Shown: piece by piece, positions 1 through 64,000 of the stretch
Position numbering within the stretch: position 1 is the first letter of the stretch
How the letters are laid out: the number at the start of each line of letters is the position of its first letter
Assembly (NCBI RefSeq): GCF_028389875.1
Contig: NC_084665.1
Coordinates: forward strand, 93,477,435 to 93,541,434
Source of the DNA: Rhea pennata
Lineage: Eukaryota > Chordata > Aves > Rheiformes > Rheidae
Length of the DNA: 64,000 bases
Direction of reading: 5' to 3'
Notes under the pieces: model-generated
Told to the model about the DNA's origin: nothing
Database searches by the model: none
What the model saw: the letters and a program-made list of their open reading frames with translations, nothing else
Program-made: the position numbers and the translations under genes

Positions 1-1137
1 ATAATGAAGATCCACACAGACAGAGACCAGAATCTTTCATCTGCCCAAATATCCCCAGCAGACTTCAAGGACTCAGCTATACCTCTTACCTAGCCCAGTC
101 CCCTAGATTCCTTCAGCCAAGCCTTACCCATCATTTAAGTTGATGAAAATACTCAATTTAAGCGCAATGAGTTGGGTCGATTACAGGATAAGCATACATA
201 TCCCACACACAAAAACCACAAAAATCACTATGTATACACAGCCTGTGCTTTCCAAAAAAGCTCAAAATTTACTTACTTTGAACCAGAAATTTATACAAAC
301 TTTAATTAATAGCTAATTCCATAGCAGACTTCCATCACTTTACCCTTAAGCTTTTCCAAAAGTCATGTTCTGACAATCAAATACATGGCTGAGTCAAAAT
401 AAGGTATTTCAGAAAGCTGTGAATGACAGAAAACAGGATCAGAACAGAGGCACATATGCATTAAATTAGCTGCTTCCACTTTTGCTGTTGCAAAACCCCT
501 GTTAGCATGTCCTATTCTTCAAAGGATACAGACTTCTTAATCCATAAAAATCTTTACAAAGGTCAAATGACACATAAGTCTTCTTACTCAGTTTCACTTG
601 TTTACAGCACTCTTAATTAAGTTTCATTTGAAAAAAAATCACTTAGCACAAAAAAATGTATACTTATGAAGCACCGATTACCGCAGTCCTGCCCAAAGAA
701 AAGGACATGTGTCTGGCAGCTACCTGTTAAAAACAGCAACTCCTCACAGGTTTATCCAGACTTCATTTGTTCCAATGCCAGAAGCAACACTTTTGAAGAG
801 TTTAATTCAAACAAATATGAAATTATCAATTGCTGAAAGGTCACTCTTACTTCTAAGTCTTTCCAGATTACTATTTTCAATGCATTCATAGTTGTGAACA
901 GACATGAATATTTGAACTAGCAGTTCTACTTCCAAGTGTTCTCAATATGCCATTCTCTTACTCAAGACGGTACATTTTTTCTTCCAAGCACTCAATAGTA
1001 CCAAAACTGCACTTTTAGTTCCTCCCCTCCGAGATTCCCTTAAGGAAAAAGGAATCTTTATTGCATTTTCATTTAATCCACAGCTTCAGAGAACCTACAC
1101 AGTATCAGAGTAGCACTGGAGTAGTAAGCAAATGAGA

Positions 1138-1552
1138 CTGGGATTGGAACCAGCCCTATGAGGAAAGGCTGCAAGTGCCGGGCCTGTTTAGCCTGGAGAA
1201 TACTGAGAGGGAATCTTATCAGTCTTCAAACACCCTAAAGGGGTGAGGGGTGTCAAGGGGATGAGGACAAACTCTTTTCAGTGGTGCCATGTGACAGGAC
1301 AAGAGGCAATGGGCAAAAACTGCAACACAGGAAGTTCTGCCTGAACATAAGGAAAAACTTCTTTACTGTGAGAGTGACAGAGCACTGGCACAGGTTGCCC
1401 AGAGAGGTTGTGGAGTCTCCTTCTCTGGAGATAGTCAAAAGTCACCTGGACACAACCCTGTCTAACATGCTCTAGGTGACCCTGCTTGAGCAGAGGGGTT
1501 GGACTAGATGATCTCCAGAGGTCCCTTCCAACCTCAACCATTCTGCGAATTC
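1138..1552 (+). mobile_element. CR1 LINE, 3' fragment
   Basis: About 415 bp of the CR1 3' end in plus orientation: the conserved block with CCCTATGAGGAAAGGCTG, the 'caggttgcccagagaggttgtgga' region, and the terminal GGTTGGACTAGATGATCTCC segment. The tail has decayed to ATTCTGCGAATTC instead of clean ATTCTATG units. It is 5'-truncated and non-coding, sitting antisense within BCKDHB intron 3. Confidence 0.93.
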
Positions 1553-4500
1553 ATTCATATCTAGCTAATATAACCAGTTTCATCAGCCTAAAGAAAACGA
1601 GCACTATGCTACGCTGCATTGAGGCATGCAACTTCATCCAGTGAGGATTAACAATATTCCTTGCTCACCCACCAAAAGATTTTGCTACAAGAGAAGCACA
1701 CTTGCAGAAAAGCATAATGGATATGGACTTGCAAGCTATTCCAGACTATAGAATGCTCACTTCTAAAAGTAAGCTCTAAAATTGACATCTAGCAAACATC
1801 TGTATATGGGTAACCCAGGGATACTATATTGACTTTAAGACTTCGATAAGTCAGTTCCATGCATTATCAGACCACCTGCAGCATTGTATTGCACAATAAG
1901 ATATCTAACAAGAAAATGCATTACAGTTACTAACGTTCACTATTAAATCATGTTCATAAGAATTCTGCTATAATAGCCTGGCTATACCACCTAGACAACA
2001 AACCAAGTAATACTCAAAATCATGAAAAATGCAAGGTATCTTCTTCCACGCCAGTCACTACCAGTCATACAGAAACACTTTACTATAAATTTGAAAGCAT
2101 GATAGATCAATTTTGAATTGTAAAGCAACTACTTTTAACATAGCAAGACAGCAGCAAGGATTTAATGCTGCTATCAAAAGACTCAGAAACAGGGTGCTGA
2201 CTGCCGATTAACAATTTGCAGTGACTGGAAACATCTTAAGCATGTAATCATACCTGTTTCTCTTGATAATGTAGAGTATACAGATGGGGAGGGGAGAACC
2301 TATAAATGGATCTACACTTGCCATTTCTATACCAACGTGAAGATTTCTTGTCTAAGAGGATTTAATATATTTCTGCACATTCAGCAGAAAGAAGATTCTC
2401 AATAATAAATTATCACCTTATGTTAGCCTGGTCACTGGAACAATGCACTGAATCAAGTTAAATTAAAATCATTAGTAAGGGCCAAACTTTCTTTTGCTCC
2501 TCAAAGTGTTTCTGTTGCAGAGCTGTTGCTGACTGGACCCTAGAGATGGCCTTAAGCAGTTTGTCCCTTCCAGACTTCTAAAAAATTAATTCCAAGAAAA
2601 CTGAGTGCATTTTTAAACTGAAGCAGAGATAATTATCACACTGTTACCACCAAACTCTCTCAGAGGCAGGAAAAACAATAACAAACCAATTTAGTCCAGC
2701 TTGATGAGTACAAATGAACCAGGATGTACTGATCGCAGAACTAATCAGGGAAAGTGAAAATCATTTCATTTCACCTAAGGAATAGTAAGGGCAGACTGAT
2801 ATCTAAAACAAGGCATATGCTTGTAGATGTGGTATTACTACAGATTTCAAATACTAGTTACACTCACAGCCTCCATCTAGTTTCCTTAATATATAAGGTA
2901 ATTTCAAGGATAGAACTTTATTAAAATATAATGTTTAAATTGAATTATTTTTTGGAAACAAAAAAATCCCATTTTGAAGAAGCTCAGAAAAGCATGCTGT
3001 TGCCCAGTGATGTGTTTTGAAACATCTTGAAAATGTGTTAGTATACCTTGATTAAGCTCTGTACTGAAACATCAGCTTACATGTTTCTAATCAGGTTCTA
3101 TAGTAACAAGTACATCCTTCCTCTTTCCCTAAAAGAGGTTGAATATACAACATACAATTAGAAACATAATAAAGATTACTAACTCTCCAAAAAATAAAGC
3201 TTGTTTTCACATCAGGCACAACATCAGAACTACAAAATAGTCAAAAGCAAAGCTAAAAATAAATCATATAACTCCAAAACATCAGACATTTATTTCAATA
3301 CCCTATACACACAATTTTAAAGGGCACACTACATTGTATTAAACTCTCAAATAACATTTTTTCTAGTCATGAATAGTCAACTCTTTTCTTGAGATTTAAG
3401 ATGAAAATGAACAAAATGTACTATTGTGTAATAAGTTTGGAACACGTTCTCCAGATGTTGCAGTTCAAAAAAGACATTTTATATAAATCAGAACAAAATT
3501 CAGATCTTGCCAAACAGCTCTGGAAGAACCAGGCAAGAAAGCTGCAACATTATTCTGCTTAAATCTATCTACACCCAGACAAGGGTAATAAAACTCCAGA
3601 CTTCTTACATTTTACTGAATATATGTACACTAACTAGTCATTTTTAATGCTGAATAAGATCTTTCACACTCAGCTTAAATCCAACATGTCTAAAATTGAG
3701 CACTATTTTGTTCTATCATATGGAATAGGTTAATAAGGACAAATACCAATATACAAGAAGTAGTAAGGTATTTCTCCAATAAGCCTGGGGAAGCAATGAA
3801 CTAGCCAGAAGAGACAGCATTTGCTACCTATCTAGCTGTTTATAGAATAAACCTCTAATGACTTATTTCTATTGTCACTTCAGGTTGACCTTTTTCTTCT
3901 CTTTATAGCAGCTTAAGTCATCCAAAAGACCCCATGTCCATTTATAAAAAAGCATCTTAGGAAACCTTTAGAGAGTGTCCCTACCTGTCGAAGCAGTATC
4001 CAGCCAATAGAAAAACATGCATTTCTCGACCTTGAACTGGAATACTTGGCGCTATAATAATAGACCCAGAACCTCCATTAACACGCCTCTACTCCATTGG
4101 CAGTAGCATGCTGTGAGTCTTTACAATTACCAATTGCCTGAACTCACTAACAAGATTTTTACAATATAAACACCTGAAGTATTTTATGGATTTTTTGAGG
4201 CGATGTTTAGAAGTTTTGAAAAAGTTGCATTATATCTATCTCTATTAGCTCAACTTCAAAAAATTCCTGCTATTTCATCCTACCAAAAGCCGTCAGGACA
4301 TTAAGTAACATTTGTAAGCGCAGCCAATCCTAAATCTTGTTGTGGTGAATACCATAACACTATATACCATAACAACCCGGTGTCAACCCTGTCTTCTCAT
4401 CCATATTTCCCCCGCCTTGCCTTGGCATTTCACTCAATCACAAAACCAGCCTCCAGGAGTTTTCAGCAGCATATAATTGCATTGCACCTATTTTGTTTAG

Positions 4501-4799
4501 GTAAAACACCTTTTCCCTCAAGGAATGACTACCACAAAAGAAATCCTGATGTCTGTTGGGTATCACTAGACATAACCATCTCCTGGCTAGGTAAATAAAA
4601 ACTTGTGAATTCTTTTACTAGGCTATAAACAAATGATTCATTTACTAGAGAATGAAGTCTCCCCTGAAATACACACCACAGACACAAGCTTTGCAGAATA
4701 ACATGTACAGAGTATAGTGGATCAAACATTGGAAATAAGCATTACTGCTGCAAGACAAGCTAACATTATGAGATGCATCAACAGCAAGCCTGGAAGCAA

Positions 4800-5010
4800 T
4801 CACATTTTAGTCAGCAAGACTCAGCTAGAGCACTGCATCCCATTTTAGTCTGTGAACATTCCTGAATTACAGCAACTAGTTAGAGTCCAGAGAAGACTAA
4901 TCACTTAGGAAAAGCTTCAAACTGTAAGAATAATCCAGTACAGAGACAATGTGTGAAGGGAGGTTATGGAATCTGCACCACTGAAGGGTAACAACAGCCA
5001 ATGCCAGTTA
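4800..5010 (+). mobile_element. Possible ancient CR1/L2-clade LINE 3' scrap
   Basis: The order of words (a 'gcactgcatcccatttt' block, 'gagtccagagaagactaatcac', then 'gttatggaatctgcaccactg') parallels the 'tgtgtccagttctggg / gagtccagaggaggac / gttgtggaatctcc' order in CR1-like LINE 3' ends, but is heavily diverged. It may be an old CR1 or L3-type copy. A repeat-library alignment would decide. Confidence 0.35.
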
Positions 5011-8000
5011 TTTGTCCCAAAATGTACTCCTGGGCTTCACAGAGATCTAATTTTGTAAGGCAGACAAAAAGTAGAGAAAAACAAATATGGAAGTGATAAA
5101 TAAAATCATTTTTAAAGTATCCAGCTGATTGCAAATGATGTGGATAAGTTGTTCTGACATAAGGATATTATTTTCTTGCTATAACTGTGGTTTCATATGC
5201 ACTTAAGTCACTTGCTTTTTGATGTGTTTGAAATTTTCCACAGGGGAAATATTTGATGCAACTCCCCCCGCATCGATGGGATTCAATACAAATGTTGTTT
5301 CTTCTCTTGATTTTTTTTCTTTTGTTATTTTCCAATTTGCAAGAAAATATTCTTGATAGATTGAACAGATGCTAATTACCTTTTATGATCTTCCCATCCA
5401 TTTCACACTTTTTTTTTAATGTGGTTTAGAAGAAAAAATCCTACCAGCTTTATCTGTGCTTATGGCTGCATCAGAATAACAGGATTATTTATAAAATAAG
5501 CTCATATACTTAAACAAAGTAGGGTAAGTAAAGAATTGAACTTACACGTGCGTACTTACTGCATTCTTTCTACTCCAAGGAAGGAGTCTCATTTTAGCTA
5601 TAAAAAAGGAGCTAAGAGGAAATATATTGAAGCTGCTTATTTCTCATCTACTACTGATGACTCTAGCCACACACATAATTCAGAATTATTTTAAAGGAAA
5701 TGATCTGAAAATAAATTTATTTTATCCTACATATACAAAACGTGCAGTTGTTCTTACTGCGCTTCATTTTATCAAATGCCCATCTGGAAAAGAGGTAATT
5801 ATTGGCCACATAGTGGTAAAATAGAAAGGACTTAAGGACTAAAGCATGCCACAAACTAAGTAACAGTTAAAAACACACTGCTGACAAAGGCAGCAAACGT
5901 CACTCCAGAACTTGTTAGGAAAGATGCATAGAAACCTTACGAAAACTATTTTGTTCTAATTGGTCTTGTGTGGAGCACCACAGTAAGGTTTGGGCATTAC
6001 ATCTCTGTAAACATGGACAAACAGAAAGAGGAGGACGGGGAGAACAGTCAAAAGAAAAGAAAAAAATCCATGAGTGAAAGCCCCTCCAACCTCTCCATTT
6101 GGTGATAGGATATTTATCCAGAAGGGAGGAAACCTATGCTCCTCCTGTTTATTCTATTTTAGAGAAAAGGATCCCAAACTGTGACAAATGAGTCACAAGG
6201 GCAAAAAATGAAAATCATTCCAAAGCATTTCAGAAAAAAAAAAATGTTGACAAACTCCTGCACCTCTGCAGAGACCAGCTTTGATAGCCCAGGCAACTCT
6301 TCAGAAAGGTAGTTCAGAATTCCTTCAGAAAGGACAAAACCGAGTCTGAGTTTCCTCTGCCCAAGAAAGCACCTATTTCTGATCAAAGACACCACAATGA
6401 CATCCTCCAGGAACTGAGAGGATCCTTCAAATGAAAATTCAGAGAGCACTCACATTCAACCCATATTTCCAAATAGTTTCAAGTGAACTAAAACCACATT
6501 ATTCAAGAATTTCCAATCAAAAAGTAAAAAGTCATCTCTACTACATTTTCACATTAAAGATGATTTATAGTAGCTTGCTGTTAGTTGAAAACTTAGATGG
6601 CAATCTAATCAGCCATCCAAAAAATAGTTATCTAATTTAAGTGGTCACCAAGACTCCCTTCCGAGCAAGTAGGAAGAGATGCTATCAAACTCAGTCAGTT
6701 GCATTACAGGTAGCACGAACATCTTGCTTTCAGTTGATACGGACCCTAGAGGAAGCCTGAACTACTCATTTATTCCAGATCCAGGGGTTTTTTTTAATAA
6801 TATTTAGACTAAAGCTTCCCGTATTAGAGGACAAATAGATCTTAATTTGAAGTTTAGGTTTGGTTTCTATTTCCTATGCAAATCTCAGCCCAAAATCCAT
6901 AAAAGTATCTAGACCTGGACCAAAAGCGTTCACTCTCTCCAAAACGTTGTTGTGCAGAAAGACCCGACAAGCCATTCTCACTTCTGTCATATTCTTAGAG
7001 TTCTGAGCAAGCGCTGATATTCTGCTGAGTTCTCAGGATAACAGTCTTTGATCCTTTCAAACAGTCAGAAGGCCCCATAAGAGTCTCAAGCTAGCTAGAT
7101 TTTTGGAGGAGCAGTAAGTACACATTAGAGTCTCCCTTCCAGCAGAGGCCAGACAAGTATTAAAGACACATCTCTAGTGAGGCAGACTACTAAATAGAAG
7201 GCACTACTTGATCAGGAAGACCTCAAGCTATAAATGTTATGAGGAAGTCGGAGAGAATACTCAAGAGGAATATTATATATGCTTGCCTTGTTTTATATTC
7301 TTCCCAAAGTCTCCATTTTTGGCCACAGTAGGGTAGAGCTTCCCAAAAAGACTGCTCTTACCTTCTTATGAGTAGCCTTCCTTCTAAACCACTATTTCTG
7401 CTATTCTCATTTCCCAGTCTTTACTTCTGCCCACTACTTTCTCCCCTGTTACCTTATTCTGTTTTCCTCCCATTTCTTGACCTTATCCCTACCTCTGACC
7501 TCTTTATTCATTCAACACTCCAAGAAATACAAGAGATACTGATCTTTACATGCTGACATCTTATTTCACACTTCAGAGAGAGCAACAAGGCACATGTATT
7601 CACACTTTAGGATCATTGTTTCAAATCCATCTGCAGACTTAAAGACAAATGTATGGCTATTTTATTCTGGTAGTATTTTCTTCAAAAGACCAAAATAATT
7701 ATGTACTTTCCTTTTTTTAAAAAAAGGACATTTGCGCACCTTATCTAGACTACAAACACTAGGTAGTCTAGGTAATGCAAGCAAGCAAACAGGCTACAAA
7801 TCACGTTTTGTATCTTTGCTCTAGAGAAGAAACATCTCCAGACAGCAGGAATATGGAACAGCAAGCATTCTCTACCTTTTCAGTAACAAAATTCCACATG
7901 TTAAAGTGCACGAGCTCTGCAAAATACTGACAATGAAAAATGGGAAACAGATACACACTTGGGGAAGGGACAAGAAATAAAGCAAGAATACGCTATCCAG

Positions 8001-9779
8001 TGTGTAAGACCTGAGGGAGAGGACATAGAAGGGCTGGAAAAAAAGTTCAAGAATATTAATTCTGTTCCCTTATCTAAAACTAACTCTCCATGTAAAAAAA
8101 TCAGGGAGTTCACACTTTTTCAGAAAGGAGGATTAGAGAGCAATACCTTTCTAAGCATTCAGTTCACACAAAATATACCAATAGAAGAATGCTCAATTGC
8201 AAAGGGATACTGGAAAGCCAGAATCAAGTTTATTTCAGATATTAAGAGACTCTCTATAGGACCCAATATAGAATCCAAAGTCATAGCTACTGTGGAAAAG
8301 AATCTTCAAAATACTGAATTGTTTTCAAAGTTACAAAATTCCTCCCACTATGTCAAAAAATTCATCCAACCAAAAAATCAGGTTTTATTTCTTTATAAAA
8401 TAAATCTGCTGGATTTCTTTTGCTCTTTAGGCCTCCGGCTATGTTTTTATTATAGTATTACTCTACATCCTACATTCCTCCTAAGGACTGGCTACATTCA
8501 GTGTTTAAACAGCTTTTCTGGCAAAAATGATTAAGTTTTAATGACAAAAGGCAAAACTATATTCTTCCCTACCTCTCTGGAGAATCTTCAGTAACAACCT
8601 GGATAGCAACTACCATCTGTGTCATACTACTATTGAGTATTAATTTATTAAATTCTTCATAATATAATATTAGCTGATGTTTACACCTTGACCTTTGTAT
8701 ATGCTTAAAAGGAAGCACAAATTTGTTTCTGAATAAGCATTTGATAGGTTTAGACTGCCACCTAGTGATTTTGATTATCTACAAAACTGTAAAATGTGAA
8801 GGAATCAGTATTTTCATCAACACACAGAAACAACTGAAGTTGCTTTATACCGCTTGTATCTCCTATTACTATACTGATGGTAATAGAGAAGGGAGATGGA
8901 GAAAGAAGAGTCAGCATGTAATCTTCCTTATACAGGAAAGTTCAATGGGGATCCTTGTTCATTAATTATGTGTGGAATTCCTTCTTTCTTGTACAGACTC
9001 TACTCTTTGCATAAAAGCAGCACTGCATTCTCAACTTATTTTACCTCTAAGCCACCTTTGACAGCCAGCCAGGCTTCCCTTGATTTCATTATTAGATAAG
9101 AAGCCAGAAGTCACCTTGTTACCTCAACTGTCTAAAATAAAAGTATATTAACTGTCATTATATGGATCCACCTTCTAAATTTAGACTTACCTTCCCAACT
9201 TGTATTTCAGATATTGCCACCATTTCCTCATGGGCACCCCCTCAGCAGTATAATTATAAAGAATTCTTAATTACTCTGCCTGTCAAGTCTTCTCTCTCAA
9301 AGACTAGCACCATTTCAATTCTCAGTAGACCTAAACCTTAGAATTTGCAAGACAAAGGAATCTTAGGAAGGCTTTCCTGTAATAGATCTGTAAGACAAAC
9401 TTTAAGTAGGAACACAGCAAACAATTTTCAAATTTCTCCTTCTCTTCCAGCCAACATAAAACTTCTTCTGGCAAATACACACATTGCAATGCTCTAAATG
9501 AATGCAAAAAGATAGTTTTCCCACCCTGTCAATCTGATCCCACCAGCAGTTTATGTATCCATCCATTTTATTTTTCAGTAGCATGAAACATGGGCCCTCC
9601 TTATTTTTTTCATCAAATCTATCATCTCATTCACTACCAAGAGGTCAGAAGCATTTCTGATCAAATTGCAGTATTAGCTTTCATTGGCCCTTGTTAAATT
9701 TCCACATAAGTACTTTGACAATTTTTCACGTTCTCTCTCATGCTTTAAAGGAGTTCTTTTCAAATATTCCTAAAGCTGC

Positions 9780-9900
9780 ATCTTAAAATGCAAATTTTTA
9801 AAAATTAAATTATTTTTAAAATAATATTTTTAAAAAATATATTTTTAAAATTTTAATTAATTTTATTAATTTATTATTAACTTTTTAATTATCCTTAAAA
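9780..9900. repeat. AT-only low-complexity patch
   Basis: Nearly pure A and T (runs of TTTTTAAAA and ATTTATTAATT) over about 120 bp, unlike the flanks. It is low-complexity intron sequence with no feature attached. Confidence 0.8.
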
Positions 9901-11853
9901 AATCCTAACTAAAAATCTTTGCTGTTCACCACCAAATCTGATTCTAGCCATGCTGCTGATGTGCTGTGACTGTTCCTTATTATATTGACAAATATATTTT
10001 AAATATTTCTTTGTGCTTCCACAACAGCACCTGTCTCAAAGCTCTCTGGGACAAGGGCCATCTTCAAGTCTTTGAATAGTACTGGCACTTTTGAATACAA
10101 TGCTATTATAAGAATGATAAAATGTGTTTCATTCATTCCAATTGTATAAGACTTTCTTGCATTGAGAAAAACAATAAAATATACTCAAAACAAAATTACA
10201 CTCAAAGTTTATTCTTTCAATTTTCCTTTTAAAATGGAGATGTTCACTAAGTAGTAGAGAAGTTGCTTATGATGCTCCTATTGCTTATTTCCCAAATGAA
10301 GTCTTCTCTTGCTCATTTTCAGAGCAACCGACTGTTGTTGCAGAGACCTCATTTTGACAAAGTCTAATAAACAGAGTTAATATACTACACTAAAGTCAAA
10401 AAGCCTAACTCAACTCTAACATGCAAAACTAACAGATTATTAATTGTCCTGCAAGTCCTGTAGCTTATCTAAACTTTTTTTAATATTAGTGTAAGCCAGA
10501 AGGAGCAAATATCCTCATAACAATTGAAGCAGAGAAACAAGCATATAAAATAATGTTTCTAAAACTTCTTAAAAGCATAGTCTTCTTCCTTCTGTTTTTC
10601 AATCCCGTTTTCTTGTGACCTCTAAGGTGGTAGTAATTCACCTCCTCTAGATGAGTACTGAAATACATCTAATCACCAGCTGCAAGTGATTCTAGTCCCT
10701 TTGATGCCCTGAAGAAATTAAGCTGCTGTCACCTAACATTTCATAATCCTTTTCTTCTATACTTTTCTTCTAGGGGAGAAATCGCAAATACCAGACTAAA
10801 AACCACCAGCTTTGTGTATCCACCACCAATTTCCAAGACCTTGCCAACCGCTATATATTAGCAAGCACGTAGTACATGAAACACTGATTTTTTAAAACAT
10901 TCCAATAACAGTATTTCCTGCAACAGAAAAAGTAGCTCAAGAAACCACAAGGAGATAGCCTTAATTAAGGCTTATTAATTGTAAGAATAGTGATCTCAGA
11001 ACTCAAAAAAAGTCTTCCAGATTTGTGAGACATCACTGACTAGGTGGATAGACTATCTATCAAGAACTGTGAATACACTTCCATTTTCTTTCAGACTGCA
11101 TGTTGCAAAGCTCCTCCTTCCCATTGCCTTTCTTAAAAATCTTGATACTCAGATACAGGAGGCTGTCCACCAAAATCAATGAAACTAAACTTCTTATAAA
11201 TCAGACACAATATAAGGATGAATTTAAATCACAGATCATGCAAAAGCTTATCAAATGCTCCTGCAAGTTTTTACTTTTTCTCTTCCACTGAGCTCACCTT
11301 AACTATCTGAGGTCTAAGATGATTAAGTACTATCACATCTTCATGTACTTTTGCAATCTTTTTTTCCAATCTAACGGACAGATTAAAAAAGACTACTTCT
11401 ATTATAAGGCACTTTGAGACAAAGTAGTAACAAGTAAAACAAAATAAAACAAGTAAAACTAATCATGTTCTAAATGAAGTACATTATGAAAAGCCAATCT
11501 TCCTAGTTCTTGACAGACAGAAACAAAAAGCATCTCCTGGTATCACTCTTAAGAGGCTTAAATTTGATGAAGGTAATTAACTGGGCACACACTGATAAGC
11601 ATTGGTCCCATTACACCTGAAAAACTGAAGTTATACTGATAGACAGTTGAAGAAATAGAAGAGATTCAAGAAACGATGTCAGTAAGTTCGATAACTTTGA
11701 AAATTTATATCCAATAACAGATAATCAAAACATTTTCCATTTTCAAGGACAGAAAATAAAAGCTGATTTACAAGATTTCTCTCGCACAGATTTTTGTAGG
11801 CATATGGAGGCAAAAAAGAGGAAAGATTTTTATATGAAAACAGTATTTAATTA

Positions 11854-14558
<2,705 letters not shown>

Positions 14559-14636
14559 CAGCAGTTGGGTCTTTGGCTAAAGCATTATCCAAGGCACTCG
14601 TTATTGACTGGAAGAGATTCATCTTCTGAGTTTGCC
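14559..14636 (-). CDS. BCKDHB: BCKDHB exon 2
   Basis: This 78 bp exon has acceptor catgcag|GGC and donor GCTG|gtatgc. Joined to exon 1 it reads [20 protein letters not shown] and continues LAKDPTA, differing from human E1-beta at only two positions (Ile for Val, Ala for Ser). This is the first helix of the E1-beta fold, at the start of the region shared with pyruvate dehydrogenase E1-beta. Entry and exit phases are both 1, agreeing with the flanking exons. Translation beyond the donor into the intron gives unrelated sequence, which confirms the boundary. Confidence 0.95.
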
Positions 14637-16526
14637 CTGCATGAAAGGGATTATTTAGCTATTTAACTCATTTCAAAACTCAAAATATATCAGAAAACAT
14701 TGGAGCAAAATATATTACTAAAAACTTAGCTAGCAGTTAGCCCCTGGCTATACTAAGGTCTTCTGCAGTATGGATCAAAAGAAAATCTTCAAAAACAAAA
14801 GAAAATACCTACATCCCCTTCTTCACCTCTAGTGCTGCAAGGACAGACTATAGACCTAAAATCAAAGATTGGAGACAGCAATAGCTCTGTCACCACTGTT
14901 GTGACCAACTCAGATTCTGCAAGCAAGTAGAATACTTCCTTATAAGAACCTGATGAAAAAGAAATTATCTGGCTAAAATTTGGTAGCATTTAAATGACAA
15001 AAACTGTGTTCAGAGCGTGACTGAGAATACAGCCTAAGAGAACATTACCTACTAGCCTACATAGCTTGTCAAAAAAAAAAAAAAAAAAAAAAAAAGTATT
15101 TATTTAGGTGAAAATCCTAGACAAACGTGAGAGCAGGATTTGGAATCCAGAGAGAAAAACATTTCCTTTCCAGTAGCTAGAGCATCTCTCAACAACCATT
15201 CAGTTCCCCTCTCAAACTGTTAATTAACATTAGCATATTTTATTAAAGACCTGTGTCATGCCATACCAGAGCTGGGTAACTGAATTTCAGGGCTCAGAAG
15301 CTTCACTTGTTACACTTGTCATGACCTTTTAAGAAGGGGATGCTACTAAAGGAACCGTTATAGGAACTGTTCAAACTATGACAGCTACAAATACTCACAT
15401 TTACAAATTCAATGAAGGGGAAGCAAAACAGCCATTGCTTCTCTTTCCCCAGTATCCACATAAGTATTTAGGTATCCTTTCCACAAGACACAAACCTTCC
15501 AGATTTTGATATGAATAACCACCTATCATTCCAGCAACTGCCAGAAACTCTTTATATGAACTGTTGTGACCAGCTGCTCTCACTTATAAGAGAAAGGCTC
15601 CTGTATGAGTCCTTGTAGGGAGAGAGAAACTAATTGCATCCTTCCGATTTGAACTGTGGAGTTGGTGATGTAGCATCTTAACAGTACCAAGATCAATACC
15701 GGCTTCACTGTATTTTAGTTTCACTATTTTTCACCGAATTTCAAAGCATGTTTTAAATCACAGGGAACTAATTTTATATTAACAGCAACAAAATCAGGTC
15801 TGTCCCAAAAGGGTTCCTTCGTTATAATCTCAAGTAGAGATCTGTAGCATGCAGGCTTTACTCTGCAACATCCTGAATGCCTATGCTTCCATCAGCCTAT
15901 ATTTAAAGGCTAACGGAAACTGCTCAGAGCTGGTTTTGACTTCATTACGAAGCTGCAACACCAATGCATCAAAATAAATAATTTTCTTCCAGAAGACAGC
16001 GGCTCATGTGAGAGAAAGGGCTATTCTATAGCAAGAAGGCTTCTTCCCCGGGAACTCATCACCAGGGGCTTTCATGGAGATGTCTCAGAAATGAAGTCAA
16101 AACAGGAGATTTTGCTCACTGCTAACCCATCCACGTGGGCTCTGAACCTGGCTACCTCAGACTTTCGCTAGGCAGCAGCCTTTATTAATCACAGGCCGCG
16201 GTTTACGAGTGTGATGGAGAGGTGGGCGCTGAACAACCCGCCGATAAGCCCTGCACCACTGCTGTGGGGGCGCCTCCGAGGGCCACCCGCCAGGCCCCGC
16301 TCGGGCAGGCAGCCGAGGGGCCCCCACAGCTCGGCGCACCCGCGGCGCTCCCGCAAACACGCCGCCGAGCTGCTCGGGGCGCAGCGGCCGGGAGGCGCCA
16401 GCGGGGACATTTCCGCCCGTCCCGGACGCTGCCGCCGCGCCTGGCAAGCGCCCACCCCGCGGGAGGCGGCGCGGAGCCGGCAGCGGAGCCCGGCCCCCGC
16501 GGGGAGGACCCCGGCCCGGCTCTCAC
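14637..16526 (-). other. BCKDHB: BCKDHB intron 1
   Basis: A 1.9 kb intron with GTGAGA at the 5' end and CAG at the 3' end. Its first 300 bp (toward 16.2 kb) belong to the CpG island. It holds an A25 tract at 15071-15095 and otherwise nothing I recognise. Confidence 0.85.
15071..15095 (+). repeat. A25 homopolymer
   Basis: An uninterrupted run of 25 A in BCKDHB intron 1. No retrocopy is recognisable upstream, so I treat it as a simple repeat. Confidence 0.9.
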
Positions 16527-16677
16527 CGTACGCGCTGGGCGCCGGGTCCGGCTGGAAAGCGAAATGGGCCGCGGGCCGGCGGGGCGCGCCCGGCAGCGGG
16601 GGCAGCCGCCCCCAGAGCCCGCCCCGGCGGCGCGCCGCCACCGCCGCCGCCCCGCGCAGCGCCAGCCCCGCCGCCAT
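16527..16677 (-). CDS. BCKDHB: BCKDHB exon 1, coding part (mitochondrial transit peptide and mature N-terminus)
   Basis: BCKDHB is the E1-beta subunit of the mitochondrial branched-chain alpha-keto acid dehydrogenase complex. With E1-alpha (BCKDHA) it decarboxylates the keto acids of Leu, Ile and Val using thiamine diphosphate. This exon encodes 50 residues plus one base. It begins MAAGLALRG, is rich in Ala and Arg with no acidic residue in the first 40 positions (a matrix-targeting profile), then reads AHFAFQPDPAPSAYG, matching the human AHFTFQPDPEPREYG stretch. The ATG at 16677 is the first true ATG in frame; a longer reading to 16716 would need a GTG start. The donor is TACG|gtgaga, phase 1. 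The region upstream of AHF is shorter than in human. The homology and the join to exon 2 make the call firm; the exact start is slightly less certain. Confidence 0.93.
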
Positions 16678-16759
16678 CGCCGCCGCCGCCGCCGCGCGCC
16701 CTGAGGAGGCGGGCACCCAGGCCGGGCCCCTTACTGGCCAGCAGCGGGAGGAGGACGGG

Positions 16760-16767
16760 CCAATCAG
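16760..16767 (+). promoter_or_regulatory. CCAAT box (CCAATCAG)
   Basis: A consensus NF-Y CCAAT box lies about 85 bp upstream of the BCKDHB ATG, on the plus strand. NF-Y sites work in both orientations and are usual in TATA-less CpG promoters. Confidence 0.45.
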
Positions 16768-16818
16768 AAGCCCTGCTGTTGTGGGTGGGGATGGGGAAGG
16801 GGGTGAGTGAAGCGTTGA

Positions 16819-16831
16819 TTGCGCGTGCGCC
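16819..16831. promoter_or_regulatory. NRF1-like binding site
   Basis: The sequence TTGCGCGTGCGCC matches the NRF1 consensus YGCGCAYGCGCR closely (G in place of the central A). NRF1 commonly controls nuclear genes for mitochondrial proteins, which suits BCKDHB. The site lies about 145 bp upstream of the start codon. It is a motif match only. Confidence 0.5.
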
Positions 16832-17130
16832 GAAAGCGGAGCCGTTGGGGAGCGGCGCGGCGGCGGGACGGGGGTCCGTGCTCGGCAAGGGGACGTGGCT
16901 GGGGGGCGAGGAGAGGCGTGGGGGGCGTGGCCGGGGCCCTCGTGCGGGCGGAGGTGGGGTGCGCGCGCGTGCTAACGGCCGGCGCGGCGGCCGTTGGGGC
17001 GCGCGGCGGCCGCGGGACGGGCCGTGAGGGGCTGGGCGTGCAGCGGCGGCGCTGCTCGGAGCGGTGCTGTGGCCGGGCTCCCCCCTCCACCCCCCCCGCT
17101 GTCCCCGGCGTGCCGGTCCCTGGGCGCTTC

Positions 17131-18333
17131 AGGAAGCCCCAAAGCGAGCCTCGTCTCTCTGGCTGCCTCACAACCGTGGCTGAAACAAAAGTCTTCACCT
17201 CTCCTAAATGTTTTTTTTTTTTCTCTCCTTGGGACTTTCACGTTGTCATCCCAACGTTCAGAAACCACTGAACAAATGTCTGAACTGCAAATTCTACTAC
17301 GTAAGATTTCCAGGCAGGAGGAAAAAAGAACCAATAGAGACACCTGCAAATACTGCCTGTTCATCATGTCACTTTTTCACCTCCTTCTCTATCATGCCCC
17401 TAGCTTCTCCGGATCCAGCTCATTTTTAATTCATTTGTCTTTTCCAAGCTCTGCCTCTTCTTCCAATGTCTCTGTCCTACTTTCATTAAATCCTACTCTT
17501 AACTATTGAAATTAAAAGTATTTATGTTTTTTTCAGGGCCACATATTTTTCTTGCCAAGTATTATAACTTAATCTTACTAATGTTTTCTGCTTACTGAAG
17601 TGCTGGTTTCGTATTCACTCTCCAATGCTTTCCTCGGCCGGATTCAGCTTCTCACACCACTTCCACAGGTCGCTGCAGCTCTGTTCTTCTACATTCAACC
17701 TTACCATGTTTCAGTTACATGCATGTCCATCATTTCCCTTCTACCACTTCTTCACTTGTCCACTTAAGTGCTTCTCCCTCAACGCCTTTCATGCAACCTT
17801 CAATACATGCTACAAGCTCCCTTGAGTTGGTATTTAAGACCCACTTTTCTCTACCCAAGTTGTCTTGGGTACAAATTACCTGTTGTTGTTTTCCCATTAC
17901 CAAACACCTCTATTTGCCTGTACGGATGAACTTTGGCTGCCCTAAGGCTCTCAGCTCTTTAAAGCGGGAAAATAAGAATTACCATGATAGGTTGCATTTT
18001 TAGTTTGCTCCAATTCCAAAAGTTTGCATCAGAGAAAAAAGAGTAGAAACTAGGATCATACAAATCTGGCATAATCTCTTTCCATTGAGAGGGGGTTTTG
18101 TGTAATTCCTCCTGAATAGGGCTTAATTTTAAACATTAAAGTATGAGATTTAGTATCTGATCAAAAATATATGTTACTATTATGTTTAGGTATTCTTTTT
18201 TTCTAAGTTACAACCTCTTACTGAATATTGCTGTTAGTAATTTCAGGACTGTGCCAATGCAGACTATGGTTTCATTATGCATTGTGTGAAAAAAAAAATA
18301 CTTGTTTTGAATTTCTTAACAGTTAAGATTTAT
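17131..18333. other. Intergenic sequence right of the CpG island
   Basis: Composition drops abruptly from GC-rich to AT-rich at about 17.2 kb. A short stretch at 17262-17300 (preceded by a pyrimidine tract and AG, followed by gtaaga) could be an exon of a divergent transcript. There is no other support, and no further gene is seen here. Confidence 0.5.
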
Positions 18334-18446
18334 ACCTGGATGCAACACTGGCTAACATGCTCTAGGTGACCCTGTTGAGAGGGGAGGTTGGACTAGATGA
18401 TCTCCTGAGGTCCCTTCCAACCTTACTAATTCTATGATTCTATGAT
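18334..18446 (+). mobile_element. CR1 LINE, extreme 3' fragment
   Basis: About 110 bp: 'ctggctaacatgctctaggtgaccctg', the GGTTGGACTAGATGATCTCC block, and a tail of two ATTCTATG units. Only the 3' terminus was copied. Confidence 0.92.
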
Positions 18447-21400
18447 ACCAGGTAATAGATTAATCTTATTCTTAGCTGAGGAGATCAGTTGTTTGCTCTT
18501 TAACGTGCCTTTTATCCTTGGAGACCGCTGACAAGTTGCTTACTTTCATGGGATCAAGTAAGTGCTTACACGAAATCGCAGTATGGTAATATCCAATGGA
18601 GGGATATTCCTCCATTGGGATGATACTGATGAAGATCTAAGATATCTTGATGAGCATTTTAGTAAACAATAGAAAAAAATCTCTCCAGTAAAAGAGGAGT
18701 AAATGTCAGGTGTTGGGCCTGCTCCCCATTCTACTGGGAGGCAAAACTCTCAGTAATATTTTACTTAAATATGTGAAAAGCTTAGTACATTGCAAATATT
18801 ATAACCAGCAAATGATAAATAACCATTTACTTGTTTGGCTAATAACAAAAAAGGACAACAGATATCAAATATCCATGTTTATTTTTATAAATAATTGCCT
18901 GTATTTTTTTTTCAGTGAGCAGAGTATTCTAGGAAAAGGAATTTAGCTATATTTACACGCTGCTGTGGCCAGGTCTGCGAGGCTGACAAATAGGGAACAG
19001 ATAGTATAGACAAAAACTTTACTTGTAAGTCCAACAATGCATTAATTGTTGGACCTGTGAATGGTTAAACTCAAATTCTAAACTATGAGGTCTGTGAGGT
19101 TTATGTACAATTAATGTTTCTCATAATGTATTATTTATAAAATATAGCAATAATCTTAGGTATTCCAGGAGATGCTTCAGTTTTCAACACAGGCAGATGA
19201 GGAATATTCCTTACTGTCTTTGGTCAGTAACTACTGTTTCCTACATCTGGTGGTATATTGTATTGAAAGGGAGAAGAATGGTTATGCAGCCCAGCGTCTT
19301 ACAGTGGTAATTATGACATTTTTCATGGAAGGAGGGGAAAAAAGAAATACCTGCAGTGAGACCTATTGTGCCATTCAGGGCTAGATGAAAGAGAAAAAAG
19401 TGTCTGGAGATCAGGTTTACTGCCTAAATTATTACTGCCTTTTGGGTACAGAAGATATTTTGTCCATTTGGCCTTAAGAAGTTGCACTGGGACTAAAAAT
19501 GGAAATAGGTAATCAGAGAGGTTTGTCCAAATGTACTTTGGCTGACCAGTGTTTTCAAGCAGAGGAGTCCAAACATTCATGTCTTTCCAACTCTGATAGG
19601 GTAATAATTATATCCGCATCCTGATATGTTATGATATTCCAGCAACTTCAATCACATTTGGAAGACAGTTTGCTCATTTGGAAGTCATTCACTCACTTAG
19701 GGACACTTCTGTTAAACCTACACACCAGATTTTAAGAGCTGAAATCAGCTACATTCCCCATCTGTGTGTATTAGTCATTGTATGCATGCTTAGTGTTGTT
19801 GACAACCATTTAAAAACTCTGGGAGTCATTACTATTATTTCTGAATAATCATGGAGAGCAATTAATGAGTATCTGAAAGACTGATGATGACTGCAGACCT
19901 TACTGATATGGGCTAGATTATGCACTTGTTTGTGCCAGCATTAATCATGTGTAACGCCTTTGAAGTCCATGGAGCTACTTCTGATTGACATGGATCTAAT
20001 TATGAGCATATGGCCCCATGTCTTACTCTACTCTAATACCTCTCAAATTTGGACATAGCTGAATCTTATACTCCTTCTGAGCTTGTCATATTTCCCAGCA
20101 TGTGATATTTTATTCAAATTATGCCTGACTAGTTGATGAGGCCCCCAGGTGATTTCTGTTGCATTGCTTTGTGTGTAGTTTTACTGCTCTTATCTTAAAA
20201 ATTCTGACTGTAATGCTATCTTACTGCTCTAAGTTCTCATCACTGCTTAATGGTTCATTGTAGCATGTTCCTCACCCCAAAAGTCAATTAGCTGAACCAC
20301 CTAATAGGCTTTATAATGAGCACCTTTCTCACACTAGTGCTATGTCTTGGCTCTACTGCTGTTAACTTTATCCCTTGCTGTCTTCTCTCTTCATATTGTC
20401 TTAACCATGGTCAGCTTCCTCTCTTTTTTTTTTCTCTAATTTATTGGTGCTTTGCAGCTGTTTTCTGTCCTCTCCCTCACTCTTGCACTGACAAGAATAG
20501 GATATTTTGCTGGTTAAGGACAGTTGTTCCTTTTTGGGTACATACAACTGAAGAACTGTCTTCTGACATGCACTGTGGAAAGAAGCAGATTAGAAGTGTG
20601 AGCAGAAGAGTAAGGGAAGATAAACTGAAAGAAAAGAGAGCAAATTAGAGAAAAAACAATGTGGTTTAAAGCATCAAGCCTAAGTATTGTCTGCAGCAGA
20701 GCAGCAATGGTTATGGGTGAAGGGACTTGGAAGTGAATAGTTTTATTTTAGATAGCACAAACACCGAGACCCATTTTGCAGTTTAGCACAGAAGTGATTC
20801 TTTCAGATTTTGATCAAGAGCAGACAGTGGGCACTGTATCTGCACCCAGTCAAGTTCAGATCTGGCAGACGTCGGGGAAAAAAAAAGAAAAAGTAACTTT
20901 CAAGCAGCTGTGTGTGTGCTCACTTTTGGAGGAGCAGTTCTGTACCCACTTGCAGGAAGAGTGAGAAATCATCCAGTTACTTCTGCTGCAGCACCAACCT
21001 CTGCGTTAAGACATGCTTCCCACTCAGACTAGAATAGTAACTCTGGCTTTCTTCCCCAATTGTTTTTTTTTTAGATTTTTAAACATTTTGCCAGAATGAT
21101 CACACTCAAATTAAAGACAATCCTACTTTAAAATGACAGGAGCAATTCCTAACGTTAACTATTAAGTGAAACAATGTTAGAAGCAGTAGGAGCTGTCGGC
21201 AGAGAAGTAACTCAACTTTTTTTATAAGAGATTTTGGTGTTTCGTAATTACTGGAAGGGAATCCCATGCTCTGTGTTTAATTTCATCAGCTTCAATTGCT
21301 TTGAAACCACAGTGCATTTTTAACTCTTATTTGTGTAACTTCAGCTCAATCTAGAAATACGTGTGTAGGGAAGTGGTTTCTGATAGTAGACAGCTCATAA

Positions 21401-22687
21401 TTCTAATACAGAAAAGGCATAGTGAAATCCAATTTATGTAAGAAAAAAACACATTTTTATCTTGAGGATCATTAAATGTTGAAACAGTTTACCTGAGAAC
21501 ATGCTGAATTCTCATTGCTTCTGTTCTTCAAGTAAAAACTATATTTCTTTCTAGAACATACATGATAGCTCAAAAAGGAGTTATGATCTTCATATTGAAA
21601 TTAGTGGGTGTGGTCATGCTGAAATAATCATATTAATGTGTTCCAGTTCTAAAATATTCATTGTTGATCAGTAACAAGAGAACATTGCTATTTAACAGAT
21701 AGAAGAAGGAATGCCAGAAATCTCAGTCAGATACAGAAAAGAGCTGAGAACTGGATTCTTGGACACATTTTACTAATGTTATAAGCTATGTTCAAAAAGC
21801 AAATATACAGGAGTCCTGGGAAAAAATCAGGATTTCTGATTAAAAAAAAAATCCGTCCTACAGCTCATATTGTACTGGAATGCATCTTCAGTATTCTGAT
21901 AGTACACTACTGTGTGTTGGTCAGTTTTGACCCCTGATTATAATAGTATGATCATATGCAGTGGACATGAAAAAAGGGGAAATAACAATATGCAACAGCT
22001 CCACTTGAGCCTGGAGCTCTTGACCTCAAACCTCATTGTTTCCCAATAGTCAGTTGTCTCCCTAGAGCACAGTGCAGTTTCATGTCTGTTTGAATGAGCT
22101 ACCTTCATGAAGCACTTTGTCCTCTATTTGTAGGTCTTACATACAATTCTATATTCTTGTTCCTATAATTATTGGCGGACTATCTGCTTATTTCATTCAA
22201 ACTGATAGCACTTGCCCTGCTAAAATAATAATCAGTAAAGTGTATCATACCATTTATATAGATCAAAGCATATCATAAAAATAAAAAGGAAAATCCACTG
22301 CTCCTGAATTACCTTTCTTTCAGAAGGTATGGCTTTATTCAGTTACTTGATTTTAATGGATATGTGGTTTGTAGAAATCACCTTCTGATCACATGTGTGT
22401 CTTACAGCTTTTTTCACTGTTGCTGTCTAGCACTGGCAGGTACTGCTCTAGGCATAACTGGTACAAAACAACATGTTCCACAAGTTTAACTAAGTGTTCA
22501 AGCTTTCAGTTCACCTTCCATAAACTGACCTTGTGCTACTGATTAGAGAGAGAACAGTGATCAATTATAAAAATAGTAAATATAGCCCTATAATAATAAT
22601 TATTGTAATTTGAACATACAGAATTTGTACTCTCACAACAAATGAGTGTGTAAAAGTCCGCTTTAAAATTATAAAATTTGGACTTTT
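18447..22687. other. Intergenic sequence, no gene recognised
   Basis: About 4.2 kb of AT-rich sequence. The longest open stretch on the plus strand (around 20316-20648) has no recognisable domain and lacks splice or coding support. A short hairpin lies at 18591-18621. No repeat family or RNA gene is evident. Confidence 0.6.
18591..18621. repeat. Short inverted repeat (hairpin)
   Basis: Arms ATCCAATGGAGG and CCTCCATTGGGAT flank a 6 nt spacer and pair over 12 bp with one bulged base. No U-tract or other RNA-gene hallmark adjoins it. Confidence 0.7.
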
Positions 22688-23574
22688 CACAGAATCACAG
22701 AATGAGTAAGGTTGGAAGGGACCTCTGGAGATCACCTGGTCCAACCCCTCTGCTCAAGCAGGGTCACCTACAGCACATTGTACAGGATCGCGTCCAGGCA
22801 GGTCTTGACTATCTCCAGAGAAGGAGACTCCGCAACCTCTCTGGGCAACCTGTGCCAGTGCTCTGTCACTCTCACAGTAAAGAATTTTTTCCTTATATTC
22901 AGGCAGAACTTCCTGTGTTTCAGTTTGTGCCCATTGCCTCTTGTCCTGTCACATGGGACAACTGAAAAGAATCCAGCCCTAGCCTCTTGACGCCCTCCCT
23001 TCAGGTACTTGTACACATTGATAAGATTCCCTCTCAGTATTCTCCAGGCTAAACAGGCCCAGCTCTTGCAGATGTTCCTCATAGGGCAGATGCTCCAGTT
23101 CTCTGATCGTCTTCCCAGCCCTACACTGGACTCTCTCCAGTAGCTCCATGTCTCTCTTGTACTGAGGAGTCCAGAATTGGACACAGTACTCCAGATGTGG
23201 CCTCCCCAGGGCTGGGTAGAGGGGGCACGGTCACCTGCCTCCACCTGCTGGCAACACTCTTCCCAATGCACCCCAGGAGACCATTGGCCTTCTGGCCACA
23301 AGGGCACATTGCTGGCTCATGGTCAACTTGTTGTCTACCAGGACTCTCAGGACCTCTGCAGCAAGCCAGCTCCCTGGTGCATGGGGTTATTTTTCCCTAG
23401 GTGCAGGACCCTGCACTTGCCTTGTTGAACTTCATGAGGTTCCTCTCCACCCAACTTTCCAGCCTGTCCAGGTCTCTCTGAATGGCAGCACAGCCCTCAG
23501 GTATATCAGCCACTCCTCCCAGTTTGGTATCATCAACAACCTTGCTGAGGAGGCACTCTGTCCCCTCATCTAGG

Positions 23575-24075
23575 TCATTGATGAAGAAGTTGAACAGGAC
23601 CCAGTCCTGAGCCCTGGGGGACGCCACTAGCCACAGGCCTCCAACTGGACTCTACACCATTGATGATGACCCTCTGAGCTCTGCCTTTCAGCCAGTTCTC
23701 AATCCACCTCACTGTCCACTCTAACCCACATTTCCTGAGCTTATCTAGGAGGATGTTATGGGAAAAAGTGTTAAAAGCCTTGCTGAAGTCAAGGTGCACA
23801 ATGTCCGCTGCTCTGCCCTCATCCACCCAGCCAGTCATTCCATCAGAGAAGGCTGTCAGGTTGGTTAAGCAGGATTTCCCCTTGGTGAATCCATGCTGGC
23901 TACTCCTGATCACCTTCTTGTCCCCCACATGCTCAGAGATGACATCCAGGATGAACTGTTCCATCACCTTTCCAGGGATGAAGGTGAGGCTGACTGGCCT
24001 ATAGTTTCCTGGGTCCTGCTTCTTGCCCTTTTTGAAGACTGGAGTGACACTGGCTTTCTTCCAGTCCTGAGGCAC
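23575..24075 (-). pseudogene. CR1 ORF2 reverse transcriptase fragment
   Basis: A 166-codon open stretch on the minus strand within the CR1 copy encodes the fingers and palm of a non-LTR reverse transcriptase: DWKKASVTPVFKKGKK, PGNYRPVSLT, DIVHLDFSKAFNTFSH and [12 protein letters not shown]. The frame is lost just after [10 protein letters not shown]. The segment with the catalytic DD ([10 protein letters not shown]) continues in another frame at 23397-23627. The first 'residue' is not a genuine start. Confidence 0.9.
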
Positions 24076-24150
24076 CTCTCTAGTTCTCCATGACCTTTCA
24101 ACAGTGATGGAGAGTGGCCTAGCAATAACATCTGCCAGTTCCCCCAGTAC

Positions 24151-25068
24151 TCATGGGTGCATCCCGCAAGGGCCCATGGATTTGTGAGTGTCAGGTTTGC
24201 CTAAATGATCTCTAACCTGATCCTCCTCGACCAAGGGGAAGTCTTCCTTTCTCCAGACTTTCTCTGTTGTCTCCAGGGTGTGGGATTCCTGAGGGCTGGC
24301 CTTAGCAGTGAAGACTGAAGCCAAGAAGGCACTCAGTAACTCTGCCTTTTCTGTATCCATCGTCGCCAGGGCCCCCACCTCATTCAGCAGCAGGCCCACA
24401 TTTCCCCTAGAGAAGAAGCCTTTCTTCTTGTCCTTGACATCCCTTACCAGATTTAATTCTAAATGGACCTTAGCCTTCGTCATTGCATCCCTACATACTC
24501 TGGCAGCATTCCTGTATTCCTCCCAAGTGGCCTGTCCCTTCCTCCACATTCTGTATACTTTCTTCTTCTGTCTGAATTCGGCCAGGAGCTCCTTGCTCAT
24601 CCATGCAGGTCTCATACCCCCTTTGCTGGACTTCTTACTCACAGGGATGCACCACTCTTGAGCTTGGAGGAAGTGATGCTTGAATAATAGACAGCTCTCT
24701 TGGACCCCCTTTCCTTCTCTGGTCCTACCCCATGGGATTCCTCCAAGTAGGTCTCTGAAGAGCCCAAAGTCTGCTCTCCTGAAGTCCAGGGTTGCAACCC
24801 TACTTACTGCGCTGCTTCCTCCACACAAGATCCTGTACGCCACCATCTTATGGTCTCTACAGCCAAGGCTGCCCCCAACCTTCACATCTCCAACCAGTCC
24901 TTCTTTGTTAGTACAAGGTCCAGCCGTGCATCTGTCCTCACTGGCTTCTCCACCACCTACCTGTGTCAAAAAGTTGGCATCATCGATGCTCTGCAGGAGC
25001 CTCCTGGACTGTTTGTGCCTAGCTGTGTAGTCCTTCCAGCAGATGTCAGGGTGGTTGAAGTCCCCCAT
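24151..25068 (-). pseudogene. CR1 ORF2 endonuclease and linker fragment
   Basis: A 305-codon open stretch on the minus strand starts with the endonuclease signature MGDFNHPDICW and runs through the typical CR1 linker (DTEKAELLSAFLASVFTAK). It ends at a stop directly before the reverse transcriptase part. A further N-terminal endonuclease piece, with ETCWDSSHDW and GRRGGGVALYVREQL, lies at 25222-25404 in another frame, so the domain is split by a frameshift. Confidence 0.9.
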
Positions 25069-25734
25069 GAGAACTAGGACCTGTGATCATGAGGCTACTT
25101 CCAGCTGTCTATAGATGTCCTCATCAATTTCCTCCTCCTGATCAGGTGGCCGGTAGTAGACACCCGCAACAGTGTCACCCATGTTAGCTTGCCCTTTCAT
25201 CCTTACTCATTAGCTCTCAGCTCACTTTTCATGCACTCCTAGGCTGAGCTCGATGCATTCCAGTTGCTCTCTCACATAAAGAGCAACTCCACCACCTCGC
25301 CTTCCTGGCCTGTCTTTCCTAAAAAGCAGGTAGCCATCCACGACAACATTCCAGTCATGTGAGCTATCCCAACATGTCTCTGTACTCTCCATACTTTTAA
25401 GCATGGAGACATCAGTTTGTATTCATCAATTGTCCAATTGTTGAACTAGTATTAATAGCTAGATAGGCAGTATTGCGCAAGTCAGTTATCCAGACCCTCA
25501 TTTCATTGCTCTTAAACATGATAAGATTGAAAATAACTGTATTCCATACTTTCAGAGTGTAAATAATCAAAGCTATCCAAAACCAGATGGTATTCTAGGG
25601 ACTCTTGTGCTATTACCTTTGTAAAAGCAATATCCCTGTCAAAATCAGCTGTCAGTTCTCCTAAACTTTGTCCAAATGGCATAGTTTTCTTTCCTTTCCA
25701 CATTCCTGTCTCTTCTAGTTTGACCACCTTTGCA

Positions 25735-25803
25735 GTTAGGTGAAGTCAAAGTAGACAACATCCATTGCTCTCCCCTCATCTACCCAGCCAGTCATTCTAT
25801 CAT
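25735..25803 (-). mobile_element. CR1 LINE, small internal fragment
   Basis: About 70 bp ('gaagtcaaagtagacaacatccattgctctcccctcat' and on) match the palm region of the CR1 copy at about 23.79-23.85 kb in the same orientation. It has no 3' tail, so it is either a separate old copy or a rearranged piece of the neighbouring element. Confidence 0.8.
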
Positions 25804-28740
25804 CACTATTTTCTTGTTCAATTTATAAACTTTTGGAGTATTGATCCTATTCACATTCTCATATTGTAGTCAATGTTGCACTGATGTCTACAGATATGCA
25901 GTCACCCCCTGCAGCCACCTTTAAATAAGGTAGTAAGCTGTAGTATTTATTCTTTCTCCCTGTGCTTAACCTGTTTTCATCCCAGTAAAAACAGGGTAGA
26001 CACATTTTTATTTTTAACAAACAAAGAGCACGTCTTTTTGTGCTCTACTAAAGATTTTCATGAGTGCTGAATACCTGCAAATTCTGTTTGTTATTACTCA
26101 GAGTAGGAAGGCTTAACACTTGGTGCTGTTCAAATGACTGTGAGTACATCCAAGTTTAATTCACCTTTTGTGCCTCATTCTGAAAAACAGCTTGATTGCA
26201 GAAGTGCTGTTGATTCTGATTTTTATATAAAGAACTGCTTCATGAGTAGGCATGTGACGAAGTTCTGCCTAAATTTAAATTAGATTAACAGAATCTCTCT
26301 CACTGGGTTTTCAGAGGCCCCATGGCCTCTCCTTGTGAACCTATAGGCAACACAATTCAGGAAAACAGTCTCACTCATACCCTAAATTTAGACTAAATTA
26401 GGCAGATGGATCTCATATAGCCTATAATTATTCACATTTTCATCCATGACTTGTAGTTTCAAGTAGCATAACTTGAGAACTGTCTTTCGGATTTGTAATT
26501 TTCCAGCTACACCATTAGGTGGCAGAGAACAGTAATGATTTACTTGATGAAAATTAATGTATACAATATGTTGAAATGCAGATCTGCTAGATTGTTCTCT
26601 CCACCCTTTTTGAAACAGATTTATTTCCTACTGTGAACTGTCAAGAGCTTTGTCTAGTTAATTATTAAATGACTTACCAACACAATTCATTGCTTTCATC
26701 AAAACTGTTTTACATTTCATTTTTGTGCAACTCTTCTACCAAAAAAAAAAAAAAAATATTCATCCTACTGGAAGTTCTTTTCTAAAACTGAAATCTCACT
26801 ATTGGTGTATCTATTCTATTCCTAAATCCAGAAAACCAGAGTGTAATCTTTATGATTACATCTGAAATTGATCTTTCCTTTCTTGCAAGCACTCAGTAGT
26901 CATTTCAGAGTATGGAAGCCAGATGCATTTTTTTTGAGGAACAAATGCCCTCAGTCTGATTACTTACCCTATATTTATATTAGCTGAACAAAACTCAATC
27001 ATCAGTCTAACTGGTACATGGCCAGTGCCACTGCTATTGATTATCTGGTTTGCTGAGATTCATGTTAGTCACGTACTGTGGGATTCATCTCCCCCAACTT
27101 TAGTCATCTAAAAGTTGATGGCTAGCATCTAGTCTAATGTGGATGTAGTCTAAGGTGGCTGTCTGGATCCTTTTAAGTCCATGTAGGGAGACATGCACCC
27201 TGAAAAGACATTTTTTGCCCTGTTAGTTTTAATTACTGATCATAGTAATGGGCTATGGGCATTTAGATGAGCTAAATCTGACTGCTGGAGGTAGGCCAGA
27301 ATACTTCTGGTGGGCATTAGTGGGGGACAAGAAACAAGAGTAATAACTCTTCTGGGGGTTTTGATTGTAAAATGTTTGGAAGGGCTGGGATTTTTTGTTT
27401 AAAAGTTAGAAATGAGGGCTTTTTACATAGCACAAATACAACAAGGTTGGAGCGGTGGGGTTTAGGTATCCAAGCTGACAGACAGGTGGGTACATGTGAA
27501 AAGATAGGGAATTTACATAGCCAGCAGCTTTTGTGTCTCTAAATCTGAATGACCGCTGATTTTAGATGTGCAGTGTACGCCCGGGAGTGTGAGGGTAGGT
27601 AGCAGGAATTACAGAGAAAGATTTAGCCTCTTGATACCTCACAGGATAATTGATCTATGGGAGATCGATTCCACTACTAGTGACTCTGGAGGAGTTAAGA
27701 GTGCTCATGGTCAGCATTTCTCGGAGATGTATAATTCAGTCCTAGTGGGAGTCAGCCTTAAGAGATTTTTCCTTATTATCTAGAACTCTCTTCTAGTACC
27801 CTTGGTGGGAATTGTGCCACAGATTATCACATGGATATGGAATGTCCCAGTGCAGTTTTTTTTCCATGTGTTTATGTTGTATTATGTTACAAACACATGG
27901 ACAAAGAAAAAAGTAACATTTCCGTATGATATGATACAGCTGCAGTTTGCCATATCAGTTTTGTTAAGCTAAAACTTGAAAAAGAAAAGTACAGGAAAGA
28001 CATTTTATTGACTTGTTTTTGACTTGTTTGAACTTCATATGTAATTCAGCTCAATGTAATTTTATCATTAGCAAAGGAATGACAGTGTAGAGACTGAAAT
28101 CCATTGTTGACAGAAAAACATGTAGTAGCAATGCACAGAACTCCTACAGAGTGTTTCTTCTGTCCCAGGCACTCACATCTGGAAGGAAGAAGTTCAACCT
28201 AGTTCAGCTCCTGAATTGCTTGACAAAACTGTCAGTAAGCTGGCCAGTTGTCAGTGCAGTTGTCAGGGCTCTCTGAAGGCTGTGGGAGAACTGTTGGTGT
28301 AATGCAATGCAATATACAGTGCAGACTGTATGTATGTTATAACTTGTCCCTTGAGTTTGAAGCATGTTGTGACTCCTGACTTGGACTTCACATGAAGGAA
28401 TCTGGATTTGAAAATACTAGTGGTGCTATTAATGCTCTCACTAGGTTTTACTCTGACTAGCTTGGTGCCTAAGAGCACGCTGATTAATGCTATTGACTGG
28501 GTTGGGGCCAGAGTGGATTTGCTTGTCTTTGTAGAACAGGGAAGAGGAACATTCGTAAAATGAAGCTGATTCTTTATTGTGCCGTAGTTTTTTAAACTAT
28601 GGAGTAAATAGTGTCAAATATTTGAATCTCCAGAAAAGAAATACCCTTTCAATCTGTATGATTCATATATGGATTGCCATACACCTGAAGCCAGGAAGGT
28701 TGTTTATCTGTTATCAGACTGTTTTCCTTATTTTCTTCAC
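25804..28740. other. Intergenic sequence, no gene recognised
   Basis: About 2.9 kb of AT-rich sequence with an A16 tract at 26741-26756 and a perfect 10 bp inverted repeat at 27864-27900 (arms CCATGTGTTT and AAACACATGG). No coding signal or repeat family is identified. Confidence 0.6.
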
Positions 28741-28751
28741 AGTTACATCAG

Positions 28752-28844
28752 AAATGTCAAGAGCTGCTTACTCAGCTGAAACCAGATCCTGAGGATCTTC
28801 AGCTTATGCATTTGTTCCTTACCTTGTTTAAAAATCAGATGTGA
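28752..28844 (+). other. Candidate terminal exon on the plus strand (unassigned)
   Basis: A strong acceptor (pyrimidine-rich tract ending ttcttcacag, at about 28741) is followed by about 33 open codons reading LHQKCQELLTQLKPDPEDLQ, LMHLF and then a TGA. The peptide is charged and amphipathic, not low-complexity, and AATAAA follows at about 29061. I do not recognise the protein and found no convincing partner exons between the CpG island and here. Coordinates are accurate to about 10 bp. It could be a lncRNA exon or chance. Confidence 0.22.
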
Positions 28845-29060
28845 AAGTTTGCCCTGGAAGACAAAAGACTTGTTCCGAGATATTGTCACATTTTGAGAAT
28901 ACTAAGACCTAAACAAAATTCAGTCTTACTGATTCCTCCCTATAAGTTAGAGTTGTTTGTAAGAGTGCTTACAGTTTTCAGATTTTTCCTGAGCTGTCTC
29001 TAAGGGGACAGAATTCACTCCCCCGTAGGTTTTTGTAACTTCTCTGTCTGAGATGGATAT

Positions 29061-29066
29061 AATAAA
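29061..29066 (+). promoter_or_regulatory. AATAAA polyadenylation signal candidate
   Basis: A canonical AATAAA lies about 230 bp after the stop of the candidate exon at 28.74 kb. The hexamer is common in AT-rich DNA, so it only matters if that exon is real. Confidence 0.25.
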
Positions 29067-31987
29067 AACAAGAATGTCATTACTATTCTGCCTCATATCC
29101 TTTTAAAAAGAGTACCACTTTGTTTTTGTTTTTCCTGAACTGTCCAGATAATATACTATAAAATGTATACTTTCCAGTACTATGTTTATGAAGTAAAGGC
29201 CTTTCTTTTGAGGAGTCCCTGGTAAACAACAAATAAGGAGTGTTTCACTGTAAAATGAGAGGAAAACCCTTGGCCTGAGCTAACTCAAACTAATGAATGA
29301 AAATAGCTGCAAGTTTCTTTGGAAGGGAGATCTCAGGCAAGACAGTAGAAATAGGTTGCTGAGAGAAGTCAAAAAAATCATGAGAGCTGCAGAAAAAGTG
29401 TACTTCCTAGGCATATAATGACTCCATGAAGACTCATGTTCGATACCATCATACTCTGTTCTCTGCTAGGTCTCCCACATCACCCAGCAATGGGATTAGT
29501 GGAAAGAAAGAGATATGTTTTCTTAGTATGCTTCTTCTTAGCGGGCTGAGAAGATGATGACAGTGAGCTTCTGGGTGCTATTCCATTAGGAATAGTATAT
29601 GCAGATACATTCTGGATAATTTCAGGTGGAGCTGGATAAGTTTGCGGATGTAGTCATATACAAGATTGAAATCCACAGGGAGAGATACCAGACTGGATGT
29701 TGTAGGAGGAGCTTTCTTGTCCCTTTCCTAATCTTATGTTCATAATTATGATGCTGTTGACTCATTTATTGACCAGGACAGGTAAGGACAGACACATATT
29801 TGCCTGACTTGCTTTCCAAGCCAACAGGGTGCCACGCATGCCACCCACCTCTGGAATCTGTGTAGCTGCAGTAACCCAGGGCTGTACCAAAGTTTTACAT
29901 CTGTGTAAATACATGACTTTCAGATCTGGAATGACTTACTTTTACCTAACTGGGATTGTGGGCAAGGAAGTCCACACCTGTCTATACTGATATACTCTCA
30001 CAGGGCTGTGCAGGGCTCATATGTTTGGTGCCTCAGAGAAGAGTGCAAACTACTTAGACTGGTGTACACAAGCTGCATGTAGAAGGGTTGAAGGGAGCCA
30101 AGATCCCAGAAGAAAAGCAGTAGCAGCATTTACTGCATTTCCAGTGCAGTGTGCTCGGAAGCTGAGTCTAGCATCTCCCTCATCCCTTCCAAATGCAGGT
30201 TTGAAGTTCAGCAGCTTTTTCTGACTATCACTCTGTTCTGACTGTCCATTCAACATTATGTATGACACATACATGTCACTAACATTACGTATGTCACCAC
30301 CAACAACTTATTCTCACATCCTTGAGAGCTCTCCCAATTGTGTTGTTTGAATTCCTAGACAACAGTGTGCAGTGGAGCTAGTGCCACTGGTCCTTCTAAG
30401 TAGGGCATCCCTGCTGTGTATGTCATAATACTTGGTGACATGCTCTTGGAAATTGCATCACTTTGCAATGTGCCACTCCTGTTCGTGCTGCAGTGACCAG
30501 AGCCATCTGCTGCATCAAGTTCTGTTCCAGTGCACTGACTGATATTTGTGTATTATTACAGACAGATTATTTCCAATTGCTGGTAGATTCCCGGTGGGAA
30601 AAGTTTCCCAGCACCCTCACTTTGGTCATCTGCATAAGCATGTCCTTTCTTTTGCAAATTCATTTTCTCTTTCCCTGTGTGCTGTGTCAGCAAAACTAAA
30701 TACTAATTTACCTTTACTAACACTAATTTACAATTTGCCTTCCTGGCAAACATTTATTTCTATGTGAGTGTGAATGGCTCACACTGTTTCTGCTGTGATT
30801 GAACTGGAAGCATTCCCATGCTAACTGAAGCCTTGAGTTCTTAGCTCCCTGAGGTTACCTGCTAGTAGATAGCTGTGGTCATGCCTTCCTTTGGTGAAGA
30901 AGTTCTTACCTTCTGTGTGAAATCTGCAGTGCTTCATCTTGCAACATTTCTGCTACACTTTTCCAGGCGGTGTGTGTGTGCGCATGTGTGTGCACGTGCA
31001 TGCAGAAGGGAGGGTCAGCAGAGAGAATGACAACTTGTACTTTCAAAATCACAACATTGCTTGACAACAGTTGATAATAAGCCCAAGAAAAACTGAACTA
31101 CTGCCTTATGCTCACTTGTCCTGGCCCCAGACAAATAAAATCAAATTGAGAATGAAACTATGTGTATGGGTTGTAAGTCCTTTCTAGCAAAACTGAAATT
31201 TTAGTTTTAGAATGGAATATCTTAATTTCTACAAAAGAGGTACTACAAGCATTCCCCAGGGGAGAAAAAAACACACAGAAATATTGATATAGATAAGGAT
31301 ACATGAATGAGATGTCTCGTATGACTTTATCTGGTTTTACTTCTAATGAGAAAAGTTTTCTCTGAGAGCAGTCTACTTTCTTACTCCTTCCTAGAGAGAT
31401 AAATAAAAATCATTGAATTATCTTTCTTTACCAGCCTATATCGCGTTACCTTTTATTTAGTACAAATAACACTTTTAGCTGGAAGTGCAAGAAGTTAAGT
31501 CTAAAACTACTGTTAAAAGAAGATTAGGACTACAAGGTCAACCATACTAATATTAGGAAATGTCAGAGTGAATACTGCATGTGCAAAATGGATTCAGACC
31601 ACTTCTATATATGTGGTAGATGTGAGATTAATCTCACTTACTTCTGCCATCTAAAGTTAGACATTGAGCCTCAGATAGGTAAGCACCATATCTGTATCAA
31701 TACACAGAGGTAAAGCACTTCAAAGTGTGATTCGTCTGAACCTGGTGATAGGTATCTGAATCTGATAGGTATCTGAAATAAGCAAGACATACCTTCCTCA
31801 TCTCTGAAGTTGAGCGAGTTCAAGTGCCTCACTTGAAAGATGAACCCTACTGTAAGAAACAACATGTTATTTTTGCCACAGGATCACTGCCTCACTCAAT
31901 GCTTGTTAAATCATTCTCTCTTCAATATCTCTTCTTTTTATCCTTTCCCTATAATGTATAGACCTCTATTGTATTTTACTGCATGTA
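29067..31987. other. Intergenic sequence, no gene recognised
   Basis: About 2.9 kb without recognisable exons. A GT-rich microsatellite sits at 30970-31002. Short open frames around 30.0-30.8 kb show no conserved motif. Confidence 0.6.
30970..31002. repeat. GT/GC dinucleotide microsatellite
   Basis: An alternating purine-pyrimidine tract of TG units with CG and CA interruptions (gtgtgtgtgtgcgcatgtgt and on). It is a simple repeat and a possible Z-DNA former. Confidence 0.85.
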
Positions 31988-32699
31988 AAAGCTGGGGGCT
32001 GACCTGGAGAGCAGCTCTGCAGAGAAGGACCTGGGAGTGCTGGTGGTTGACAAGTTGACCACGAGCCAGCAATGTGCCCTTGTGGCCAAGAAGGCCAATG
32101 GTCTCCTGGGGTGCATTGGGAAGAGTGTTGCCAGCAGGTGGAGGGAGGTGATCCTGCCCCTCTCCTCAGCCCTGGGGAGGCCTCATCTCGAGTACTGTGT
32201 CCAGTTCTGGGCTCCCCACTACAAGAGAGACATGGAGCTCCTGGAGAGAGTCCAGTGTAGGGCTACGAAGATGATGAGAGAGCTGGATCATCTGCCCTAT
32301 GAGGAACGGCTACGAGAGCTGGGCCTCTTCAGCCTGGGGAAGGGAAGCCTGAGGGGGGATCTTATCAATGTGTACAAGTACCTGAAGGGAAGGTGTCAAG
32401 GGGATGGGGACAAACTCTTTTGAGTTGTCCTGTGTGACAGGACAAGAGGCAGTGGGCAGAAATTGAAGCACAGGAAGTTCCGCCTGAGCGTGAGGGGGAA
32501 TTTCTTCCCTGTGAGAGTGACAGAGCCCTGGCACAGGTTGCCCAGAGAGGTTGTGGAGTCTCCTTCTCTGCAGCTGTTCAAGGCCAGCCTGGATGCAACC
32601 CTGTCTGACATGGTCTAGGTGACCCTGCTTGATCAGAGAGGTTGGACTAGATGATCTCCAGAGGTCCCTTCCAATGTTACTGATTCTATGATTCTATGA
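31988..32699 (+). mobile_element. CR1 LINE, 3' fragment (young-looking)
   Basis: About 710 bp in plus orientation. The start lies in the C-terminal ORF2 coding region (the frame reads [20 protein letters not shown], then [11 protein letters not shown]), followed by the 3' UTR and the ATTCTATG tail. It is near-identical, over long stretches, to the inverted copy at 43452-44292, so both are relatively recent members of one subfamily. Confidence 0.95.
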
Positions 32700-35600
32700 A
32701 AAGAGGCAATATCATTATGACCATTTTGCAAAGGAAGAGTGGAAGGGGAGAGATTAGAGCTGTCAAAAGTTTGCTGGAGCAGTTGCAGCTGTGAGAGTAC
32801 TGACTACTGCAAATTAGACTCACAGGACCTGGATTTGCCATTATGAAAAATGAAAAACTTTTTTTGCCACATAACACTATCAGCAGTAGCCTTATGCTTG
32901 GACACATACAATTTTGAAGTGACTGGAATAATGCCAGTCAAAGTTATACTCTCTGAGGTGTCATTCATCTGATTTAACTGTAAGAACATTGTTTCTGTCA
33001 CTGCAGACCCATAGTAATCCAAGTTCTGCAATGCTGGTTCTGCAACAGCAGCTGAGACTTAGCAGACAGCATCTCCTTCCTTGCATAGTCATAACAAATT
33101 CCCGGAACACAGGCCATGCTTTGCCCTAAATAAGGCAGAGAGTCCTGAAATGAAAAAATAGAAATTTGTAACAGGTCATTATAACAGCTTATGGTATTCA
33201 GAAGAAGACTGAAGTAAGGTTTCACAAGCAAATTTAATTTACTTTTTCATTTTTGATTTTGCAGATGTAAGTTTCTTCTAACACTCTAAAAATATTGCTA
33301 AACAGTGTTTTGGAAAAGTCAGCAGCTGGAAGAGGAAAGCAGTGTCTGTGTGAGAGCTCTACCTATGTCATCAGTGAGGATAAAAGTTTTTTGGCAAATC
33401 TCCACCAGCCTAGCTCTCACACTAACTGGTAGTAATACTATCATCTCCCAGGCACTAAACAGAGATGGATACACTCACTTTGCTCGTGGATTTCAGAGCC
33501 AGTGAACCCATGCTTCTGCCCCTGGTTTCAATTCCAGAAGCTTGAGGAAATGGTGACAAATCTTCCTCTCCTTTGTTTTTTTGTTTTTTGTTTTTTGTTT
33601 TTTTTTTTTTTTTTTTTTTTTTTTTGGTGGGGTTATTTTTTGGGGGGGAGTTGTCCTTTGTCCTTTATCTTCCTCTTGCCTTCTGTACATTTCTGTCACT
33701 GCTCCTCCAACACAGTCCATTAGTTACCTTGATTTCTGAAGCCTGTCTTCTGCTGTGCCTTTCCTCCCCCCAGAGAAAGCTACTGATTTTGCTCCTAACC
33801 TCTGCTCGTGATCCCTTATGTCTCCTACCCCTGCCTACCTCCTGTACCTTCACAGCCTCCACCTTTATATGCAGTTTAATTAAATTACATACAGGTCCTT
33901 ACTCTGTCCTCAGTGAGACAAGAATATCAGGCAAACATAATGAGTTTTCATTGCAATAAGCTTATATTAACATTCATGCTCTCCCTGGGGACAAGTCTGT
34001 GTGCAAGGGAATTTGGTGAGTTTGGTTATACTGAGCTTTAGTCCAAGGTTGTTGAGATTTTTAATTGCACAGGTGTTAAAGAAGATATGTTTCATGTTAA
34101 AGACCTGCTGAAGAACTGTATGTTATGTTCAGAGCACAATGAAGTGAAGTCTCTGAGGTATCAGATCCTGTGGGAGTCCCCTTTGCAGCCTAATATTTGC
34201 CTCGTGGTTGAAAACAACACTATCTTGAAAACCAAAGTTGTTGAACACCTAAAAAGAGAAGTAGTTATGGGTGGTTAGAGACAGGAGCAACAAGGGAGAT
34301 GGCTTCATTGTTCTTACTGAGTTCAGCTGAGGCCATGCCTTACCCTCTCTGCTCTACTCTCAGCAGCAGTAGGAGAATCAAGACCAGAGTGCGGATCTTT
34401 TTCCCATTCTCCTTCCAAAAGCTGCTGCATGTGCTGCTAGCAAGGACAGCCTGTCACCTCCTTGCATCCCTGGCCTGCGCTGTACTGTCACATGTATAGA
34501 TGGTGCATTTGTAGTCGTCAGAAGTAGAAGCTGTTAGGACTTACAGAGTGTTCAAGGGGGAGGAACTTTTGACATTTCATTGCATTTGATATTTCATTTC
34601 AAATATCATACCAAATGATGCTGTAGATAGCAAATATACAAATACAGGCAAAAAGCATCTCTGGCACTAATATTTCCATTCACTAACACAAACAAGTTAC
34701 CATGGAATATCCAGTTACCACATACTACTTGATCCATGGCAAGCACTGCTGAAACATTTTAACAAAAACCTACTGAAGGCTGAAGGTATCACATGGACAA
34801 TATCAATCCAAAGAGCCTAATTTCTGCAAGTTTTGGTTAGTTTGTAATATAGAAAGATGAGAAGATGAGGTGGATTTACTATACAGGTTGCCACTTCCAT
34901 TATCACTAGTACCCAGTGTGTTAAATGGTTTGTCTTGTTAAGATTTTACTTTTTTCCCTTATTTTACAATTTATTCCTCAGTAACCAAAGTGGGGAAAAA
35001 TGTGTGACATTTTAGTCAAAACTGGTAGGTAGATAACACTTTTTTTTTTATATATCAACTTTTTCTCTTTTTGATTGACCTTCTTTGCAAATCCTTTGAA
35101 CATCCATCTTTATATGTACATTTGTGTTGATATGTGTATATAAATATATATATGTTTTTATTGTGACTTTAGCCTGGCTTTCTAAGGAACCAATGATTAA
35201 ATTATCATAATCTCTGCCTTCCTGTCTGTCTACCTTTCTGTCAGTCCCCATCTGGTGAATTTCAGCCAAACCATTGGACCTTGCCAAATAAAATTAGATT
35301 TGACCCTCTGCTAGAAAACTCAAGAGATAATTAAATTTCTACAAGTTTCATGACAACCATTGAATGGGAAAGAGATATTTATTTCTGCCCTTACTGAAGT
35401 TGAAGTGTAAGCTCAGTAGTTGTTTTTATTCTGATAGGCAGGCAGCACACACACAGTGTGGAGCCAACCTCAACAGGCTGCCTCTTCTCTAGCCAGATAG
35501 GAGACAGTGAGATGTTGTGGGGCATACCCTATCAGTCTTGGGGGCGGAGACATGGAACTGTTGCAGTGAGAGATGTAGGAACAGATTGCACACATCTGTA

Positions 35601-36481
35601 GGAAACCATGTTTCATCATTTCTGCTGCTCAAAGAACATCTGCCATCTGTTTGGAGAGAAGTTAGGGTACAGGGAGGACTAAAGGGCAAAGGTCTTAATC
35701 TATAGGGACTGTTCTACATTAGTTCTGCTGCTCATGGCACAACACAGTAGCTTTCAGTTTTCATTAGTCCCATCCTAGAAACAGTCACAAATAATGGCTT
35801 TTGGCTATTCAACAAATTTTTAAACTGTGTTGTTTGGTTCCTAATCAGGGAAGGATTTTGTGAATAAAGAGAGAGGGATGTAATGCCCACAGTTTAGTGC
35901 AAGATTTAGAAAGGGAACCCTACAGGAGAGGAGGTAGGAAGGAAGGGTGCCAGCAAACAATCACAGCCAAGGACTAGAGTTCTCGGTGAAACGAAAAAGG
36001 GGTAGGATTAGGGAATGACATCCCAAGAAAAGGAAGAATTTATCCTTATCTTACCACTGATAAGCCTTTTATATAGTTATTCATCTTCAATTGGCAGTAG
36101 ATTGAATAAAATTTACCACTGCTCCTTTTTCCTGAAAGCAAAAAGTTCTGGCAAGCCCAAAACACATAGTTTTAAGCAGTTATAAAAATGCTGTCTAGAA
36201 ATAATATGGTTGAACTTAGCACAACCAGAGGTGATGTTGGGCCTCCTGGGCAGTCTTTGGATATGGTAGACTGAAGGTTTTTGAAAACCAACAGATTCTT
36301 GAAATGTTTAGATTTCACAGCATTTAATTCTAAATATTACAAGATTATGTATTTATACAAAAAATAAATATGGCTTACAAAGGTACATCAATGATTTCTT
36401 CAAAACATGTTTAATTTTAATGGCCATAAAAGTCTCTCATCTCTTCAGAATCAGGTATTTGAGTGCAGAGGTCATCTGTTT
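32700..36481. other. Intergenic sequence, no gene recognised
   Basis: About 3.8 kb between a CR1 copy and the NR0B relic. It holds a T-rich/G-rich tract at 33572-33658 and a TA/TG simple stretch at about 35090-35155. Nothing else is identified. Confidence 0.6.
33572..33658. repeat. Poly-T tract with TTTTTTG units and G run
   Basis: TTTTTTG units lead into a T28 run (33598-33625) and then a G-rich stretch. Open frames read across it on either strand are artefacts of the homopolymer. No retrocopy is recognisable on the minus-strand upstream side. Confidence 0.9.
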
Positions 36482-36731
36482 TCAAAGCCAGTCTGGCTTA
36501 ATATGTAGTATTTCTAAAAGTAATTGATGTAGGGTGACTTCTCCTAAGATGACCTGAAGAAGAGTTCTGCACTAACATCTGCATCAATGTCTTGGAGAGG
36601 TGAATAGATGAAGAATATAAGCAAAGCTGCCTAGGTGTCGATGAACCTCATTGAGATAAACTCCATCAAAGCTTGCTGAGCTTCCTGCTGCAGTGTTTGT
36701 ACATAGGGAAGACATTTTAGGACATGCCATC
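36482..36731 (-). pseudogene. NR0B-family nuclear receptor pseudogene, exon 2
   Basis: Exon 2 follows a good acceptor (ttttgttttgacag|GATGG) and joins exon 1 in phase 1, placing the intron directly after LFN(S/P), where I count the DAX-1 junction. It reads LKCLPYVQTLQQEAQQALME (HIGHLQQEAHWVLCEV in SHP), SAELFFR (IAELFFR in DAX-1), then in a shifted frame VILGEVTLHQLLLEILHIK (compare IIGTVSMDDMMLEMLCTK in DAX-1). The last part covers the helix 12 (AF-2) region. An in-frame TAG lies at 36631-36633 and a frameshift at about 36553. The 83 codons to the TGA at 36484 closely match the 81 residues I count for DAX-1 exon 2. It cannot encode an intact receptor. Confidence 0.88.
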
Positions 36732-39700
36732 CTGTCAAAACAAAAAGTGAAATAAGGAATCTTGAGCTTGTTCTGTGCCCTTCATATTGATGACTTCTTT
36801 TCTCTAGAAAACAACAAAAGCTTACTAAATATACTTTTTGGAAAAAGAAGATAGACTTAGTTAAATAATTAGAATAAACACTGAGCAACACTGTAAGCAC
36901 ATTGGAATCTGACCTCTTACATTAAATATTCTAGTCTATCCATCACCCATTCCCTGCTGCTGTTGTCTGCACTTCCTAGACTAAGCTGATGCATTATGGC
37001 TGACTACCTTTGCTACCTGGATGCCTTCATTTGCAGTCTGAACAAAGCATAAAGAAGCTCTGAGATGTATGATGGATTCACAAAGGTAACAAAGCCAATT
37101 ATACTCTCAGTTTTTGTCCTCTCTTTCCTCAGCCATTTGTGAAGAGGGAGAGGTCTGTAGCATTGCTCAAAGATCCCTGCAGTCCCTGAGGGATTTTCTG
37201 CAGCAGCCCTCAGCATACTTCCAGCCCACCTCCAACTCCTGACCATCCGGGTCCCTGTGCTTACAAAGAAGTTGCTGGAAGGCAGCATCATAGCTCTGTT
37301 TAGTGCTGCTGGAATGAGAGGAATACACACACAGCCAGATATACATTTCTCTTAGTACCCTTTTATTCTATTCTCCACCTATATGTGCTCTGAAGTGGCC
37401 AGAGAAAGAGGCAATATCTGAGACATGCTTCTGCAACCAGGGTAGCCAGAAAAGAAGGTCTGGAAAAGTCATCTTCCTCTCGAGGATTACCACTAGCTGC
37501 AAGCTGTGACAATGGTTCCAAGTGTTAGATTTTATCACAGAAAAGAACCTGGCAAGATTTTGTATGTTCCAAATGAAATTACAATTGTTTATATCCCTTC
37601 AAATTTGCTTAAACTTCCCATTTCATCCCCTTTTATATGCAATCAACCATGCTTTTAATTTATAAATAATAGGAAAGATCTAGTGCTGTGATCTATTGCA
37701 CTAATATTCAGTCAAATATAAAAGTTCCCAGCTGAGCTGTAGACTTCTGAAGAGCATCATTTATGATAGAAGTCCTATCACAGTCCTGATGGCCCTGATG
37801 TAATAACAACCCTATTTTCACTACTTCTATCTGTTCACGGTGTAATTACATAGTTTTTCAGATACCCGTTAAAAGCAACAGGAGCTCTTCCACTTCATTC
37901 TTCATGCTGTTCATACATGATGGGATAGTTCTACCTACTCCTTCCTTTCACTTGTTACTTGAATCCTAAAGAAAGCCTTGCAGTTGGGTTTCTTCACCCA
38001 TGCACACTTTAATCTCTCAAAAGCTATCCCAGCTAAGGCATCCCTAGGGAGAACAGGCATGGCTCTGTGACCTGGAATTTATTGGAGATTTTGGATTTAA
38101 TGCAAGGCTGTTTATTTTCTCTGAAGGCATACTTTTTCATTCACAGATCCTTACTGGCCCAGGTGGACAGTCGGTACCCCTGCCAGTCTCCTGCCTAGAA
38201 GTACTGTGCTAGCTTTATTGCAGTCACAAAGACAGGTGTTCCCTGAATTTTGATTCCGCTACTCTCTTCTAAGGCTCTGAATCATAGTTACCATCCTTCC
38301 AAAAAAGAAAGTAGGATGGTATTATCTTTAAAACCTAGTATTTCTGCTCTTTAATTCTCTGAGAAAATTGTGCTGTAGCATGAGGACCTATACCCCTTGC
38401 TGCCTGCCTGTCTACCTATCAGGTTGTCTCTAGAGGGATTTCTTAAGAGTTTGTTTAGGGCGCAAAGCCCTGTTATGCTTGTTTATCATGCTTCATGTCT
38501 AGTCACTTGCCTAGCTGTGCTTCTGAAGCTGCATTTCTGGATGCCTTGTTGACCTCTCACCCAGGTCTAGACTGATTTGTGCCTTATCCTTTCCCTTTCC
38601 TTACCCAGTTTTGGTGGTCCTGATTGATAGGATTTAAAACATTCAGATTTGAGCTCATACAAGTTATTCCATGAATCAGAGAAAGACTAAGCATTGTCAC
38701 TGCCAGAGATTGCTTGAAATACACTTAGACTAAGGCCTGCAAAATATTAAGATTTAGCCAAACATCAAGACAGAATTAGAGGCCAGCTGAAAATTTGTTT
38801 GCATGTATGTAGAAAACATTTTCTGAGTTTGTTGGAAAGTATTTAAAAAATATTAAAAAGAGTCTCTGAAATGATAATTGTAGAAATTAATTTGCAGCAA
38901 AATTGGTAAGAAAGAGAGGTTTGGGCTTTGTATAAGCCCTCAGTATCTGTTCCAGTCCAGAGTTTAGAATGTGACTTTTTGTTTCATGTGGAATCAAGCC
39001 AGGCTTACCTGAAGTCCTCCCAGCCTCCTTTTGGATACAGTGGAGAGAGATACCTAAGATAGGGAGTCTTCTTGAAGCTCTTGGCTGTTCCGTAAGCAGC
39101 ATGAAGGACTGCTCAGCCTCTCATGCAGTAGCCAAGGGCAGCAGCAGCAGTAAAGAAGCATGAATCTAGAACATAACTTTCTTGCTGCTACTTTCTCCTT
39201 CATAAAGTGAAAATCACATTTTATCTGCAGAGATAAGAAAAATGCTTGCTAGTTAAACTGTATAAGCCACTGCAAATGAGAGACGTATTTGCTCATCGCA
39301 CTGGATAAAACTTTCTTTCAGCTTGATTTTATTGTGAAAAACTGAGAAAATAAATTGCAATGAAACAAATTCAACTGGTTGATGCTATAGCATAGACACA
39401 CAAGACAATACAAAAATCTGGATGACAATACATATTAAGACTCAGAATCTGAATCCTACTGGAAACAAATATAAAGCCACTATAGCCTTTGAGAAGCTTG
39501 CAAATCGTTCACCACAAGAAATATCATGGAATAACTGAAGCATTAAAATATCTTTTTGGTGTAGTCCCAAGCATAGCACACTGCTGACAGTGCAGCCAAC
39601 TGCAGTGATCTCTGTGAAAGGAGTCAGGGATCTGAGCCAAAGAGGTCTGGAGTCAATAAGTCTTTCCATTTACTTTAGCGGACTTAGAGTTTGGCTTTTA

Positions 39701-40334
39701 ATGACTCATTCACTATGTGGTGCTGACCTAGGCAACCTTCCTTCTAAAGAGGCTAAACTTGGCATCAGAAGTGAAAGGATGTAATCACTTGTCTGAGTCT
39801 GTTTCATGACTTCTCTTCCAGGCTTTGAATGTAAAGCTACTAAAAGGATACATCAAAGGAGCAATAAAAGAAAAGAAAAGCATTGTAACCTTAGCACAGT
39901 ATACTTTTGCATCATCAATGATAATCAGATGACGTAGATTATGTTACCTACTCCAATGGTCTGTCTGTAGAGGATGTCTTGTTAAAATAGCTCTAAAATT
40001 CATGTCACATATCCATCTTGCCTTCACTGTATTACAGATGAAGCAGCTGTATTACCTTTTAACTGAAAATCAGTTTGAAGTGACACAGTTAATTTCTTAT
40101 GACTTAAAATCTGTCTACCAGAATTTGTTTTGGCTTACAGTGGGTAACCCACTACACACATTTAAATAATCTAAGTAAATTACCTCAGGAAGACAGTGAT
40201 TACATTGTAGAATATAAATTTTGAAAATACTTAGTGACATTCATAGAAATAAGTAAAAATGAACATAGGTCTATATGCAAAATGGCAAATGTCCTGCTAG
40301 ACACATATTCATCTATCTTTCCAGGAAAACTTAC
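36732..40334 (-). other. Intron of the NR0B-family pseudogene
   Basis: A 3.6 kb interval with intact GT (gtaagt) and AG (gacag) ends. Its retention shows that the locus arose by DNA duplication or descent, not by reverse transcription. It contains a 9 bp inverted repeat at about 38.29-38.33 kb and no recognisable transposon. Confidence 0.8.
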
Positions 40335-40901
40335 CAGAATTGAAAAGAACAATTCCTTTAAGGTAGGCATATTCTTTTGCACTTACATCCAGGTCCTATA
40401 ATTTCCACAATAAATTCTTCATCTTCTGAACTTCTGCTAAAGATGCTCCAAGTGAGGAACTGCCTAGTTCATCACTAGCTGTGGAAGATTGATTGAGGTG
40501 ATTTTTTTTCAACAAACTAGGGGCTGAAATCTCTTTCAGCTCAAAATCCACCCCTTTTGCCAGGCCTAGGACAATAAGAGGGGCCCAGTTCTGCTGTGTG
40601 AGAGCAACCTGATCCTCCCAAAGCACGTGATGAAAATAAGGCAAGTTTCTGATAAAAGCTTAAGTCTTCAAGAGCACTTCAGAAGCTCTTCTGCACTTGA
40701 CTTCTGGTGTATTCAGGACAACTCTTCTGCTATCCACACAACAGCAGCCACTGCTTCCTATGGAGCAGCGTGGTCAGTAATACTGCTGGAGTCGCTTGGT
40801 TTTATTTTGATGCTCTTTGTTAAGGATCTCGTTCAGGATGCTTTTAGCGTGGTGTGTGTCACACTGACATTGCTAGATTTCTCAGCTACCTGATTTGCCA
40901 T
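40335..40901 (-). pseudogene. NR0B-family (SHP/DAX-1-like) nuclear receptor pseudogene, exon 1
   Basis: NR0B proteins (DAX-1 and SHP) are nuclear receptors with a ligand-binding domain but no zinc-finger DNA-binding domain; they repress other nuclear receptors. On the minus strand this exon keeps, in order, an LXXLL-like element (KSILNEIL; compare PAILYALL in SHP and GSILYSML in DAX-1), SRRVVLNTPEVKC (like RPVALKSPQVVC in DAX-1), AFIRNLPYF (AFLRNLPSF in SHP), WAPLIVLGLAKGVDFE (WGPLFLLGLAQDAVTFE in SHP), PSLLKK, and AKEYAYLKGIVLFN (TKEYAYLKGTVLFN in DAX-1). The donor is TCTG|gtaagt. In-frame stops lie at 40774-40776, 40660-40662 and 40396-40398. The best ATG (40901) needs a one-base shift near 40.86 kb to join. 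About 189 codons agree with SHP exon 1 length; the DAX-1 N-terminal repeats are absent. Confidence 0.88.
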
Positions 40902-41000
40902 AGAGCCAAATGGTTCCTGTAGGATGCCCATACTGTGGCAGGAAGCAGCATACGCAGAACTGTGCTCTGCTTCTGTCAAACGCCTAGCCATCATGTGCTT

Positions 41001-41008
41001 CTTATATA
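41001..41008 (-). promoter_or_regulatory. TATA box (TATATAAG) upstream of the NR0B relic
   Basis: A consensus TATATAAG on the minus strand lies about 100 bp upstream of the best ATG of the NR0B-like exon 1. The distance suits a short 5' UTR. It may be the preserved core promoter of the former gene, or chance. Confidence 0.35.
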
Positions 41009-43451
41009 CACCGCCAGTTGAACAGTAATGTGACGCTGATCTGTAAAGTTAGCTTGAACTTTGTTTGCTCCTGTCTGTTTTCCCCGATGGCCAAATGAGG
41101 CAGGGTTGCACCACTGCTGGCACAGACAGGCCTGCTGTGTCCCCCGGGGGGGAGCGCGGGGCTCATCACCTACCTGCAGCGCAGGCATTGCTCCCTACCC
41201 TGCACTCGTGCAAATTAGCTATGGTTAGCTCCATGCCATGATGCCAGTGACTCCACAGTGCTGTCTCCAGCAGTGCTGTTTTTGCAGTGGCCAGCTGTGT
41301 AACACGTACAGCCTGCTCTTGAGGGGAAGCCAAGTGAAAAGCAGGATGTGATAAGCGAAGAAGCAACAAGCTATGTGTATTTTACTGATGCACTGATCTT
41401 GTCCACTAGCTAATGTTCTGAAGCATTCAGAAATGCATTTGTACTTATGAAGATTGCCATGGTAGCAGTCTCTGGAGTATTCTCAAAGCAGATGATACTT
41501 TTATTTTTGTTAAAAGGAGCCACCTGAAGACACTGTGGATGTGTACAATTACTTTTCACACAGCAGTCAACAGTGTTCACACTTCACAGCTAATAGGATA
41601 TGGTACTTATGTCAAGGAGCTCATAAATGAAAGTCCAAGGATATAAATCACATGTATATGAATGATTTCATATTCCTAGTAGATTTTAAAGAAACTTCAG
41701 AGAAAGTCGGATGCTATGGTTCATGGCAGTATTATCTCCTATATTTCAAATATAATAATTTCAAACACAGAACATGCAGACTTCTCCCATACTTGCTGTG
41801 TAATTAAGTGTTCTTCATATAAGCTGTGGAAATAAAACTGTTGAAGAAGAGATTTTGTTTCTTGCTAGGAGAAGGGCTACCATTATATGTATGAATATTA
41901 GAGCAAGAGCTGAATGTTTGTCAGGACTATTCAGTCTACATTATGGAACATTAAGTAGAAGAAATGCAATAAATTTGACTTTAATAAGAAATTGATATTT
42001 GGGGGTTTTGTTACATGGAGCTCTCTTGTCTGCTCTTATATAGAATAAGCGGTACTCAGGTTTTCACCAAGCATTAAGTTTACAGTTTCCTACCATCTGA
42101 GTTTCTAGTGTATCTTACAGGAAAACAAACATTAAAAACCACAGCTCAAAGAGCTGCATCTGTTTGATCTCAGATCCATAGGTCTGTAAAGGCCATCCCA
42201 TCATATACCATAGTGGCAAATTTGGCATTTGTTAGAACTGTTTATTTTTTCCATGCTAGTCAGTTTAAAATTTCCTGTTTATTTTTATTCCCAGGAAAAT
42301 TGTTTTGCAAAATTTCCTTTCTGAGAAGGAAAAAAAAAATGTGAAGGGAGAAAAGACTGCTCCAGAGGTGAGAAATCTAGAAGCCGCTAGGCGCAACTAT
42401 CACTATTTTCGGTGGAGGTCCAAGGGTGCAGAGGGCACTGCAAAGCTGGCTAGATGTGCTTGTCCATCTCTCCACCTGTTTGAGAGCTCTCTACTGTTAT
42501 TAATTGCTGTGGTGTCCAAGAGCTTTTTAAGACTAAATGGCACAACAAGATAGAAGTCCCCAGAATGTCCCATTCTTCTTATTCTCCCTATAAAATTCTG
42601 GCTGGGCTGAAGTTCTGTTGAGTGAATTTTAGTTGCAGGACTAATGTAATCTGAGGCTGTGCATGAATTAAGTAGATGATTGACTAATGGCAGTACTAGA
42701 AAGAGAGACTGAGCTTGCTCAAATCATTCTTACACAGAGTTTGTTTGTAAAGGGAAGTTCTGTCTTCTGATTGCCAGTGAACATAGCATTATTTTAGTAT
42801 TTTAAGAGGGAGAGTGAGCTCTTACAACTTACACCCCATTCCTTCTCTAGCTCCAAAGGAAGGATTGCTTTGACTTCATCTGAAATCAGCATCACTTCAC
42901 AGTTCACCATAATTTTATCAGCAGCCTGTCATTTCACAGTTCCTACCAATTTTGCTTGTTAAAGTTTAACCCAGATTAAATCAAATTCTATACTACTTTT
43001 TTTTACGTCTGCGTTAGTCGTAAGAAGAGAGTCCTCAGGGCAGTAACGTATGATATTAAATACCATTCCTATTCATCAGAATTGATTTCCTTTCATAGTA
43101 TATAGTGCTGAGATGCAGAGGCAAATGATATTTTTATAACAGGAATTCTCAGTACATGTTAATTGCTTTATGGTTGTTTGCCAAAAATACAGAGTAAAGG
43201 TTACTGCCTTAGTAGAATTAGTAAAGATGCATCATCAGCTTTTTCTATGAAAAAGATTACTTAAAATTTTAAATCAATATTAAATTGTAGTTGAAATTGA
43301 GTCTAGTAGTCCTAATTTTCAAATTTGTCTAAAATCAGGCCTCTGTGTGATCTCTGTGGAGGACTCAGCAACTAAATTTAGCTTATTGCTAGCAAATTAG
43401 GCAATAGTTATTTTCTCTTTCTAAATCTTACCTATAGATTAGTCTGGACAA
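41009..43451. other. Sequence upstream of the NR0B relic, no gene recognised
   Basis: About 2.4 kb. A small GC-rich patch at about 41110-41190 could be part of the old promoter region. No other exon or repeat is identified. Confidence 0.55.
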
Positions 43452-44292
43452 CACAGAATCATAGAATCAGTAAGGTTGGAAGGGACCTCTGGAGATCATC
43501 TAGTCCAACCTCCCTGCTCAAGCAGGGTCACCTAGAGCAGGTTAGACAGGGTGGCATCCAGGTGGGCCTTGAACAGCTCCAGAGAAGGAGACTCCACAAC
43601 CTCTCTGGGCAACCTGTGCCAGGGCTCCGTCACTCTCACAGGGAAGAAATTCCCCCTCACCTCAGGCGGAACTTCCTGTGCTTCAATTTCTGCCCACTGC
43701 CTCTTGTCCTGTCACATGGGACAACTCAAAAGAGTTTGTCCCTGTCCCCTTGACACCCTCCCTTCAGGTACTTGTACACATTGATAAGATCCCCCCTCAG
43801 TCTTCTCTTCCTCGGGCTGAAGAGGCCCAGCTCTCGCAGCCATTCCTCATAGGGCAGGTGCTCCAGCCCTCTGATCATCTTCGTAGCCCTACGCTAGCCT
43901 CTCTCCAGTAGCTCCCTGTCTCCCTCGTAGTGGGGAGCCCAGAACTGGACACAGTACTCGAGATGAGGCCTCCCCAGGGCTGAGGAGAGGGGCAGGATCA
44001 CCTCCCTCCACCTGCTGGCAACACTCTTCCCAATGCACCCCAGGAGACCATTGGCCTTCTTGGCCACAAGGGCACATTGCTGGCTCATGGTCAACTTCCC
44101 AGGTCCTTCTCTGCAGAGCTGCTCTCCAGAAGGTCAGCCCCCAGCTTGTACTGGTACCTAGGGCTATTTTTCCCTAGGTGCAGGACCCTGCACTTGCCCT
44201 TGTTGAACCTCATGAGGTTCCTCTCCGCCCAGCTCTCCAGCCTGTCCAGGTCTCTCTGAATGGCTGCACAGCCCTCAGGTGTGTCAGCCACT
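43452..44292 (-). mobile_element. CR1 LINE, 3' fragment, inverted copy
   Basis: About 840 bp in minus orientation, tail (ATTCTATG units, reverse-complemented) at 43452 and 5' truncation at 44292 in the ORF2 C-terminus ([20 protein letters not shown] frame). Compared with the copy at 31988-32699 it extends further 5', carries a roughly 20 bp deletion near 44.1 kb, and otherwise matches almost base for base where I compared them. Confidence 0.95.
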
Positions 44293-47200
44293 AAATCTCC
44301 ACATAGTTATTAGAAATCTACTGTCTTCTTGTTATGGTAGCTTAACAAAAGTGTACAAGACAAAAAAATAGTTTTGTAGCATCTAAAATCCTGATGAACT
44401 GTTTCCCTTTGTAGGTATTTCTAGCATAAGGTATGGTCATGGTAAGGTATGGTCACATCACCGTTATTTTTTTCTGTTTTTCATTTATATACTTTATTAG
44501 CCAACAAAATACACACAAATACTCACTTCCACCATATTTTCTCTGCAATAATCAAAATTGCTGCTCAGGCATCAGTATGCCATTTAGACCATTAAAAAGA
44601 TATTCTAAATCCACATACAAAATTGCTACAGACAAGTTGTGGATATTCACACCATTGTTTGGATGTCATACTCCAAGCAAGGCTGCCATTTCCACCTTTC
44701 CCAACAGCAATACTGGTTTGTACATCTGTATATTACAGGGTCAAGTTTAATAAAGTTGCACTTTAGGTGACTCACACATGATGCAAACTTTCTGCTGAAA
44801 TTCCTGGAATTTCCAGGTTTGCAAAGACTGCCTGAGAGGTATAAATGGTCCCAGAGCTGCTTGCTTCTTACTTGATAATAGCCATATGTGAGTGCTTCAG
44901 GAAGACTGTAAGATATATACAGTTCTTCTCATGAGTATTTTCCTTGCTTTCAATCATTCTCAGCTTAGGAGCTTCCTGAACCACAGTGGTTTTATGCATT
45001 TACTAATTCTACAGTATGATCTCATGCAGTCTGCCTGTGAAGTCAGATGAACTTTTAGCAATAACAACCTATGCAAAGAGCTCCATGGATGCTGTATGTG
45101 AGACAGCATTCAGTGGATTTGGTGACTCCTTCTCTCTTTAGCTCCTTTTATTTTACAAATCTCTGCAAGTCTCCCTTTTCCAAAATAGAGAGACCTAGCT
45201 TACAAAATTACTCTTTCTTCAGAGCAATACTGTGCCTTTGATCGTCTTGTTAACCTTTCTTTGAAACTTTCCTAGAGCTACTATATCCTTTCTAAAATAT
45301 TTTCTAAGGGGGAGGGGGAGGAGCATCAGAATAATACACAGTATCTAGGACTTAAGGGAACATGGATTTATACAGTGTCAGAACAAAATTCTATGTTTTA
45401 TCTTTCCCAGACATCACTCCTGAACAGTGAGCTGTTGTTTCCATGGATTTGTATGTGTATCACAGCCCCAAAATTTTACTCCTGATGATAGTTCAGAGGC
45501 TGTCATTTTGTATGTGGAATCAGGATAGTTTTATCCTGTGTGCATCTCTTGATACGTACATACACTGAAATTCATCTGTCAGTTGATACCTAGTCAGTGA
45601 TTGTTACAATACCTTTCTGCATTTCCTCTGATAACCCTAGTCCTACTCTGAATAACTTAATAACATGAGCAAACTTTCATATTCTGAAACTAAAAGGCAC
45701 TGATGAATCATTTACATTTCATAGAAAGCTATTCTTCAGAATAGGGAGTGTTGTGATTTTTTAAAAAAAGAATGATGTAATTTAACTACAGAGCAGAAAA
45801 TCTGACATTGTCCTTGCAGTAGAATGTATATATACACAAGCATATGTACACATATAGTGCTGGATTATAGATATAGACACACAATGTGTATGAGTCCTGG
45901 GTTACTATTAAGTAGTAACCCAGCTACTAAGCTAGCCTACTTTCCTGAAAGGTGAGACTGGAGACGGATATATTTCTATCTTTTTGTCTTCTTTGTAGAA
46001 GACAAAATCTTCCACAATTATTTTATGTAGGCTACAAGAAGGAAACATAAGTAGCTGAGAGCAGTCTTTTAGGTCACCCTGTCACACCACTCTGTTATAT
46101 GCAAATGTTCCTTGATTCTGTGATCTCTTATGTCTCATACAGACATTTAATTGTTCTATAAACATGTATCTGACTTTAGAACAGGATTTTCTATGGAAGG
46201 TTTATACATTTTTCTTGGGAGGAGTTGGGTCACTGGTACTTTCCAGGAAACCTGACTTCACTTGATGATGATGAAAAGAGACAGCAATAAACAACAACCT
46301 TTTTGAAGGTTTCCATCTACTGCTTGTCCCATGGCATATATCATCCTTCATGGGCAGTAAAGGTGGATAAGTATTCATTTCTCAGCTAGAAGAACCAGGA
46401 GCTCCATTTCAGACTGCCTACTTTGGTTAGGCACATAGAGGGAAGCATCTTGTATGAGTTAAAACCTGCTCAGCCTCCAGGTCCAAAACTGAGGCTCCGA
46501 CTAAACTGAGACAAGCTCTGAAACAATGTCTTTAACTTACGCTCAGATAGGTAAGCATAGCAAGCCAATATCTGTCCCTTACATCTGAAACAGAAATATA
46601 TAAATTATAGGACCAGTTAACTTAAGCGTTTGTTTAGCTTATCTTGAAAGTCAGTGGATCTTCTCAAATAATTCAGGTTAAGCACACACCTAAAATAGTT
46701 TGCTAGATTTGATCTGGAAAAATCAGCATCTTCTTGAATGTAGCTAATAGAGTACAAGTGTTAAATTAATAGAGAGGTGGCTGCTGCAAGAGGCCCTGTA
46801 TTGAAACATAAAGTATCACTGACACCAGGCCTGTTTTATTTTTGCCTCTGATGCCCAAGTTAGAGAAAATGCAAATGCATCTGAACTTCTGACCAAAACC
46901 TTGCAGTGAAACTGAAGCTCTGAGAGTCCCCCTTTCCAAAAGCCCACCCCAGGCATTTGCATTTTACCCATATACTACTGTTCTTGATTTCCAAACACAC
47001 TGAAGTAGCATTTAAGGAGTCTTTTTGGCAGGTGCTGATCACTGGCTGAAGAAAGGAGAGTGTTTGTCATCATTTTTAGAATGGAGATATTTTGTTACAA
47101 ATTTTATGCTGCCTGACTGTATTTTAGCTGTTCTAAATGTGAGCACAAACACATATCCAAATCCAAGACTAGAATATTAGTAGAGGAGGTAAAGCATCAG

Positions 47201-49553
47201 CTCAGTGATGGTCCTCTTACAGAACGCTGGGGGCCACAGGAAAATTTTGAATCTATGAATCTTATGAATCTAAAATAACAGTGGATTTCCATGCATGCAG
47301 ATACATAAACAAACTCAAAAGGGCTTTCTGGGTCGTTTAAAACAAACAAAAATCCATAGCTGGGTAGAAAAGATCAGCTGGTTAGACAAATGCCATTGAT
47401 ATTCTTTCTGTGGGGAGCTGCCTAGTAAGTTGTTGAACAGTTTTATCTTGCCTCTCACCAGTGTCTTCTTCATATAAAAACCTTAGCGGTCCTCACAGTT
47501 CTGGCAGCTGCACATGCCATATGGGATTGCTGCTACTTGGCTATTTCTCCCTTGCTTAAAGATAAGGCTTTGTTTTAGGCAGTTTATAGAAAGGGGCATA
47601 AGCTTGGAGATATGAGTAGGTTTCAAGCTGCCCAATACAAATCTTTTGGTTTTTTCATACTAGAAAAATTGGCAACCTTTTATAATGATACATGTGTGTG
47701 TCTGTGGATGGGAGGGTGGGTGGACATGTGGTGATGGTGGTGGTAGTGGGAAGGATTATGTAATTCAGGATAAATTACTTCATACCCAACGGTGCTAGCC
47801 ATTTTACTATGGTTCCCCCTCCCAGGAGACAGTGTTTATACAGCCATCCTTATCAGCACTGGGACAGGCACCATTTGTCATTTTAAACGTAGATAGATAT
47901 ACCACTTAGTATTGCTCAGCAAATGCAGAAATGCTGGAAAACGAAGTAGGGAATGGGCACAATTTTGCAAAAGCAAAGCTAGAAAATGTTCCTGCCTCAC
48001 ACTGCCATCTGTAGCATGGCCCTGAGAAGGTGACCCTTCCCAGAAGCCCTCTCCCTGGCAAACTGAAAAGAGAAATAAATGGTTGTGATAAACTTTTTAG
48101 CTTAGCAAGTATGAAGCCCACTCTCATTAAACTTAAGTTCCTCTTATATCATTCAAGGTAAATGCCTAATCTAGTGATTTGCCCTCTATAAACACCACAG
48201 ATTAGCTAGTGATGGTTAGATGGCAGATTAGATATGTGGGGTAAATCTTCAAGCTGATCCTTGCTTATTTTATATACCTCATGATAAAATGAGCAAGGTT
48301 TTACAAGTAATCTGAGATCTAACAAAATAAAGCCCAAGCACCCCCATTTTATTTTGAGATAAATGAGGTGAAAGTAATTTCTGCTGGGGTGTAGGACTAA
48401 TCTCATTGAGTTTTCCCTGTTGTAAAATCAACATGGCTAAACTTGCCTAGCTATTTGCCATAGGATAACTTATGTAATAATCATTCTTAAATTTAATAAC
48501 TATCTATTAAGATTAGGGGGAGAGAAAAAAAACAGAAAAAGCACCTCTATCTCAAAACTGGGATTTTCTTAGAGCTCAGACTACCTAGAAACTGGTAGAA
48601 AAGTCTACATTATTTGGCTTTGATTCTTCACAGTTGCTGATGATGACTGATATATGTACAAATCTCCAAGCATTCATCCAGCCCCAGATGTATTCTTCAT
48701 CAAATATTTCCTCATCCAGTTTACCCAGAAGAGCCTCATTTGTTTTGCCTGTCTTTGATGATCTCCCTCTTAATTGCTATGACTTTATTCTGCCACATCC
48801 CTGCCAAGGAGATACCCTGTGTTTTCTTTGCTAGATGGTTTCCCCTCTAATTGACGTAGGATTGGAAATAGTCCTGAGAGAACAGTGGAGGGGCTGATTG
48901 CATTTCTCCCTGCCATTTCCAGAAGGGGAAGAGACAGAGAAGTTCACAAATTCTTTGCATACTGGGTCTAAAACATCTAGGGATGATGGAAGTGAAAGGA
49001 GGAACCAAAACTGATCCACTGATCAACATCTTTACAAAATCTGTACGTCCAAATACAAGCACTGTATGACCCTGAATTATTTCAGGTTTTAGAGATTCTC
49101 TAGGATTATATAAAACTGGCGTTCAATACAGTAAACTTCTATCTAATTAGCACCACTTAAGACCAACAAGTACAAGAGTATGACACCCTTATTTCAAGCC
49201 CTTTAGGAGACCCTTGGTCTGACGAAGCTGGGAAGGAGGAAAATGTGTTGAGTCATGTACCTGTTGGGAATTGTAAAGGAAATCCTTCTGTCTCTGAGCA
49301 TGAGGCTCTACTGTCAAGATACTTCCAGGGAAGAATTGTCTTTCTGATAACCATGGAGTCCAGGCAGGAGTCAAGAAGAAAGGCTGTGGAAATTTTGCCA
49401 CGGTGCTGTATGGTTTTGAACAAACACATTAAACTAGAAAAACTAGCTTCAGGTGCTCAAACCCACTATGGAGGGATGCTCCCAGCTTCCCCCTCATCTA
49501 GCACCAGTCACAAGCAGCCTGCATTCCTGTGCCTCACACTCCAAAAGGGGGGA
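44293..49553. other. Intergenic sequence, no gene recognised
   Basis: About 5.3 kb of AT-rich sequence with two perfect 10 bp inverted repeats (45898-45922 and 45982-46007) and a G/T-rich stretch at about 47690-47750. The last few hundred bases before 49554 should be the 3' internal end of a retroviral element, judging by the polypurine tract, but no gag, pol or env motif is legible. Confidence 0.55.
49543..49553 (+). other. Retroviral polypurine tract
   Basis: AAAAGGGGGGA sits directly before the TGTCAGG start of the LTR. A purine run abutting a TG is the plus-strand primer site of retroviral elements and shows that this LTR is, or was, a 3' LTR. Confidence 0.6.
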
Positions 49554-50579
49554 TGTCAGGACTTTGATATGAGACCTGTTTGGACACCAGGACCTTGAGA
49601 AACAAAGTCTGCTCTCACCACTGGGGCACTGTTAATTATGGCAGTCTGGACTTATCTCCTGGCAGGACCTTGAGAGATCACATCTACTTTCACTGCTGGG
49701 GCAATTCTTCTTACCCCAGCTATGGGATCTCTCCTTGCAAGAGCAAAGCAGTCATTCACCCTCAGTCACACTCCTTTAGTGTTGCTCAAGGCAGCTTGGA
49801 TGCCGTTAGCGGTGTTTGGCCATCTCTCCCACACATCCTATGACTGTGGGTGCAATCATTATAACAGGAACGGAAGAGAGTTGAACCCCACAGTAGCCAA
49901 GAGCTAGGGACTGCAACTGTGTGAGGAGAGCGGCAACTGGCCTCGCAGCTCCACCTCCACTTTCTCTGAAGGGTATAAAGATGTTGACCCTGGAGGCTGT
50001 CTTGGGCTCTTTGCAATAACAGTGAAACTACCAACTTGCGGAAGTCTTCAGGATGGGGACGCCCTCCTGCCACGACTTCCATGGGACTGAGTGTGTGTTG
50101 GCCACTGAGGCAGCAGTGGGTAAGATCAATCAGAATTGGCTTGCCTAGTTCATTCATTTCTGCCATTACAATCAGTATAAATTAGCTAGTTTTGTCTGTT
50201 TACTGTGTAGTTACTATGCAGAATTTTTAGTGTAGTTAGAAAGCACTCTAGCTGAGCTAAGTTTCTGTTAACAAGAATTTTGGTTAGAGTGTGGTGCTAA
50301 TAATGCCAAGGTTGCGGGTTTAATCCCCATATGGGCCACACTCATTTGAGGGTTGGACTAGATGATCTCCAGATGTCCCTTCCAACCTTACCAATTCTAT
50401 GCTTCTATAATTCTATGAATTGTTGTGTTGTACTGTTGCAACTTGTGTAGTAAATTTGGACCTTTGAAACAAATTGTAGAGTCATGCAGTAAATCTTCTT
50501 CTCTCCCTCCTCCCCTCCCTCACACCACACAAAACCCACCTGGTCTGAGACTGTAAAGATAGTCAGTCATCCCGTGACA
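49554..50579 (+). mobile_element. Endogenous retrovirus LTR (ERVL-like ends), interrupted by a SINE
   Basis: The element starts TGTCAGGAC after a polypurine tract and ends CCCGTGACA, giving imperfect inverted termini of the TGTCA...TGACA type. A TATA motif (GGGTATAAAG at about 49972) fits a U3 promoter, and AGTAAATC near 50.49 kb could be a degraded polyadenylation signal. Without the inserted SINE the LTR would be about 880 bp. No matching 5' LTR is seen upstream in the window, so it is a solo or truncated copy. The family is unassigned; the right boundary is less certain than the left. Confidence 0.58.
50279..50419 (+). mobile_element. tRNA-Ile-derived SINE with CR1 tail (TguSINE1-like)
   Basis: The left part (TTGGTTAGAGTGTGGTGCTA, ATAATGCCAAGG, GGGTTTAATCCCCATATGGG) matches tRNA-Ile(AAT) from within the D-loop to the acceptor stem, with the anticodon AAT in place and the B box decayed from GGTTCGATCC. 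It is followed after a short linker by the CR1 3' end GGTTGGACTAGATGATCTCC and three ATTCTATG-like units. This tRNA-CR1 architecture is that of TguSINE1 of passerine birds, mobilised by CR1 machinery. The 5' end with the A box is missing, so it is not a tRNA gene. It lies inside the LTR. Confidence 0.85.
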
Positions 50580-53500
50580 CCTAGAATGAGATTGTCATAG
50601 TTTCCCTGGCTGGAAAGAACCAGGATGCACAGAGAGCAGACAATTCTGAAACCTTTGAATAATACAAGGGTGAAAACCAAAGGGAAGGAAAAGACAAAGC
50701 AGAACATATTTAATAAAAACAGATCATGAGAAGGTAAACATTATTTGTAAATATTTATACAGAGATGTGAGCTACATGCAAAATCAAAGGTAGCCATAAG
50801 ACACAAGCACTTCTGTGCCACTGGCTGACAGCATGAAAGACGTTTAGACCTTCTTCTGGACTATGTATGCAGTAAATGAGTGCTGTGCTCATTTAGTATT
50901 GAGTTTTAGCATTATGAGTGAAGTACCGCTTGCTCTGGCATTTATGGTGTTCCTGTCACTCTGAAAAACAGCCCTAAGTTGTTTAAAAGCAAGTACATCT
51001 GCAGAAATCATATTCTTGAGAGTGAATTCTGGCTCCATTTGTCTCAGGAAAATCTGCACTTTTTAAAAAAAATACAAGTATTTTAAGGTCAGTGGAAACT
51101 CCATTAGAGTTTTTCAGGAAATTTTAAGATCATTAGAGCAATGGAAATCAAAATGTATGCAATGTACTAATGTCAAACACATGATGAAACACAGTGGACA
51201 GGACATTAAATATGTTCTCTGGTCTTAACATAACATTCTCCATTGGGACCTACACAAGTCAGGAACGCTTGATTTCATCTTGCCATGTGCCAAGGAATGC
51301 TCCTAACTTACAGTGGTTACCAAAAGGTACTTCTCCTTCAAGATGCCTGCTGAAAGTATCAGCTTTCAAGCTGGTCTTTGTAACCAAGTGAAGACATACA
51401 GACTTTTTCTCCATAAGATACGCTGTGAAACATATGTATTAGGAGAATGGTCATCAAGAATGTCTGATAGCCAGAATTACCATTCTGAAAGAAATAGTCG
51501 CCTTGGAATTCAGCCATTTACTTGAAATCGTGTTCAATAAGCAACTAAACATCTAAAAGCAGCTAAAGGTGTTACAAAGTACAAATCAGTCCACACAGCT
51601 GCAAAGTTTGCATGAATGCACTAACATAACTGGAAGAAAAAAAAAAAACATGCTTGCAGACTGTTTAGAGTAGCACTAAAGGATCCTTTCACCCTCTCTG
51701 ATTGCTCTGACAAATGCGGATGTTTCACAACAGTCCTGTATGAGAATACACCCAAGCTTGCATGGGCTGAAGCATCTAGACCTTCAGGACTTGCATCACT
51801 TCAGAGCTCAGATCTAATAGTGAGGGTTGTTGGATCAAAACCTCTCCCCTTTTTTCTCCTTTCTCTTGCCCCATATTTTTTTTTTTTTTCAAGTCAAGCA
51901 GGAAAGGCTATAGAATTTCCTTCCATGAAGCCAACACTTGGCACCATCTGTGCTGGAGATGTGAATACCAGGCAGGAGGATTCATCTTGGGCCAAACAAG
52001 TCAGAACTATTCCTATGATTGGCCAGGACCCTTAGCAAGCTTTAAAGTTTTACATGAGGCTTTACTGTGTAGCGGAGCAAAGCCAGGAAATGCTCAGATC
52101 CCAGGGTGTGAATGTTTCATATTAAACTTCGTATTCTGTATACACACAGAACTTGCTAAACATGTTTTATGCAATCTCACAATTGTGAATAAATGACACA
52201 GCTCTTTTCTTGTTCTCATTTGAGACTGGAGATGATAGCAACCAAACAGTCAGAGGTGAAAAAATGCATGGGGACACCTCAACTCTGTTCCCAGCTCTAT
52301 CTTTGAAAAGGCTGCCAGGGCAAGATGTGCTGAACCGACCTGACAACTCACATCCTATAGTAAGTACCCTCTACCTTAGAGCTCCGTGTTCCTGCTGGCT
52401 CCTAGGCACTGGCTTTTGCACCCACCAGATTCCTCAAAGAGTCTATTCAGCTTGGTAAACCAGGAGAAAAATCATCTAGAGAAGGAAGAAGGTGTCCCTG
52501 AACTGGTGGATCAACTGACAGCAGAGCTGGTCTGCAGGAAGGGCAAAAACCTTGTCTCTGCATGCAGAGGAAGCTTGTCTGAGCAGCTCAAGTAAGAATC
52601 CTACCAGGACCTTTAAGGCAGGATTCCCTCCAACAAGTCAGGTTGTACAGGGTGTGTAAATGATGAGTAAGCCTGGCACAGCACAGACAGCTAACTTCTC
52701 TCGGTGCATTTTTCCAAACTCAAGAAATCGTGATCCACAGCAGAATTACAATCATGGTAGTGCTACTATTTTTTGTTACAGGCTAACTTGACTAATAACA
52801 TCCTACCATACCTTTTCACAGGTCAGAACCTGCAGAAGTCTTGGAGGGAAGATCCTGCTGCAGAGATTTCCCTGTTCGCTCCACCTCACGCACAGGCAGC
52901 AGCCAGGTTTCCACACTGGGTGCGTCTGGCAGTGATATCATTTGCCATGAAGTTACACTGACCATAGAAGTAGGGATCTACCGCTCCTTCTGCAACACAA
53001 GCAGCATCTGGAAGGACAACTTTCCTGTTTGCTCTCTCTTGCAGAGTATATGGCATGTTATCACCACGTATGCTAATGTTAATTTACTGATAAGCTAGGA
53101 AATATGGCAAAGAACTAATCCAGGTGTCAGATCAAATACCTGTGTAACAATAAAACACTCAGTAGAAAACAAAGGTGAGAATTTTCATTTCATTCCAATT
53201 TTCCCTTCAGGAAACATCAACATGAAAGGTCAAGTTTATTTTGACTTTAAATGTCATCTTTAAAACCCCAAAATATGGAGCAAAATAGAAATAAAAACAA
53301 ATGTGAAAATGAGATATTTTTAAAATGTCAAAATGAGATATTTTCATTTTAAACAATTTTGAAGTTATAGCAAATAATTTAGAAAATATAAAATGTGCCA
53401 TCAGGATTAGCTAGAAGTATATTTTTTGGAAAATTTTTTTTTTTTCTAAATTCATACATTCTCAGCAAACTGTATGGTTTGAAAAAAAAGATCCAAGTAA

Positions 53501-56500
53501 AGGCTCTGCTTTTTCATTAGCAAGCCTTTTTTAACCCTCAGTTTGAATTTTATGTTTCAATGTGCAGTGAGAAATTGTTAATACAGCATCAAGAAATATA
53601 TGCCTGGACTAAAAATGTCATTTCAGACTGCAAAAAAATAGAAAAATGAAGTAGAAAATACCACCACACTAAGCATCCTAACAAGTGAGGAAAAGATCTT
53701 TGGAAAATCAGACTCAGTTCTGAGAAATATTAAGAACATTTTGACAAAATAGTACGTGCACAAGTATTGATGGGATCAAAGTAAATGACTTCCCAGTGTA
53801 GTAACACTAAAGCGTTACCTACAGTTCCCATTTTATTACACTCTGCCATTTATAGCAAACACATGAAGGTGATCCAAGTACCACATGGTCATGCAACTGC
53901 TTTGGTGCTGAAAAGGATAAGGGTAAGATTAAGAGTGAAGTCGTTGTGCATTCTGTAACATATTAAATCCTGACGCCAAAATGTAAACAGATGGAGAAGT
54001 TTAGAGGAGAAGAACTGAAAAAGCAAAAGAAGCAAGCGAATAAAGAATAACTTCTTGGAAGCATTTATTATTACTGTTTATTATTGCTCATTATTACTGT
54101 TTATTAGGAAATTAACACTTCACTGTCTGAGCTAAGAGCTTATTTAAAAAGTTTTAATTTGAAGAAAGGAAAAAAAGAACAAGAACACGGGGGGATTCTT
54201 GGGTTTTATTTTTCATTTCTAACACCAAAGTAAATCCTTCCCTGCAAATAAAGCATTTCTACTATCCCCTAGCACTGATGACTATAAGAAATGAGGCTAC
54301 AAATGATTCCTTAGCTGACGATAGGTGATATTATGATTCAAAATGGTAAAAGAAACAATAGCATAAGAAGATGCATCAAAACGCACATTAACTTCTTACA
54401 TAATCAGACGTTCTCTATTTGTCCTATTTTTCCTGCCCTTTATTGTACATGCTTGTTTGTTGAGGGGTGTTTGCAGAGCAGGTAAAGCAGTAGGACCTTG
54501 AGCCTCTTTGAAGTCATCACAAAACAAAGGAGCACAAAAAAGAAACCCAGTCTATAAATTTAAGGATACATTTTAGTTAATTCACTCAACCACAATACTT
54601 CTAGATGTGAAAGTACACATAGGGGGCAGATTAATTCTGATTATCCCATTGTACATTCTCATTTTAAAGATAATTGCCGGGATATTCTTGTATGTACACA
54701 TATCATGTCACACTCACTGCTTGCTACTTACAGTAATACAAATAAAATAGCAAGGGCAGCAGTGATGGAGAAATGTTTCCCAGACAGTAGAGTATTATAA
54801 AGTATGTTCAGATTCCAAGACTACTACTTTTTCAAATCCAAGTACATGTCTGAGTCCCTGAATGTTCATATGGATTAATTCTGAACAGGATGTTGACCAC
54901 CCACCTGGTACTTGTACACACAAATCCAGTGACTTTGGTCTGGCAATGGTCTCCATAAGTTCATTACTTCACTCAACTTAAGGTAAACCAAACTACCCAG
55001 ATGTAATTGCAAAGTTCAAGGACAGAGAATTATATCCAGGTTGACATCAGAGATAGAAAAAAACTGGTAACAGTGTCAATAGTGTGGCAGCTGACTGTAA
55101 TTAACTTTTAATTGGGATCGAGCAGCAAAAGTGTGCACTAATTACACGTCACAAAAGGAAAAACACATTATCCCATCTCATTTATGCAACAAGTAAAATG
55201 AATGTAAAATGTTGATCTTTGGGTTGACGTGACCATGCCCACATCAGAAAGCCGATACGCAGCCAGTACTATCTGACACCAAGCCTCAAGTAGGATGGCT
55301 TTCATTTCCTCTCTACTTCCGCCCTTGTGAGGCCAGTGGTTTAAAGTCAATTTTGCAATGAAACCAGAGACACTGAAGTTTTTTTTTAAAAAAAAAAAAA
55401 AAAAAAAAGATTTGAATTGAAGCACAAACGGTCTCCCTGAATTGTATTTTAGCATATGCTTTGTTATGTTTTAGAGGTCTGAGAGAAAGCACAGGGCAGC
55501 TTTCCCTAGCTAGCATCACCTATGACTGATCCCCTTTTCGGTTCACCTCTCACCAGTGATGTAATTTGAATTTCCTGATTAACTACACAACAGGCGTAGG
55601 GCAGAAAGAAAAACAGGCCATGTATTTCTGCCTAAATTCATTGACAAAGTTCTTTACACCTTCACCCCTCTCTTCCATTTACTATGGCTAATTCTGTCAG
55701 TCTGAATGAACAGGATTTTCACATGAAAATGAAAATGAAAACAAGGGCTAAAGGGTATTTTGGTCAGTACTGTCCTACAAGGTATAATTAGAAATACAAA
55801 TCAGGATTTAAATGACTACTCTGCAGCAACAGAAATTGCATCTGTACCTCACAACATCAGACATGGTAGGTGCAGCAGGTGGTCAAGAGGACCACATACT
55901 GCAGGGCAGCACAGGACTCATCAAGAATACAGAGTAAACACTGGACTCACTGCAAGACGATGAGGCACAAGAGCATTAGCCTTTTTAGGTGCCAAGCGAA
56001 TGAGTCTGTGTGAAAAAAACTAGCAGAGAAAGCAGGAGGGATTGCAGGTGAGCAGTCATGGTGGTATGGATGAAGTAATTGGGCAGGATGGGAAAGGAGA
56101 GGATGACTGAGAAGCAGAGCTGATGAGATCGAGACTGAAGCAGACTGAGGGAGATTCCAGAGGTTGTATACAAGAGGAGGAAAACCCACAGGACTGTGAA
56201 GGTGGTTGAAACACCCCATGAAAATACACGGTAGAGCCTATTTCTCAATGATTTTGTGAACTACACAGGTGCTAGCTGTTAAATGCTCATCTCTTAGATG
56301 CTGATGAACAGGAATTGTTTTCATCTGACACATAAACCAAACTGTATTAAAAAGATGACTCAGGACTGTTCCTGAAGGTTTAGGTCACAGTTCATAATCA
56401 TGACTTCTTTACAGAAAATCAGTTGATTAGCGGGCTTGGCAAAGAAATGGGGTGATAGACACAACTTGCAGAGTTGATATCTGAGCTTTCAAACTATACA

Positions 56501-57157
56501 TAGATTCAGATTATATGAAGCAACATCTAATCAAGGTACTATAGATTGAACGGGATGCCTGGAAACCCCTGTGTAGCTTTCCCATTGACCAGACATGGGA
56601 ATTTTGAGAGTGGGACATCTTTGTTCTCGCTGTGAGCAGATAAGGACTTATTCCCTTCAATATTCCTTCTTCAAACAGTTAACGAAAATCAGCTGTCATC
56701 TGACTTGCACATCCTCCATTCCTAGCTGCTGCGAATGGACCATAAGCATATTATGGAGACAGGGAGCTGTACCTTACCCTGGACTTGTATAAGGAAGATT
56801 GTTTCAAGCTGTTGCTTCTGTGTTTTTCAGAATGATTGACAGTCTCTGTGTGATTATCAGTCTCATTCAATAAAGCTAAAACCTCAGAGGATCTAATCAC
56901 AACAGAAAATATCTAATGAGCGAGCAATTGAGCCAATGACAACAGGCACTAACCTTTCCCATCCCTTTAGGCAGATGTCGCTCTGCTAAACAGGCTAAAG
57001 TCTTTTATCACTGTGAAATTTCTTATGCTGCAGAGGAGTTCTGGAAGAGATGAGTCACCAAGAAAGAGAAGGTCCTCAGAGAGGTTCTGAATAATAAAAC
57101 TGTATCTAGACAGCAATTACACTTTAGGCTATTAAATTTGAGTAAAGATAAACATAA
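50580..57157. other. Intergenic sequence, no gene recognised
   Basis: About 6.6 kb. It contains a TTATTACTG tandem stretch (about 54063-54108) and a T9A21 tract (55379-55408). Short plus-strand open frames at 51.2-53.1 kb show no conserved domain. Confidence 0.55.
55379..55408. repeat. T9A21 homopolymer junction
   Basis: Nine T followed by 21 A. Minus-strand frames read through it give poly-Phe and poly-Lys and are artefacts. Confidence 0.9.
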
Positions 57158-57290
57158 CATGCAGATAGTGAAACTGAGGCTCAGAAAGGCCACATGATTT
57201 TTCAAACAACCCAGCAGTAGATTTGAGATTCAAAGACCTTTTTCCTGATTCCTCACCTTGTGCCCTGCCAGCCAGGGGTCTTTGGAGTCC
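57158..57290 (+). mobile_element. MIR-like SINE fragment
   Basis: 'agtgaaactgaggctcagaaaggccacatgattt', then 'cagcagtagatttgagattcaaagac', follows the MIR order (gaaactgaggctcagagaggttaagtgact ... agtggcagagccaggattcgaac) at moderate divergence. Both ends are vague. Ancient MIR copies are shared across amniotes. Confidence 0.65.
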
Positions 57291-57587
57291 CAGGATGAGC
57301 TTGGAGTCTGTCCATATTCTTCTTTTTTCACTTTGTAGGACAGATCTCTTTTACTGAAGTTTTTTGTATTTGATAACCTGTTCCTGTGTTCATAAGCCTG
57401 AAGCAGCTCAGCCTCTGAAATACAAACAGAAATACTTTTTGCCCTACCTTCTTTGAGTGACAAAGTTAAGTATCACCATATTGGGACAAAGCCAGGTCAA
57501 CTAAAGGGTAATAGATCCCCAGATTTGTTGAACCTCAGTTGTTTTCATTAACCATGCAATAGCAATGGCCTCAATAAATGTGTCTGT

Positions 57588-57660
57588 GAGATATTACTGA
57601 GAGGTTCAGCTTGAAGTCAGCACATGTGATTTGCAAATCAAGCAACTGCAGTGAGGTGAC
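57588..57660 (+). repeat. Unclassified dispersed repeat, copy 1
   Basis: 'gagatattactga', then 'cagcttgaagtcagcaca', then 'atttgcaaatc' recur in the same order and orientation 2.5 kb to the right (60101-60170), with roughly four-fifths of aligned bases equal by eye. I do not recognise the family. Confidence 0.55.
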
Positions 57661-59214
57661 CTTCTCTTTTAAGAAACTCTATTTGCCTCAGCGAATACAG
57701 TCACTCTCAAATCTAGACTTCCCGCTAACTTCAGGTAATGTTACGGAGGATAAAAAGAGAGATCACTTTGGACACAAACCAGCCACCAAACAAAATGTGA
57801 CTATTAGCCACGTTGTGGCAGAAGATGTCAGAGAATGAGATTAGAGGAGTGTGCAAAGGGAGAAGAAAGGATGGGAAGCAGGTATGTGAGGGAGAAAGGA
57901 AGAAAGAAAATGTTTCAGTGCCTCAATGGGCAAGGCTTGGCCCACTGAATTACGATGTGCAGGAGCTGCGAGCCCTGCTCACTGCCAGTGCCAGGACACA
58001 GCAGTTAAGTTGGGTCTTCAGGTCCAGTAGCTAGCAGCTACTCCATTCTCAGATAAGTATATCCCATGATTTCCATAGATCTCAAAGCAAAGTTTACGTC
58101 TCAGACTAGCTTACAGCCAAAACAGTCTCTGTTTTCTCTCTATTTGGGTCTATTCATCCACAAGGCTCATCATCCTGTGAAGTTACTGAAAGGGCATAGG
58201 ATACATACTGTAGGAGAGGGTCTTGTGTCTTAGGGCAGACTGCATGTGATCTGGAGGAAGGTACAGCAAGTCAGAAATAGGTGTTCTCCTCAAATGGTGA
58301 ATTTTTAAAAACAAAATAATTGCTATTTCTAAAAGATTCCTCTTAAATATAATGAGAAGTCGATGTTGTTAGGAAGAACTCCACTATCAATACTATGGTG
58401 CCCTCAAGTGGATGCAGAATAGTCAAAAATTTGCTCTAATCCTTATCTGTCTTTCTTGTTACTATAATACATGGTTTACAACCTGAGATTGTAAACACAG
58501 TTCATAATGCCTGCCTTAAGAGTCCTTTGCAATGCCAGAGGAATAAGTGCAAGAGTTCCACATCAAAAGTCTCTAAATTACATATATAGGACTAGTAGAG
58601 CCATGTTTGGAAACTGTACAGAAAATAACATTTATTTCAACATTTCTTTTTTTGCTGCTTGGATTTTCCTTCCCCTCCACCTGGCTGCACTCCAGTGTTA
58701 GAATTTGCTGTGGTATTAAAGCTTTTTCAAGAAACTGATTTAGCAAAAAAAGCTGCCTTGGTTACAGCATTACCTTTCCAAGAGGAAGCAGGAAAATCAA
58801 GGGGCTTTTGGGCCCACGTACAGAGCAAATACCAAACTTGATTCCCTCTCCAGATGCAGTATCGTTTTCCTTCCTCTGAAAGTTACCAGTTGATGCCAAA
58901 TTGCCTGACATCTGCCCTTAAGGATGGGCCGTCCAGTCACCTCATGGCACCAGCAACTGTGAAATACTTTATTTGGTCTGCCACCAAAAGACCTCTCAGT
59001 CGCTGCTCCAGCATACAGCGCTAGCAAATGCTTCTCCGTCCTCCCCGACGCCCTGCAGGAGTCGGTCTTCTCCTGCTCACCAAACCTGGGAAACAACCAG
59101 GGAGCTGCTGAGACAGAGTCACCACCCAAAGTCACAGAGGTGCCAGGACTGATGACAAGCTCCCATCCCATTCTTCCAGACCTCAGGAGATGGGGAACTG
59201 TAAATCTGATGAGT

Positions 59215-59545
59215 CGCACTGTTGCCACTTCCAGGTTATTGATAGAGATATTAAACAGGACAGGTCCCAACACAGACCCTTTGGTACTCCACTTGTCACC
59301 GGCCTCCAGGTAAAGTACAGCCATTTAACCACTACCGTCTGAGCCTGATCATCCAGTGTTTTGCCCATCTTGCTGTCCGTCCGTCCAGTCCATAATATCC
59401 TAACTTGACTACAAGAGCATTGTGGGAGACAGTGTCAAAAAACCTTGTGAACACTAAGATAAGTGACATCCACCGCTCTCCCCTCATCTCCAAATCCAGT
59501 CATTTCATCATAGCAGGCAATCAGGTTGGTGAGGCATGATTTATC
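59215..59545 (-). mobile_element. Old CR1-type LINE fragment (reverse transcriptase region)
   Basis: In minus orientation this matches the RT region of CR1: 'ggttattgatagagatattaaacaggacaggtcccaac', a 'gtgtcaaa..ccttgtgaa' block and 'ctctcccctcatctccaaatccagtca', which correspond in order to 23.57-23.87 kb of the long CR1 copy. It is far more diverged and probably belongs to a different, older subfamily. It has no 3' tail and no open frame of note. Confidence 0.75.
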
Positions 59546-60100
59546 TTCTGAACAGCTTTGGAAAGTACTAGCAAAGTAAGACTAGAGCTATTACAGACAA
59601 AGCTGTAAATTGTATTTATTACTAACTGCATACCTAGGTATATAGGGAAATCATGGTAAATTTGAATCAGTCAAAGACATGTCTGTTTTAGCAGACAAGG
59701 AAGAAATACGATTATTCCTTAAAAATGGTAAACTAAGAATACAGAACTTGGTACCTAGTTTAGCTTTTCAAATTAGCTACTTTAGAGCATTCTGGTACTT
59801 ACCTTAAAGATTTTGGGAAGCTGAAGGAGTTAAAGAGAAATCTTGATTCCAATAAATGTGAAGCCTTGAAGGATTGCATGGGCACTGAACTTCTAAAATA
59901 TCAGAACATAGTTGAACCCAGAGCCTAGTAGTAAAAGGACCAGGCACCTACAAACACCAGGAGCTGCTGTGTGAATGGAAATAGGAAGTATGGTCTCAGT
60001 GTATAGCCATAACAAGTTTTAGACTTATTTACGGAAGACCAGTGTTGTCTGACTAGTCAAAAAACCCTTCGTTATAAATGATCTTAAGAATAATGCCTTT

Positions 60101-60170
60101 GAGATATTACTGGGATGCTCTGCTTGAAGTCAGCACACACAATTTGCAAATCCAGTGACAACCCTGGAGA
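60101..60170 (+). repeat. Unclassified dispersed repeat, copy 2
   Basis: Second copy of the element at 57588-57660. Similarity seems to begin slightly before 'gagatattactg' ('aat..tg' words) and fades after 'aatttgcaaatccag'. Confidence 0.55.
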
Positions 60171-62132
60171 TATTTGATGGATGCAGAAGTTCCTTCAAGA
60201 GCAGTAATCAGAAGTGAGCTAAAATATAGCGTAGAATCAGTTGTTGTGTAAGTAAGGTATCACACAGCTCAGACAACAACTGTAAGAGCTTTAACTTGAA
60301 ACAAGACCTTACAGAAAAAAAAAATAAAGCTATCAGTAGAAAGGGTCAAGAACAACCTGTTATCAGTACATAGGAGAGCTGTCAGTACAGGTGGAGCTCT
60401 GTCTAAGGGCACGTGGATTATGACTACATATAAGTCTAGTATATATGAAAAACTGCAGGTATGCATATGTGCATTCATATGTATACACACACGTATTTTT
60501 TGAATCCTTAAATAACTTTGTGTAGAATGAATATAAAGAGATCGATATCTAAAAGAAGGTTAGAAGACCTATTTTGTATAGGCTTGAAGGGAAAAAGTGG
60601 CTTGAATAAATTGTCAAGACTTGCCAATATATGACAAAAATACAGGTCAAGCCAAAGAAGAGAATGGACTGGTGACTCAGCTTATGCTAATTCCTACAGC
60701 AAAACCAGTATCAGTTTCTGCTGACTTGATGATAATTTGTTGCTCTAGAACATCAGTGATGAAAACAGTCATCAGATACTATCTCAGGGTATGTATTAAG
60801 AGAAAAGCGGCCCATACACTGAACTACTTTGTTCTGACTGTGAAACTAGGACATTAATAACCACAGATGTAGCAAATGTATTCTGGATGCAGCTGGTTAG
60901 CCTGAAGCCCAGCCTCTACTTAACAGATCTGACTTGGACATAGTCACAGTTCAGATTAAAAGTTATAAGTCCTTAATACAAAGACAACCAGGAAGCAACT
61001 AGTTGAAAAGCAACCCACCTGAAACAAAAGAACACATTAAAAATCAAAGCAAGCAGTTGAGTCTGGAGTGCAGGGCCTTCAGGACCTGTCCTGACCCCAG
61101 CTAAGAGGATCTATCTTTCTGAGGGCAGATCTGTCACCATGCCATATTGGCACCCTGAAGAGGGGGCTGATTTATGGTCTTTCCTCAGACCAAACTCCTC
61201 AGGCTCCTGGTTCCTCTCTGATCAGTAGGATGACATCCAAATCCACACTGGGCACCAGTGCTATGTCTGAGAACGGCATGTCTGCACATGTGCTGGAGAA
61301 CATATATTGCTCCAGATAGAAAGAAATCAAAGTGAAATTGATGCTAATAAAGAACTGCAAATATAAATCAAAATATTTGTTCCAAAATCATTTTAGAGAA
61401 AGATGGCAAGTGTGGTCGTCTTAACCTTGTCTGGTAGCTCACTACAGACCATCAGGGCAAATCTGAACACAGCTTGTAAAACACTGATGGAGACCAAATA
61501 TTACCAGCTGCTGTATCATTATGGGAGACTAGCTTCCTAGATAAAAATAGGAGAAAAATTGTTCAAGTGACATCTTAAAAGTGGCATTTCTTTTTACCAT
61601 GTAGCCTCTGAACCTTCCAAGTGCAGACACCGATTTGGGCTCAGTTTTGCTAAGTAACAAGGGTATCCAGAAATGTTATTTCTAAGAGATGACTCTCAGG
61701 TGATCTGCATAGAATTGATTAGCCTTATCTCAAAAATATGTCTGGACTTTAGCAAAAAACAGTATGCATACTTTATTATCATTAGGTAAAGTGATAGAAA
61801 ATATAGCTTGGCTTAACTGTAAATTGGACAAAATAGTTTATTTTCTCCTGATGGTCTGGATTGCATGATCCTTGAAGATACAGCTTTTGGCACAATATAT
61901 TACTGGTTAAAGTGGGAAAAGGGAGGGCAGCTACATGAACCACTAAGAGAAATGACAACATGCAGTGCTGAAACAAGTGGTAGGCTGAAAAGACACTTAC
62001 TGGACCTCCTCCTGAGATGACTGTCATAGTTAATATTTTTATTACAGAAATATTTAGTGAAATTTACTGCTACCTATTTTACATCATCCTCAGTTCTAAA
62101 GCAATAATTTAGTGCAATCACCACTATCGTAA

Positions 62133-62135
<3 letters not shown>
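60171..62135. other. Intergenic sequence, no gene recognised
   Basis: About 2 kb without a recognisable exon or repeat. I looked for the 3' end of a retrocopy upstream of the long A tract at 62136 and found none. Confidence 0.55.
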
Positions 62136-62186
<51 letters not shown>

Positions 62187-62203
62187 CCCCCCCCCAAAAA
62201 AAA
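62136..62203 (+). repeat. A48 / C10 / A8 homopolymer tract
   Basis: A run of 48 A is followed by CT, 10 C and 8 A. The run length may be affected by sequencing or assembly. Confidence 0.85.
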
Positions 62204-62579
62204 CACAAAAAACCCACAAAGCATCCTACAGATTGTGCAGAAATGTATTTACGGGAACAACAGAACAGCATTATCTCCACCTAAAAGGCACCTGGTGAGT
62301 CCTACCATACAGTCCCATTCTCAACTCATCTTTTCTGAGCATAGCTAACCATAACACATGAAGGAGCAGGTACTGGTTACCAGGCAGGTCAGAAAAATGC
62401 TCTGCAAAAGAGCCTGACTCATTTGGCCAAGGAGGCAGGCAGAGAAGATCCACTTGCATTCTGCGATGGCATCAGAGGGGAGGTGCTCCAGGAGAATACT
62501 GTTATTTAAGCCAGAAGCATGCACTGCCAGAAGAAGTTATGATCCAAAAAAAAGGTAGGAAAAATGGTGCGTGTGTGGA

Positions 62580-62592
62580 GGGGGGGGGGGGG
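62580..62592. repeat. G13 homopolymer
   Basis: Thirteen G following a GTGTGTGG stretch. Simple repeat. Confidence 0.9.
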
Positions 62593-64000
62593 TAAACTGG
62601 AAAGTTTCTCACCCATAGGATGAGGCTCTGGCCAGCTTACAAGGTAGAACAAATGGCACACAGCATTTTACTGGATTTTTTTTTCTTTATTTATACCACT
62701 GACTGCAGTATAGTTTTGCTATAAAAGCATATGGATCTGGGAGACCCTTCAAATCTTTTGTTAATATCTTCTTTCATGTCCAGCCTTTGCTGTAGGGGAA
62801 AGAAATTCTTCATTATTAAATTATGATGTTCTAAGAGAGGTGCAAGATGGAAGTCAATTTACATGTGTTGCACCTTATCTCAACACAAGCTTAAGCTATT
62901 ACCATAATTGCAAAATTAAGAGAAAGACATGATATTTTGGTTAAGCAGATAGAGCAAGATTCCACTTGTAATGACTCCTGTTTACTGTAAGCGTATAAGA
63001 TGAGTAAGCTGTTACAGAAAATGTGCTTGGACTCCCCACAAGTCACCCATCCATTAGCAAGGTTTAACACATTACACAAGCAGCTTTTATGTACGTCCTT
63101 TCTGAGGAAAAACACAAGTTTCTAGACAGAGTCAAAAGCAGGATGTCCAGTTTTCAAAGCTTATTTTTTCACTAGTTTTTATGATCCAGAACCTCCCTGA
63201 ATTCAAAAATACCCTGATATACCAGGGTGATATCAGAGTGATTGAAGGGAGAAAGGAATATGTAATACCCCAGCATAACAACAGACCCACAAAGGAGACA
63301 GCAAACACTACAAGGCTCCGTAATTCTCAGTGGGGTGGGGAATTTAGTTGGGGGAAAAGACTTAGCTCCAGGACATGGAGGCTGTATGCTAGGAATACAT
63401 AGCATATTATATGAATCCTAGCAAGCATCTAGCAAAAGTGAAACTCAAGAGAACTTTAAAGGAACACCCTGAAGTCACTGAACTGGCATTTTCCATCACT
63501 GAAACGTTTCCAGTTATAACTTCAACACGGAGAATCAATACACGCATACAGCAAAATGTGAGGCAACATGCTGCAGGAAGGCTGAGCACACAAGGAACTA
63601 TGCAAAGGAAGGCTTAGTTAAACAAGTTTTGCAGGACTGGTTAGTATACCTGCCCATGCAGAGAAAAAAAAAATGCAAAACCCCCCAAAAGATCAGAAAT
63701 TTAGCTGTGCCAGCCTGGTTTTTGGAACACAGCCACCTATACTAAACCTAAGCTCTGGCAGAAATTGCTGTGGTAGCTTTGGACATTATTGGCAGGGTAT
63801 GTGCAAAACATTATGCCAGCTACCTCAGTAAGTGGTTACCAGCCAAGCTGAGAGAGTTTTAGTGTATCTGCAAGACCTAAGTGAACTTTTGTCTGCCAGA
63901 GCAAAACTATAAGCAGCAAACCAGAACTTTGGTCTTACCACAAAGTGCTGTAGTTGATTACTCTGCTACTGAATTTCCTGGAGGCTTTCTCCCATCTCAC
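62593..64000. other. Intergenic sequence to the right edge, no gene recognised
   Basis: AT-rich sequence with short open frames on both strands around 63.2-63.6 kb but no recognisable protein, splice pattern or repeat. The C-terminal exons of TTK, the neighbour expected from human gene order, were looked for on the minus strand and not seen. Confidence 0.5.

Follow-up and report, generated by a model that had tools for sequence, protein, structure and literature searches.

How does a bird genome whose NR0B1 and NR0B2 lie elsewhere come to hold a broken gene of the same family beside BCKDHB? The two receptors, DAX-1 and SHP, have roles in bile-acid, steroid and sex-determination pathways, and most work treats them together. 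Is this locus a copy of one of them, or what is left of a gene of its own? We analysed a window of 64,000 nucleotides from Rhea pennata (NC_084665.1, positions 93,477,435 to 93,541,434), and our answer, held with high confidence, is that the locus is a unitary pseudogene of a third NR0B gene (NR0B2L), a probable SHP/DAX-1-like corepressor gene of old duplication that was lost here. The NR0B family itself is known; new are the history of this third gene in birds and its loss in this lineage. The gene is complete in outline, running on the minus strand from 40901 to 36482 with a start codon, two exons, a phase-1 GT/AG intron and its native stop (Table 1). The reading is opened by an ATG and closed by a TGA directly after the residues KPDWL, which are also the C-terminal residues of the ostrich orthologue. 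Its single intron lies at the NR0B position, and its place and phase agree with those in this genome's own NR0B2, which is open and is the one gene against which NR0B membership by intron was judged. The splice sites, the start codon and the stop codon are all still present.

Table 1. Features of the third NR0B locus, its neighbours and the NR0B2 locus. Plain positions are those of the window; positions with a prefix are those of the genome.
Feature	Position	Strand	Remarks
Pseudo-exon 1, third NR0B gene (NR0B2-like)	40335..40901	minus	start codon to phase-1 donor; 3 nonsense codons, 1 frameshift, 1 lost codon
Single intron, 3.6 kb	36732..40334	minus	GT...AG kept; phase 1
Pseudo-exon 2	36482..36731	minus	ends at native TGA 36484-36482; 3 frameshifts
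Nonsense codon TGA	40774..40776	minus	frame-aware alignment to ostrich
Nonsense codon TAA	40660..40662	minus	frame-aware alignment to ostrich
Nonsense codon TAG	40396..40398	minus	replaces tryptophan invariant in rows compared
BCKDHB, first three exons matched	16572-16516, 14652-14560, 11940-11863	minus	open; GT or AG at edges read
TENT5A best match	C3:92444710-92446441		1.07 Mb from dead gene
TENT5B best match	C23:4944264-4948862		52 kb from NR0B2
NR0B2	C23:5001434-5002661		NUDC between NR0B2 and TENT5B

Which receptor does the locus resemble? Read through on the minus strand, with X at the stops, it finds SHP (4nuf, 3.5e-28) and DAX-1 (3f5c, 1e-24) as its best matches among solved chains, and Pfam Hormone_recep (PF00104) scores 36.5 bits, above its cut-off of 23.5. 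With a profile made from the orthologues, the window sequence being left out, exon 1 scores 266.7 bits and exon 2 scores 43.8 plus 7.3 bits; the best score of this profile in 20 Markov-simulated windows is 2.5 bits. In a frame-aware alignment to the ostrich protein P0001, which reaches from the start codon through to the last codon and whose columns extend a few codons beyond the splice edges in both exons, 154 of 192 columns are identical in exon 1 and 67 of 85 in exon 2. A nuclear-receptor ligand-binding domain is thus found by Pfam, by the solved chains and in the ostrich model, and the DNA-binding domain is absent upstream, as in NR0B receptors (in the ostrich protein, 274 aa long, the domain starts at about residue 60). 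Members that start with M and exceed 245 aa are 251 to 417 aa long, and the precomputed Pfam domains of the listed NR0B2-like proteins are PF00104 or none. The gene is neither SHP proper, being outside the SHP clade and away from the NUDC/TENT5B locus, nor DAX-1 proper, being outside the DAX-1 clade; against profiles of the three groups the window scores 379.9 bits for the third clade, 221.7 for DAX and 200.2 for SHP. A sequence-only reading of this DNA had described a broken two-exon SHP/DAX-1-like gene on this strand, split at the NR0B junction by a 3.6 kb GT/AG intron in matching phase, and would have given way had a profile search found no NR0B match; the search is strongly positive, the domain matches and the ostrich alignment bear out the gene, and the intron is where it was said to be.

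Is the gene alive elsewhere? Matches to the read-through protein (best 120 of 157) are led by 'NR0B2-like' of ostrich (77%) and kiwi (76%) and also cover many neoavian birds, crocodile, turtles and a lizard. Queries with a lizard protein (best 120 of 427) and a shark protein (best 120 of 848) add other lizards, frogs, salamanders, caecilians, sharks, rays and a chimaera. These matches are clusters at 90% identity, some of them nameless, and for some of the gene models the source itself warns of low quality. The NR0B2-like models of birds, reptiles, amphibians and cartilaginous fishes, a name that NCBI records already give, are orthologues of the window gene, which falls among palaeognath rows (99/95); they are predicted coding genes, whereas the window copy is dead. 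The 211 distinct listed proteins were sorted with profiles built from rows of our own tree into 167 of the third clade (plus the window), 40 of DAX-1 and four of SHP, and P0191 is the only one with a margin below 25 bits (11.7, towards DAX-1). Many bird records named NR0B2 among the read-through matches sort by these profiles with the third gene and not with SHP, so that NR0B work in birds needs re-reading. Among the matches listed for the read-through, lizard and shark queries, no NR0B2L of a galliform or a mammal is named; galliform NR0B1 is present there (P0184, P0198). Exon 2 is abnormal in two goose models: P0093 contains a shifted-frame stretch there, and P0118 extends into the intron. 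Together with the galliform absence among the matches listed, they suggest, though they do not prove, that the third gene was lost or has decayed in Galloanserae. Apparent loss in mammals and galliforms would explain how the gene went unnoticed in human, mouse and chicken.

How old is the third clade? A first tree of 46 chosen rows, 41 of them from the 211 proteins, separates SHP with three shark or ray rows (100/99), DAX-1 (99/100) and the third clade, which includes five cartilaginous-fish rows (99/96), and does not resolve the branching order among the three. Could the tetrapod NR0B2-like genes and shark S1 instead belong apart, either of them being a variant of SHP or DAX-1, in which case the third clade would not be as old as the gnathostomes? 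The S1 record of Callorhinchus carries the name NR0B1, and in a 43-row tree (without mouse and TR4 rows; third clade 98/92) two alternative groupings escape rejection at 0.05 as long as P0191 is kept, S1+SHP at p 0.055 and S1+DAX-1+P0191 at p 0.058. With P0191 still present, however, S1+DAX-1 (p 0.003), S1+SHP+P0191 (0.004) and L+S2 (1e-6) are rejected, and without this long-branch row the third clade reaches 100/98.8 and both S1+DAX-1 (p 0.0022) and S1+SHP (p 0.0026) fail. Shark SHP (S2) moreover coexists with S1, in Hypanus within one species (P0163, P0197), and we consider separate origins improbable. Since sharks stand in the third clade and in the SHP clade as well, the duplication most likely preceded the split of cartilaginous and bony vertebrates, with the third gene dating from early jawed vertebrates. 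The shark row P0191 may be a fourth NR0B receptor. Within the palaeognaths, the window stands beside kiwi in trees with fewer of these birds (97/87; 99/86), and its position is no longer resolved when tinamous are added; constraints that join it to one group yield p 0.052 for cassowary, 0.064 for ostrich and about 0.38 for kiwi or tinamous.

By what kind of duplication did the third gene arise? BCKDHB, the neighbour named in the sequence-only reading, lies downstream with three open exons in the window, and the TTK kinase exons are found beyond the window on the upstream side (C3:93551502-93561862, minus), which places the dead gene between TTK and BCKDHB. Of the queries BCKDHB, TTK, ELOVL4, SH3BGRL2 and TENT5C, BCKDHB alone matched in the window, and the open frames at 41-64 kb were inspected by eye. 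Matches to the TENT5 family occur at four places in the genome (C3, C23, C11 and C1). Because the best TENT5A match lies near the dead gene and the best TENT5B match near NR0B2, the third gene most likely stems from the genome duplications of early vertebrates. Neither ELOVL4 nor SH3BGRL2, the latter expected as a second pair, could be matched in the window extended by 60 kb upstream or in 200 kb of C23 around NR0B2 (2,500 bases of it N), and TENT5A/B, as the sole extra pair beside two NR0B genes, fits a genome-duplication origin without proving it. The TENT5 neighbours of the human genes are the same. On balance we think it likely that the first jawed vertebrates possessed three or more NR0B receptors owing to genome duplication; that the third, by TTK/BCKDHB, lives on in sharks and in many birds, reptiles and amphibians but has apparently disappeared from mammals and galliforms and, once more, from the palaeognath studied here; and that the standard vertebrate list therefore lacks a branch of endocrine control that silences receptors.

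How thoroughly is the gene broken here? Besides the three nonsense codons, the frame-aware alignment to ostrich shows four frameshifts (about 40874, 36642, 36600 and 36552), which makes seven disabling changes in about 820 bases, and one codon is lost near 40548 in pseudo-exon 1. The window copy cannot encode the protein. Three of the four stops listed in the sequence-only reading (40774, 40660 and 40396) hold, the fourth, at 36631, being secondary to the frameshift at about 36642; its shifts near 40.86 and 36.55 kb are likewise real, but two others were missed. Of 57 columns invariant in 48 bird and three reptile proteins (48 of the first 55 matches, four being left out by length and three as low quality or unnamed), the window differs at eight, one of them a stop, and when the 48 bird models are left out singly in turn the difference averages 0.9% of invariant columns and never exceeds 5%. 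The LxxLL-like docking helices found in the orthologues are both damaged in the window, where ILY has become ILN (ILNEIL) and KKIL has become KKNH (LLKKNHL). The terminal branch of the window, 0.15, is longer than those of ostrich (0.048), cassowary (0.038) and kiwi (0.073), which suggests an old loss, by a rough estimate tens of millions of years ago.

Might the broken locus still serve as a non-coding RNA or a regulatory element? The survival of its splice sites and its start and stop codons could be read in that way; such survival is, however, ordinary for a pseudogene of moderate age, and we give continued use very little credence. Might the gene instead be intact in the species, with lesions that stem from faulty assembly or sequencing or belong to one dead allele? 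A single assembly stands behind the sequence, but seven disabling changes come together with amino-acid changes at seven otherwise invariant sites, a rise in substitutions that errors should not produce, and the three BCKDHB exons in the same window, which double as a control for clean assembly, are open; this explanation is more improbable still. Derivation of the locus from this genome's NR0B2 or NR0B1 by a recent copying event has next to no probability and is refuted, for although it is of the same family and has its intron in the place and phase of that in NR0B2, its exon 1 shares 80% identity with the ostrich NR0B2-like protein, against 46% for exon 1 of NR0B2 and 44% for exon 1 of NR0B1, and the trees put it inside the palaeognath part of the third clade.

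With the locus read as a pseudogene of NR0B2L, what remains of the family in this genome? Searched with the ostrich NR0B2-like protein, it gives the window as best match (6.5e-92), followed by NR0B2 (C23) and NR0B1 (C1), and this search found no further copy of the third gene. Both exons of NR0B2 are open and the NR0B1 matches are without a stop. A retrocopy origin was also considered and is rejected by the intron retained at the NR0B position. The sequence-only reading had placed NR0B1 and NR0B2 elsewhere, had taken the locus for an NR0B gene in its own right that this lineage had lost, rather than a retrocopy, and had looked to open copies in other lineages for support; it proved right on each point, with orthologue models in birds, reptiles, amphibians and cartilaginous fishes. 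Membership of a third clade shared with cartilaginous fishes, and the place between TTK and BCKDHB, go beyond that reading. SHP shares with the third gene the phase-1 intron place, a receptor domain without DNA-binding domain, a similar length and the LKKIL motif, but differs in its separate clade and its location beside NUDC and TENT5B. DAX-1 shares the fold of the receptor domain and the ILYxIL motif, and likewise forms a clade of its own.

What would the living protein do? The ostrich model has a mean pLDDT of 76.9, with 142 of its 274 residues at 90 or above and the receptor domain well supported, and its top PDB matches by E-value are SHP/EID1 and then DAX-1/LRH-1. A short helix at residues 22-28, of low confidence, carries ILYEILN. 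Box 1 (ILYxIL, near the N-terminus) is found in 92 of 105 full-length members and box 2 (SLLKKIL, inside the domain) in 151 of 167 members. Docking on other receptors through such helices is established for both SHP and DAX-1. From these motifs and the domain fold, we infer the same mode of docking for NR0B2L. Having arisen, as the trees support, by a duplication before the cartilaginous/bony split, NR0B2L encodes a ligand-binding domain without DNA-binding domain, equipped with ILYxIL and SLLKKIL motifs, that by homology most likely docks on other nuclear receptors via these LxxLL-like helices and silences them. In the palaeognath lineage of the window the gene ceased to function and has since drifted, NR0B1 and NR0B2 being kept.

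A third member that is older than tetrapods, kept by many animals and lost by some alters the reading of NR0B work in birds and reptiles, and lineages such as that of the window are natural knock-outs of the gene. Fonseca et al. 2020 (Gen Comp Endocrinol 295:113527) reportedly described new NR0B members in cartilaginous fishes, which probably include the S1 clade of this analysis. In the literature searched, whose coverage leaves out most subscription journals, no paper listed names a third NR0B gene in birds, and the name NR0B3 has no match. In the passages retrieved, a paper on mouse ultrasound names NR0B4 in passing (PMC10405840), the match to NR0B2-like terms in another is a mutant allele (PMC4423451), and an expression table for the snapping turtle includes a gene named NR0B2-like (PMC8420019).

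Among the matches listed, many bird records labelled NR0B2 (‘NR0B2 protein, partial’) belong to the third clade, that of the NR0B2-like genes, and not to SHP, a naming problem for comparative studies. Two NR0B2-like models from the goose Anser cygnoides (P0093 and P0118 among the matched proteins) appear patched about a damaged exon 2, which suggests a separate decay of the NR0B2-like gene in waterfowl. The shark protein P0191 (Carcharodon) is an NR0B protein on a long branch, and neither the trees nor the profile scoring fit it firmly to any of the three clades; it may be the DAX-1 of the shark or a fourth NR0B gene.

Two stretches of open frame in the window were recognised by eye only, both on the minus strand.

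Open frames recognised by eye in the window
Feature	Position	Strand
CR1-type LINE reverse transcriptase-like open frames, C-terminal part	43892-44306	minus
175-codon open frame, start similar to LINE-derived frame	58800-59324	minus
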